In this document: positions 1-32,960 of the stretch, in pieces | Layout: the number at the start of each line of letters is the position of its first letter | How positions within the stretch are numbered: position 1 is the first letter of the stretch | Program-made: the position numbers and the translations under genes | The notes under the pieces: model-generated | What the model saw: only the letters and a program-made list of their open reading frames with translations | Database searches by the model: none | Told to the model about the DNA's origin: nothing | Source of the DNA: Leptotrichia trevisanii DSM 22070 | GTDB taxonomy: Bacteria > Fusobacteriota > Fusobacteriia > Fusobacteriales > Leptotrichiaceae | Assembly (NCBI RefSeq): GCF_000482505.1 | Contig: NZ_AXVL01000034.1 | Span: 1 to 32,960, forward strand | Length of the DNA: 32,960 bases | Direction of reading: 5' to 3'

Positions 1-1
1 A

Positions 2-187
2 TACGCTTTATACAATGCTGCAAGACTAACCAGTATCTACTGCCCTGTATTTAAGGAACATCTTGCCAGAAAACGTTCTCAAGGTAAACATTTTAATGTT
101 GCCATATCTCACGTTGTTAAAAAATTAGTCAGAGTTATTTACCATTTACAAACTAAAAACGAACTTTTTAAAAATATCATTAATTAA
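2..187 (+). CDS. IS110-family transposase, C-terminal end (partial)
   Basis: The window opens inside an open frame that runs for 61 codons to a TAA. The peptide begins YALYNAARLTSIYCPVFKEH and continues with a basic stretch (LARKRSQGKHFNVA) and a hydrophobic helix (VVKKLVRVIYHL). This is the usual end of the Transposase_20 (PF02371) domain of IS110 transposases: an A-L-Y-x-A-A pattern, a conserved 'P' segment, a K/G-rich turn and a final 'LxRxIYxL' helix. Only the C-terminal part is visible; the catalytic RuvC-like DEDD domain lies to the left of the window. IS110 elements lack long inverted repeats, so I cannot place the right end of the element; it should be within the next hundred bases or so. 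Confidence 0.8.
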   Translation, partial: YALYNAARLTSIYCPVFKEHLARKRSQGKHFNVAISHVVKKLVRVIYHLQTKNELFKNIIN

Positions 188-448
188 CCATTTAAGTGAT
201 TTAAATTATTAAATTACCTATTTTGTTATGCAAAAATTTAAATAAATTCCTCAAAAAAATTTTTTGTTTTTTTTTGAAAAAAAAACTTGACATTATATAG
301 TTAGTCTTTTTATTTTCAGTTTTTATCAATAAATAATTATATCATATTTTTATCTCATTTTATAATTTTTATTTCCAACAAAAAAGACTACCTTGTTTTT
401 CAAGATAACCTTTAATTTTTTACCTATACACTTATGCTCAATTTTACT
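188..448. other. Non-coding AT-rich gap after the IS110 transposase
   Basis: There is no open frame of useful length on either strand. The stretch contains long A and T runs around 255-290 and a hairpin at 383-413 (listed separately). The right end of the IS110 element should lie in here, but no terminal repeat can be seen. No toxin gene or toxin remnant is recognisable downstream of the antitoxin at 449-673. Confidence 0.5.
380..416 (-). terminator. Hairpin terminator after the antitoxin gene
   Basis: On the minus strand a 13-bp stem (arms at 401-413 and 383-395, with a few G-T pairs) encloses a five-A loop and is followed by a run of T. It lies about 35 bases after the stop of the antitoxin gene at 449-673, so it probably ends that transcript. 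Confidence 0.6.
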
Positions 449-673
449 TTATATTTCATTTTCAAGCCCTAACTCTTTTACAGAATCATCAAAATCCACA
501 AAATCCCCTGTACTTTCCTCAATAACTTTATCCAATGCAATCGCATCTTCATAGTCTTCAATTTGCTCCCTTATCAGTTCAAGAATAAATTCATTTTCAC
601 TTTTCCCATTTTCAGAAGCAATCTTGCTAAACTCTTTTTGCATTTCTGCTAGTATTTCTATTGTGTAAATCAT
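449..673 (-). CDS. Orphan ribbon-helix-helix antitoxin-like protein
   Basis: This 74-residue protein begins MIYTIEILAEMQKEFSKIAS, a short beta strand followed by a helix, and continues with SENEFILELIREQIEDYEDA. That is the strand-helix-helix layout of CopG/RelB/StbD-type antitoxins (compare the family pattern 'LPxELxxxLxxLAxxTGRSKSxYIREAIREYLEDLED'). The C-terminal acidic tail (FDDSVKELGLENEI) resembles the toxin-binding tail of RelB-like antitoxins, which often ends in a 'LKELGL' motif. In such pairs the RelE/ParE toxin usually follows directly, but here a hairpin terminator follows and then IS110 DNA. The toxin has therefore been lost, or the protein acts alone as a small repressor. The DNA-binding assignment is from fold pattern only. 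Confidence 0.6.
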   Translation of the reverse strand: MIYTIEILAEMQKEFSKIASENGKSENEFILELIREQIEDYEDAIALDKVIEESTGDFVDFDDSVKELGLENEI

Positions 674-825
674 TTTTAGTCCCCAAATTCTTAATATGAT
701 TTTTTATTTTATTATAATATATAAAAAAAATCATTTTCAATTAAATTTTTTTAAATTCCCCATTGTCATTTTACACTTTTTTTGATAAAATTGATATATA
801 AAAATTTAATTTGAAAGGAAATAAA

Positions 826-1578
826 ATGGATAATAAAAATCAACAAATAATTGACGCCAGCTTGATAATCAAGATTATTTATAAAAATAAATTTTTAATC
901 GCTTTAACTACGATAATAGTTGTAATACTTTCTACAGCTTTTGTCTTTGTGAACAAATCCTTTAAATCAGACATTACCCTTTATGGAAATGATAAAGTTC
1001 TTACTGAAATTGGAGAAAATTCACAGTTTTCACTAAATTCATTTGACTTTTACTCATACTTGAAAAAAAATTCAAAAACTTTAAGAAATGTAAATTTACC
1101 AGAGGATAAGTTCTTTAAGGAAATGACAACAAGATTGACAGCACAGTCAGAAAATAACGATCCAACGGTAAAAGTAAAATTCACTACAAATAACAAAACT
1201 GAAGGGGAAAATTTTGCAAAAGAGTACCCGGCACTTGCACAGGGCTATCTGCTTGAAAGAAAAAATAACTTTTTGGATACACAAATAAAATTATTGGAGC
1301 AGCAATATAGCTTTTTAACGCAAAATATTGATATCCGAACTACAAAAGACTCTTTAACAGACACATTAGTATCAAGATTGGCATATTACCGTCTATTAAA
1401 AAATGACTCAAATCCAGTTGTTAAATACGTAAATTCAATAACAAAACCTGCATTGAATAAAAAGCTGGTTATAGCCGGTTCTCTGTTTTTAGGACTATTT
1501 TTAGGAATTTTAATTGCATTTATGAAAGAATTTTCTAATACATTAGACTGGGAAGACATCAAGAAAAAAAGAAATTAA
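826..1578 (+). CDS. Wzz-like polysaccharide chain-length determinant protein
   Basis: The 250-residue product has one membrane helix near residues 20-43 (KFLIALTTIIVVILSTAFVF), a long extracytoplasmic helical region and a second helix close to the C-terminus (AGSLFLGLFLGILIAFM) preceded by a Pro/Asn-containing segment. Two terminal helices around a large periplasmic domain are the hallmark of Wzz/Wzc polysaccharide co-polymerases (PF02706), which set the length of O-antigen or capsule chains. No kinase domain follows, so this is a Wzz type and not a full Wzc. The ATG at 826 has an AAAGGAA ribosome site five bases upstream; an in-frame TTG at 811 would include that site and is less likely. No polysaccharide genes lie next to it in this window. 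Confidence 0.65.
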   Translation: MDNKNQQIIDASLIIKIIYKNKFLIALTTIIVVILSTAFVFVNKSFKSDITLYGNDKVLTEIGENSQFSLNSFDFYSYLKKNSKTLRNVNLPEDKFFKEMTTRLTAQSENNDPTVKVKFTTNNKTEGENFAKEYPALAQGYLLERKNNFLDTQIKLLEQQYSFLTQNIDIRTTKDSLTDTLVSRLAYYRLLKNDSNPVVKYVNSITKPALNKKLVIAGSLFLGLFLGILIAFMKEFSNTLDWEDIKKKRN

Positions 1579-1584
1579 TAAAAT

Positions 1585-1626
1585 TAAAGGGATTATCTCA
1601 CATTCTGAGGCAATCCCTATTTTTTA
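1585..1626. terminator. Bidirectional terminator between convergent genes
   Basis: A hairpin with arms AGGGATT (1588-1594) and AATCCCT (1612-1618), extended by an inner CTCA/TGAG pairing, is followed by T runs on the plus strand and by AATTTTATT on the minus strand. It lies between the stops of the converging Wzz-like and PHP-phosphatase genes and can serve both. Confidence 0.8.
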
Positions 1627-1629
1627 TTT

Positions 1630-2487
1630 TTAACCTATCTCAACCATTTTTCTCTTTCTCTTATCAAAGGTTACCATTTCAGTAATTCCAAATTCCTTTG
1701 CATATTCCCCAGCTTCCTTTATTTTCATTCCAACATGCTCAGAATAATGTGAATCACTTGACAAAATCACAGGAATATCATATTTTTTCACATATTCCAT
1801 GAAATCCCTGTACGGAGTAATTTCTTTGATTGGATAACGATAAAACGTCCCTGTGTTTATATCCACAACCATGTTATTTTTTTTCAAACATCTAGCCGTA
1901 CTTTCAAGCAAGCTGTCAACATCTCTTTTTTCTGGAATATTTCTAAATAATCTCAAATTAAACGGATGTCCTAAAATATCATACATTCCAGTATTTGCAA
2001 CATCCTCAATCTCTTTTGCATAATCCTTCCAAATCTGCACCAAATCTTCATCAATAAATTTATGCTTCAAAGCACTGAAATCAAATCCCCAACCCTTAAT
2101 AAAATGAATCGAAACAATTAGATAGTCAAAATCATATTTAGACAATATTTCCTTAACTTTCTCCTGATTTTTAAAATTACACACTTCAATTCCAAATTTT
2201 ACTGGATACCCCTTTGATTTCAATTTATCTATAAAATCTCTGTATTCATCCAATGTATGGACAAATTTTGTTTTCTGCTCAAGCCATTTTTTCTGGAAAT
2301 TCCCAGTTTCACTGTCATCCAAAATCAGCTCATCATAATACAAATCCTTAAATTCCTTAAATCCATGGGTATGCTCCGTTATCCCTATTTCCGAAAGCCC
2401 CATTTCTTTTGCCTTTTCAAAAAACGGATTTACGTAATCCTCATCATAACTCCCATATTCAAAATGCATGTGATAATCCACCAGCAT
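1630..2487 (-). CDS. PHP-domain phosphatase, histidinol-phosphatase-like
   Basis: The 285-residue protein carries the metal-binding motifs of the PHP superfamily in order: VDYHMHFEYG (residues 3-12), ITEHTHG (about 36-42), GIEVC (about 99-103), VSIHFIKGWGFD (about 126), DILGHPFNL (about 170-178) and LSSDSHYSEHVG (about 243-254). The His/Asp/Glu residues in these motifs bind a trinuclear metal centre that hydrolyses phosphate monoesters. Length and the 'SDSHxxxxVG' ending match HisK-type histidinol-phosphatase (HIS biosynthesis step eight), but many members of this clade act on other substrates, and no his genes are nearby. The start ATG has a GGAGATATT ribosome site. The gene converges on the Wzz-like gene and ends at the shared terminator. 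Confidence 0.8.
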   Translation of the reverse strand: MLVDYHMHFEYGSYDEDYVNPFFEKAKEMGLSEIGITEHTHGFKEFKDLYYDELILDDSETGNFQKKWLEQKTKFVHTLDEYRDFIDKLKSKGYPVKFGIEVCNFKNQEKVKEILSKYDFDYLIVSIHFIKGWGFDFSALKHKFIDEDLVQIWKDYAKEIEDVANTGMYDILGHPFNLRLFRNIPEKRDVDSLLESTARCLKKNNMVVDINTGTFYRYPIKEITPYRDFMEYVKKYDIPVILSSDSHYSEHVGMKIKEAGEYAKEFGITEMVTFDKRKRKMVEIG

Positions 2488-2698
2488 AATATCTCCTCAC
2501 CTTCTGCATAGTAAATTTTTTTAATTTTTAACTGATAAAAACAAATCAGGATTTAAATGAAATAATTATAAGTTTTAAGTTCAATTTTAAAATAAATTTC
2601 TATATTTTATAAATAAAAATCATATATAAAGGAAAAAGCCATTCCAAAATTTATCATTTTGAAACAGCCTTTCTTTAAACAAAAAATTAATTAATCGA

Positions 2699-2896
2699 TT
2701 ATTGAGAAATTACATTTGTTGCTTGAGGTCCTTTTGGTCCTTCTTCTACATCAAAGCTTACTTCTTCACCTTCGTTAACTGTTTTGAATCCTTCTTTATT
2801 GATTTTTGAGAAATGTAAGAAATAATCATTCCCATCTTCTCCTGAAATAAATCCAAATCCTTTTTTGTCGTTAAACCATTTTACTTTACCTAACAA
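2699..2896 (-). CDS. Cold-shock protein, CspA family
   Basis: The 65-residue product starting (M)[16 protein letters not shown] is a single cold-shock (OB-fold) domain with both nucleic-acid-binding motifs: RNP1 (KGFGFI) and RNP2-like (DYFLHFSKI). These small proteins bind single-stranded RNA and melt secondary structure. I place the start at the TTG at 2896: it sits seven bases after a perfect AGGAGG, gives the normal family length and aligns with the usual 'MxGxVKWFN' opening. The longer frame from 2926 would translate through the ribosome site. The promoter is about 90 bases upstream, leaving a leader with repeated motifs. Confidence 0.92.
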
Positions 2897-2931
2897 AGTA
2901 TTACCTCCTAAAATTTTACACCTCAAACAAC

Positions 2932-2976
2932 TGTTACTGTTACAAATATATATTTTTTGTTACATGTTACTTGCTT
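2932..2976. repeat. Four TGTTAC motifs in the cold-shock gene leader
   Basis: Read on the plus strand, the leader has two adjacent TGTTAC copies, an A/T spacer containing AAATATATATTT, and two more GTTAC copies (the first preceded by T). In the transcript these are GTAACA motifs. They could be a protein site or a structural element of a cold-shock leader; function unknown. Confidence 0.4.
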
Positions 2977-2992
2977 TTGGTTATCTGAAGTT

Positions 2993-3001
2993 ATTATACC
3001 A
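2993..3001 (-). promoter_or_regulatory. Extended -10 promoter of the cold-shock gene
   Basis: On the minus strand the sequence GTGTGGTATAAT gives a perfect -10 (TATAAT, 2993-2998) with an upstream TG one base away, an extended -10. The -35 at the 17-bp position is poor. Transcription should start near 2986, leaving a leader of about 90 nt before the TTG at 2896. Confidence 0.6.
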
Positions 3002-3113
3002 CACTTTTTCAAAAAAGAATAGTCCTTTTTTTCAAAATTTTATTTTTTTTTAAGAAAATATTATAAAAAATTAATCAAGCCTAACTTTTAGTAAACATTT
3101 ATTGTCACAGCCC

Positions 3114-3142
3114 TTGTAATTTATTCAAAAACAATATAAAAT
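3114..3142 (+). promoter_or_regulatory. Promoter of the small lipoprotein gene
   Basis: TTGTAA (3114-3119) and TAAAAT (3137-3142) are separated by exactly 17 bases, about 37 bases before the ATG of the lipoprotein gene at 3180. Confidence 0.5.
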
Positions 3143-3179
3143 ATATACTAAGAATAAATTGAAAAGGACGTGGTAATTT

Positions 3180-3692
3180 ATGAATTTAAAAAAACAAATG
3201 TTAATCAGTACATTTGCGATATTAGCAATAATGAGCTGTGGAAAAAAAGATGAAGCCCAAAATGCGGATCAGGATGAAATTCAGATTGAACAACAAAGTG
3301 CCGATGCTACAACTAACAATTCCCAATCTAACCCACAGGAAGCACAGCCAGTTGTAGAATCCTCTGAAACTATTAACGAAAATGCCAACAATCAGCCTCC
3401 TTCTCAAGTAAAACCAGAAGAAGTAAAGGCTAGCCAGACTTTACAACATGTGGACAAACTTATTGGTAAGGAAATCCCAATGGAAGATAGAATTTTAGTA
3501 TTTTCTAAAGAAAACAACCAATACAAGATAACTTATAAAGGTGAATCTGAAAATGGAATGCAAACAGATACCAAAAATCTTACTTTTAATGAAAAAAACG
3601 ACAGTCTGACAGATGGTACCTATACATTTAAACTGAATAAAAATAAATTAGGCTTATACGCTGGAAATCAATTCATATTTACAGTTGACTAA
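3180..3692 (+). CDS. Small lipoprotein of unknown function
   Basis: The 170-residue product has a lipoprotein signal: a short basic start (MNLKKQ), a hydrophobic core and a lipobox ending IMSC at about residues 17-20. It should be exported and lipid-anchored. Residues about 21-90 are low-complexity, rich in Gln, Asn, Ala and Glu, and look like a flexible linker. A compact C-terminal part (about 95-170) has alternating beta-like segments (RILVFSKENNQYKITYKG, DGTYTFKLNKNKLGLYAG), which suggests a small beta-sandwich or barrel. I do not recognise a family. It has its own promoter and terminator and stands alone between the cold-shock gene and the island. Confidence 0.75.
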   Translation: MNLKKQMLISTFAILAIMSCGKKDEAQNADQDEIQIEQQSADATTNNSQSNPQEAQPVVESSETINENANNQPPSQVKPEEVKASQTLQHVDKLIGKEIPMEDRILVFSKENNQYKITYKGESENGMQTDTKNLTFNEKNDSLTDGTYTFKLNKNKLGLYAGNQFIFTVD

Positions 3693-3718
3693 TCCCATCA
3701 AGATTAATTCCTAGAAAT

Positions 3719-3770
3719 ACACTCAAGTAGTTAAATTATAGATTTTTGTAGCTACCTGAGTGTTTTTTTT
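3719..3770 (+). terminator. Rho-independent terminator of the lipoprotein gene
   Basis: The arms ACACTCA-GTAG and CTAC-TGAGTGT pair with one unpaired base on each side and a long loop, followed directly by eight T residues. It lies 27 bases after the stop at 3692. Confidence 0.85.
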
Positions 3771-3900
3771 GTAATTGTATTCATATTTAATACTGATAGT
3801 AAACCCTATTTAAATAACGAATTTATTATAAATCTTTTTGGTAAAGGATTAAAACCTAGTATTTATGTAATTTCCTTAAAAAGCAGTTTTAATTGATTTG

Positions 3901-3930
3901 TACTATTTAAATAGCAAATAGTATAAAATT
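3901..3930. repeat. Island hairpin repeat, copy 1
   Basis: A 30-base element with a palindromic stem (TACTATTT and AAATAGTA) and trailing TAAAATT. The same element occurs at 14279-14308; the differences between the two copies fall in a five-base block in the loop. Both copies have the same orientation and both end exactly 25 bases before the stop-codon end of a minus-strand island gene. No T run follows on either strand, so it is not an ordinary intrinsic terminator. Confidence 0.6.
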
Positions 3931-3955
3931 AGAAAAATTAATAAATTTCAATTTT

Positions 3956-4840
3956 TTATTCAATCGTAATTTTTCTTGGAATAATCCTTTTTTTCTGAGC
4001 AATTTCCCTATCTTTCCCCAAATTATCCAAAATTTTGATTAAATACTGATAAAGTTCCTCGTTACTATGATTCTCATGTTCCATTTGTAATTTTAAATTA
4101 ACATAGGCAATTATAACATCTCTCTCCACACTTCCGTTTAAGCAATTTACATAAAAATTAACATCATAAATATCCAAATTTGCCTTTTTGGAAGCCTCTT
4201 TTCCAAATAGTTCCAAAATTTTAGGATGAAGTGTCCCAAATTCATGTCTTGAAGAACATTTTGTATTTATCAGTTCCAGCAAGTTAAAATCACGTCTTAA
4301 ATCTATAAAACTATTATAATCATTTCTAAGTTCCGCCCCAACTCTTGTAATAAATCGTGTTATTTCAATTTCTCCAATTTTCTTTCTTCTAGTATTTTCA
4401 ATATTATCAGCACTCACTTCTAATTGATTATTCAAATCAAATTCATTTTTAGTAAATCCATCTTCATTCTTTATTTCAATATTTTCTCCATTATTCAAAA
4501 TTTCTAGTGAAAAATCAGCACTTCTAACATAAAATTTTCTTTCTTCAAAGTCTGAAAGCAACTTTAGTTTTAAAACATATCTATTCTCGATTTCAGGCAT
4601 ATCAAATTTATAATCCTCATTCATCCAAAAAATTTTTCCACCACATTTCACAATTCCTTTTGTTACTGTCACTTGCTTATTTTCTGTATCTGCAACAAGA
4701 TTAAATCCTGAAATTATTCCATCTTTTCTATCCAAATACAATAATTCTGTCAATTCAGCTGGATTATCCCTCAATAAATCAAGTGCCTCCTTACTTATTA
4801 CCTGTCCAGTCCCAAATATCGGATACTTATTTTCAACCAT
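3956..4840 (-). CDS. Putative baseplate/tail-fibre-like protein of the injection island
   Basis: The 294-residue protein has no signal peptide or membrane helix. Residues 5-75 (YPIFGTGQVISKEALDLL, then DGIISGFNLVAD, VTVTKGIVKCGGKIF) resemble N-terminal domains of phage baseplate and tail-fibre proteins, where a 'G.v.GF.v......vtV..G.a...G' pattern forms a beta-domain binding the baseplate. The middle part (about 90-165) is beta-rich; the C-terminal 130 residues are helical and highly charged, with a conserved-looking IDLRRDFNLLELIN segment. It starts 23 bases after the sheath-like gene stop, with GGGGG just upstream of its ATG, so the two are co-transcribed. Order after the sheath gene and the phage-like N-terminus suggest a structural or adaptor role; I cannot assign it to TssK, TssE or TssF with confidence. 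Confidence 0.45.
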   Translation of the reverse strand: MVENKYPIFGTGQVISKEALDLLRDNPAELTELLYLDRKDGIISGFNLVADTENKQVTVTKGIVKCGGKIFWMNEDYKFDMPEIENRYVLKLKLLSDFEERKFYVRSADFSLEILNNGENIEIKNEDGFTKNEFDLNNQLEVSADNIENTRRKKIGEIEITRFITRVGAELRNDYNSFIDLRRDFNLLELINTKCSSRHEFGTLHPKILELFGKEASKKANLDIYDVNFYVNCLNGSVERDVIIAYVNLKLQMEHENHSNEELYQYLIKILDNLGKDREIAQKKRIIPRKITIE

Positions 4841-4863
4841 TTTTCCCCCATTTTTTTATCTTA

Positions 4864-7029
4864 CTAATTTTTATTAATTTCAACTTGTAAATTCTTCAAG
4901 TTTCCTGCAAAAGTTATATTTAACTGGCAAATTCCATTATCCACATCAATTATATGCGACAAGTCATCCCCTTTTTGCATAATTCCATTTACAAATTTTG
5001 TATCTTTTAACCATACTGATTTCTGACTTTCAGGATTTGTGCTGAAAAATATATTCAACTTGTCTTCCTTAAAGTCTGTTGTTATAAACCTTAGCGTTCT
5101 TTCGATATACGTTGTCGTAAGTGTCTTGTAAAGCGGTTCATAACCTCCATCCAGATTTTTTAGCAAAGTTCTTGCCTTGTATACAACTATATTCCGTATT
5201 TTTTCACGTGCCACATTCGCATTATCCGATGAAAATACAAATCCATAGTTAAACTGATTTATCCTATCTTTTATTGTATTTGTAAATCCTGATATTTCCT
5301 TAGACATTGTTGTTTTTGTATGATAAGAATTGTCCTTTTCCTCAATATCAAAACGTACTCCTGGATACTGTGGTGATACGTTTGAAAATCTTTCTTTCAA
5401 GTAATTTGGACATTGCGTAGCACCAATTATTCCAGCTGCAACATATGACGCATCAACATATACGCCTTCTATCCAGAATTTTAACAAATCTTCCTGTTCT
5501 TTTGAAAGTGATACCCCTGTTTCTTCTTCAAATTTCATTTTATAATCCAGCATAACACCTGATTTATCCTTTGGAATTATAGTAAAATTAGGAATTACTG
5601 GTATTAAATATTCAGAATATTTCTGATTTTCCAACACTTGGGTCTTTTCAATATATTTATCCACACCCATTGTAGCTAGATTGTCAAACGAAGTTTCAGG
5701 CTTTCCTTCAAAATTAAAAAATACTTGAACTCTATATTCTGCCAGCACAGTCATTAAATTTGTCAAAACTTCAACTGTATTTTTCTCAGTTTTCTCATCT
5801 TTTTTACTCCCCATAAATCTTTCACGAACTTTTTTCTCAGATTTTTTCATCTCCAAATCAACATTTGGATAAATCCCAAACCATACAGTATTGTTAAAAT
5901 CATTCTTTTCATTAGTTGTGTTCAAAAATGCTCTCAATTTATCCTTATTTCCAGCCTTTACAATCATTTCAGGCTTTATATTTGTAATCAAAAGCGTCGG
6001 TTTCATAAGCCCCATTCTCACATCATACTGTTCAAAAAACATTTTTACACCCAATATTTTTTCAATCAGAGGTTTCGCAATTTTTATAAAATCCTCCTGT
6101 GCCGACTTATAAAACGCCAAATAATTGTTATAATTTTCAACTTCCTGCTCAGGATCAACATCCACAAATGTCTTTGCAAGCGGCACAAACGTTCTAACAA
6201 CCAAATCGCTAATATATTTATTCGGCTCATCTGTCACATTTTCATAGTCATCTTTAAAAGCCTCAACTAGAGCCGTCGTATTTTTCTCTTCAATCATTGC
6301 AAGTGAAGTTTGATTTTCCTGCTTATACTCAATTACTTCAAGTTCCCCTTTTTCTCCTACTTGCAGCATTCCCAGCTTTATTTTCTCTGATTTAAAATTA
6401 TTTGTATCATTTCCAATTAAAAGCCGAGTTTTTATATCTTCAATCGCAAGTGGCAACATCCCAAGTACATTACTGTAATTTTCCGAAGCCTCCTCAAATT
6501 TTGAGTTAAGTTTATCCCCTAATTCCAGTTTTTTAGGATTCTCATCATCCAATTCTTCATATTTCTGATAAATATACGCAATCTCTTTTCTCGTTTGTTT
6601 AATATCCTCGATAACCTTTTTCGGTGAAATTAACTCCAAAATATTTTCAAACTTAAAATCCACATTCCTGTTCCCTTGCGACTTTCTAGCCTCAATCAAG
6701 GTACTAAGCATTTTAAAAAACGTATTTCCATTATTAATCTTAATTTCTGTCACAAGATCCTCAGGCACTCCCTCCGGCTTTTTCAAAATATACTTAATAC
6801 TCTGACTCTCTGCATCAAAATAACTGTACACCTTTGGATCAAATTTTTCCAAAAATTCCTCAAAACTCCCAACTAAAAGGTGCTTGTTAATCTCAATAAC
6901 ATTCTCATCATCCAGCGAATCCATATCCCTCGCATCATTAATAAGTGTCAAGATATCCATTTTCTCTGGATTAATTTCCTCAAATAAAATCGTTCGATTA
7001 GTCTGATTTATAACATTTTTATTCCCCAT
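4864..7029 (-). CDS. Putative contractile sheath protein, TssB-TssC-like fusion
   Basis: The 721-residue protein has no signal peptide or membrane segment. Residues about 45-200 follow the TssB/VipA pattern: a strand with FEEFLEKFDPKV, then SIKYI, then FENILELISPKKVIEDIKQT and a charged helix (family: 'FdevL..i.P.l...v.n......l.F.sl.DFsPd.v..qvp.L..l...R'). Residues about 230-721 follow TssC: VEVLTNLMTVLAEYRVQVFF with the start of a 'F...l.tmgvdkyi' segment, YSEYLIPVIPNF, the NQFNYGFVFSSDN part and a final strand GICQLNITFAGNLKNLQVEI like the TssC end. The combined length matches TssB plus TssC. I choose the ATG at 7029 because the duplicated copy at 8754 shares this start and AAAAGGAAA leader, while upstream codons diverge. 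The gene is followed by the baseplate-like gene. Assignment is by pattern; no profile was run. Confidence 0.5.
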   Translation of the reverse strand: MGNKNVINQTNRTILFEEINPEKMDILTLINDARDMDSLDDENVIEINKHLLVGSFEEFLEKFDPKVYSYFDAESQSIKYILKKPEGVPEDLVTEIKINNGNTFFKMLSTLIEARKSQGNRNVDFKFENILELISPKKVIEDIKQTRKEIAYIYQKYEELDDENPKKLELGDKLNSKFEEASENYSNVLGMLPLAIEDIKTRLLIGNDTNNFKSEKIKLGMLQVGEKGELEVIEYKQENQTSLAMIEEKNTTALVEAFKDDYENVTDEPNKYISDLVVRTFVPLAKTFVDVDPEQEVENYNNYLAFYKSAQEDFIKIAKPLIEKILGVKMFFEQYDVRMGLMKPTLLITNIKPEMIVKAGNKDKLRAFLNTTNEKNDFNNTVWFGIYPNVDLEMKKSEKKVRERFMGSKKDEKTEKNTVEVLTNLMTVLAEYRVQVFFNFEGKPETSFDNLATMGVDKYIEKTQVLENQKYSEYLIPVIPNFTIIPKDKSGVMLDYKMKFEEETGVSLSKEQEDLLKFWIEGVYVDASYVAAGIIGATQCPNYLKERFSNVSPQYPGVRFDIEEKDNSYHTKTTMSKEISGFTNTIKDRINQFNYGFVFSSDNANVAREKIRNIVVYKARTLLKNLDGGYEPLYKTLTTTYIERTLRFITTDFKEDKLNIFFSTNPESQKSVWLKDTKFVNGIMQKGDDLSHIIDVDNGICQLNITFAGNLKNLQVEINKN

Positions 7030-7047
7030 TTTCCTTTTAAAATTATT
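6836..7047 (-). repeat. Direct repeat copy A: 5' end of the sheath-like gene
   Basis: About 212 bases containing the ribosome site, start and first 67 codons of the sheath-like gene are repeated at 8561-8772 in the same orientation. By eye there are about eleven mismatches, nearly all in the distal third; roughly the last 95 bases up to and including the ribosome site are identical. A second block of similarity, the promoter region, is at 7071-7160. Confidence 0.9.
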
Positions 7048-7129
7048 TTCCATATTATATTTTAAACAATACTTCAAATAACTTCAATTCCCCTTTCTTT
7101 ATGTTTTTAATTTATTTTTAATTAATATA

Positions 7130-7158
7130 ATGATACACTATAATTAAGATTTTGTCAA
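7130..7158 (-). promoter_or_regulatory. Promoter of the sheath-like gene
   Basis: On the minus strand TTGACA (7153-7158) and TATCAT (7130-7135) are separated by 17 bases. The surrounding bases match the promoter at 8904-8932 closely, showing that the duplication included the promoter. Predicted leader about 95 nt. Confidence 0.75.
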
Positions 7159-7188
7159 TATCATTATTTTCAATTTTATTTTTAAATT

Positions 7189-8133
7189 TTATTCTGTATA
7201 ATAAACATTTTCTCCTTCACCACTTATATCCCCATTTTCATGAAATGTCAAAGAGCCCTTTATTTTCCCGTTTTCATAATATTCAACATATTTTCTTTTC
7301 CCATTCTTATAAATTATTTCAGAATGCAATTTTCCATTCTCAAAATATGTTCTAAACTTGCCATTTCCATTAACTACTTCCCCCTGATCCCTTATTGAGC
7401 CATCCTTATTATAATCCGCCCATTTTCCTTCAATTTCACCATTTTTATACATAGTTTCTGAACTTATTCTACCATTCTTATAATAAGTAATACTCTTACC
7501 GTGTATAATTCCATTCAAATAATTAGTTACAGTAGCCAACTTGCCATTTTCATAATAATATCGCCCTTCTCCATGTCTTTTACCATTCTTAAAATTCTCT
7601 TCTACCTCAATTTCTCCATTATCAAAATATCGTATTTCCTTTCCATTTTGAATATTATTTTTATATTCTAATATCCAATATATTTTACCGTTCTCATTAT
7701 ACCAGTATTCCTTTCCTTCAAGTTTTCCATTTCTATAATTTGCTTCTCGAAGTTTTGTACCATTTTGAAAAAAAGAAATAGTTTTTCCTTCTCTCCTATT
7801 GTACGAATTATCATCTCTTCCCCAACAATCATATTCATCTGTTGCCTGATATATTTCATTTAATGTTCCGTCTAAATCATGTTGAGTAATTAAATATGTT
7901 CCATTATTTTTTTCATGTAAAACTCTGTAATATTTTGCTCTTTCTTTTCCTTTTGTAATATTACAAGAATCATCAAAATATCCAATAAATTTCCCTTTTT
8001 TCTCAAATTCTTTTATATCTGAAATTATTTTTTGATATTTTTTATCAATTTTATTATCTGCCATACAGGATATACTAAAAATAAAAAAATACATCATTAT
8101 TATATTTTTTATAATTTTATTTTTTAATCTCAT
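7189..8133 (-). CDS. MORN-type-repeat lipoprotein, putative immunity protein
   Basis: The 314-residue product starts with a lipoprotein signal (basic MRLKNKIIKN, hydrophobic core, lipobox ending SISC at residues 20-23). From about residue 100 to the end it is built of roughly nine or ten repeats of the form YxxNGKI...YKNGxxxGK, for example YFDNGEIEVEENFKNGKRHG and YYKNGRISSETMYKNGEIEG. This is the MORN_2/YwqK-type repeat (PF07661), often called an antitoxin repeat because members sit beside toxins. The start at 8133 has GGAGAG eight bases upstream. It begins 30 bases after the stop of the M15 chimera, in the same transcript, so I infer that it protects the cell envelope from that peptidase. 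It could also be a general surface protein. Confidence 0.65.
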   Translation of the reverse strand: MRLKNKIIKNIIMMYFFIFSISCMADNKIDKKYQKIISDIKEFEKKGKFIGYFDDSCNITKGKERAKYYRVLHEKNNGTYLITQHDLDGTLNEIYQATDEYDCWGRDDNSYNRREGKTISFFQNGTKLREANYRNGKLEGKEYWYNENGKIYWILEYKNNIQNGKEIRYFDNGEIEVEENFKNGKRHGEGRYYYENGKLATVTNYLNGIIHGKSITYYKNGRISSETMYKNGEIEGKWADYNKDGSIRDQGEVVNGNGKFRTYFENGKLHSEIIYKNGKRKYVEYYENGKIKGSLTFHENGDISGEGENVYYTE

Positions 8134-8163
8134 AATTACCACTCTCCATAATTCTATATTTTT

Positions 8164-8754
8164 TTAAGGTGTATAACTCAATTTATTTCCTCTATCTTTA
8201 TAATCTTGGTAATGTTGACTTGCTGTTTTACCAAATCTAAATTGAAAATGTGGTTTGTCTTTAAACTTAATTCCCCATTCTGTACCAAATTTTACAGCTT
8301 CATTATTAAATAATTTATAATCTTTTTCTCTCCAGTATGCTTTTTCATTTTCTATTGTACAAACATCAATAGCTAAACCGTAATTATGATAACTGTATCC
8401 TGCTTTAACCCGTGTTACTACAGGCCCTTTTGTTGTTCTCCCTTTTTTATAAAGTTCATTTTGCTGAGCATGACTTCTGTATCCATCTGTGACTCTCATT
8501 CTTACCTTATATTTATCTTCCATAAAATTTATCAAATGTTTTACTGTACATCTTATTCTAGGATCTAATTTTTCCAAAAATTCTTTAAAGCTTCCAACCA
8601 AAAGATGCCTGTTAATCTCAATAACATTCTCATCATCCAGCGAATCCATATCCCTTGCATCATTAATAAGCGTCAATATATCCATTTTCTCTGGATTAAT
8701 TTCCTCAAATAAAATCGTTCGATTAGTCTGATTTATAACATTTTTATTCCCCAT
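8164..8754 (-). CDS. Chimeric effector: sheath N-terminus fused to M15 peptidoglycan peptidase
   Basis: Of 196 residues, 1-67 copy the start of the sheath-like protein at 4864-7029: the first 48 are identical and five conservative or charge changes follow (K49R, E57K, F63L, K66R, V67I). Residues 68-196 are a complete M15 (VanY/Ply500-type) domain: VTDGYRSHAQQNELYKKGRT, then SYHNYGLAIDV and TEWGIKFKDKPHFQF. H123, D130 and H169 are the expected zinc ligands and E159 the likely catalytic glutamate. This family cleaves peptide stems of peptidoglycan, typically the L-Ala-D-Glu or D-Ala-D-Ala bond. No signal peptide is present, so delivery must come from another route; the sheath-derived N-terminus may be the loading tag or only a scar of the duplication. 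A MORN-repeat lipoprotein gene follows after 30 bases. Confidence 0.8.
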   Translation of the reverse strand: MGNKNVINQTNRTILFEEINPEKMDILTLINDARDMDSLDDENVIEINRHLLVGSFKEFLEKLDPRIRCTVKHLINFMEDKYKVRMRVTDGYRSHAQQNELYKKGRTTKGPVVTRVKAGYSYHNYGLAIDVCTIENEKAYWREKDYKLFNNEAVKFGTEWGIKFKDKPHFQFRFGKTASQHYQDYKDRGNKLSYTP

Positions 8755-8772
8755 TTTCCTTTTAAAATTATT
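8561..8772 (-). repeat. Direct repeat copy B: 5' end of the M15 chimera
   Basis: This is the counterpart of 6836-7047, at an offset of 1725 bases. Homology ends sharply at codon 67 on the coding side and just beyond the ribosome site on the upstream side; after an unrelated insert of about 70 bases, similarity resumes over 8847-8934, which holds the promoter. Confidence 0.9.
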
Positions 8773-8903
8773 CTTAGCATCATATAAAAATTAATTACTG
8801 GCTATCAACTTTTTGCAATCCATTTAAACCAATTTTAGACGATATTCCAAATAACTTTATTTTCCCCCTTCTTTATATTTTTAATTTTTTTTTAATTAAT
8901 GTG

Positions 8904-8932
8904 ATGATACAATAAAATTTAAGATTTGTCAA
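8904..8932 (-). promoter_or_regulatory. Promoter of the M15 chimera and its lipoprotein
   Basis: On the minus strand TTGACA (8927-8932) and TATCAT (8904-8909) with a 17-base spacer, nearly the same as the sheath promoter at 7130-7158. Leader length is about 145 nt because of the extra bases between promoter and gene. Confidence 0.75.
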
Positions 8933-9037
8933 TATTTATTGTGACTGATCTTATTAATTTTGTAGAATTATTCTCACCTTATTATCTTATACTTTACATT
9001 TGAATTTGAAGTAGAATTGTAGAATTCTTCACATCAC

Positions 9038-9991
9038 TCAAAAGACATTTCTACTTTCCACAACTTTTACATTTTCAAAATTTTTTCCACTATATTCAAA
9101 TATCTTTCCAGCATCATAAATATAAATAATATTTTTATAGAGTATAAGACTCACATTTTTATAATCCATTATTTTAATTTCTTTTATTACTTTTTTATTA
9201 TTATATTCATCTACTATCATAATTTTATTATTTTTTAGAATATATGCTGGACTACAAAAACTATCTTCGATTTGATTGTCAAAAAATTTTTCTGCTCCTC
9301 TATTTTCATTTTCTGTCCATTCTTCAGATGTTATAGGTTCAATTTTTTCTAATTTCTCTATAACTTCATCTATCTTTTTCAATCCATATCTTCCATCTAT
9401 ATAATAGTTACCATGTTCAACTTCAATAGTTATAGTTTCCAATATTTTTTCTATTTCTTCTTTTGAATAATTTTTTTCTAAAAATTCAAAAAAACTTTTT
9501 TTATAAAAACTCTTTCTACCTGCATCTATATTTGAATTTGGTAACCCATTATTATATTCTGATATTTCTGCAACTAAATATTCCATTATTTCTAGCTTAT
9601 TGATAACCCAATCTAAGTTATGCTCTTCTTCTTTTTTTAACAATTCCAACATTATTTCTATGATTTTTTTTATTCTTTCTTCTTTTGGTAAATTTTCAAA
9701 AATTTGAGAACTGTCTCTTAATTTTATTAAATTTTTTTCTTTATTTTTTATATATTTTTTTAAAATATTATTACTTGAAACATTAATGCAGTCATATCGA
9801 TCATTTGAAAAAACATAATCTAAATAAGAGTATTTTTTAAAAAAATCTTCTAAACTTGATGTTTCTTTTTTATTTTGATTTTGAATTTTCACTTTTTTCA
9901 TATCCTCCTTGTTTTTTAAAGTTGTATTTTCTTTGTTTTTAGCACCACAGGAAATTGTTAATAAAACTAGTGGAATTATTAATTTTTTCAT
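9038..9991 (-). CDS. Lipoprotein of unknown function, putative immunity to the DUF4280 effector
   Basis: The product (317 residues from the ATG at 9991) begins MKKLIIPLVLLTISC, a clear lipoprotein signal with the modified Cys at residue 15. The start is chosen because GAAAGGG lies six bases upstream; the in-frame ATG at 10009 would cover this site. After a Lys-rich linker the body is helical and highly charged (for example YSKEEIEKILETITIEVEHG), and the last 60 residues look beta-rich (KNNKIMIVDEYNNKKVIKEI, NVSLILYKNIIYIYDAGKIF), perhaps a small propeller-like or beta-sandwich end. I do not recognise a family. It starts 65 bases after the large effector gene, which is the usual place for an immunity gene, and being a lipoprotein it would act where a peptidoglycan enzyme acts. 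Confidence 0.6.
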   Translation of the reverse strand: MKKLIIPLVLLTISCGAKNKENTTLKNKEDMKKVKIQNQNKKETSSLEDFFKKYSYLDYVFSNDRYDCINVSSNNILKKYIKNKEKNLIKLRDSSQIFENLPKEERIKKIIEIMLELLKKEEEHNLDWVINKLEIMEYLVAEISEYNNGLPNSNIDAGRKSFYKKSFFEFLEKNYSKEEIEKILETITIEVEHGNYYIDGRYGLKKIDEVIEKLEKIEPITSEEWTENENRGAEKFFDNQIEDSFCSPAYILKNNKIMIVDEYNNKKVIKEIKIMDYKNVSLILYKNIIYIYDAGKIFEYSGKNFENVKVVESRNVF

Positions 9992-10056
9992 TTTATACCC
10001 TTTCTTCATATAAAAATTTATAATTATCTAAAATGAAATCTCAATAAAATATATAC

Positions 10057-13000
10057 CTATTTGTTTATTTTATTAGATACTCTCAATCTAAATTTTATAA
10101 GTTCATTATGATTTACAACTTTTTTTTCCTCTATTTTTTTAATAAATTTTATTATTTCATTAAATAAATCTTGAGACCCTTGTGTAACGTATCTATCCCC
10201 ATTTCTTTTATAATTTCTCGCAGGTGCCAAACATCCTTCTAAACCAGAACTTACTCCAACTGGATGAATTAAAACAAATCTATTTTCATGAATTAAAACT
10301 TTTTTCTTTAATCTTTTATGTTCTAAACCTTGAGGATTTTCAGTATGATTAAAAACACCTACTGCTAAATACCCTTTCCGTATTATTTTTCCGTTTTTTA
10401 TTTTATCAGGTCTTTGATGCCATCTCAATTGATGCATACCTTGTACAATTCTCTTTTTTCTACCAGAAACAATCGTATCAGGACCTTCTCTCTCAACTAC
10501 ATATCCATTAAATCCAGAAACTTCCCTACCACTAGGATCTAATATACGAAATGTAGATAATGTACCTAATGAACGTTCTTCTATTCTCACAACATCTAAA
10601 ATATATTTCCCTTGTACTCCAGTATGTGGACATGTTTTACAACTCGTAACTGCTTGAGAACTTTTAGTATTATTTTGACTCTTAGCATTACTTTCTGTTT
10701 TTGTATTTTTACTAACAGATTTTACAGTATTAGATTTTGAGTTCAGAACATTTGACTGATATTTAGCTGTATTCTCCTTGATTTCCATTTTAGGACTATT
10801 ATCACTTTTTTTCTGTGTAGTATTATTAGATTTTGAAGAACTATGAGTTTCATCCCACACTCCTTGACTAAACGGGCACACCGCCACACTTCTTCCATTT
10901 TTTCTTATGGCATTTAACACATCTCTCGCAGTTGGAGCATGTTTTGTAGAGGTATAAAGCATTTTCCCTATTCCAATCCAGTTTGACACATCTGATGATT
11001 TTATTCTTTGTTTTGGAATTGTCTTTGTCTGTTTTACATTTATTTGTATTTTGTAGTTCTGTAATTTTATCTGTTCTGTATTTATAGTATTTACATCACT
11101 ATTTAATTCTGATTCAATCAGTTTTTTTGCATTTTCTGTTATAGTCAGATTTCCAGCACGCATTAAATACCCATAAGTTATTACAGGGAGCATTTTTGCA
11201 GAATAAAAACGTTTTCTTTCGTAATCACACAAACTTAAGCCATAGTTTTTTATTATCCCTTTAGTATCAAATTTAGGCCCTGATTTTTGTTTTACACTTT
11301 TATAGGCTTCCTTGAATGTGGCATAAATTCTTTTTCTTAAATATTTTTCTTTTTCCGAAGTAACTTCCTGATTTGCAATTTGCATTTTTGCCTTATTTTT
11401 CTTTATGAAATTTTCTTTGTCTTTCTTTTCAAAATCAGTTAATTTTCTCATTCCAAGCATATTTTTTACATCCTTTGAAAAATATGAACGCATGTTGTTC
11501 ATTACTCCAGTTTTATATCTCTTCCACTTAGCAAAGTTCTGTGCCTCTTTTTTTAATTTCGTCTGCATAAAATTATTGTTTACATCACTACAAATGTTTA
11601 TTAACAGCCTGTATTGACAATCCGCATCTCTTACAGCTTCCTTAAATTCCTTAGCCTTAGTAACTGCTGTTCCCACTTCCTTTTGCCCAGCATCATCAAT
11701 GCTTATCGTTCCACCGTGCATACATTGTATAGTCGAAATATCCAATAATGCAGGCTTATCCCTCACTTTTACATCTGTATTTTTCTCCCACGCCCCTATT
11801 AACGCAGGTTGGCAAATTCCAATAGCACTACAGGACTTAAACGGCTGTATTTTAGTATCATTTATATTTGCCTGCTTTCCTCCTTTAAGCATAACTCTAT
11901 CCTCATTTATTATTAACCTACTAATATCCTTTCCAAGTGTACACTTTAACATGCAGTTAGTATTTACAAACAGTTCCCCAGTAGGATTTATAACATTCTG
12001 CAAGTCATAAAATGATTTATAAAAGGCGTACAAGTCCATAGAATCAATATTTGCCGCATAATCTCTTAATTCCTTGCTGTCCTTAAATAAAGCCTGAATA
12101 ATACTTTTATCTTTCTCAAAATCTGAATCATCCCTGTAATTTTCATAGACTTCATCAATCAAATTGCTTATTTTTCTGATATTTCGCACTTTTATAGCTG
12201 ATTTTGAAGTTATCCAGTCATTAAGAACAGTAGTTACCCTTATATCTTTTCCAATTTTTTGAAGCCTGCCAAATAGTCCCATTTCACTTTTCGAAGGCAA
12301 ATCTATTCCCTTGTGTTTTTTTATATACCATAACAAATAATTTCTCACTATGTTACTATCTCTGTATTTATGGTTATCAAAATACTTAATTTCATTTTCT
12401 TCCTTAAATCCAGTCTGTACCTTCAAAAATTCAATTATTATATTGTCAATCAGTCTTCTTGACAAAGGAAATTGCCTAACTCCATTTTCGTCCATCAAAT
12501 AAGTTTTTTCATATTCCAGCTCATTTTTACCAAGTTCCCTTATCAAATTTTCACATCTTGTCTTTTGCAATTCTGATGGCTGTTTTTTACTAACTTTTAT
12601 AACAATTTCGTCAATATCCTTTATTCCTTGCATATATTTATCATATTTTTCAGGCAATTTATTTTTTTCAATCTTAACTTCCTCATCTTTTACATGTATT
12701 TGAATCACGCCTTGTATTTTATCCACATAATCATTTTGCTTCTTAAATTTATTTACTGGTTTTTTATCAGGAAATTTCACATATTTTGCCGAATATTGAC
12801 TAAACACATATTCTAAAGATTCCACAGCACTTTTATTTGGAATAGGATACGAATAAATATAATAAACTATATCCTGAATCCGCAAAACTTCATTATTTTC
12901 TTCCCTTCCTCTTAAAATATCAAACCCATGCTGTCTTATCACATTTCCAATATTCCTGTTATCTTTGGTTGCCTCGTCATACATTTTCAAAATAACATTT

Positions 13001-14100
13001 ATGTCTTCCTTGTTCTCTTCCAACACCTTTTTCCCAGTCTTAGTTTCCAAATATTTTACATAATCCTGATTATAAACATTTTCATCTTGAAACTTAGCTT
13101 GCAATCTCTTTAAAATAGCCTCTTCTGGACTTACAAAAGCTAATTCAGGAGCTTTCCCGTTTTCAGCTCTATCCCTCTTATACTCTTCACTATCCCAGAC
13201 TTCCTCAAATTTCTGCCCATTAAATGTAAACACTCCTACTTTGCTGTTATTTTCAGCATTTTCCATTTTTGCAGTATTTGATGTTGAAGCAGGCTTTTGC
13301 ATTTGTGTCGATTTTGGCTGGGAATTATTTGAAACATTAGTTTTAGGTTTCTGTTGGACTACTGCCTGTTTATTTATATTTTTGTTATCAGTTTGAGTAT
13401 GATTCTTCTCCACAACTTTATGCCCAACTTCACAATTATCTTTAAATCCAATGATTACTGATAAATCATATCCTGCTAAATTTTCAGCATAAAGTAAGGA
13501 AGGCATTGCATTTCCATCTACTGGTATTCCCCAGACACCTTTAAAATTATTCTCCAAAGCATTAGACATCGCACCTTGCCCACATAAATGTGATGCCGCC
13601 ATCATTCCAGATGATGTAAGCAAAAAACTTTTTCCCCTCAAATCTTCTGCTTTATATCCATACTTTCGTTTTTTCATCATTGTTTCTTTTACTATTTTTT
13701 CAGAAACCGTTACTTTTCCTGGACCTTTATAAATCGCATTTTTAGGAACTGATATGTTTTTACAAATTTTATCCTTATGTTTTTTCATAGTTGCCCATCT
13801 CATCTTTACAGAACGCATCATAACTTCATCCTGAGCTGCAGGCGTATTTAAAAAACTACGTTTACCTGTTAATTTCCATTTTGTTGCACCTTCACCAATA
13901 AATCTAGCATTTGCCCAAGTTGAACCTTTTGGAAGCCAACCCATATCCATCAGAACATCTGTTCCAATTTGATATTTTCCGATATAAGAACTTTGATCTG
14001 CTAAATTATATTTTCCACCACTTTCCAATATCGCTAATTTTTCAAAAAATTCAACTGCACTATCCCCAATATCTACCCCATTAAATTTCCTGTTTACCAC
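10057..14100 (-). CDS. Multidomain DUF4280 (PAAR-like) effector with two cell-wall domains
   Basis: The 1347-residue protein starts at a GTG nine bases after GGGGG. Domain 1 (about 15-215) is lysozyme-like: FFEKLAILESGGKYN with probable catalytic E26, then SYIGKYQIGTDVLMDMGW, as in transglycosylases carried by phage tails and VgrG proteins. A Lys/Asn/Gln/Ser linker follows (about 230-285). Domain 2 (about 705-803) is DUF4280 (PF14107): TNCMLKCTLGKDISRLII, FKSCSAIGICQP and IQCMHGGTISIDDAGQ, a PAAR-like fold with paired Cys expected to cap a spike. Domain 3 (about 1155-1347, after a Ser/Asn linker and CKTCPHTG) ends with FVLIHPVGVSSGLEGCLAP, resembling DUF5675 or L,D-transpeptidase active sites (H...GC). 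It has no signal peptide. The likely role is a contractile-system spike effector attacking peptidoglycan; a lipoprotein gene follows as possible immunity. Confidence 0.7.
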   Translation of the reverse strand: MVNRKFNGVDIGDSAVEFFEKLAILESGGKYNLADQSSYIGKYQIGTDVLMDMGWLPKGSTWANARFIGEGATKWKLTGKRSFLNTPAAQDEVMMRSVKMRWATMKKHKDKICKNISVPKNAIYKGPGKVTVSEKIVKETMMKKRKYGYKAEDLRGKSFLLTSSGMMAASHLCGQGAMSNALENNFKGVWGIPVDGNAMPSLLYAENLAGYDLSVIIGFKDNCEVGHKVVEKNHTQTDNKNINKQAVVQQKPKTNVSNNSQPKSTQMQKPASTSNTAKMENAENNSKVGVFTFNGQKFEEVWDSEEYKRDRAENGKAPELAFVSPEEAILKRLQAKFQDENVYNQDYVKYLETKTGKKVLEENKEDINVILKMYDEATKDNRNIGNVIRQHGFDILRGREENNEVLRIQDIVYYIYSYPIPNKSAVESLEYVFSQYSAKYVKFPDKKPVNKFKKQNDYVDKIQGVIQIHVKDEEVKIEKNKLPEKYDKYMQGIKDIDEIVIKVSKKQPSELQKTRCENLIRELGKNELEYEKTYLMDENGVRQFPLSRRLIDNIIIEFLKVQTGFKEENEIKYFDNHKYRDSNIVRNYLLWYIKKHKGIDLPSKSEMGLFGRLQKIGKDIRVTTVLNDWITSKSAIKVRNIRKISNLIDEVYENYRDDSDFEKDKSIIQALFKDSKELRDYAANIDSMDLYAFYKSFYDLQNVINPTGELFVNTNCMLKCTLGKDISRLIINEDRVMLKGGKQANINDTKIQPFKSCSAIGICQPALIGAWEKNTDVKVRDKPALLDISTIQCMHGGTISIDDAGQKEVGTAVTKAKEFKEAVRDADCQYRLLINICSDVNNNFMQTKLKKEAQNFAKWKRYKTGVMNNMRSYFSKDVKNMLGMRKLTDFEKKDKENFIKKNKAKMQIANQEVTSEKEKYLRKRIYATFKEAYKSVKQKSGPKFDTKGIIKNYGLSLCDYERKRFYSAKMLPVITYGYLMRAGNLTITENAKKLIESELNSDVNTINTEQIKLQNYKIQINVKQTKTIPKQRIKSSDVSNWIGIGKMLYTSTKHAPTARDVLNAIRKNGRSVAVCPFSQGVWDETHSSSKSNNTTQKKSDNSPKMEIKENTAKYQSNVLNSKSNTVKSVSKNTKTESNAKSQNNTKSSQAVTSCKTCPHTGVQGKYILDVVRIEERSLGTLSTFRILDPSGREVSGFNGYVVEREGPDTIVSGRKKRIVQGMHQLRWHQRPDKIKNGKIIRKGYLAVGVFNHTENPQGLEHKRLKKKVLIHENRFVLIHPVGVSSGLEGCLAPARNYKRNGDRYVTQGSQDLFNEIIKFIKKIEEKKVVNHNELIKFRLRVSNKINK

Positions 14101-14278
14101 AATTAATTTCCCCCTTTTAATTTTAAAACTTTCACAAAACTAATTTTATTAATTTTAAAAAAGCAATCACACCCTTTCTTTGTATACTAAAATACTAAAT
14201 CTCATTAAAAAATAGAAATTATATTAACAATAAAAAATTTTAAACTAATAATATATAATTTAAAATTTATAAAATATC

Positions 14279-14308
14279 TACTATTTAAACGGAGAATAGT
14301 ATAAAATT
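14279..14308. repeat. Island hairpin repeat, copy 2
   Basis: This matches the element at 3901-3930 in 25 of 30 bases; the differing bases are contiguous and lie in the loop, while both stem arms and the trailing TAAAATT are kept. It ends 25 bases before the stop-codon end of the LRR lipoprotein gene. Confidence 0.6.
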
Positions 14309-14333
14309 CTTATTTATAATTACTTTTTATAAA

Positions 14334-15641
14334 CTACTTTAACTGGCTCTTATGTATATAGCCTTTCATATAATATCCTCCATCTTTATTATAAAAATAC
14401 ACATATTTCCAGCCTTCTTCATTTGAAATTTCCTCAACTGCAACATTATTCGCTAATTTATGAATTATGGAACTGTCTGAACCATGGTTTTTTCTTACAT
14501 TAACAACATTTTCCTTTGAAGCTGTTATAAAAATTTTACCTGTTCTCTTAGGTGATATTAGTCCAAAATCTCTAAATTCTTCACGCCACATCTGTTCACT
14601 TTTCATATCCGTTATTGCATAATTTGTCCCTCCACTTGCTGCAACTATTGATAAAAACAGATTGTTTCCATCGATACTTTCCAATTGTGAATTTAAATTT
14701 ACTATATCTCTTACAATCACTTTTCCATTTTTCGTAAAAAAAGTTTCACTATTTGATTGTCCTGCATAGACAAAAGGATAAGTAAGAGTGTATATTGAGT
14801 AAACATTATTTGTAAAAAAAGCTGCTCCCTCCACTTTATCATCCGCTTCTTCAGAATTTTTATTATATTCATCAACTATCTTGTAAACTTCTTTTGGAAG
14901 TTTATCCAGTGCAATTTCCTTTGTAGAAAGCTCTTTTATAATTTTTACTGTTTCAAAACCATATATTTTACTTTCAAATTCTGAAAAATTAGGATATTTT
15001 ACTTCATTTTTCCTTTTTGCAGTGAGTTCTGGGTATCTTTGCTCAATAAATATTTTTTCAGGAATCATAAAATTACGATAATTTTCATATACATAATCTA
15101 CTATTTCCTTTGGAACTTCCCGTAATTCCAGTCTTTTTAACCTTTTCAATCCAGAAATTTCTCCTACTCCATTTTTTAACGGATTAAAACTTATATCCAG
15201 ATGTTCCAATTTTGTTAATTTCCCAATCCCTCTAATATCACTTATTTTATTGTTATGTATCCATAGTTCCTTTAAATTGGATAAATTTAATAACGGTTTT
15301 ACATTTTCTATCTGATTAAAATTTATTTTTAAAACTTCCAATTTTTTCAGGTTTCCCAACGGTTTTACATCCTTGATTTTATTCCAGCGTAAATCTAGAA
15401 CTTTTACATTTTTATAATTTGCAATACAGCTTATCTCCTCCAATCCTTTATTTTTTAATTCTATTTTTTCAACATTAATGTTATATTTTCCTAGTTCAGT
15501 ACAGCTTTTATCTTGTCTGGAAATTGTATGGATTTGTGTCATTTGTTCATTTGTACTTTTATTTTCTTGCAATTCCTCACTTTTGCTATTACTGCAAGCC
15601 ATAAATATTAGAAAAATTAGTATTCCAAGTGTATTTTTCAC
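14334..15641 (-). CDS. Leucine-rich-repeat lipoprotein with C-terminal SH3-like domain
   Basis: The 435-residue product starts at a GTG five bases after a perfect AGGAGG and has a lipoprotein signal (MKNTLGILIFLIFMAC, Cys at 16). Residues about 55-175 are five or so internalin-type leucine-rich repeats with the LxxLxxLxLxxNxIxDixPL pattern (KVLDLRWNKIKDVKPLGNLK, LKELWIHNNKISDIRGIGKL). A middle part (about 200-365) is of unknown fold. The last 65 residues (about 365-435: FITASKENVVNVRKNHGSDS, then GWKYVYFYNKDGGYYMKGYI) form a bacterial SH3-like domain of the kind that binds cell-wall peptides. It should sit on the outside of a membrane. It heads the island, upstream of the DUF4280 effector; it may be an immunity or adhesion factor. 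Confidence 0.75.
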   Translation of the reverse strand: MKNTLGILIFLIFMACSNSKSEELQENKSTNEQMTQIHTISRQDKSCTELGKYNINVEKIELKNKGLEEISCIANYKNVKVLDLRWNKIKDVKPLGNLKKLEVLKINFNQIENVKPLLNLSNLKELWIHNNKISDIRGIGKLTKLEHLDISFNPLKNGVGEISGLKRLKRLELREVPKEIVDYVYENYRNFMIPEKIFIEQRYPELTAKRKNEVKYPNFSEFESKIYGFETVKIIKELSTKEIALDKLPKEVYKIVDEYNKNSEEADDKVEGAAFFTNNVYSIYTLTYPFVYAGQSNSETFFTKNGKVIVRDIVNLNSQLESIDGNNLFLSIVAASGGTNYAITDMKSEQMWREEFRDFGLISPKRTGKIFITASKENVVNVRKNHGSDSSIIHKLANNVAVEEISNEEGWKYVYFYNKDGGYYMKGYIHKSQLK

Positions 15642-15747
15642 TTTTACCTCCTATTATATTGTTATTTTTAATTAATAGATGATTTATTTTATATAAATGT
15701 TTTTTTATCAATTTTTACATTTATTAATTTAATATTAATTTTATATA

Positions 15748-15776
15748 ATAATACCTTATGTTTTAAATTTTGTCAA
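15748..15776 (-). promoter_or_regulatory. Promoter of the LRR lipoprotein gene
   Basis: TTGACA (15771-15776) and TATTAT (15748-15753), 17-base spacer, on the minus strand. The bases after the -35 (AAATTTAAAA) resemble those of the other two island promoters. It diverges from the riboflavin promoter at 15827. Confidence 0.7.
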
Positions 15777-15826
15777 TAAAAAAAGTGATTTTTCTAAAAA
15801 AATTTCATATAATTTTTAAAAAGTGC

Positions 15827-15855
15827 TTGTAATTATAATAAAAAAGTGATATTAT
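15827..15855 (+). promoter_or_regulatory. Promoter of the riboflavin operon
   Basis: TTGTAA (15827-15832) and TATTAT (15850-15855) with a 17-base spacer, placed about 20 bases before the FMN riboswitch, as expected for a transcription start just ahead of it. Confidence 0.65.
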
Positions 15856-15875
15856 TAATTTAGAAATAAACTTAA

Positions 15876-16008
15876 AACTTCAGGGCAGGGTGAAATTCCC
15901 GACCGGTGGTAAAAGTCCACGAGTTGTTTTTCTTTTAAATGAAATGAAAACGACATGAACTGGCGTGATTCCAGTACCGATAGTTACAGTCTAGATGGTA
16001 GAAGTGAT
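15876..16008 (+). ncRNA. FMN riboswitch (RFN element)
   Basis: The conserved core of the RFN aptamer is clear: CTTCAGGGCAGGGTGAAATT, then CCCGACCGGTGGT, AGTCCACGAG, a variable arm (about 15925-15957), TGAACTGGCGTGATTCCAGT, ACCGATAGTTACAGTC and the closing GATGGTAGAAGTG that pairs with the start. It binds FMN and sits upstream of ribH. The variable P3-like arm is AT-rich. A terminator hairpin follows at 16125-16157, so control is probably by FMN-induced early termination. Confidence 0.97.
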
Positions 16009-16124
16009 ATGATTAATTTTTAATTCGAATTTGTTAAGTAATTTTGTGATATATAATCTGAATTATCTAAATAAAATTCAGAATTACAATAATTACAAAT
16101 TAAAATTACCTACCTTTATATTGT

Positions 16125-16157
16125 AAAAGCCTTGAATCCAGTATTCTTGGCTTTTTT
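16125..16157 (+). terminator. Riboswitch-controlled terminator ahead of ribH
   Basis: The arms AAAGCC and GGCTTT, with inner GAAT/ATTC pairing across a two-base T/T mismatch, enclose a CCAGT loop and are followed by a T run. It lies between the FMN aptamer and the ribH ribosome site, the standard position for the expression platform. Confidence 0.85.
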
Positions 16158-16204
16158 AGTTTTAAATGAAAATAAAAATTAAATAATGAGAGGATGATTT
16201 GAAA

Positions 16205-16669
16205 ATGAGAACTTTTGAAGGAAAATTTGATGGAAGAGATGTAAAAATAGCTATCGTAGCTGGAAGGTTTAATGAATTTATTACTTCCAAACTTGTTGGA
16301 GGAGCTTTGGATGTATTGAAAAGAAATGATGTTTCTGAGGAAAATATTGATATTGCCTGGGTGCCAGGAGCATTTGAAATACCACTAATTGCAAAAAAAT
16401 TAGCAAATACACAAAAATATGATGCAATAATTACTCTTGGAGCTGTTATAAAAGGTTCTACACCACACTTTGACTATGTTTGTGCAGAAGTTTCAAAAGG
16501 AGTTGCCCAAATTTCATTACAAAGTGAATTACCTATAATTTTTGGAGTTTTAACTACAAATAACATTGAAGAAGCTATTGAAAGAGCTGGGACAAAAGCT
16601 GGAAATAAAGGGGCAGATGCGGCATTTTCTGCAATTGAAATGATTAATTTAATAAAAGAAATTGGATAA
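16205..16669 (+). CDS. ribH: 6,7-dimethyl-8-ribityllumazine synthase
   Basis: The 154-residue protein makes lumazine from 5-amino-6-ribitylamino-uracil and dihydroxybutanone phosphate, the penultimate step of riboflavin synthesis. It has the family marks in order: VAGRFNEFI (about 19-27), VPGAFEIP (about 57-64), [14 protein letters not shown] (about 80-93, with the catalytic His) and FGVLTTN (about 113). Length is normal for the icosahedral or pentameric enzyme. I take the ATG at 16205 because the family opening is M-x-T-F/Y-E-G; a TTG two codons upstream (16199) is also possible with the GAGAGGA ribosome site. It is the first gene after the riboswitch. Confidence 0.96.
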
Positions 16670-16681
16670 AAAAATATTTTT

Positions 16682-16762
16682 GTAAAATTTTCAAAAAATA
16701 TTAATAAAGATGAAATCATAAAATTAATTGACAGCAGTTATGAATTAATAAGGGAAAAATAA
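16682..16762 (+). pseudogene. Possible remnant of a YjbR/MmcQ-like gene tail
   Basis: Between ribH and ribD an open frame with no start reads FVKFSKNINKDEIIKLIDSS and YELIREK, then TAA. It resembles the last helix of YjbR/MmcQ-type small proteins, which commonly end with an 'L..LIdeSYelV' segment. With only about 27 codons this may be a decayed gene or a chance match. Confidence 0.25.
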
Positions 16763-16763
16763 A

Positions 16764-17879
16764 ATGAATGAAAATATTGATGAAAAATATGTGAAAATGG
16801 CAATTGAACTGGCAAAAAAAGGGGCTGGGGCAGTTAATCCCAATCCAATGGTTGGAGCTGTTGTCGTTCAAGATGGAAAAGTTATTGGAACTGGCTATCA
16901 CAAGTATTTTGGAGGGCCTCATGCCGAAGTTTACGCTTTGGACGAAGCTTCAAAAAATTCAGAAGATTTGTCAGATGCAACAATTTATGTCACATTGGAA
17001 CCTTGCTCACATTATGGAAAAACACCGCCTTGTGCAGAAAAGATTGTGAAAATGGGACTAAAAAGATGTGTTATCGGTTCATCTGATCCAAATCCAAAAG
17101 TGGCTGGAAAAGGTGTACAAATATTGAAAAATGCTGGAATTGAAGTTACTGAAAATGTTTTAAAAACCGAATGTGATGCAATAAATCAAGTGTTTTTCAA
17201 ATATATAATTACAAAATTGCCATATTTATTCTTAAAATGTGCGATTACTCTAGATGGAAAAATTGCTACAAAAACAGGCAATTCCAAATGGATTACAAAC
17301 GAAGTGGCACGTGAAAAAGTACATTTTTACCGAAACAAATTTACGGGAATAATGGTTGGCATAAATACTGTTTTAGCTGATAATCCAAGCCTTACTGCGA
17401 GAATTGAAAACGGTGTAAATCCATACAGAATAATTATTGATCCGCATTTAAAAACTGAAAAAGATTACACTGTTATTAAGGAAAATACTGATGAAAAAAC
17501 CATAATTATTACATCAGAAAAAAATAAAAATTCTGAAAAGCAGTTAGATTTTTCTGAAAATAACAAGGTTAAATTTGTATTTTTAAATGGTACAAAATTC
17601 AGCTTTAAAGAAATTCTTGAAAAAATTGGAACATTAGGAATTGACTCAATTTTGCTGGAAGGTGGACAATCACTTATTTCACAGGCTTTTGAAGAAGATG
17701 TTGTTGACGCTGGAGAAATTTTTATTGCTAATAAAATTTTGGGCGATAATGACGGAAAATCTTTTATTGCTGGATTTGATAAAAAAAATATGAATGAAGC
17801 CATCATCTTGAAAAACGTAAAATATAATGTTTATGGTGAAAATGTTGGAATGGAATTTTTACAAAAAACTTATAATTAG
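16764..17879 (+). CDS. ribD: Bifunctional pyrimidine deaminase / reductase RibD
   Basis: The 371-residue enzyme performs the second and third steps of riboflavin synthesis: deamination of the GTP-derived pyrimidine and NADPH reduction of its ribosyl side chain. The deaminase half (about 8-150) has VNPNPMVGAVVV, the zinc motif HAEV (about 53-56) and PCSHYGKTPPCAEKI with the two Cys zinc ligands (about 77-91). The reductase half (about 150-371) has LKCAITLDGKIATKTGNSKW, ITNE and DSILLEGGQSL, typical of RibD/RibG C-terminal domains. Length is normal. The ATG follows AAGGGAAAAATAAA. It is the second complete gene of the riboflavin operon. Confidence 0.96.
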   Translation: MNENIDEKYVKMAIELAKKGAGAVNPNPMVGAVVVQDGKVIGTGYHKYFGGPHAEVYALDEASKNSEDLSDATIYVTLEPCSHYGKTPPCAEKIVKMGLKRCVIGSSDPNPKVAGKGVQILKNAGIEVTENVLKTECDAINQVFFKYIITKLPYLFLKCAITLDGKIATKTGNSKWITNEVAREKVHFYRNKFTGIMVGINTVLADNPSLTARIENGVNPYRIIIDPHLKTEKDYTVIKENTDEKTIIITSEKNKNSEKQLDFSENNKVKFVFLNGTKFSFKEILEKIGTLGIDSILLEGGQSLISQAFEEDVVDAGEIFIANKILGDNDGKSFIAGFDKKNMNEAIILKNVKYNVYGENVGMEFLQKTYN

Positions 17880-17973
17880 TAGATTGGCTATAGATACAGA
17901 CTAACTTTCTGCTATCATTTTAAACTGGAAGTATTATAATTTAAAATAAAAAATTTAAAATCAGGAGAAAATT

Positions 17974-18651
17974 ATGTTTACTGGTTTAGTTGAAGAAACT
18001 GGAAAAATTATTGATATTGCGAAAAAAACTGCAAGTATCGAAATTACAATAAGGGGGAAAAAAGTTGCTGAAAAAGCACAGATTGGGGACAGTATCGCTG
18101 TAAATGGCGTGTGTCTGACTGTTACAAAGCTAAATGGAAATGACTTTACTACCGATGTAATGTTTGAAACTATTAAAAGAAGTGGCTTGAAGCGTGCTAA
18201 GGCTGGAGATATTGTCAATCTTGAAAAATCGCTTACACTTATGACTTTTCTAGGCGGACATCTTGTAATGGGAGATGTTGACTGTGAAGCTAAAATTGTG
18301 TCGATTACTGATAAGGGAATTGCGAAAGTGTACAAATTCCAGCTGGATAAAAATTATAAAAATAATATGAAATACATTGTTGAAAAAGGACGTGTAACGA
18401 TTGACGGAGCGAGCCTTACAGTAATTGATGTAGACGATAATGCTGGAATTTTCTCGGTTTCACTTATTCCACATACGATTGAAAATATTACCGTTGGAAT
18501 AAAAAAAACTGGGGATTTTGTAAATATTGAAACAGATTTGTTTGGAAAATATGTTGAAAAAATATTAAAGTTTGACAATTTTGAAAATACAGAAAATAAA
18601 GGTAAAAAATCCAATTTAACAATGGAATTTTTACAAAAACATGGATTTTAA
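17974..18651 (+). CDS. ribE: Riboflavin synthase alpha chain
   Basis: The 225-residue protein dismutates two lumazine molecules to riboflavin. It begins MFTGLVEETGKI, the signature of the family, and consists of two lumazine-binding repeats, residues about 1-97 and 98-200, each with a GDSIAVNGVCLTV-like segment (second: RVTIDGASLTVIDV). The short C-terminal tail (about 200-225) is charged and helical, as in other members that trimerise. It is preceded by AGGAGAAA and lies 94 bases after ribD; that gap has no ORF. Confidence 0.96.
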   Translation: MFTGLVEETGKIIDIAKKTASIEITIRGKKVAEKAQIGDSIAVNGVCLTVTKLNGNDFTTDVMFETIKRSGLKRAKAGDIVNLEKSLTLMTFLGGHLVMGDVDCEAKIVSITDKGIAKVYKFQLDKNYKNNMKYIVEKGRVTIDGASLTVIDVDDNAGIFSVSLIPHTIENITVGIKKTGDFVNIETDLFGKYVEKILKFDNFENTENKGKKSNLTMEFLQKHGF

Positions 18652-18688
18652 TTAAAAATATAAAACAAGAAGAAAGAAGTGATTTTAA

Positions 18689-19909
18689 ATGTCGGAAAAC
18701 AAGATAAAGTTTGATAGTGTTGGAGCCGCCATTGAAGACTTGAAAAAAGGTATTCCTGTGGTAGTTGTCGATGATGAGGACAGGGAAAATGAAGGAGATT
18801 TAATAATTCCTGCTGATATCGTAACTTACGAAACTTTAAATTTTATAATTAATGAAGCACGTGGTCTTATGTGTGTGCCAATGTCTAGAAAGAGAGCCGA
18901 AGAGCTTGAATTAAATCTAATGGTTCAGCACAATACTGACTATTTTGGAACAGCCTTTACTATTTCAGTTGACTCGCTGGAAGGTACAACTACAGGAATT
19001 TCTACAGGGGACAGATTAAAAACAATAAAAGATTTGGCAGATTCTACAAAAACTGCAAAAGACTTTAGAAAACCAGGGCATATATTTCCATTAATTGCTC
19101 GTGAAGGTGGTGTTCTAGAACGAAAGGGACATACTGAAGCAGCTGTTGATTTATCTAAGCTTGCAGGATTTTCTGAGGTAGGTGTAATTATGGAAATTTT
19201 GAGAGAAGATGGAGAAATGGCTCGTCGAAATGACTTATTTGAATTTTGCCAAAAACATAATCTAAAATTAATTACAATTGATGATTTAATTGTTTATATA
19301 AAAAAAAACGAAAAATTAGTTAAAAATGAAGCAGTTGTTGATATTCCAACACAATTCGGAAAATTTACTTTCACAGGTTATAGTGATAAAATTGAACATA
19401 AAGAATATATTGCAGTTATGAAAGGCGAAATAAAAAATAAAGAAAATATTACAGTCAGACTTCACTCCGAATGCCTAACAGGCGATGTTTTTGGCTCAAA
19501 ACGGTGTGATTGTCAAGAACAGCTTCATAGAGCCCTGAACGAACTGGAAGAAAGTGGAGAAGGGCTTATAATTTATCTACGTCAGGAAGGGCGTGGAATT
19601 GGTATTTTGAACAAATTAAAGGCATATAAATTACAAGATGAAGGTTACGATACTGTGGAAGCTAATCATAAATTGGGATTTTCTGATGATTTGAGGGATT
19701 ACGCTGTGGCAGCACAAATTATAAAGGATTTGGGAATAAAATCTATTATTTTAAAAACTAATAATCCAAAGAAAATCGAAGGACTTGAAAAATATGGAAT
19801 TAAAGTTGCTGGACGTACAGAAATTGAAATTACTGCCAATGATGTGGATAAAGATTATTTGAAAGTGAAGAAGGAGAAAATGGGACATTTATTGAAACAG
19901 GAACTTTAA
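18689..19909 (+). CDS. ribBA: DHBP synthase / GTP cyclohydrolase II fusion
   Basis: The 406-residue bifunctional enzyme supplies both precursors of the pathway. Residues about 1-205 are dihydroxybutanone-phosphate synthase (VVVVDDEDRENEGDLIIPAD, GLMCVPMS, HNTDYFGTAFTISVD, RKGHTEAAVDL). Residues about 210-406 are GTP cyclohydrolase II with HSECLTGDVFGSKRCDCQEQ holding three zinc Cys ligands, and YLRQEGRGIG. All key residues appear present, so both activities should work. The ribosome site AGAAAGAAGTGA precedes the ATG. It is the last gene of the operon; the order ribH-ribD-ribE-ribBA differs from the ribDEAH order of Bacillus. No strong terminator follows. Confidence 0.96.
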   Translation: MSENKIKFDSVGAAIEDLKKGIPVVVVDDEDRENEGDLIIPADIVTYETLNFIINEARGLMCVPMSRKRAEELELNLMVQHNTDYFGTAFTISVDSLEGTTTGISTGDRLKTIKDLADSTKTAKDFRKPGHIFPLIAREGGVLERKGHTEAAVDLSKLAGFSEVGVIMEILREDGEMARRNDLFEFCQKHNLKLITIDDLIVYIKKNEKLVKNEAVVDIPTQFGKFTFTGYSDKIEHKEYIAVMKGEIKNKENITVRLHSECLTGDVFGSKRCDCQEQLHRALNELEESGEGLIIYLRQEGRGIGILNKLKAYKLQDEGYDTVEANHKLGFSDDLRDYAVAAQIIKDLGIKSIILKTNNPKKIEGLEKYGIKVAGRTEIEITANDVDKDYLKVKKEKMGHLLKQEL

Positions 19910-20023
19910 TTTCAAGTATTTTTAAATAAAGAGACACAAATTTATACGTAAAAAAACTAATACTTTTAATCAATTTTTTTTAATCTATTGCATTTCTTTA
20001 TTTTTAAATGCTACTACTGGTAG

Positions 20024-20212
20024 AATTTTAGGACTTTACATGTTATCCGTTCAATTGCAAGTGCCTTGTCAATCAGAATTGGCGGACACGTACAGTTTAT
20101 TTGTCCCCTTATTTTCCCAACGGCAGAAGTCGCAGCAAAATCTCATAAAAAAGAAAATTTGACTGAAAAGGAGAATGAAGACTTAAAAAGTTTAAGTGAG
20201 GGTGTCTCATAA
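20024..20212 (+). pseudogene. C-terminal gene fragment truncated by a MITE
   Basis: An open frame of about 62 codons without a start reads VIRSIASALSIRIGGHVQF, then ICPLIFPTAEVAAKSHKKE and a charged tail. Base composition is less AT-rich than around it and the peptide looks like real protein (a hydrophobic segment then a charged end, perhaps from a membrane protein). Its stop codon TAA lies inside the left inverted repeat of the MITE, so the end has been replaced. I do not recognise the family. Confidence 0.4.
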
Positions 20213-20349
20213 GTCAAAAATAATTTTATTAACATAAATGTTATATATTTTTAAAAATCAACAGATATTATTTTTATTGATTTTATAAATATAGTAAAAT
20301 ATATAAAATTTATGATTTAGTAATTTTATTTACTTTATGAGACAGCCCC
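20198..20349. mobile_element. MITE-like element with TGTCTCATAA inverted repeats
   Basis: The left end (ending GGGTGTCTCATAA at 20212) and the right end (TTATGAGACAGCCCC, 20335-20349) are inverted copies: over 15 bases they differ at two positions. The inside (about 120 bases) is almost pure A/T and has no gene. Ends of the form GGGGCTGTCTCATAA are common in IS5/IS1182-type insertion sequences, so this is probably a non-autonomous derivative moved by such a transposase elsewhere. I cannot see a certain target-site duplication. Confidence 0.6.
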
Positions 20350-20386
20350 AACTTTTTTGCACAAAATATATTTATAAATCCAAACA

Positions 20387-20422
20387 AAAACCTGTCTTAG
20401 TAAAATAATTTAAAACAGGTTT
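20387..20422 (-). terminator. Terminator of the secreted-protein gene
   Basis: The arms AAACCTGT and ACAGGTTT enclose an A/T-rich loop; on the minus strand the hairpin is followed by TTTTTGTTTG. It lies about 45 bases after the stop of the gene at 20468. Confidence 0.7.
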
Positions 20423-20467
20423 CTAACTTTTTATTCTTTTTCTTTTTAAATAATTAAAATTAATTTA

Positions 20468-20896
20468 TTAATCTTCTATAATTTTATGAGTTTCAAAAAT
20501 TCTATTCATTTCCTTTTTAAATGTTGGAGAACCTACCAAGTCAAAGTCTTTTTGTGAAGGCTTTTTACATACTGCTGCATAGTAAAATTCGTGAATTTTA
20601 TCTGTTCCGCCATTAATATCCCTAAGTCCAGTTTCACCCATCATTTTGTTAAAATCTTTTATCCCCTGCTGAACTTCAGCAAGAGTATGAGTCATCTTTT
20701 TGCCATCTTTTATATAACTTTCCTCCATAATCATAGAACCAATAACAGGACACGCTGCAACATCCTGTCCCTCCTTATTATAAAACTTAATCCACTCATC
20801 CTCACTCATAAACAGCACACCTCTACTATCTTTAGATGGTTCAGCAATTCCCAACATTGTAAACGCTAATAAACCTAGCATAATAAATTTTTTCAT
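20468..20896 (-). CDS. Small secreted protein of unknown function
   Basis: The 142-residue product has a classic signal peptide (MKKFIMLGLLAFTMLGIAEP, likely cut after residue 18) and no lipobox. The mature part is about 120 residues, mostly helical by pattern, with two Cys (in AACPVIGS and AAVCKKPS) that could form a disulfide, plus EDEWIKFYNKEG and LAEVQQGIKDFNKMMGETGL. I do not recognise a family. It has its own promoter (TGTGGTATAAT near 20960, with TTGAAT 16 bases upstream) and terminator and is therefore a single-gene unit. The AAAGGAGCGGAT ribosome site supports the ATG at 20896. Confidence 0.8.
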   Translation of the reverse strand: MKKFIMLGLLAFTMLGIAEPSKDSRGVLFMSEDEWIKFYNKEGQDVAACPVIGSMIMEESYIKDGKKMTHTLAEVQQGIKDFNKMMGETGLRDINGGTDKIHEFYYAAVCKKPSQKDFDLVGSPTFKKEMNRIFETHKIIED

Positions 20897-21011
20897 CCTA
20901 ATCCGCTCCTTTTTATTAATTTTAAATATATTTAAACTGTATTTCTAAGATAATTATACCACACGTTATACAAAATTCAAAATATTTAAACCTATATTTT
21001 TTAATAATTTT

Positions 21012-22331
21012 TTACTTCCAGTAGGAATTTACTATTTTTAAAATAGGATCGTCTTTATCTTCATTATAAACTATGTAATCAATAAATATCTGCTCTACTT
21101 CTTGATTGTTTTTCATTTGAAATAAAATATTATAAATTGTTAATTTTAAGTCTTTATCAATTTTATGATTTAATGAATTTTTGGCATATTTTATAACAAT
21201 TTTCTGGAATTTTTCCAGACTTTCTGTATACATCAAAATATAAATAATTTTTTTCATCATTTCCTGACTATTTTCATCAAAAGTATTCACATATTTTTTT
21301 ATTAATTCATCTGTTATTTTAAATTCAAAATTAATTGAAGCATTTACAATATTTGCATATCTTTCAAGAGATGGATAATTTTCTACAGAATCTAAATATT
21401 TATTTTCCCATTTACGTTTATTCACTCTTCCATCTTCCAATTTTATTTCATTTAATTTTTCTATCTTCATTTCATTTTTTTTAAACGGCAAATATTTTTT
21501 AGGAACATTTTTAGAGGTTGCTTTTTCGTAAAGTGAAAAGAAATACAATTTATCTACCCACTTACCTTTTTCAGATTCCATAAAATAACCAGCTTTTTTT
21601 ATTAATATACATTTTAAAGATTTTCCAAGTAAAGCGGCAGCACAGGCTTTATGATGTCCATCAATTATAAAATTTATAAATTCTCCACAATTATACACAA
21701 TAGCTCTAGGTTCGTTATCGCTCATTTTTTTAAATTTTTCAATATAATAATCGACTCTTTCAGAATTATAAGCATCCGTTGTCTGTGTTGGATATAAATA
21801 TACTGGCTGTCTTCCAATATAAGTAAAATCATCATCCCTCAGACATTTCATAGCTGTTGCTGGATTTAAAACCAAATCATTAGGAACATTCCAGAAAAAA
21901 TTTCTATTCCCATCAGTCGGATAACATTTCACATCGGCAATCATATAAAATCCATTATTTAAAAGTTTTAACAAAGGAGTTATTGTTTCTATAGAATCTT
22001 CCAATGAAATAAAATCCGAGTTTATTTTTTCCTGTATTTCTAAAATTTCTTTACAGTTTGCATTTTCTATTCCATATCCTGTTGCAAGCAAACATTCTAT
22101 TGTAGAAATATAATAGTCTGTATTTATTTGAATTAATGGAATATCATTTAATCTTATTTGAGCAAGATAACTATTTTTTAGATTCTCAACTTCTTTGTAA
22201 ACTTCTTTAAGTTTCCCCGCACCATTTATATAAACTACTTTTGAATTTTTTATATTAATTACCTCAGATGTGTCAACTGCCATATCTACCAGTTCAACTG
22301 ACAATTTTTCCTTATTTTTTCCCAAAAACAT
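21012..22331 (-). CDS. Uncharacterised protein with ParB/Srx-like motif
   Basis: The 439-residue protein has no signal or membrane helix. Residues about 55-250 contain a ParB-like pattern: a strand with YLAQIRLNDIPLIQINTDYY near 54-73, and INFIIDGHHKACAAALLGKS near 220-239, matching the 'xxDGHHRxxAAxxxG' motif of ParB/Srx-fold proteins, where it forms the nucleotide or phosphate site. The remaining C-terminal half (about 290-439) is helical and charged and looks like a repeat-type or TPR-like helical domain. ParB-fold enzymes outside chromosome segregation include nucleases, kinases and CTP hydrolases; which applies here is not visible. It is divergent from the secreted protein gene at 22465. 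Confidence 0.55.
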   Translation of the reverse strand: MFLGKNKEKLSVELVDMAVDTSEVINIKNSKVVYINGAGKLKEVYKEVENLKNSYLAQIRLNDIPLIQINTDYYISTIECLLATGYGIENANCKEILEIQEKINSDFISLEDSIETITPLLKLLNNGFYMIADVKCYPTDGNRNFFWNVPNDLVLNPATAMKCLRDDDFTYIGRQPVYLYPTQTTDAYNSERVDYYIEKFKKMSDNEPRAIVYNCGEFINFIIDGHHKACAAALLGKSLKCILIKKAGYFMESEKGKWVDKLYFFSLYEKATSKNVPKKYLPFKKNEMKIEKLNEIKLEDGRVNKRKWENKYLDSVENYPSLERYANIVNASINFEFKITDELIKKYVNTFDENSQEMMKKIIYILMYTESLEKFQKIVIKYAKNSLNHKIDKDLKLTIYNILFQMKNNQEVEQIFIDYIVYNEDKDDPILKIVNSYWK

Positions 22332-22401
22332 AATTTATCACCTTTTTTAAATATTTATAGATTTATTATACCTCAAAATAATTTAAAATCCAAAATCTAT
22401 C

Positions 22402-22430
22402 TTTACATTCTTTTTAAATAAAGTTATAAT
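22402..22430 (+). promoter_or_regulatory. Promoter of the secreted protein gene at 22465
   Basis: TTTACA (22402-22407) and a perfect TATAAT (22425-22430), 17-base spacer, 34 bases before the chosen ATG. A divergent TATAAT for the ParB-like gene lies near 22367. Confidence 0.65.
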
Positions 22431-22464
22431 AATAAAATAATACTAAATTATGGAGGATTTCAAA

Positions 22465-23247
22465 ATGAGAAAAAAGATTTTTTTAATTTTACAATTTTTG
22501 TTATTTTCAGTTATTTTAAGTGCTGATAATGCTCAAACTTATAATAATTTTGAAAAATTTAATGTGAGAATGTCAACTGCAACTTTACCTTTTACAACTG
22601 TTGTTAATGCTTCTAAAGATAAACCGGCATATTTTGCACAGTTAAATGCTGGAAGCTATTTAGCTTTCATTCCAACACGGCTTGCTATTATCAATTATTA
22701 TGAATTTTTTTCCGATGTATTAAAAAAGGATTTTAAAGTTTACGAAACAAATAAAAAAGGGAAAATAAAATATTCAAGCGATGTGATTCGTTATGATGAA
22801 AATGATTTCTATTCCAATTATAAAAAAAATGTAAAAATTGATAGAGCCGAGATAAAAAACAACTTAAACATAGTAGAAGCTGACACAAAACTAATGAGTC
22901 CAAATACTTATAAAATAACAAATTATGCAACAGATAGAGGATTTTTAGTAGTTATTCCAATGAATATGGCATTTTATGTAAAACAAATAAATGATAACAA
23001 ATTCATCTGGTCACTTACTAACGATTTTAAAAAGATAGAATATACTTTTACTCTTGAAAACAATAAATTAATAGTAAGAAATAATAAAAATCAGATTACT
23101 TTTACAATTTACAAAAAGGATAATTCATTATTTTTAGAAGAACCTAAAAATATATGGGAGTACAGAGTTAATACAGATTTATCCCAATTTGAGTATTATA
23201 AAAATTCAAAACTTACTAGTACAGAAAAATATCAAATTACCAATTAA
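22465..23247 (+). CDS. Secreted protein of unknown function
   Basis: The 260-residue protein begins MRKKIFLILQFLLFSVILSA, a signal peptide with likely cleavage after SADNA. I choose the ATG at 22465 because GGAGG (22452-22456) lies eight bases upstream; the in-frame ATG at 22450 overlaps that site. The mature part is beta-rich with many Tyr, Asn and Lys residues (YKITNYATDRGFLVVIPMNM, NKFIWSLTNDFKKIEYTF), typical of an exported or outer-membrane-associated protein. I cannot assign a family. It is a single gene with its own promoter. Confidence 0.75.
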   Translation: MRKKIFLILQFLLFSVILSADNAQTYNNFEKFNVRMSTATLPFTTVVNASKDKPAYFAQLNAGSYLAFIPTRLAIINYYEFFSDVLKKDFKVYETNKKGKIKYSSDVIRYDENDFYSNYKKNVKIDRAEIKNNLNIVEADTKLMSPNTYKITNYATDRGFLVVIPMNMAFYVKQINDNKFIWSLTNDFKKIEYTFTLENNKLIVRNNKNQITFTIYKKDNSLFLEEPKNIWEYRVNTDLSQFEYYKNSKLTSTEKYQITN

Positions 23248-23299
23248 TTTTTTTGTGTGAAAAATATTTTATATTTGTACAAAGACACGCAAAAAACTA

Positions 23300-23328
23300 T
23301 TGCTAAAAATTCAAAAAAAATATACAAT
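23300..23328 (+). promoter_or_regulatory. Promoter of proS
   Basis: TTGCTA (23300-23305) and TACAAT (23323-23328) with 17 bases between, 45 bases upstream of the proS ATG. There is no room for a T-box leader. Confidence 0.5.
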
Positions 23329-23373
23329 ATAAGCATTACAATACAATAAAAATTAAATATAGAAGGAGAAAAT

Positions 23374-25086
23374 ATGAGATTATCAAAAGCGTTTTTAAAA
23401 ACATACAAGGAAGCACCGAAAGAAGCTCAAATTGTGAGTCATCAGCTTATGCTTAGGGCTTTTATGATTAAGCAGCTTACGAGAGGAGTTTATACTTATT
23501 TGCCATTTGGATACAGAGTTCTTAAAAAGATAGAAAATATTGCGAGGGAAGAAATGGATAGGGCGGGGGCTCAGGAACTGCTTATGCCTGTACTGCAACC
23601 TGCCTCACTTTGGGAGGAATCTGGACGTTGGTTTGCTTATGGCCCTGAACTTATGAGATTAAAGGACAGAAATGAGAGGGAATTTTCGCTTGGGCCTACT
23701 CACGAGGAAGTTATTACAGATGTTGTAAGAGATTCGATTTCATCATACAAAGAGCTGCCTTTTAACATTTATCAGATTCAGACAAAATTTAGGGATGAAA
23801 TGCGTCCAAGATTCGGGCTTATGCGTGGAAGAGAATTTGTGATGAAGGATGCTTACAGTTTTCATTTGACACAGGAATCGCTTGACGAGGAATATTTGAA
23901 TATGAAAGATACTTATTCGAGAATTTTAGAAAGAATGGGACTTAATTACAGGGCAGTCGAGGCTGATACTGGTTCTATCGGTGGTGATGCTTCGCACGAA
24001 TTTATGGTGCTTGCAGAAAGTGGAGAAGATGATATTTTATACAGCGACTCTTCAGATTATGCGGCAAACGTTGAAAAAGCAACAAGCATTATTGAATTAA
24101 AAGAAAGCAACGAAGAAAAACTTCCAAAAGAATTAGTCGAAACTCCAAATGCAAAAACAATTGAAGAGCTGGCTAATTTCTTGAATATCCCTAAAGAAAA
24201 AACTGTAAAGGCAGTAATGCTGAAGGAAGTTCTTGAAGAGGGTGAAAAGTTTGTGCTAGCCTTAATTCGTGGAGATTTGGATGTAAATCCTATAAAATTA
24301 AAAAATGTAATTGGAGCTTCTACAGAACTTGAAATGATGAGTGAGGAAGAATGCGAAAAATTCGGACTGGTTGCTGGCTATGCAGGTTCCTATGAAAAAA
24401 AAGAAGGCTTATACGTTGTAATTGACGAAACTGTAAAATATGTGAGAAACTTTGTTTTAGGTGCTAATAAACCTGATTATCACTATGTGAACGTAAATCT
24501 TGAAGACTTGGCATACGACTTAGTTGCAGATATCAGAACTGCCAGAGCTGGAGATATTTCCCCTGATGGAAAAGGAGTCCTAAAAATTGCACGTGGAATA
24601 GAAGTTGGACATATTTTCAAACTTGGAGAAAAATATTCAAAAGCCCTAAATGCTACTGTTCTTGATGAAAATGGAAAACAGGCAGTTATGAAAATGGGAT
24701 GTTACGGAATGGGAATGTCAAGAATCATTTCAGCTGCAATCGAACAGAACCACGATGAATACGGTATAATCTGGCCAAAAGCAATAGCCCCTTACCACGT
24801 TGATGTAGTAATCGCCAATATGAAAGATGAAACACAGGTAAATATAGGTGAAAAATTGTATAATGAACTAAATCAAAATAAAATTGAAGCAGTATTAGAC
24901 GACAGAAATGAAAGAGCAGGATTTAAGTTTAAAGATGCCGACTTAATCGGTTTTCCACTAAAAATAGTCGTTGGAAAAGGTGCAGCTGATGGAATTGTGG
25001 AAATAAAGGATAGAAAAACTGGAGAAAGTACAGATGTAAAAGTTGAGGAAGTTTTGAATTTTGTGAATAATTTTATAGCTGAGTAA
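23374..25086 (+). CDS. proS: Prolyl-tRNA synthetase
   Basis: The 570-residue class II synthetase is of the bacterial type. The catalytic core shows RAFMIKQLTRGVYTYLPFGY (about 28-47), motif 2 in FRDEMRPRFGLMRGREF (about 136-152) and motif 3 in GCYGMGMSR (about 438-446). Between motifs 2 and 3, about residues 225-385, lies the inserted editing domain (YbaK-like, with KTVKAVMLKEV and GDLDVNPIKLKN) that hydrolyses Ala-tRNA(Pro). The C-terminal part (about 470-570: YHVDVVIANMKDE, VLDDRNERAGFKFKDADLIG) is the anticodon-binding domain. Length is normal. AGAAGGAGAAAAT precedes the ATG. The next two genes follow closely on the same strand. Confidence 0.97.
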   Translation: MRLSKAFLKTYKEAPKEAQIVSHQLMLRAFMIKQLTRGVYTYLPFGYRVLKKIENIAREEMDRAGAQELLMPVLQPASLWEESGRWFAYGPELMRLKDRNEREFSLGPTHEEVITDVVRDSISSYKELPFNIYQIQTKFRDEMRPRFGLMRGREFVMKDAYSFHLTQESLDEEYLNMKDTYSRILERMGLNYRAVEADTGSIGGDASHEFMVLAESGEDDILYSDSSDYAANVEKATSIIELKESNEEKLPKELVETPNAKTIEELANFLNIPKEKTVKAVMLKEVLEEGEKFVLALIRGDLDVNPIKLKNVIGASTELEMMSEEECEKFGLVAGYAGSYEKKEGLYVVIDETVKYVRNFVLGANKPDYHYVNVNLEDLAYDLVADIRTARAGDISPDGKGVLKIARGIEVGHIFKLGEKYSKALNATVLDENGKQAVMKMGCYGMGMSRIISAAIEQNHDEYGIIWPKAIAPYHVDVVIANMKDETQVNIGEKLYNELNQNKIEAVLDDRNERAGFKFKDADLIGFPLKIVVGKGAADGIVEIKDRKTGESTDVKVEEVLNFVNNFIAE

Positions 25087-25133
25087 AAATCTTTGATATA
25101 GAAATACTTGTTTTAAATAAAGGAGCCGATATT

Positions 25134-26075
25134 GTGTTTAATAGATTAAAAGACTTGTTTAAAAGGAAAATTGAAAAAAGTATTACCGATACTTCCACAG
25201 ATAATAATATAGTAAAATATAAAGTAAATTTGAAGGAAGGTTCTGAATTGGTAAAATGGAAAATTTTGGAAAATAATCCTGGAAATATCGGAGAACTTGA
25301 AGGTTTAGGTGATTCAGCTTTTTTAATTGCCTATGTTTTGTTTGGAATATTACAGAATAAAGGCTTTGATGTTGAAATTTTAAACGACGAAATAGAAAAT
25401 AACAAATGGATATACGTAAAAGATAACGGTTACTATCTTCTCCCTTTGTTAATAAATTTCTATTATGATGAAAATAATGAATTAAAAATGTCAGCTACAA
25501 TTCAAATCCATCATAAAGAAATATTTCCAAATGGTATTTTTGAGTATATTTATCCACAACAGAAAGCTGAAAATGCTATAGACGGACTTTTTGAACTCTT
25601 TGAAACTTGGGTTGATTTAGATTGGCTGACATTATGTGATTGCCTAAAATTTGAAAAATCAGAATATATGAGTATGAGAATTGATTTAGACAAGGAAAAA
25701 ATAAAGTCAAAGCATGTGTTTTACGGGCCTGTTCTTAGTTACCCTAATTTTGATGTAGAAGAGGCAAAATCGAAAGGAATTGATATTGATCCTTACATTG
25801 ATGAGTTTTGTCCTTGCTGCTTGTTCACGAATTCTATGGAAGCCTTTGATGAACAAATTAAAGATACAAACCAAAATTACGCAATAAGACTTTTTGCAAT
25901 GAAAAATCCAGATGGAGAAATTGATGCTGATTGCAGAATTAATGGTGAAGAATATCCGCAAGCTGAGAAGTATTTAAAAAACTATACAAAAACTTGGAAA
26001 AAGTGTGATATTATGAAGTTTAGGAAACAATATGTAATTATTAGAAACGTTGAAAATAGAGAAATTATTAATTAA
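25134..26075 (+). CDS. DUF6348-family protein
   Basis: The 313-residue cytosolic protein starts at a GTG with AAAGGAG eight bases upstream. It shows the pattern I associate with DUF6348: IHHKEIFPNGIFEY (about 124-137), a middle acidic segment, then DEFCPCCLFTNSMEAF (about 223-238), YAIRLFAMKNPDGEIDADCR and a final FRKQYVII. The CPCC cluster could bind a metal or be redox-active, but no activity is known to me. It is 47 bases after proS and 32 bases before the HAD gene, so the three may be co-transcribed; a functional link to translation is not evident. Confidence 0.65.
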   Translation: MFNRLKDLFKRKIEKSITDTSTDNNIVKYKVNLKEGSELVKWKILENNPGNIGELEGLGDSAFLIAYVLFGILQNKGFDVEILNDEIENNKWIYVKDNGYYLLPLLINFYYDENNELKMSATIQIHHKEIFPNGIFEYIYPQQKAENAIDGLFELFETWVDLDWLTLCDCLKFEKSEYMSMRIDLDKEKIKSKHVFYGPVLSYPNFDVEEAKSKGIDIDPYIDEFCPCCLFTNSMEAFDEQIKDTNQNYAIRLFAMKNPDGEIDADCRINGEEYPQAEKYLKNYTKTWKKCDIMKFRKQYVIIRNVENREIIN

Positions 26076-26107
26076 AAGATAGACAAGTAGTCGGAGGTGC
26101 AAACAAA

Positions 26108-26734
26108 ATGGAAAATATAAATTCTAAAAAAATAAAAAATATAGTATTTGATTTAGGAAATGTTTTAATAAAATTTGATAAAGACACGTATTTAGAAGAA
26201 AAATTACCTAAAGAAAAAAGAGAGGCATTTTATGAAAATGTAATTAATACAAAAGAATGGTTGATGCTTGACAGGGGAACTTTGACTTATCCTGAAGCTA
26301 AAAAGATTTTTAAGGAAAAAAGTCGACATTTGTCTACTGAGATTGATAATTTTTTTGATAAGGACTTTTTTGAATTGCTAAAGCCTATTAAAGAAAATAT
26401 CGAACTTCTTTTTAAATTGAAAGATCATTATGAGTACAAATTATACGTACTTTCAAATTTTCATAAGGATTCTTTTGAATATATTTTTAAACACAATGAT
26501 TTTTTCAGACTGTTTGAAGGCTGCCTAGTTTCGTGCTATTTCAAACTTTTAAAGCCAGAAGAAAAAATTTATGACACTCTTCTTTATGAATTTGGCTTGA
26601 TTCCAGAAGAAACATTATTTATTGATGATATGAAGGAAAATATTGAGGCAGCTGAGAAAAAGGGAATTAAAGGACTTTATTTACCAGATTACACTAAATT
26701 AAAAGAAGAATTAAAAAATATTTTGGAAATTTAA
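26108..26734 (+). CDS. HAD-family phosphatase, YihX-like
   Basis: The 208-residue protein has the haloacid-dehalogenase motifs: motif I NIVFDLGNVLIKFD (about 11-24; nucleophile D in FDLGN), motif II in LYVLSNFHKD (Ser about 116), motif III Lys near LLKPEEKIY (about 157) and motif IV LFIDDMKENIEAAEKKGIKG (about 176-195). The 'FDLGNVL' variant of motif I and the short helical cap (about 25-95) are typical of the YihX/sugar-phosphatase group that hydrolyses hexose-1-phosphates and similar small substrates. Exact substrate unknown. TCGGAGGTGCAAACAAA precedes the ATG. A terminator follows at 26744-26797. Confidence 0.85.
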   Translation: MENINSKKIKNIVFDLGNVLIKFDKDTYLEEKLPKEKREAFYENVINTKEWLMLDRGTLTYPEAKKIFKEKSRHLSTEIDNFFDKDFFELLKPIKENIELLFKLKDHYEYKLYVLSNFHKDSFEYIFKHNDFFRLFEGCLVSCYFKLLKPEEKIYDTLLYEFGLIPEETLFIDDMKENIEAAEKKGIKGLYLPDYTKLKEELKNILEI

Positions 26735-26743
26735 TAAAATTTA

Positions 26744-26797
26744 AAAATCAGGAAATTATCTAAAACATTGGATTTGAGTAATTTTCTGATTTTTTAT
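26744..26797 (+). terminator. Terminator after the HAD phosphatase gene
   Basis: AAATCAGGAAATTA and TAATTTTCTGATTT pair over about 13 bases across a 20-base loop and are followed by a T run. It closes the proS-DUF6348-HAD group. Confidence 0.8.
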
Positions 26798-26810
26798 TTC
26801 AAAACTCCTA

Positions 26811-26838
26811 TTGACTTTATGAAAAAATATGTTATAAC
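26811..26838 (+). promoter_or_regulatory. Promoter of gldA
   Basis: TTGACT (26811-26816) and TATAAC (26833-26838) with a 16-base spacer, about 68 bases before the ATG at 26907. Confidence 0.6.
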
Positions 26839-26906
26839 AATATTAATGTAATGATAAAATATTATGAACTTAAAAAATAAATAAATTTTATAGGAGATGA
26901 TTTTTT

Positions 26907-27995
26907 ATGGCAAAAATTATTAATTCACCATCAAAATACATTCAAGGAAGAAATGAAATCACCAACTTGGCAACTTATTACAAGTTACGTGGTAACAGTG
27001 GAGCATATCTGCTAGTAGACAAATTTATTTTTGATAATTTCAAGAATAAAATTGTTGAAAGTTTTGAAAAGGAAGGCATAAACTACCATATTGAAGTTTT
27101 TGGTGGGGAATGCTCTAAAAATGAAATTAACCGAAATATTAATATTTTAAAAGAAAAAAAATGTGATGCAGTATTTGGAATCGGTGGAGGAAAAACTCTT
27201 GATGCAGCAAAAGCAGTGTCTTATTACGAAAACATTCCTGTATTCATCGTTCCAACAATTGCCTCAACAGATGCACCTTGTAGTGCTTTATCAGTAATTT
27301 ACACTCCAAATGGAGAATTTGAAGAATATTTATTCTTAAAGGCAAATCCTGATATGGTAATAATGGACACAGACATAATTGTAAATGCACCCGCAAGACT
27401 TCTTGTAGCTGGAATTGGAGATGCACTTGCCACTTACTATGAAGCCAAAGCCTGTGTTGATTCAAATGCAACTTCAATTGCTGGTGGAGGCATTACAAAA
27501 GCAGCCATTGCAATCGCAGAGTTATGTAAGGATACATTATTTGAAGACGGGTTAAAAGCTAAAATATCAGTGGAAAACAAAGTAGTTACAAAAGCATTGG
27601 AAAATATAATTGAAGCAAATACTTACTTGAGTGGAATTGGATTTGAAAGTGGAGGACTTGCAGCAGCTCATGCTATTCACAACGGACTTACAATTTTGGA
27701 AGAAGGACATCATATGTATCACGGAGAAAAAGTGGCATTTGGAACACTTACACAATTAGTTCTGGAAAATAGATGTCTATGTGAAATCAGAAAAGTTGTG
27801 GAGTTCTGTAAGAGCGTAGGACTTCCAACAACATTAGATGAATTGGGAATGGGTAGTGTTTCTAAAGAAAGACTGTATGAAGTGGCAAAAGCAAGTACAG
27901 CCGAAGGTGAAACAATCCACAATATGCCATTCAAAGTTACTGCTGATGACGTTTTTGCTGCAATATTAGTAGCAAATGAACTTGGTAAAAATTAA
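26907..27995 (+). CDS. gldA: Glycerol dehydrogenase
   Basis: The 362-residue iron/zinc-type alcohol dehydrogenase converts glycerol to dihydroxyacetone with NAD. The N-terminal NAD-binding domain has GIGGGKTLDAAKAV (about 91-104) and VPTIASTDAPCSALSVIY (about 115-132), which is specific for GldA over other group III dehydrogenases. The metal site is formed by Asp in GIGDALATYYEA (about 172), His in AAHAIHNG (about 254) and His in HHMYHGEKVAFG (about 271), matching the spacing of characterised glycerol dehydrogenases. Length is normal. TAGGAGATGA precedes the ATG. Single-gene unit with its own promoter and terminator; it suits anaerobic glycerol use. Confidence 0.95.
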   Translation: MAKIINSPSKYIQGRNEITNLATYYKLRGNSGAYLLVDKFIFDNFKNKIVESFEKEGINYHIEVFGGECSKNEINRNINILKEKKCDAVFGIGGGKTLDAAKAVSYYENIPVFIVPTIASTDAPCSALSVIYTPNGEFEEYLFLKANPDMVIMDTDIIVNAPARLLVAGIGDALATYYEAKACVDSNATSIAGGGITKAAIAIAELCKDTLFEDGLKAKISVENKVVTKALENIIEANTYLSGIGFESGGLAAAHAIHNGLTILEEGHHMYHGEKVAFGTLTQLVLENRCLCEIRKVVEFCKSVGLPTTLDELGMGSVSKERLYEVAKASTAEGETIHNMPFKVTADDVFAAILVANELGKN

Positions 27996-28046
27996 TTTTT
28001 ATAAATTTTTTTTACTCAAATTAATTTAAAATTTTCAAATAATTTT

Positions 28047-28078
28047 GGGAGTGTTGTATTGCACTCCTTATTTTTTTA
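28047..28078 (+). terminator. Terminator of gldA
   Basis: The arms GGAGTG (28048-28053) and CACTCC (28062-28067) enclose TTGTATTG and are followed by TTATTTTTTT. Confidence 0.85.
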
Positions 28079-28087
28079 TAAAATAAT

Positions 28088-28130
28088 AAAAAACTTGGAT
28101 TTCATAAATTTACTACTTTCCAAGTTTTAT
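28088..28130 (-). terminator. Terminator of the SurA-like gene
   Basis: A ten-base perfect stem (AAAACTTGGA at 28090-28099, TCCAAGTTTT at 28119-28128) followed on the minus strand by TTATTATTTT. It lies about 20 bases after the stop of the gene at 28148. Confidence 0.8.
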
Positions 28131-28147
28131 AATTATTTAATTAACAT

Positions 28148-28939
28148 TTATTCAGCTTCAGTATATTCTTTTGCTACTTCTTCAATCTTATATTCTTCTG
28201 AAATTTTGTTTATTAATTTATTTCTTTCTTCGATTGCTCTATTGTTTAACAATGCGTTAGCAATTTGTTGGTATGCACTATTTGGAGTTACATTTCCTAA
28301 TTTTGCTTTTTCATTTTCATAAATTTCAGCAATTTCTTCCTGAGTAACTTTTACATTTTTTCTTACTTCCAAGTCTAAATAATAGTTGATATATACATTA
28401 TCTTTAATAATTTCAATATCATCTTTATTATTTTCTTCAAAGTTTTCTTCTGCCATTTTTTTAGCAATTACTTTACCAACAATTAAAGTTTTTAATACTT
28501 CAGAATTTCCTTTAGAGAATAATACTTCTTCCTTAGAAATTTCTACTTTATCTTCCATTCCTTCAACTAATTTGTTTAATTCTTCAGCTTCCAATGTAGC
28601 AAGTTGTTGATTTAATAAATCTCTTTGGATAATTTCCCTTGCTTCTGAAAATGGAATATTTTGTGCATCAAAGTTTGCTTTGTTGTCAGTGTATAATTTT
28701 GTAACATCATTTTCATTTACAGAAATTTTATCTTCGATTGCTTTTGCAATAAAGAATTTATTTTTTTCATTTTTAAAGAAATATTCAAATTCTTCTTTTT
28801 CTTCGTCATTGAAGTTATATTTTTTAGCTGTTTCTAAAATTGCTTTATTAATTAAAAGTCCTTTTATTTCTTCAGCGTTTAACCCTCTTGCTTTTTCTTC
28901 TTCAGTCAAAGCTAATTTAGTTTCATTTTTTTTAGCCAT
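28148..28939 (-). CDS. SurA/trigger-factor-like helical chaperone without signal peptide
   Basis: The 263-residue protein lacks a signal peptide and starts MAKKNETKLALTEEEKARG, so it should stay in the cytosol. Two halves look alike: residues about 30-135 (KISVNENDVTKLYTDNKANF, then SEAREIIQRDLLNQQLATLE) and about 145-255 (VKVTQEEIAEIYENEKAKLG, then SAYQQIANALLNNRAIEERN). Each has the SurA_N/PrsA chaperone pattern, in which helices carry 'V(s/t).eei..lYe.nk..' and a helix ending in 'A...l...l.....L.....L'. No PPIase (parvulin) domain is present. It may bind unfolded chains or act as a structural homologue. The promoter TTGAAA-17-TAAAAT is at 28991-29019. Confidence 0.6.
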   Translation of the reverse strand: MAKKNETKLALTEEEKARGLNAEEIKGLLINKAILETAKKYNFNDEEKEEFEYFFKNEKNKFFIAKAIEDKISVNENDVTKLYTDNKANFDAQNIPFSEAREIIQRDLLNQQLATLEAEELNKLVEGMEDKVEISKEEVLFSKGNSEVLKTLIVGKVIAKKMAEENFEENNKDDIEIIKDNVYINYYLDLEVRKNVKVTQEEIAEIYENEKAKLGNVTPNSAYQQIANALLNNRAIEERNKLINKISEEYKIEEVAKEYTEAE

Positions 28940-28990
28940 TTCTTCTCCTTATTTTTAATAATTCTTCTTTATTTATTTTTAACCTTTCTT

Positions 28991-29019
28991 ATTTTACACT
29001 ATTTTTAAAAAAATTTCAA
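28991..29019 (-). promoter_or_regulatory. Promoter of the SurA-like gene
   Basis: TTGAAA (29014-29019) and TAAAAT (28991-28996), 17-base spacer, on the minus strand, about 50 bases before the ATG, which also has AAGGAGAAGAA. Confidence 0.65.
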
Positions 29020-29181
29020 GGAATTTTCTCATTTTTCTTATTTTTTAAATATAATTTATAAAATAACAACAATTACCATATCGTTCAATCCCCTTAATTT
29101 ATCGGCTTTGTAGAGATTTTTTTTAATAATTTTAAATTATATTTTTTTCTAAAATTTTAATTTCTATAATCTATTTATAAC

Positions 29182-29922
29182 CTATTTTTTTAACATTCTA
29201 CCCAAAAATTCCTTAGTTCGTTCATGTTTTGGATTTTCAAAAATATTTTCAGGCTTGTCATCTTCCACAATTACACCTTGATCCATAAACACAACTCGAC
29301 TTGAAACATCGTGTGCAAAATCCATTTCGTGCGTTACAACAATCATTGTAAGTCCACTTTTAGCCAAATCCTTCATTACTTTCAAAACTTCTCCAACCAT
29401 TTCAGGATCCAGTGCCGATGTTGGCTCGTCAAACAGTAGAACCTCTGGCTGCATTGCCAATGCTCTTGCTATTGCCACCCGTTGCTTCTGTCCACCCGAA
29501 ATTTGATTTGGCTTTGCGTGAATAAAACGCTCCATTCCTACTTTTGCCAAAAATTCCTTTGCTACTTTTTCAGCTTCTTCCCGTGATTTTTTCAGAACTT
29601 TTATTTGTCCGATTACACAGTTTTCCAGAACACTCAAGTTATTAAACAAATTAAACTGCTGAAATACCATTCCTACTTTTTCCCGCAAATGTACAAGCGA
29701 TACATCACCTGCCATCGCATCTTTTCCATGAATTAAAACTTGTCCACTCGTAGGCTTTTCAAGCAGGTTTATACATCTTAATAATGTTGATTTTCCACTT
29801 CCTGACGAACCGATTATACTTACAACTTCCTTCTCATGAACATCAAAGTTTACATCCTTTAAAACAGTTCTTTTTCCAAAATCTTTTCTAATATTTTTTA
29901 TTTCAATAACTTTTTTTCCCAT
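29182..29922 (-). CDS. Amino-acid ABC transporter ATP-binding protein (GlnQ-like)
   Basis: The 246-residue ATPase has Walker [10 protein letters not shown] (38-46), Q-loop FQQFNLF (87-93), signature SGGQKQR (142-148), Walker [13 protein letters not shown] (161-172) and H-loop VVTHEMDFA. The '[20 protein letters not shown]' stretch is diagnostic of the polar-amino-acid (GlnQ/HisP/ArtP) family. It powers uptake together with the fused binding-protein/permease gene immediately upstream: that gene's TAA overlaps this gene's ATG by one base (TAATG), so the two are translationally coupled. Confidence 0.93.
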
Positions 29923-31487
29923 TATCTCTCCTCCCCATTAACATCATCCAAAATTTCAAAATGTTGAGGCCCGTCAATTCTTTTTTCAATTTGTTTTAAA
30001 ATTAATGATAACGTAAACGTTAAGAAGAAATAAATCACACTTGTTATAATAAACACTTCATAATAACGTGAATAAGTTCCCGCAACCGAATTTGAAATAA
30101 AGAACAGCTCAGTAACACTTATTACATTTAATACAGATGTATCTTTAATATTTACAATAAGCTCATTTCCAATCATTGGTAAAATATTTCTAAACATCTG
30201 CGGAAAAATAATACTTTGCATCAGCTGAAAATTCGTCATTCCAATAGCTTTTGCCGCTTCAAACTGTCCACTATCAATCGAATCAATCCCTCCACGGATA
30301 ATTTCACTCATATATGCACCCGTATTTATTGATACAATAAACAATGCGGCTACCAGTGGAGATAAGTTCAAATGAAATACTTGAGAAAGTCCATAATAGA
30401 TTACCATTGATTGTACAATCATCGGAGTTCCTCTAAATACTGCAATATATATTGAAGAAAGCCAGTTTAAAACTTTTAATCCATTTTTTTTATATTTATG
30501 AGCTTGCCCATCGATTTCTGCTTCCGAATATCTCAATAATGCAACCATTAATCCAATGAAAAAACCTACTACTGTACCTGTAATTGAAATATACAGTGTT
30601 GAAACTGTACCTTTCACAAATGTCATCCAGTTATTTTGAATAAAAAATGCTACCCATCCAAAAAACGAACGTGAAGCTTCATTTGGCTGATTTTGTATAG
30701 CCTTTTCCATAATACGTTGCCGCACTTTAGGCGTTAAATCTTCATCTAATATTTTATTAATTTGTTCCTCCAACTCTGTATTTCCCAATTTCATTCCAAC
30801 AGCCACATTCACTTCTTCTGTATCATATTTAAATCCTGTATTCTTATCAAATGAAATGAATTTTAAATTAGGATTTGAAAACTGAGCTGCCATAGCTCCA
30901 GGTCTTTCTGATATATACCCGTCTATTTTCCCAGAATTTAATGCAACTATCATAGCTGGGAAACTTTCCATAGCAGTCTGCTTTTGAACACCTTTCATCT
31001 GATCAATGACATCATAGTGAAGTGTATTTAACTGCCCTGTAATTTTTGCTCCTGTGAAATCATTAATTGATTTGGCGTTTGCATATTTTCCATTTTTTTT
31101 CACGACTACCACTAAATCTGATTCATAATATGGTTTTGAGAATGTTAGGCTTTGTCTTCTTTCAGGTGTTGCAGACATTCCTGCTATAACTAAATCAACT
31201 TTTCCAGAATTCAATGCAGGACCAAGTAATGCATCCCATTTCGTTTTTACAATTACCAGATTTTTATTCAGTTTTTTTGCAATAACTTTGGCTATTTCAA
31301 CGTCATAACCGCCACAATAACCTCCATCCACTTTCACAGCACCATTTTTAGCGTCATTTTGAAACCAGTTGAAAGGAGCATATCCACACTCCATCCCAAC
31401 CTTTATATCATCACTATAGCCTGTTACGAAAGTCGCTAAAAAAACTAATAATATTAATATTTTATTTTTTATTGTACTAAATTTCAT
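29922..31487 (-). CDS. Fused amino-acid substrate-binding protein and ABC permease
   Basis: The 521-residue protein joins two transporter parts in one chain. After a signal segment ([19 protein letters not shown], residues 9-27), residues about 28-270 are a family-3 solute-binding domain: [48 protein letters not shown] and [16 protein letters not shown]. Residues about 285-510 are a HisM/GlnP-type permease with several membrane helices and the EAA-like loop [20 protein letters not shown] (about 413-432), where the ATPase docks. The binding domain is thus tethered to the outside of the pore. The substrate is an amino acid; position behind asd hints at an aspartate-family compound, but that is inference. 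The ATPase gene follows with a one-base overlap. Confidence 0.93.
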
Positions 31488-31493
31488 ATTTTA

Positions 31494-32492
31494 CTATAAT
31501 GCTCCTTTTTTTATTAAAGTTTCAGCAATTTGAATTGTGTTTGTTGCCGCACCTTTTCTTATGTTATCTGCTACAACCCATAAATTTAGAGCATTATCAG
31601 CCGAAAAGTCTTTTCTGATTCTTCCAACATAAACTTCATCAGTATCCTGAGCATTTATAGGCATAGGATAAATGTTATTCTTACCGTCATTTTGCACTAT
31701 AATTCCTTCTTTTTCCTCAAATGCACGAATTACATCTTCCAATTCAAAAGGTTTTTCCAATTCTACGTTTACAGATACTGCATGCCCATATCTAACCGGC
31801 ACTCTTACACAAGTCGCTGTTACCTTTAAATCTGGCAAGTTTAATATTTTTCTAGTTTCGTTAATCATTTTTTCTTCTTCTTTTGTATACCCGTTATCCA
31901 AGAATACATCAATGTGTGGCAATGCGTTAAACGCTATTTGATGTGGATACCCTTTTGATGGCTCCCCTTTCAAATTAGCTTCCAAATCATCAATTCCTCT
32001 CTGTCCAGAACCCGCCACAGCCTGATAAGTTGAGTAAATCACTCTCTTTAATCCATATTTTTCCTGCAATACTTTTAATACAGGCATAACTTGGATTGTA
32101 GAACAGTTTGGATTTGCAATAATCCCTGGATGATTTTCCAGTGCCTCAGGATTTGCTTCAGGAACTATTAACGGAATATTTTTATCCATTCTCCAAGCAC
32201 TGCTGTTATCTATTACAACTGCACCTTTTGCCTTGAATTTCGGTGCATATTCAAGCGATACTCCTCCTCCTGCTGAAAATAAAGCCACATCAATATCATC
32301 TGCTATTGTATCATCCTTTAATGCCATAACAGTATATTCCGTTCCATTAAACTCAATTTTTTTCCCTGCCGAATTTGGTGAAGCATATAGATATAACTTC
32401 TCTACTGGAAAATTTCTTTCTTTTAACACTTTTAAAAATGTTCTTCCAACAAGTCCAGTCGCTCCAATAATTGCCACTTTGTAATTTTTCAT
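31494..32492 (-). CDS. asd: Aspartate-semialdehyde dehydrogenase
   Basis: The 332-residue enzyme reduces aspartyl phosphate to aspartate semialdehyde with NADPH, the branch point to lysine/diaminopimelate, threonine and methionine. It has the nucleotide-binding IGATGLVGRTFLKVL (about 9-23), the active-site Cys in NPNCSTIQ (about 127-134), YQAVAGSGQRGIDDL and the catalytic His in RYGHAVSVNVE (about 240). Length and order are normal for the bacterial (non-E. coli) branch. GGAGGAAGAGACA precedes the ATG. The transporter gene starts seven bases after the stop, so all three form one operon. Confidence 0.96.
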   Translation of the reverse strand: MKNYKVAIIGATGLVGRTFLKVLKERNFPVEKLYLYASPNSAGKKIEFNGTEYTVMALKDDTIADDIDVALFSAGGGVSLEYAPKFKAKGAVVIDNSSAWRMDKNIPLIVPEANPEALENHPGIIANPNCSTIQVMPVLKVLQEKYGLKRVIYSTYQAVAGSGQRGIDDLEANLKGEPSKGYPHQIAFNALPHIDVFLDNGYTKEEEKMINETRKILNLPDLKVTATCVRVPVRYGHAVSVNVELEKPFELEDVIRAFEEKEGIIVQNDGKNNIYPMPINAQDTDEVYVGRIRKDFSADNALNLWVVADNIRKGAATNTIQIAETLIKKGAL

Positions 32493-32585
32493 TGTCTCTT
32501 CCTCCTAAAAAACTTTTTTGATTAAGGTTTATCTACTAAGACTTAATTATTTTTATCACTAAATTACCCTAAATCTAATGTATAT

Positions 32586-32614
32586 ATAATACACTATTCT
32601 CATCTCTTTTTCAA
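32586..32614 (-). promoter_or_regulatory. Promoter of the asd-transporter operon
   Basis: TTGAAA (32609-32614) and TATTAT (32586-32591), 17-base spacer, on the minus strand. The leader is about 90 nt, too short for a lysine riboswitch. Confidence 0.7.
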
Positions 32615-32638
32615 TATAAAAATACAATAAATAAAAAA

Positions 32639-32667
32639 AGCCGAATAGAAATTCGGCTGATTTTTTT
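32639..32667 (+). terminator. Hairpin terminator in front of the IS91-type transposase
   Basis: A perfect stem (AGCCGAAT at 32639-32646, ATTCGGCT at 32651-32658) with an AGAA loop is followed by GATTTTTTT. It lies just before the transposase -10 and ATG and would stop transcripts entering the element from outside; it may also belong to the element end. Confidence 0.75.
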
Positions 32668-32668
32668 G

Positions 32669-32674
32669 TATAAT
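32669..32674 (+). promoter_or_regulatory. -10 box of the IS91-type transposase
   Basis: A perfect TATAAT ends only six bases before the ATG at 32681, so transcription should start at or next to the start codon (leaderless mRNA). No clear -35 is visible. Confidence 0.45.
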
Positions 32675-32680
32675 ATATTT

Positions 32681-32960
32681 ATGATAAACATTACACAAAA
32701 TAAACTAAAATATATTTTCAGTAACAACAATATTTTACTAGATTCCTTAAAATTTTGCAAGAAAAATAATATTGGCGACAGTCACCTTGAACATATTAAA
32801 CTTTCCATTGATAAATTTCTTGCCTGCAGGGATATTTCAAAAGGTTTTGTCAAGTTCAAATGTCCTCACTGTCCTGTTACACACCTGTTCCCTATTACTT
32901 GTAAGTCTAAGCTCTGTCCTTCTTGTGGTTACAAGTACTCTAGGACATGGACTGAAAATA
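32681..32960 (+). CDS. IS91-family transposase, N-terminal part (partial)
   Basis: An open frame starts at the ATG and runs off the window end (93 codons). The peptide has a helical start (MINITQNKLKYIFSNNNILL), then CRDISKGFVKFKCPHCPVTH and FPITCKSKLCPSCGYKYSRT. The spaced CxxC and CxxxxCPSC clusters form the zinc-binding N-terminal domain (PF14319) found in IS91/IS801-type transposases, whose Y-type HUH catalytic domain would follow outside the window. There is no ribosome site upstream. Together with the IS110 tail on the left, the window lies between two insertion sequences. Confidence 0.8.
   Translation, partial: MINITQNKLKYIFSNNNILLDSLKFCKKNNIGDSHLEHIKLSIDKFLACRDISKGFVKFKCPHCPVTHLFPITCKSKLCPSCGYKYSRTWTEN

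Follow-up and report, generated by a model that had tools for sequence, protein, structure and literature searches.

A gene of Leptotrichia trevisanii DSM 22070 encoding a protein of 721 residues is likely to specify the contractile sheath of an injection system that resembles the type VI secretion system (T6SS) and is common to Fusobacteriota and Bacillota. T6SS-type machines have been described in Gram-negative bacteria, in which the sheath is built from two proteins, TssB and TssC. The analysis presented here, of a 32,960-nucleotide stretch of DNA (contig NZ_AXVL01000034.1; the window) and of the relatives of this gene in other genomes, supports a T6SS-like sheath that is made as one chain and begins with a TssB-like region.

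The gene is read on the minus strand, from an ATG at 7029 to a stop ending at 4864, and the plus strand of 4864-7029 contains stops throughout. These are exactly the coordinates given by an earlier sequence-only reading of this DNA, and the motifs quoted there also lie where they had been placed, FEEFLEKFDPKV at residues 56-67 and ISPKKVIEDIKQT at residues 134-146. An in-frame TTG at 7077 is an alternative start that would add 16 residues; the ATG at 7029 is preferred because homologues begin with it and a ribosome-site-like stretch, AAAAGGAAA, lies upstream. That this is a real gene is borne out by its family and by strong purifying selection, dN/dS against other Leptotrichia copies being 0.026-0.035 (about 0.03).

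The family is widespread. Ninety-five rows of about 720 amino acids were collected, 37 of them non-redundant at 90%, from Leptotrichiaceae, other Fusobacteriota, Bacilli, Clostridia and Halanaerobacter; the minimum pairwise identity is 40%, and identity between phyla is mostly 50-59%. Matches occur in 34 of 100 genomes of relatives (which were also searched again with the family alignment), in most of which the homologue has a similar length and, as a rule, no internal stop, in 30 of 300 sampled Bacilli genomes, nearly all at full length and one as a weak fragment, and in 9 of 391 Clostridia genomes. One clostridial genome (G435:C2:3179804-3184927; loci L074 and L081) carries a tandem pair of sheath genes separated by 0.8 kb, and the L081 gene sits on a longer branch (0.57). 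The tree groups the window-type copies in a single clade (100/100), which lies within the Leptotrichiaceae sheath genes. Neither Pfam, NCBIfam nor the PDB sequences contain a meaningful match to the 721-residue protein or a name for its family, and PHROGs returned just weak, unnamed matches. Matches to Cbl_N, CotZ_rel, phrog_7925 and parvoviral NS1 are short and not common to the family, and were rejected as chance. No relative was present among the viral contigs, phages and plasmids of IMG/VR, INPHARED and PLSDB, so that, in those collections, the family is a bacterial chromosomal one and not a phage gene.

The function of the protein is best approached through its neighbours. Among 80 distinct family genes followed by at least 600 bp of sequence, 69 have a gene of a ~145-residue tube family next downstream, on the same strand and within 400 bp. 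Ten of the 11 exceptions are Leptotrichia window-type copies, that of the window included, and the other is locus L046. Twenty of 30 members of the tube family match Pfam TssD, which is the Hcp of Bacteroidota T6SS (best E 1.6e-5; below the cut-off in the one member with bits given), and the sole PDB sequence found with the tube profile at E<=10 is Hcp1 (6bdc, E 0.1). Judged by these profiles, the ~145-residue protein is a relative of Hcp/TssD, the tube protein of T6SS. Four clostridial clusters (L047, L043, L079 and L080) have two consecutive tube-family genes, as would be the case for a tube and a tube initiator or cap.

Other genes of the clusters are also reminiscent of T6SS. A VgrG-like protein compares with VgrG at an hhalign P of 1.2e-9 and matches Phage_GPD and an OB domain, and the clusters of Paenibacillus, Clostridium and Leptotrichiaceae jointly hold genes for this protein, a DUF4280 PAAR-like protein, FHA, a Ser/Thr kinase, PP2C, DnaJ and an Hsp70-like protein, an inventory that is pooled between clusters, with not each gene checked in each of them. 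FHA, kinase and phosphatase genes accompany many T6SS (the PpkA-PppA-Fha pathway). IcmF-related TssM (PF06761) was not found in 13 genomes, and no ClpV gene was seen in the clusters read, where DnaJ and Hsp70-like genes are present. Three conserved candidate families (248-300, ~430 and ~230 residues) gave no match to T6SS component profiles, and TssE, TssF, TssG and TssK were not recognised. In locus L057 (G034:C1:1355000-1374999), genes for a ~220-residue protein and a ~280-residue lipoprotein alternate for about five repeats (3622-14621), between the tube gene and genes like those of the ~430- and ~230-residue families; the array looks like stacked effector/immunity pairs.

Because of the adjacent Hcp/TssD-like tube gene and of the clusters with VgrG, PAAR-like, FHA, kinase and PP2C genes, the 721-residue protein is very probably a contractile sheath, and the sheath role first read from the sequence thus gains support from its genomic setting. 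It is highly improbable that the protein is some other structural component, e.g., of a baseplate, cap or adaptor, with a borrowed or mimicked TssB-like domain. Such a reading could appeal to the mostly >50% identity between phyla, which is high for a sheath, to the ten Leptotrichia genomes that carry the gene without a tube gene, beside a 294-residue partner, and to a sheath role that is without direct structural support; against it, sheath genes usually lie immediately ahead of the tube gene, as those of this family mostly do, and the clusters read showed no second candidate of sheath size.

A likeness to TssB was detected with hhalign and a profile built from the TssB sequences of plasmid-borne, annotated T6SS (13 sequences). 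The best match (P 0.003-0.016) covers residues ~88-148 over TssB columns 56-121; at its core lies segment 2 of Table 1, opposite the TssB stretch VDltFesmdDFsPaaIarkVepL. Segment 1 is weak alone (P 0.13) and collinear with the best match, and an insertion of ~50 residues splits the two. In a column-shuffled control the real score was 26.5 and the maximum 22.1, none of 300 shuffled profiles scoring as high; with an earlier, smaller TssB profile, 1 of 150 shuffles was as good. Chaining both segments gave nothing (2/300 shuffles reached the real value) since the first match overlaps the second. In an hhalign matrix of seven profiles of the system against 11 T6SS components, the sheath N-terminus and TssB compare at P 0.003, which stands among 77 query-component comparisons and is second only to VgrG with VgrG; no other T6SS component compares with the sheath N-terminus below P 0.18. 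The family also has a median HMM score of 3.5 bits against TssB, the 95th percentile of shuffled sequences being 1.6, and is favoured over reversed copies too, although the P-value of these scores is not to be taken at face value as the family sequences are related. Taken at modest strength, these comparisons are suggestive, not overwhelming, of a specific resemblance of the N-terminal ~200 residues to TssB. A phage family of 154 positions with no function given, phrog_28782, matches 11 of 19 family members (best 3e-4); in the two for which positions are given, the match spans residues ~116-169, the same stretch as segment 2. The phage family may itself merit a look.

Table 1. Features of the sheath gene and of its neighbours in the window.
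Feature	Residues	Coordinates	Strand	Basis
Conserved partner gene, 294 aa (family 248-300 aa)		3956..4840	minus	Family alignment
C-terminal part, in the place of TssC (putative)	~218-721	4867..6378	minus	Inferred; no sequence signal
TssB-like segment 2, VDFKFENILELISPKKVIEDIKQTRK	123-148	6586..6663	minus	TssB columns ~97-121 (VDltF.sm.DFsP..Ia..V..L); core of best hhalign match
TssB-like segment 1, LINDARDMDSLDDENVIEINKHLLVGSFEEFLEKFDPKV	29-67	6829..6945	minus	TssB columns ~41-80 (GVmsDl.G ... ID.dNFd..m....P.v); second-best hhalign match
Chimera, 196 aa: sheath-gene start + VanY/M15 peptidase domain		8164..8754	minus	Pfam VanY 2.8e-10
Predicted lipoprotein, 323 aa		9038..10009	minus	Directly after effector candidate; gene order shared with L050 and L055
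PAAR-like tip/effector candidate, 1347 aa		10057..14100	minus	Pfam DUF4280 2.1e-12 (residues 715-806), C-terminal DUF5675 3.8e-5

The C-terminal part is a different matter. The sequence-only reading had proposed a fusion of TssB and TssC, of which the TssB-like part stands, on the hhalign match described above, and the TssC-like part found no profile signal. The ~500 C-terminal residues showed no similarity to TssC in any profile test, the hhalign matrix included, and a 70-column comparison with TssC did no better than random windows. The curated profiles with which that reading had proposed to check the fusion, PF05591 (TssB/VipA) and PF05943, both stay below threshold on the 721-residue protein, as does PF17541 (PF05943 and PF17541 representing TssC/VipB). 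Nevertheless, the missing TssC signal says little, because the same method misses the relation between TssC and phage sheaths, although by structure the sheaths of T6SS and of phages share a fold family (PMC9230969): in a control, TssC itself gave no hhalign signal to the sheaths of P2, phiCD27 and phiKZ. On visual reading, the motifs succeed one another in a TssC-compatible way, down to the final pair of strands, where CQLNITFAGNLKNLQVEINK falls opposite GYYrAkFfLRPHYQLEGLtvSLRL. AlphaFold models (pLDDT 33 from the single sequence, 38 from a 19-row alignment) were too poor to superpose on VipA/VipB, and their Foldseek hits are meaningless. Separate genes for VipA (PF05591, 9 genomes), VipB (PF05943, 13) and TssC (PF17541, 17 selected genomes) did not rise over threshold in the sampled genomes, nor did PF17541 in 389 genomes scanned with it as a source of Bacteroidota TssC sequences. 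It is from size, position and this absence of separate TssB and TssC genes that we infer a TssB-TssC fusion, and whether such a one-chain sheath was fused or was never split are options of equal standing. Such a chain may, as the sequence-only reading suggested, fix the 1:1 stoichiometry and stand in evolution between phage/eCIS sheaths and the T6SS.

The lack of a TssC signal would also fit a contractile sheath of phage-tail, eCIS or tailocin descent, single-chain from the start, in which the likeness to TssB would reflect the general sheath fold. Phage and eCIS sheaths are indeed single-chain, and phiKZ gp29 has 695 residues. However, the family matches no Pfam or PHROG sheath family and has no relatives in IMG/VR, INPHARED or plasmids, and its tube is TssD/Hcp-like and its context T6SS-like (FHA, kinase, PP2C, PAAR-like). 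The P2, phiCD27 and phiKZ sheaths score at noise level, with no profile signal for the C-terminal part either; a scan with the phiCD27 sheath returned just near-identical prophages, too narrow a set for a deep phage-sheath profile. Descent from a phage tail is accordingly unlikely, and a T6SS-like sheath is the reading adopted below.

In the window the sheath gene lies together with the 294-residue partner and the 1347-residue DUF4280 gene. Six Leptotrichia copies of the sheath gene, that of the window among them, have the partner 24 bp downstream, and elsewhere the partner often follows the tube gene; our guess is a baseplate or adaptor protein. The 1347-residue protein, whose N-terminus reads lysozyme-like by eye, is the machine's probable cargo, and a 1451-residue relative (L055:3421-7776) is encoded in a fuller Leptotrichiaceae cluster. 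A DUF5675-like gene was read by eye in the Halanaerobacter cluster (L033:12894-13295). The 323-residue predicted lipoprotein is a candidate immunity protein. A MORN-repeat protein (7189-8142, minus) and an LRR/SH3 lipoprotein (14334-15641, minus) are encoded in the same strand run; an LRR gene also adjoins the DUF4280 effector in L055, so that the LRR protein may belong to the effector module. The 196-residue chimera, which lies 1.1 kb upstream of the sheath gene, is near-identical to it in DNA from ~20 bp upstream to about codon 60, with ~60-68 sheath codons shared, and is absent from the related locus L050. It may be a recombination product, a real tagged cell-wall enzyme or an assembly error.

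The apparatus genes of Leptotrichia are scattered, with tube and spike- or baseplate-like genes outside the window. In the same genome, contig C69 carries a lone tube gene and contig C33 a second set of sheath, tube and partner genes, and on contig C1 there are a divergent tube-like gene and a VgrG-like gene (by eye) as well as two genes that resemble the ~430- and ~230-residue families by position and length. The window copy has no tube gene beside it, the chimera nearby holds only a sheath-gene start, and C33 carries another sheath gene together with a tube gene; all this could mean that the locus in the window is relict or spare and has no injection role. This is quite improbable in view of the low dN/dS of the gene and of seven other Leptotrichia genomes (G001-G004, G008, G009 and G011) in which the window-type gene is the only sheath gene and tube genes lie elsewhere. 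For that reason, the window-type copy is probably the working sheath in those seven genomes.

In the proposed mechanism, the ~720-residue chain would polymerise from a baseplate round the Hcp/TssD-like tube, its N-terminal ~200 residues acting as TssB and the remainder as TssC, both halves within one polypeptide. Contraction would then push the tube and the VgrG-like spike, with DUF4280 PAAR-like tips or effectors, out of the cell. The cell-wall-active-looking domains of the tips (DUF5675 and the lysozyme-like N-terminus in the window) suggest bacterial targets and hence a presumed antibacterial use, and the neighbouring kinase, PP2C and FHA genes would regulate the machine. More speculatively, the Hsp70/DnaJ pair may replace ClpV in sheath recycling. 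Tentatively, and with rather less than even confidence, these genes may define a contractile injection system of a class of its own, in diderm Fusobacteriota and monoderm Bacillota, having a one-chain TssB/TssC sheath (fused or never split), an Hcp/TssD-like tube, no TssM, control by kinase, PP2C and FHA, and Hsp70-DnaJ for ClpV, and identical with the machine predicted from DUF4280 genes. A literature search, covering few subscription journals and no preprints, found no description of such a sheath, and an earlier description is possible. With this family, a sheath-tube gene pair is available in ~10% of the sampled Bacilli species, as well as in human oral Fusobacteriota, and the question of a Firmicutes injector thereby becomes accessible to experiment. 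A one-chain sheath of the TssB-TssC type, if true, would also bear on the origin of the two-protein T6SS sheath.

Compared with known systems, the Leptotrichia protein shares with TssB/TssC (VipA/VipB; PF05591, PF05943) the right order of the TssB-like segments, a similar overall length (173-184 plus ~495 residues, compared with 721) and a sheath gene beside a tube gene, with VgrG, a PAAR-like tip and FHA, kinase and phosphatase genes. In contrast to the T6SS sheaths, which consist of two proteins and are related to those of giant phages (Evseev et al., PMC9230969), it is one chain, has the ~50-residue insertion between the TssB-like segments and contains an unrecognisable TssC part, both Pfam profiles being below threshold. 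With T6SS subtype iii of Bacteroidota (TssD PF17642, TssC PF17541) the family has in common a tube that matches Pfam TssD, and DUF4280 PAAR-like proteins also figure in a paper on the B. fragilis T6SS (PMC11854122); it differs in its one-chain sheath and in that the PF17541 TssC did not pass threshold in the genomes searched. Phage, eCIS and tailocin sheaths (Phage_sheath_1, P2 FI, diffocin, phiKZ gp29) are likewise single chains paired with a tube gene, but no sequence match to them was found by Pfam, PHROGs, tblastn or hhalign. Finally, a phage-like translocation system in Gram-positives was raised as a possibility from DUF4280 (Lays et al., 2016, PMC5349215), and a 2021 survey of PAAR proteins (PMC8651086), which found Phage_GPD genes adjoining DUF4280 genes in Firmicutes in surroundings that lacked conserved genes of eCIS or T6SS, speculated that a system not yet known exists there. 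The 721-residue family, which shares the DUF4280 and Phage_GPD markers and Firmicutes hosts, is a strong candidate for the sheath of this machine; neither paper gives genes for a sheath or a tube, and our proposal adds such a pair.

What the first reader, a model, noticed from the sequence alone, without database searches (positions are those of the whole stretch)
8164..8940. M15 peptidase chimera made by duplicating the promoter and 5' end of the sheath gene
Seen: 212 bases (8561-8772) copy 6836-7047 with about eleven mismatches, and the promoter block is copied too (8847-8934 versus 7071-7160, both TTGACA-17-TATCAT). The first 48 residues are identical. At codon 67 the sequence switches to a complete M15 domain with all zinc ligands (H123, D130, H169). 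The sheath-derived N-terminus may be a delivery tag that places the enzyme in the sheath or tube, or simply a captured promoter and start. Either way this shows modular effector gain in front of a structural gene.
Basis: partly seen in the sequence, partly recalled or inferred. Interest (0 to 1): 0.75.

Follow-up and report, generated by a model that had tools for sequence, protein, structure and literature searches.

The report
Displaced toxin tail given sheath start
In an oral Leptotrichia bacterium, a weapon protein swapped its peptidoglycan-cutting tip for a new one, and the old tip was left behind as a separate small gene because it happened to join, in frame, to the promoter and first codons of a sheath gene.

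Summary
In detail: ORF 8164-8754(-) joins a sheath-type promoter and N-terminus (11 mismatches in 212 bases) to an intact M15 domain. The explanation needs changing. The M15 part is not a gained effector: it is 93-95% identical to the C-terminal tip of the DUF4280 (PAAR-like) spike at the same locus in two sister Leptotrichia genomes. The window's spike has another tip (DUF5675-like) plus lipoprotein; this tract (8941-10650) is 97.9% identical to genome G010, though the trunk beside it is only 87.9%. So a tip cassette was imported. Its left end lies in 24 bases shared by the trunks; at its right end sheath codons meet the old M15 tip in a 13-base near-identity (12/13). The old tip kept an in-frame promoter and start. 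This is C-terminal displacement, known from Rhs, CDI and T6SS loci, in an unusual form. The two sheath 5' ends are different alleles rather than sister copies, though the donor of 8575-8935 is unresolved. A delivery tag is not supported: of 159 places with this N-terminus in 751 genomes, only this gene is a chimera. The 737-aa neighbour matches contractile-sheath folds, on a moderate-confidence model.

The parts
8164..8754 (-). Chimeric ORF, 196 aa: sheath N-terminus fused to an M15 peptidase domain
8574..8754 (-). Sheath-derived start of the chimera (about 60 codons)
8561..8573 (-). Right-hand junction: 13-base near-identity between sheath gene and spike-M15 gene (12 of 13), changeover in AAAAATT 8573-8567
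8167..8566 (-). Displaced M15 (VanY-type) tip of the former spike; 97.0% DNA identity to the G009 and 94.4% to the G008 spike tip
8904..8932 (-). Promoter-like TTGACA-17-TATCAT of the chimera
8755..8903 (-). Leader before the chimera; keeps a segment that the window's own sheath leader lacks
8941..10650 (-). Imported cassette core: new spike tip, lipoprotein-like gene and downstream flank; 97.9% to G010 at 100% coverage; no match in the G009, G008 and G006 loci
10666..10689 (-). Left-hand boundary region: 24 bases identical in window, G009 and G010 spike genes
9038..10009 (-). Lipoprotein-like partner of the new tip (probable immunity protein, inferred); 98% aa identity in G010
   Evidence: lipobox read by eye
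10057..14100 (-). Spike protein: DUF4280 (PAAR-like) trunk with DUF5675-like C-terminal tip
7189..8142 (-). MORN-repeat lipoprotein-like gene, downstream neighbour of M15 tips in G006 and (interrupted) G009; possible retained immunity gene (inferred)
4864..7077 (-). Intact contractile-sheath-like protein (721 aa from the ATG at 7029, 737 aa from an upstream TTG)
7130..7158 (-). Promoter-like TTGACA-17-TATCAT of the intact sheath gene
3956..4840 (-). Conserved protein of unknown role; homologues in 31 of the 41 fetched loci compared (sheath in 32)

Best explanation
The gene is the displaced C-terminal tip of an earlier allele of the neighbouring DUF4280 spike. Shown by comparison: sister genomes carry this M15 domain as the end of the spike, and the window's spike carries another tip inside a tract of foreign similarity. 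Inferred steps: DNA with [trunk end - DUF5675-like tip - lipoprotein - sheath promoter and 5' end] entered; its left end recombined in the homologous trunk; its right end joined by homology-facilitated illegitimate recombination at a 13-base near-match where the old M15 domain begins. The new cassette was thus added in front of the old tip instead of replacing it. The old tip became an in-frame continuation of a truncated sheath gene, with promoter and start codon, and the MORN gene stayed behind it. The product would be a cytoplasmic M15 enzyme without a delivery trunk. Most likely it has no delivered function and is at most a reservoir for re-joining to a spike; the MORN gene may still protect against kin that carry M15 tips.
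For:: M15 residues 57-196 match the ends of 1332- and 1338-aa frames in G009 and G008 (95 and 93%), within a conserved gene order; trunk 10700-14100 is 95.1% to G009 and 87.9% to G010; 8941-10650 is 97.9% to G010 with no match in the G009 locus; 8167-8566 is 97.0% to G009 with no match in the G010 locus; MORN 5' end 8000-8150 is 100% to G009; 24-base identity at the left edge; 12 of 13 at the right edge; 14 of 200000 random breakpoint pairs did as well; three tip types (M15, DUF5675-like, CHAP-like) alternate at this locus in 10 genomes of the genus, with an intact lipoprotein-like gene after the tip in 8 of the 10; no other M15 match at E<=0.001 in this genome. Searches (passages of PMC8125069; passages of PMC5361080): the same kind of event was proposed for rhs and Vibrio T6SS loci.
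Against: The stretch 8575-8935 (promoter plus sheath start) is not especially G010-like (91.7%, against 93.9% to G009), so its donor is unresolved and it may not have come in one piece with 8941-10650. The MORN gene as immunity is weak: of 3 relatives with M15-tipped spikes, only G006 has it intact directly downstream; in G009 it is interrupted by a mobile element, and in G008 only part of it matches. The middle of the window's MORN gene is G006-like, so more than one recombination occurred. The chimera is known from one assembly only. The ORF is intact, with 3 replacement codons and 8 silent base changes against G009, so decay is not visible and some function cannot be excluded.
Confidence: 0.8

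Rival explanations
1. One reading: the genome's own sheath promoter and 5' end were tandemly duplicated and an M15 domain was then joined to the copy.
For: Two copies of promoter and 5' end are present. The chimera's 5' stretch is nearer to the G009-type backbone than to G010. Both copies read GAATTTTTGG near the junction, where 5 of 6 relatives aligned differ.
Against: The copies are not each other's nearest relatives (10 of 180 mismatches, against 6 and 8 to G009). The window's own copy lacks a leader segment that the chimera and relatives keep. The upstream flanks belong to different tip cassettes. It does not explain why the M15 domain sits where the old spike tip would lie. An old duplication followed by divergence is not excluded.
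Confidence: 0.1
2. The sheath N-terminus is a tag that places an M15 effector in the sheath, tube or baseplate for delivery.
For: The frame is intact with promoter-like and ribosome-binding-like sequences, the zinc ligands are intact, and the genome has a second sheath locus with a tube-like gene plus hub-type matches.
Against: 0 other chimeras among 159 places in 751 genomes: 156 lie in full-length sheath-size frames, and the two other short frames (83 aa in G012, 45 aa in G520) are sheath genes with internal deletions. The join falls at the end of the second N-terminal helix (56-63), before the strand 66-72, of the sheath model. Relatives carry the same domain on a spike.
Confidence: 0.06
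3. The orphan is expressed inside the cell as a toxin-immunity-like module, as reported for orphan Rhs toxins in Salmonella.
For: PMC7043789 (passages) reports internally expressed orphan Rhs toxins; here a promoter-like site and a start codon are present.
Against: An M15 peptidoglycan peptidase without an evident signal peptide (by eye) should have no substrate in the cytoplasm (inference).
Confidence: 0.04
4. Assembly artefact: two alleles of a mixed sample were joined.
For: 78-contig draft; the chimera is seen in one genome only.
Against: The junction is a 13-base imperfect match, short for an assembler to join on (inference). Contamination is given as 0.32%. The frame is preserved through the junction.
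Confidence: 0.03

Closest known systems
C-terminal displacement at rhs loci (PMC8125069, passages read)
   Same: Conserved 5' part, variable 3' tip, old tip left downstream with a neighbour gene; paired homologous and illegitimate recombination.
   Different: A DUF4280 spike in Leptotrichia, and the old tip is joined in frame to a structural gene's promoter and start.
Orphan CdiA-CT/CdiI modules (PMC9086364, passages read)
   Same: Displaced toxin tip with retained partner gene, without delivery part.
   Different: CDI orphan toxin genes lack an initiation codon according to that review; this one has one, and it is not a CdiA.
Vibrio cholerae T6SS effector displacement (PMC5361080, abstract and passages read)
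   Same: New effector-immunity module added, perhaps by homology-facilitated illegitimate recombination, with the old immunity gene kept.
   Different: That paper stresses retained immunity genes; here the toxin domain remains too, with both junctions readable.
Salmonella orphan Rhs toxin (PMC7043789, passages read)
   Same: Orphan tip with transcription and translation of its own.
   Different: There internal promoters and a CTG start; here a sheath gene's promoter and ATG start.
Phage endolysins Ply500 (PDB 2vo9) and LysB4 (6akv)
   Same: Nearest solved relatives of the M15 domain by sequence (E 9.2e-17 and 5.2e-15).
   Different: 2vo9 and 6akv are phage lysins (from recall); here the domain derives from a spike tip.
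Speculated 'unknown phage-like translocation system' of Firmicutes with DUF4280 and Phage_GPD neighbours (PMC8651086, passages read)
   Same: DUF4280 proteins and GPD-type matches occur in this genome, and the same sheath family occurs in Paenibacillus and Lysinibacillus.
   Different: The passages seen name no sheath; that the two systems are one is my inference.

Membership tests
M15 (VanY-type) peptidase | Pfam score over curated cut-off | tested here: met
   VanY 40.5 bits against 25, Peptidase_M15_4 36.6 against 25
M15 (VanY-type) peptidase | Zinc ligands His, Asp, His | tested here: met
   H123 and D130 in SYHNYGLAID, H169 in DKPHF, aligned with the same residues of 2vo9; that these are the ligands is recalled
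M15 (VanY-type) peptidase | Peptidoglycan peptidase activity | not testable with these tools
   needs an enzyme assay
Product of C-terminal displacement (orphan polymorphic-toxin tip) | Homologous to the C-terminal tip of the full-length protein in relatives | tested here: met
Product of C-terminal displacement (orphan polymorphic-toxin tip) | Lies downstream of the intact gene, which now has another tip | tested here: met
Product of C-terminal displacement (orphan polymorphic-toxin tip) | Delivery trunk missing | tested here: met
Product of C-terminal displacement (orphan polymorphic-toxin tip) | Cognate immunity gene retained | tested here: inconclusive
   MORN gene retained, but intact directly downstream in only 1 of 3 M15-tipped relatives
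Orphan CdiA-CT module | No initiation codon of its own | tested here: not met
   ATG start and promoter-like site; feature taken from PMC9086364
Sheath-tagged effector class | Same N-terminus joined to different effectors elsewhere | tested here: not met
   156 of 159 places lie in frames of 714-807 aa; the other 3 are this gene and two sheath deletion remnants
Contractile sheath (4864-7077) | Sheath fold | tested here: met
   VIA-align rows 1-32 are all from contractile tails or injection systems, Z 14.5-10.3; 17 of the 32 titles name the sheath (e.g. 9f4a_SA Z 14.5, rmsd 3.5, 235 aligned; T4 gp18 3foa_B Z 11.4), the rest name tail, baseplate, neck or cap and their chain identity is not shown; next row 7.6. 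Caveats: model mean pLDDT 62.5; Foldseek alone gave 0 hits at E<=0.001
Contractile sheath (4864-7077) | Sequence match to a known sheath family | tested here: inconclusive
   None found in Pfam, NCBIfam, PHROGs or the PDB
DUF4280 PAAR-like spike (10057-14100) | Pfam PF14107 over cut-off | tested here: met
   48 bits against 26.3
DUF5675 tip (C-terminus of 10057-14100) | Pfam PF18925 over cut-off | tested here: not met
   24 bits against 26.7, E 3.8e-5; hence called DUF5675-like

The most novel reading that the evidence does not exclude
The accidental fusion was kept because it works. The sheath-derived start drives co-expression with the contractile machine and lets the M15 enzyme ride on, or be shed from, the sheath. 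That would be a sheath-borne peptidoglycan hydrolase, formed in one recombination step from a discarded spike tip.
Probability: 0.06. Interest if true: 0.75.

Novelty: new variant of a known kind. Interest (0 to 1): 0.42.

Why it matters
It is a readable footprint of toxin-tip replacement in which both recombination ends can be placed within a few tens of bases. It suggests that conserved machine genes flanking a toxin cassette can hand a discarded tip a promoter and start codon, a direct route from orphan tip to new gene. It also shows tip swapping between peptidoglycan-hydrolase-like modules in a contractile system of Fusobacteria whose sheath family has no Pfam model and is shared with Paenibacillus and Lysinibacillus.

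Tried and rejected
Tried without result: Pfam, NCBIfam, PHROG and PDB sequence searches for the sheath. Foldseek alone on the sheath model (nothing at E<=0.001). A model of the chimera (mean pLDDT 43.6, pTM 0.40) is too poor to say whether the N-terminus folds alone. dN/dS of the M15 part (0.0092/0.131 to G009) cannot separate constraint before from after displacement. In alignment A3 G006's tip came out misaligned; for A4, the alignment behind the chimera model, I dropped that row and the L084 sheath row. Paper searches for this system in Leptotrichia, Paenibacillus, Lysinibacillus, Fusobacteria or with DUF4280 and Firmicutes showed no title or abstract about this sheath; I saw listings only, except passages of PMC8651086 and a term search of PMC5014421 in which four taxon terms were not found. 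For sheath-effector fusions I ran one search (listing) and read passages of PMC3482391 from it.

Rejected: within-genome duplication as the simplest origin; delivery tag; assembly artefact (reasons under rivals). The two other short N-terminus frames looked like possible chimeras. The 45-aa frame of G520 is, by its place, the Lysinibacillus boronitolerans remnant L118; it and the 83-aa frame of G012 are sheath genes with internal deletions.

Full report
What is there. The ORF 8164-8754(-) encodes 196 aa. Its promoter-like site (8932-8904), leader and first ~60 codons resemble those of the intact gene 4864-7077; the 212-base repeat has 11 mismatches and residues 1-48 are identical. From base 8566 on, the sequence is an M15 domain with H123, D130 and H169, nearest in the PDB by sequence to Ply500 (2vo9) and LysB4 (6akv).

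Where it lies. Gene order in transcription direction: LRR lipoprotein-like gene, 1347-aa DUF4280 spike, lipoprotein-like gene 9038-10009, the chimera, MORN gene 7189-8142, the intact sheath, and gene 3956-4840. The window is a whole contig (C15) of a 78-contig genome. Relatives place it in Leptotrichia: G008 has a contig of the length of L. hongkongensis JMUB5056 and G011 one of the length of L. sp. oral taxon 879, and both are 'same genus'.

Where the M15 part comes from. In 60 genomes, residues 57-196 or nearly so hit 1332- and 1338-aa frames in G009 (95%) and G008 (93%), and a 1356-aa frame in G006 (50%). Those frames are the spike of the same locus, and the match is its C-terminal end. The window spike has a different, DUF5675-like tip, as in G010 (whole protein 90%) and G001 (82%). 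In G011 the tip is CHAP by Pfam (26.8 bits against 26), and G002, G003 and G004 have tips like G011's by eye. So ten genomes of the genus, the window included, show three tip types at one place. A lipoprotein-like gene (lipobox read by eye, no tool) follows intact in 8 of the 10; it is interrupted in G009 and only partly matched in G008. The other three of the 13 genomes of the genus (G005, G007, G012) have no intact copy of this sheath's N-terminus.

The mosaic. Tract identities: trunk 10700-14100 is 95.1% to G009 and 87.9% to G010. Cassette 8941-10650 is 97.9% to G010 over 100%, 72% over 21% to G001, and has no match in the loci of G009, G008, G006, G011, G002, G003 and G004. The stretch 8575-8935 is 93.9% to G009 and 91.7% to G010. 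The M15 tail 8167-8566 is 97.0% to G009 and 94.4% to G008, with no match in the G010 locus. The MORN 5' end is 100% to G009, the MORN middle 96.4% to G006, the MORN 3' part 97.1% to G009. Sheath 4864-7029 is 95.9% to G009 and 94.6% to G010. A foreign tip cassette therefore sits between a G009-like trunk and a G009-like old tip.

The joins. On the left, window, G009 and G010 share an identical 24-mer at 10689-10666. On the right, sheath and spike share AAAAATT(T/A)GATCC, 12 of 13, and the chimera changes over within it; 14 of 200000 random breakpoint pairs had as good a match. The right join lies where the M15 domain begins: G006's spike is alike up to the same KLDPRIRC and then diverges.

Not a simple duplication. 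In 180 coding bases the chimera differs from the window's own sheath at 10 positions, from G009's at 6, from G010's and G011's at 8, and from those of G008, G006 and G001 at 12, 12 and 22; the own sheath differs from G009's at 8. The own sheath lacks a leader segment that the chimera shares with relatives (286 of 362 columns identical, 51 gap positions). The flanks upstream of the two promoters are those of two different cassettes. The source of 8575-8935 remains open: it may have come with the cassette from an unsampled donor, or from an older allele of the recipient.

Tag test. The N-terminus was found at 37 places in 96 genomes of the order, 88 places in 394 genomes of the family of the Paenibacillus locus L105, and 34 places in 261 genomes of the family of the Lysinibacillus locus L111; the last two used the L105 N-terminus as query. 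Of these 159 places, 156 lie in frames of 714-807 aa, the size of whole sheath genes. The other three are this chimera, an 83-aa frame (G012) and a 45-aa frame (G520), the last two being deletion remnants of sheath genes. A DNA search of the 13 genomes of the genus found the whole junction only in the window. Phage and plasmid records gave no match. The genome-contig scan gave 16 loci: 13 sheath genes of Firmicutes (L105-L117), one Leptotrichia sheath (L104), the G008 locus (L103) and the remnant L118.

Is the neighbour really a sheath? No Pfam, NCBIfam, PHROG or PDB sequence family was found. A model from 19 sequences (mean pLDDT 62.5) gave no Foldseek hit at E<=0.001. VIA-align 2, run on Foldseek's 1000 best, put chains of contractile tails and injection systems in all of rows 1-32, Z 14.5-10.3, against 7.6 for the next; 17 of those 32 titles name the sheath. 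Genes beside its relatives include a 145-aa protein with weak TssD resemblance (E 0.016, below cut-off), DnaJ, two FHA proteins, a PP2C/TPR protein (PP2C below cut-off) and a kinase. I take it as a contractile sheath.

How it works, and what is inferred. Shown: homologies, mosaic, joins, open frame. Inferred: one incoming fragment, homologous join on the left, homology-facilitated illegitimate join on the right, loss of delivery for the M15 domain, MORN gene as immunity. The last point is weak, since only one of three M15-tipped relatives has it intact directly downstream. What the chimera does today these tools cannot tell; the most likely state is an expressed or silent orphan without delivered function.

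What is known. The kind of event is C-terminal displacement (PMC8125069, passages); homology-facilitated illegitimate recombination was proposed for it at Vibrio T6SS loci (PMC5361080, abstract and passages). CDI orphan toxin genes lack an initiation codon (PMC9086364, passages); a Salmonella orphan Rhs tip is translated from a CTG (PMC7043789, passages). A displaced tip that takes promoter and start from an adjacent machine gene did not appear in what I saw of four searches, which is no proof of absence.

Noticed in passing
window 4864-7077; L105, L111, L112: The sheath family has no Pfam model, yet its N-terminus is strongly conserved from Leptotrichia to the family of a Paenibacillus locus (88 of 394 genomes) and that of a Lysinibacillus locus (33 of 261), with DnaJ, FHA and PP2C-like neighbours; possibly the unnamed phage-like system suspected in PMC8651086.
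   Followed up: partly
G000 contig C33, L004:3413-5581: The genome has a second sheath gene (84% identical) in a fuller cluster with tube-like, DnaJ and FHA-like genes; the window locus looks like a satellite with sheath plus swappable spike.
   Followed up: partly
L036:14518 onwards and L037 (G009): The MORN gene of G009 is interrupted by a Tn916-like element with an integrase and a tet(M)-like gene, although its spike keeps the M15 tip (element names from recall, by reading the frames).
   Followed up: no
window 8755-8873 and same place in G001, G006, G008-G011: A leader frame (KLFG..LN.LQKVDS, shorter in G006 and altered in G001) without an ATG, GTG or TTG start follows a ribosome-binding-like AAGAAGGGGG (AAGAAAGGGG in G006 and G008), about 110 bases before the sheath ATG; in the window's own sheath a deletion there yields a continuous 737-aa frame from TTG.
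   Followed up: partly
L118:5995-6260: Lysinibacillus boronitolerans has a second locus whose sheath gene is reduced to about 44 N-terminal codons plus its C-terminal end, beside open tube-like and hub-like frames (weak Pfam matches).
   Followed up: partly
L053:10506-10754 (G012): A decayed remnant of sheath and tube-like sequence remains in a genome of the genus that lacks an intact copy of this sheath's N-terminus.
   Followed up: partly
window 7500-7950: The middle of the MORN gene is 96.4% identical to G006, whereas both ends are 97-100% identical to G009: a further recombination inside the presumed immunity gene.
   Followed up: no
G000 contigs C75, C74, C69, C20, C1: The genome holds four DUF4280 matches (3 over cut-off, one of them the window spike) and four GPD-type hub matches (3 over cut-off).
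   Followed up: no
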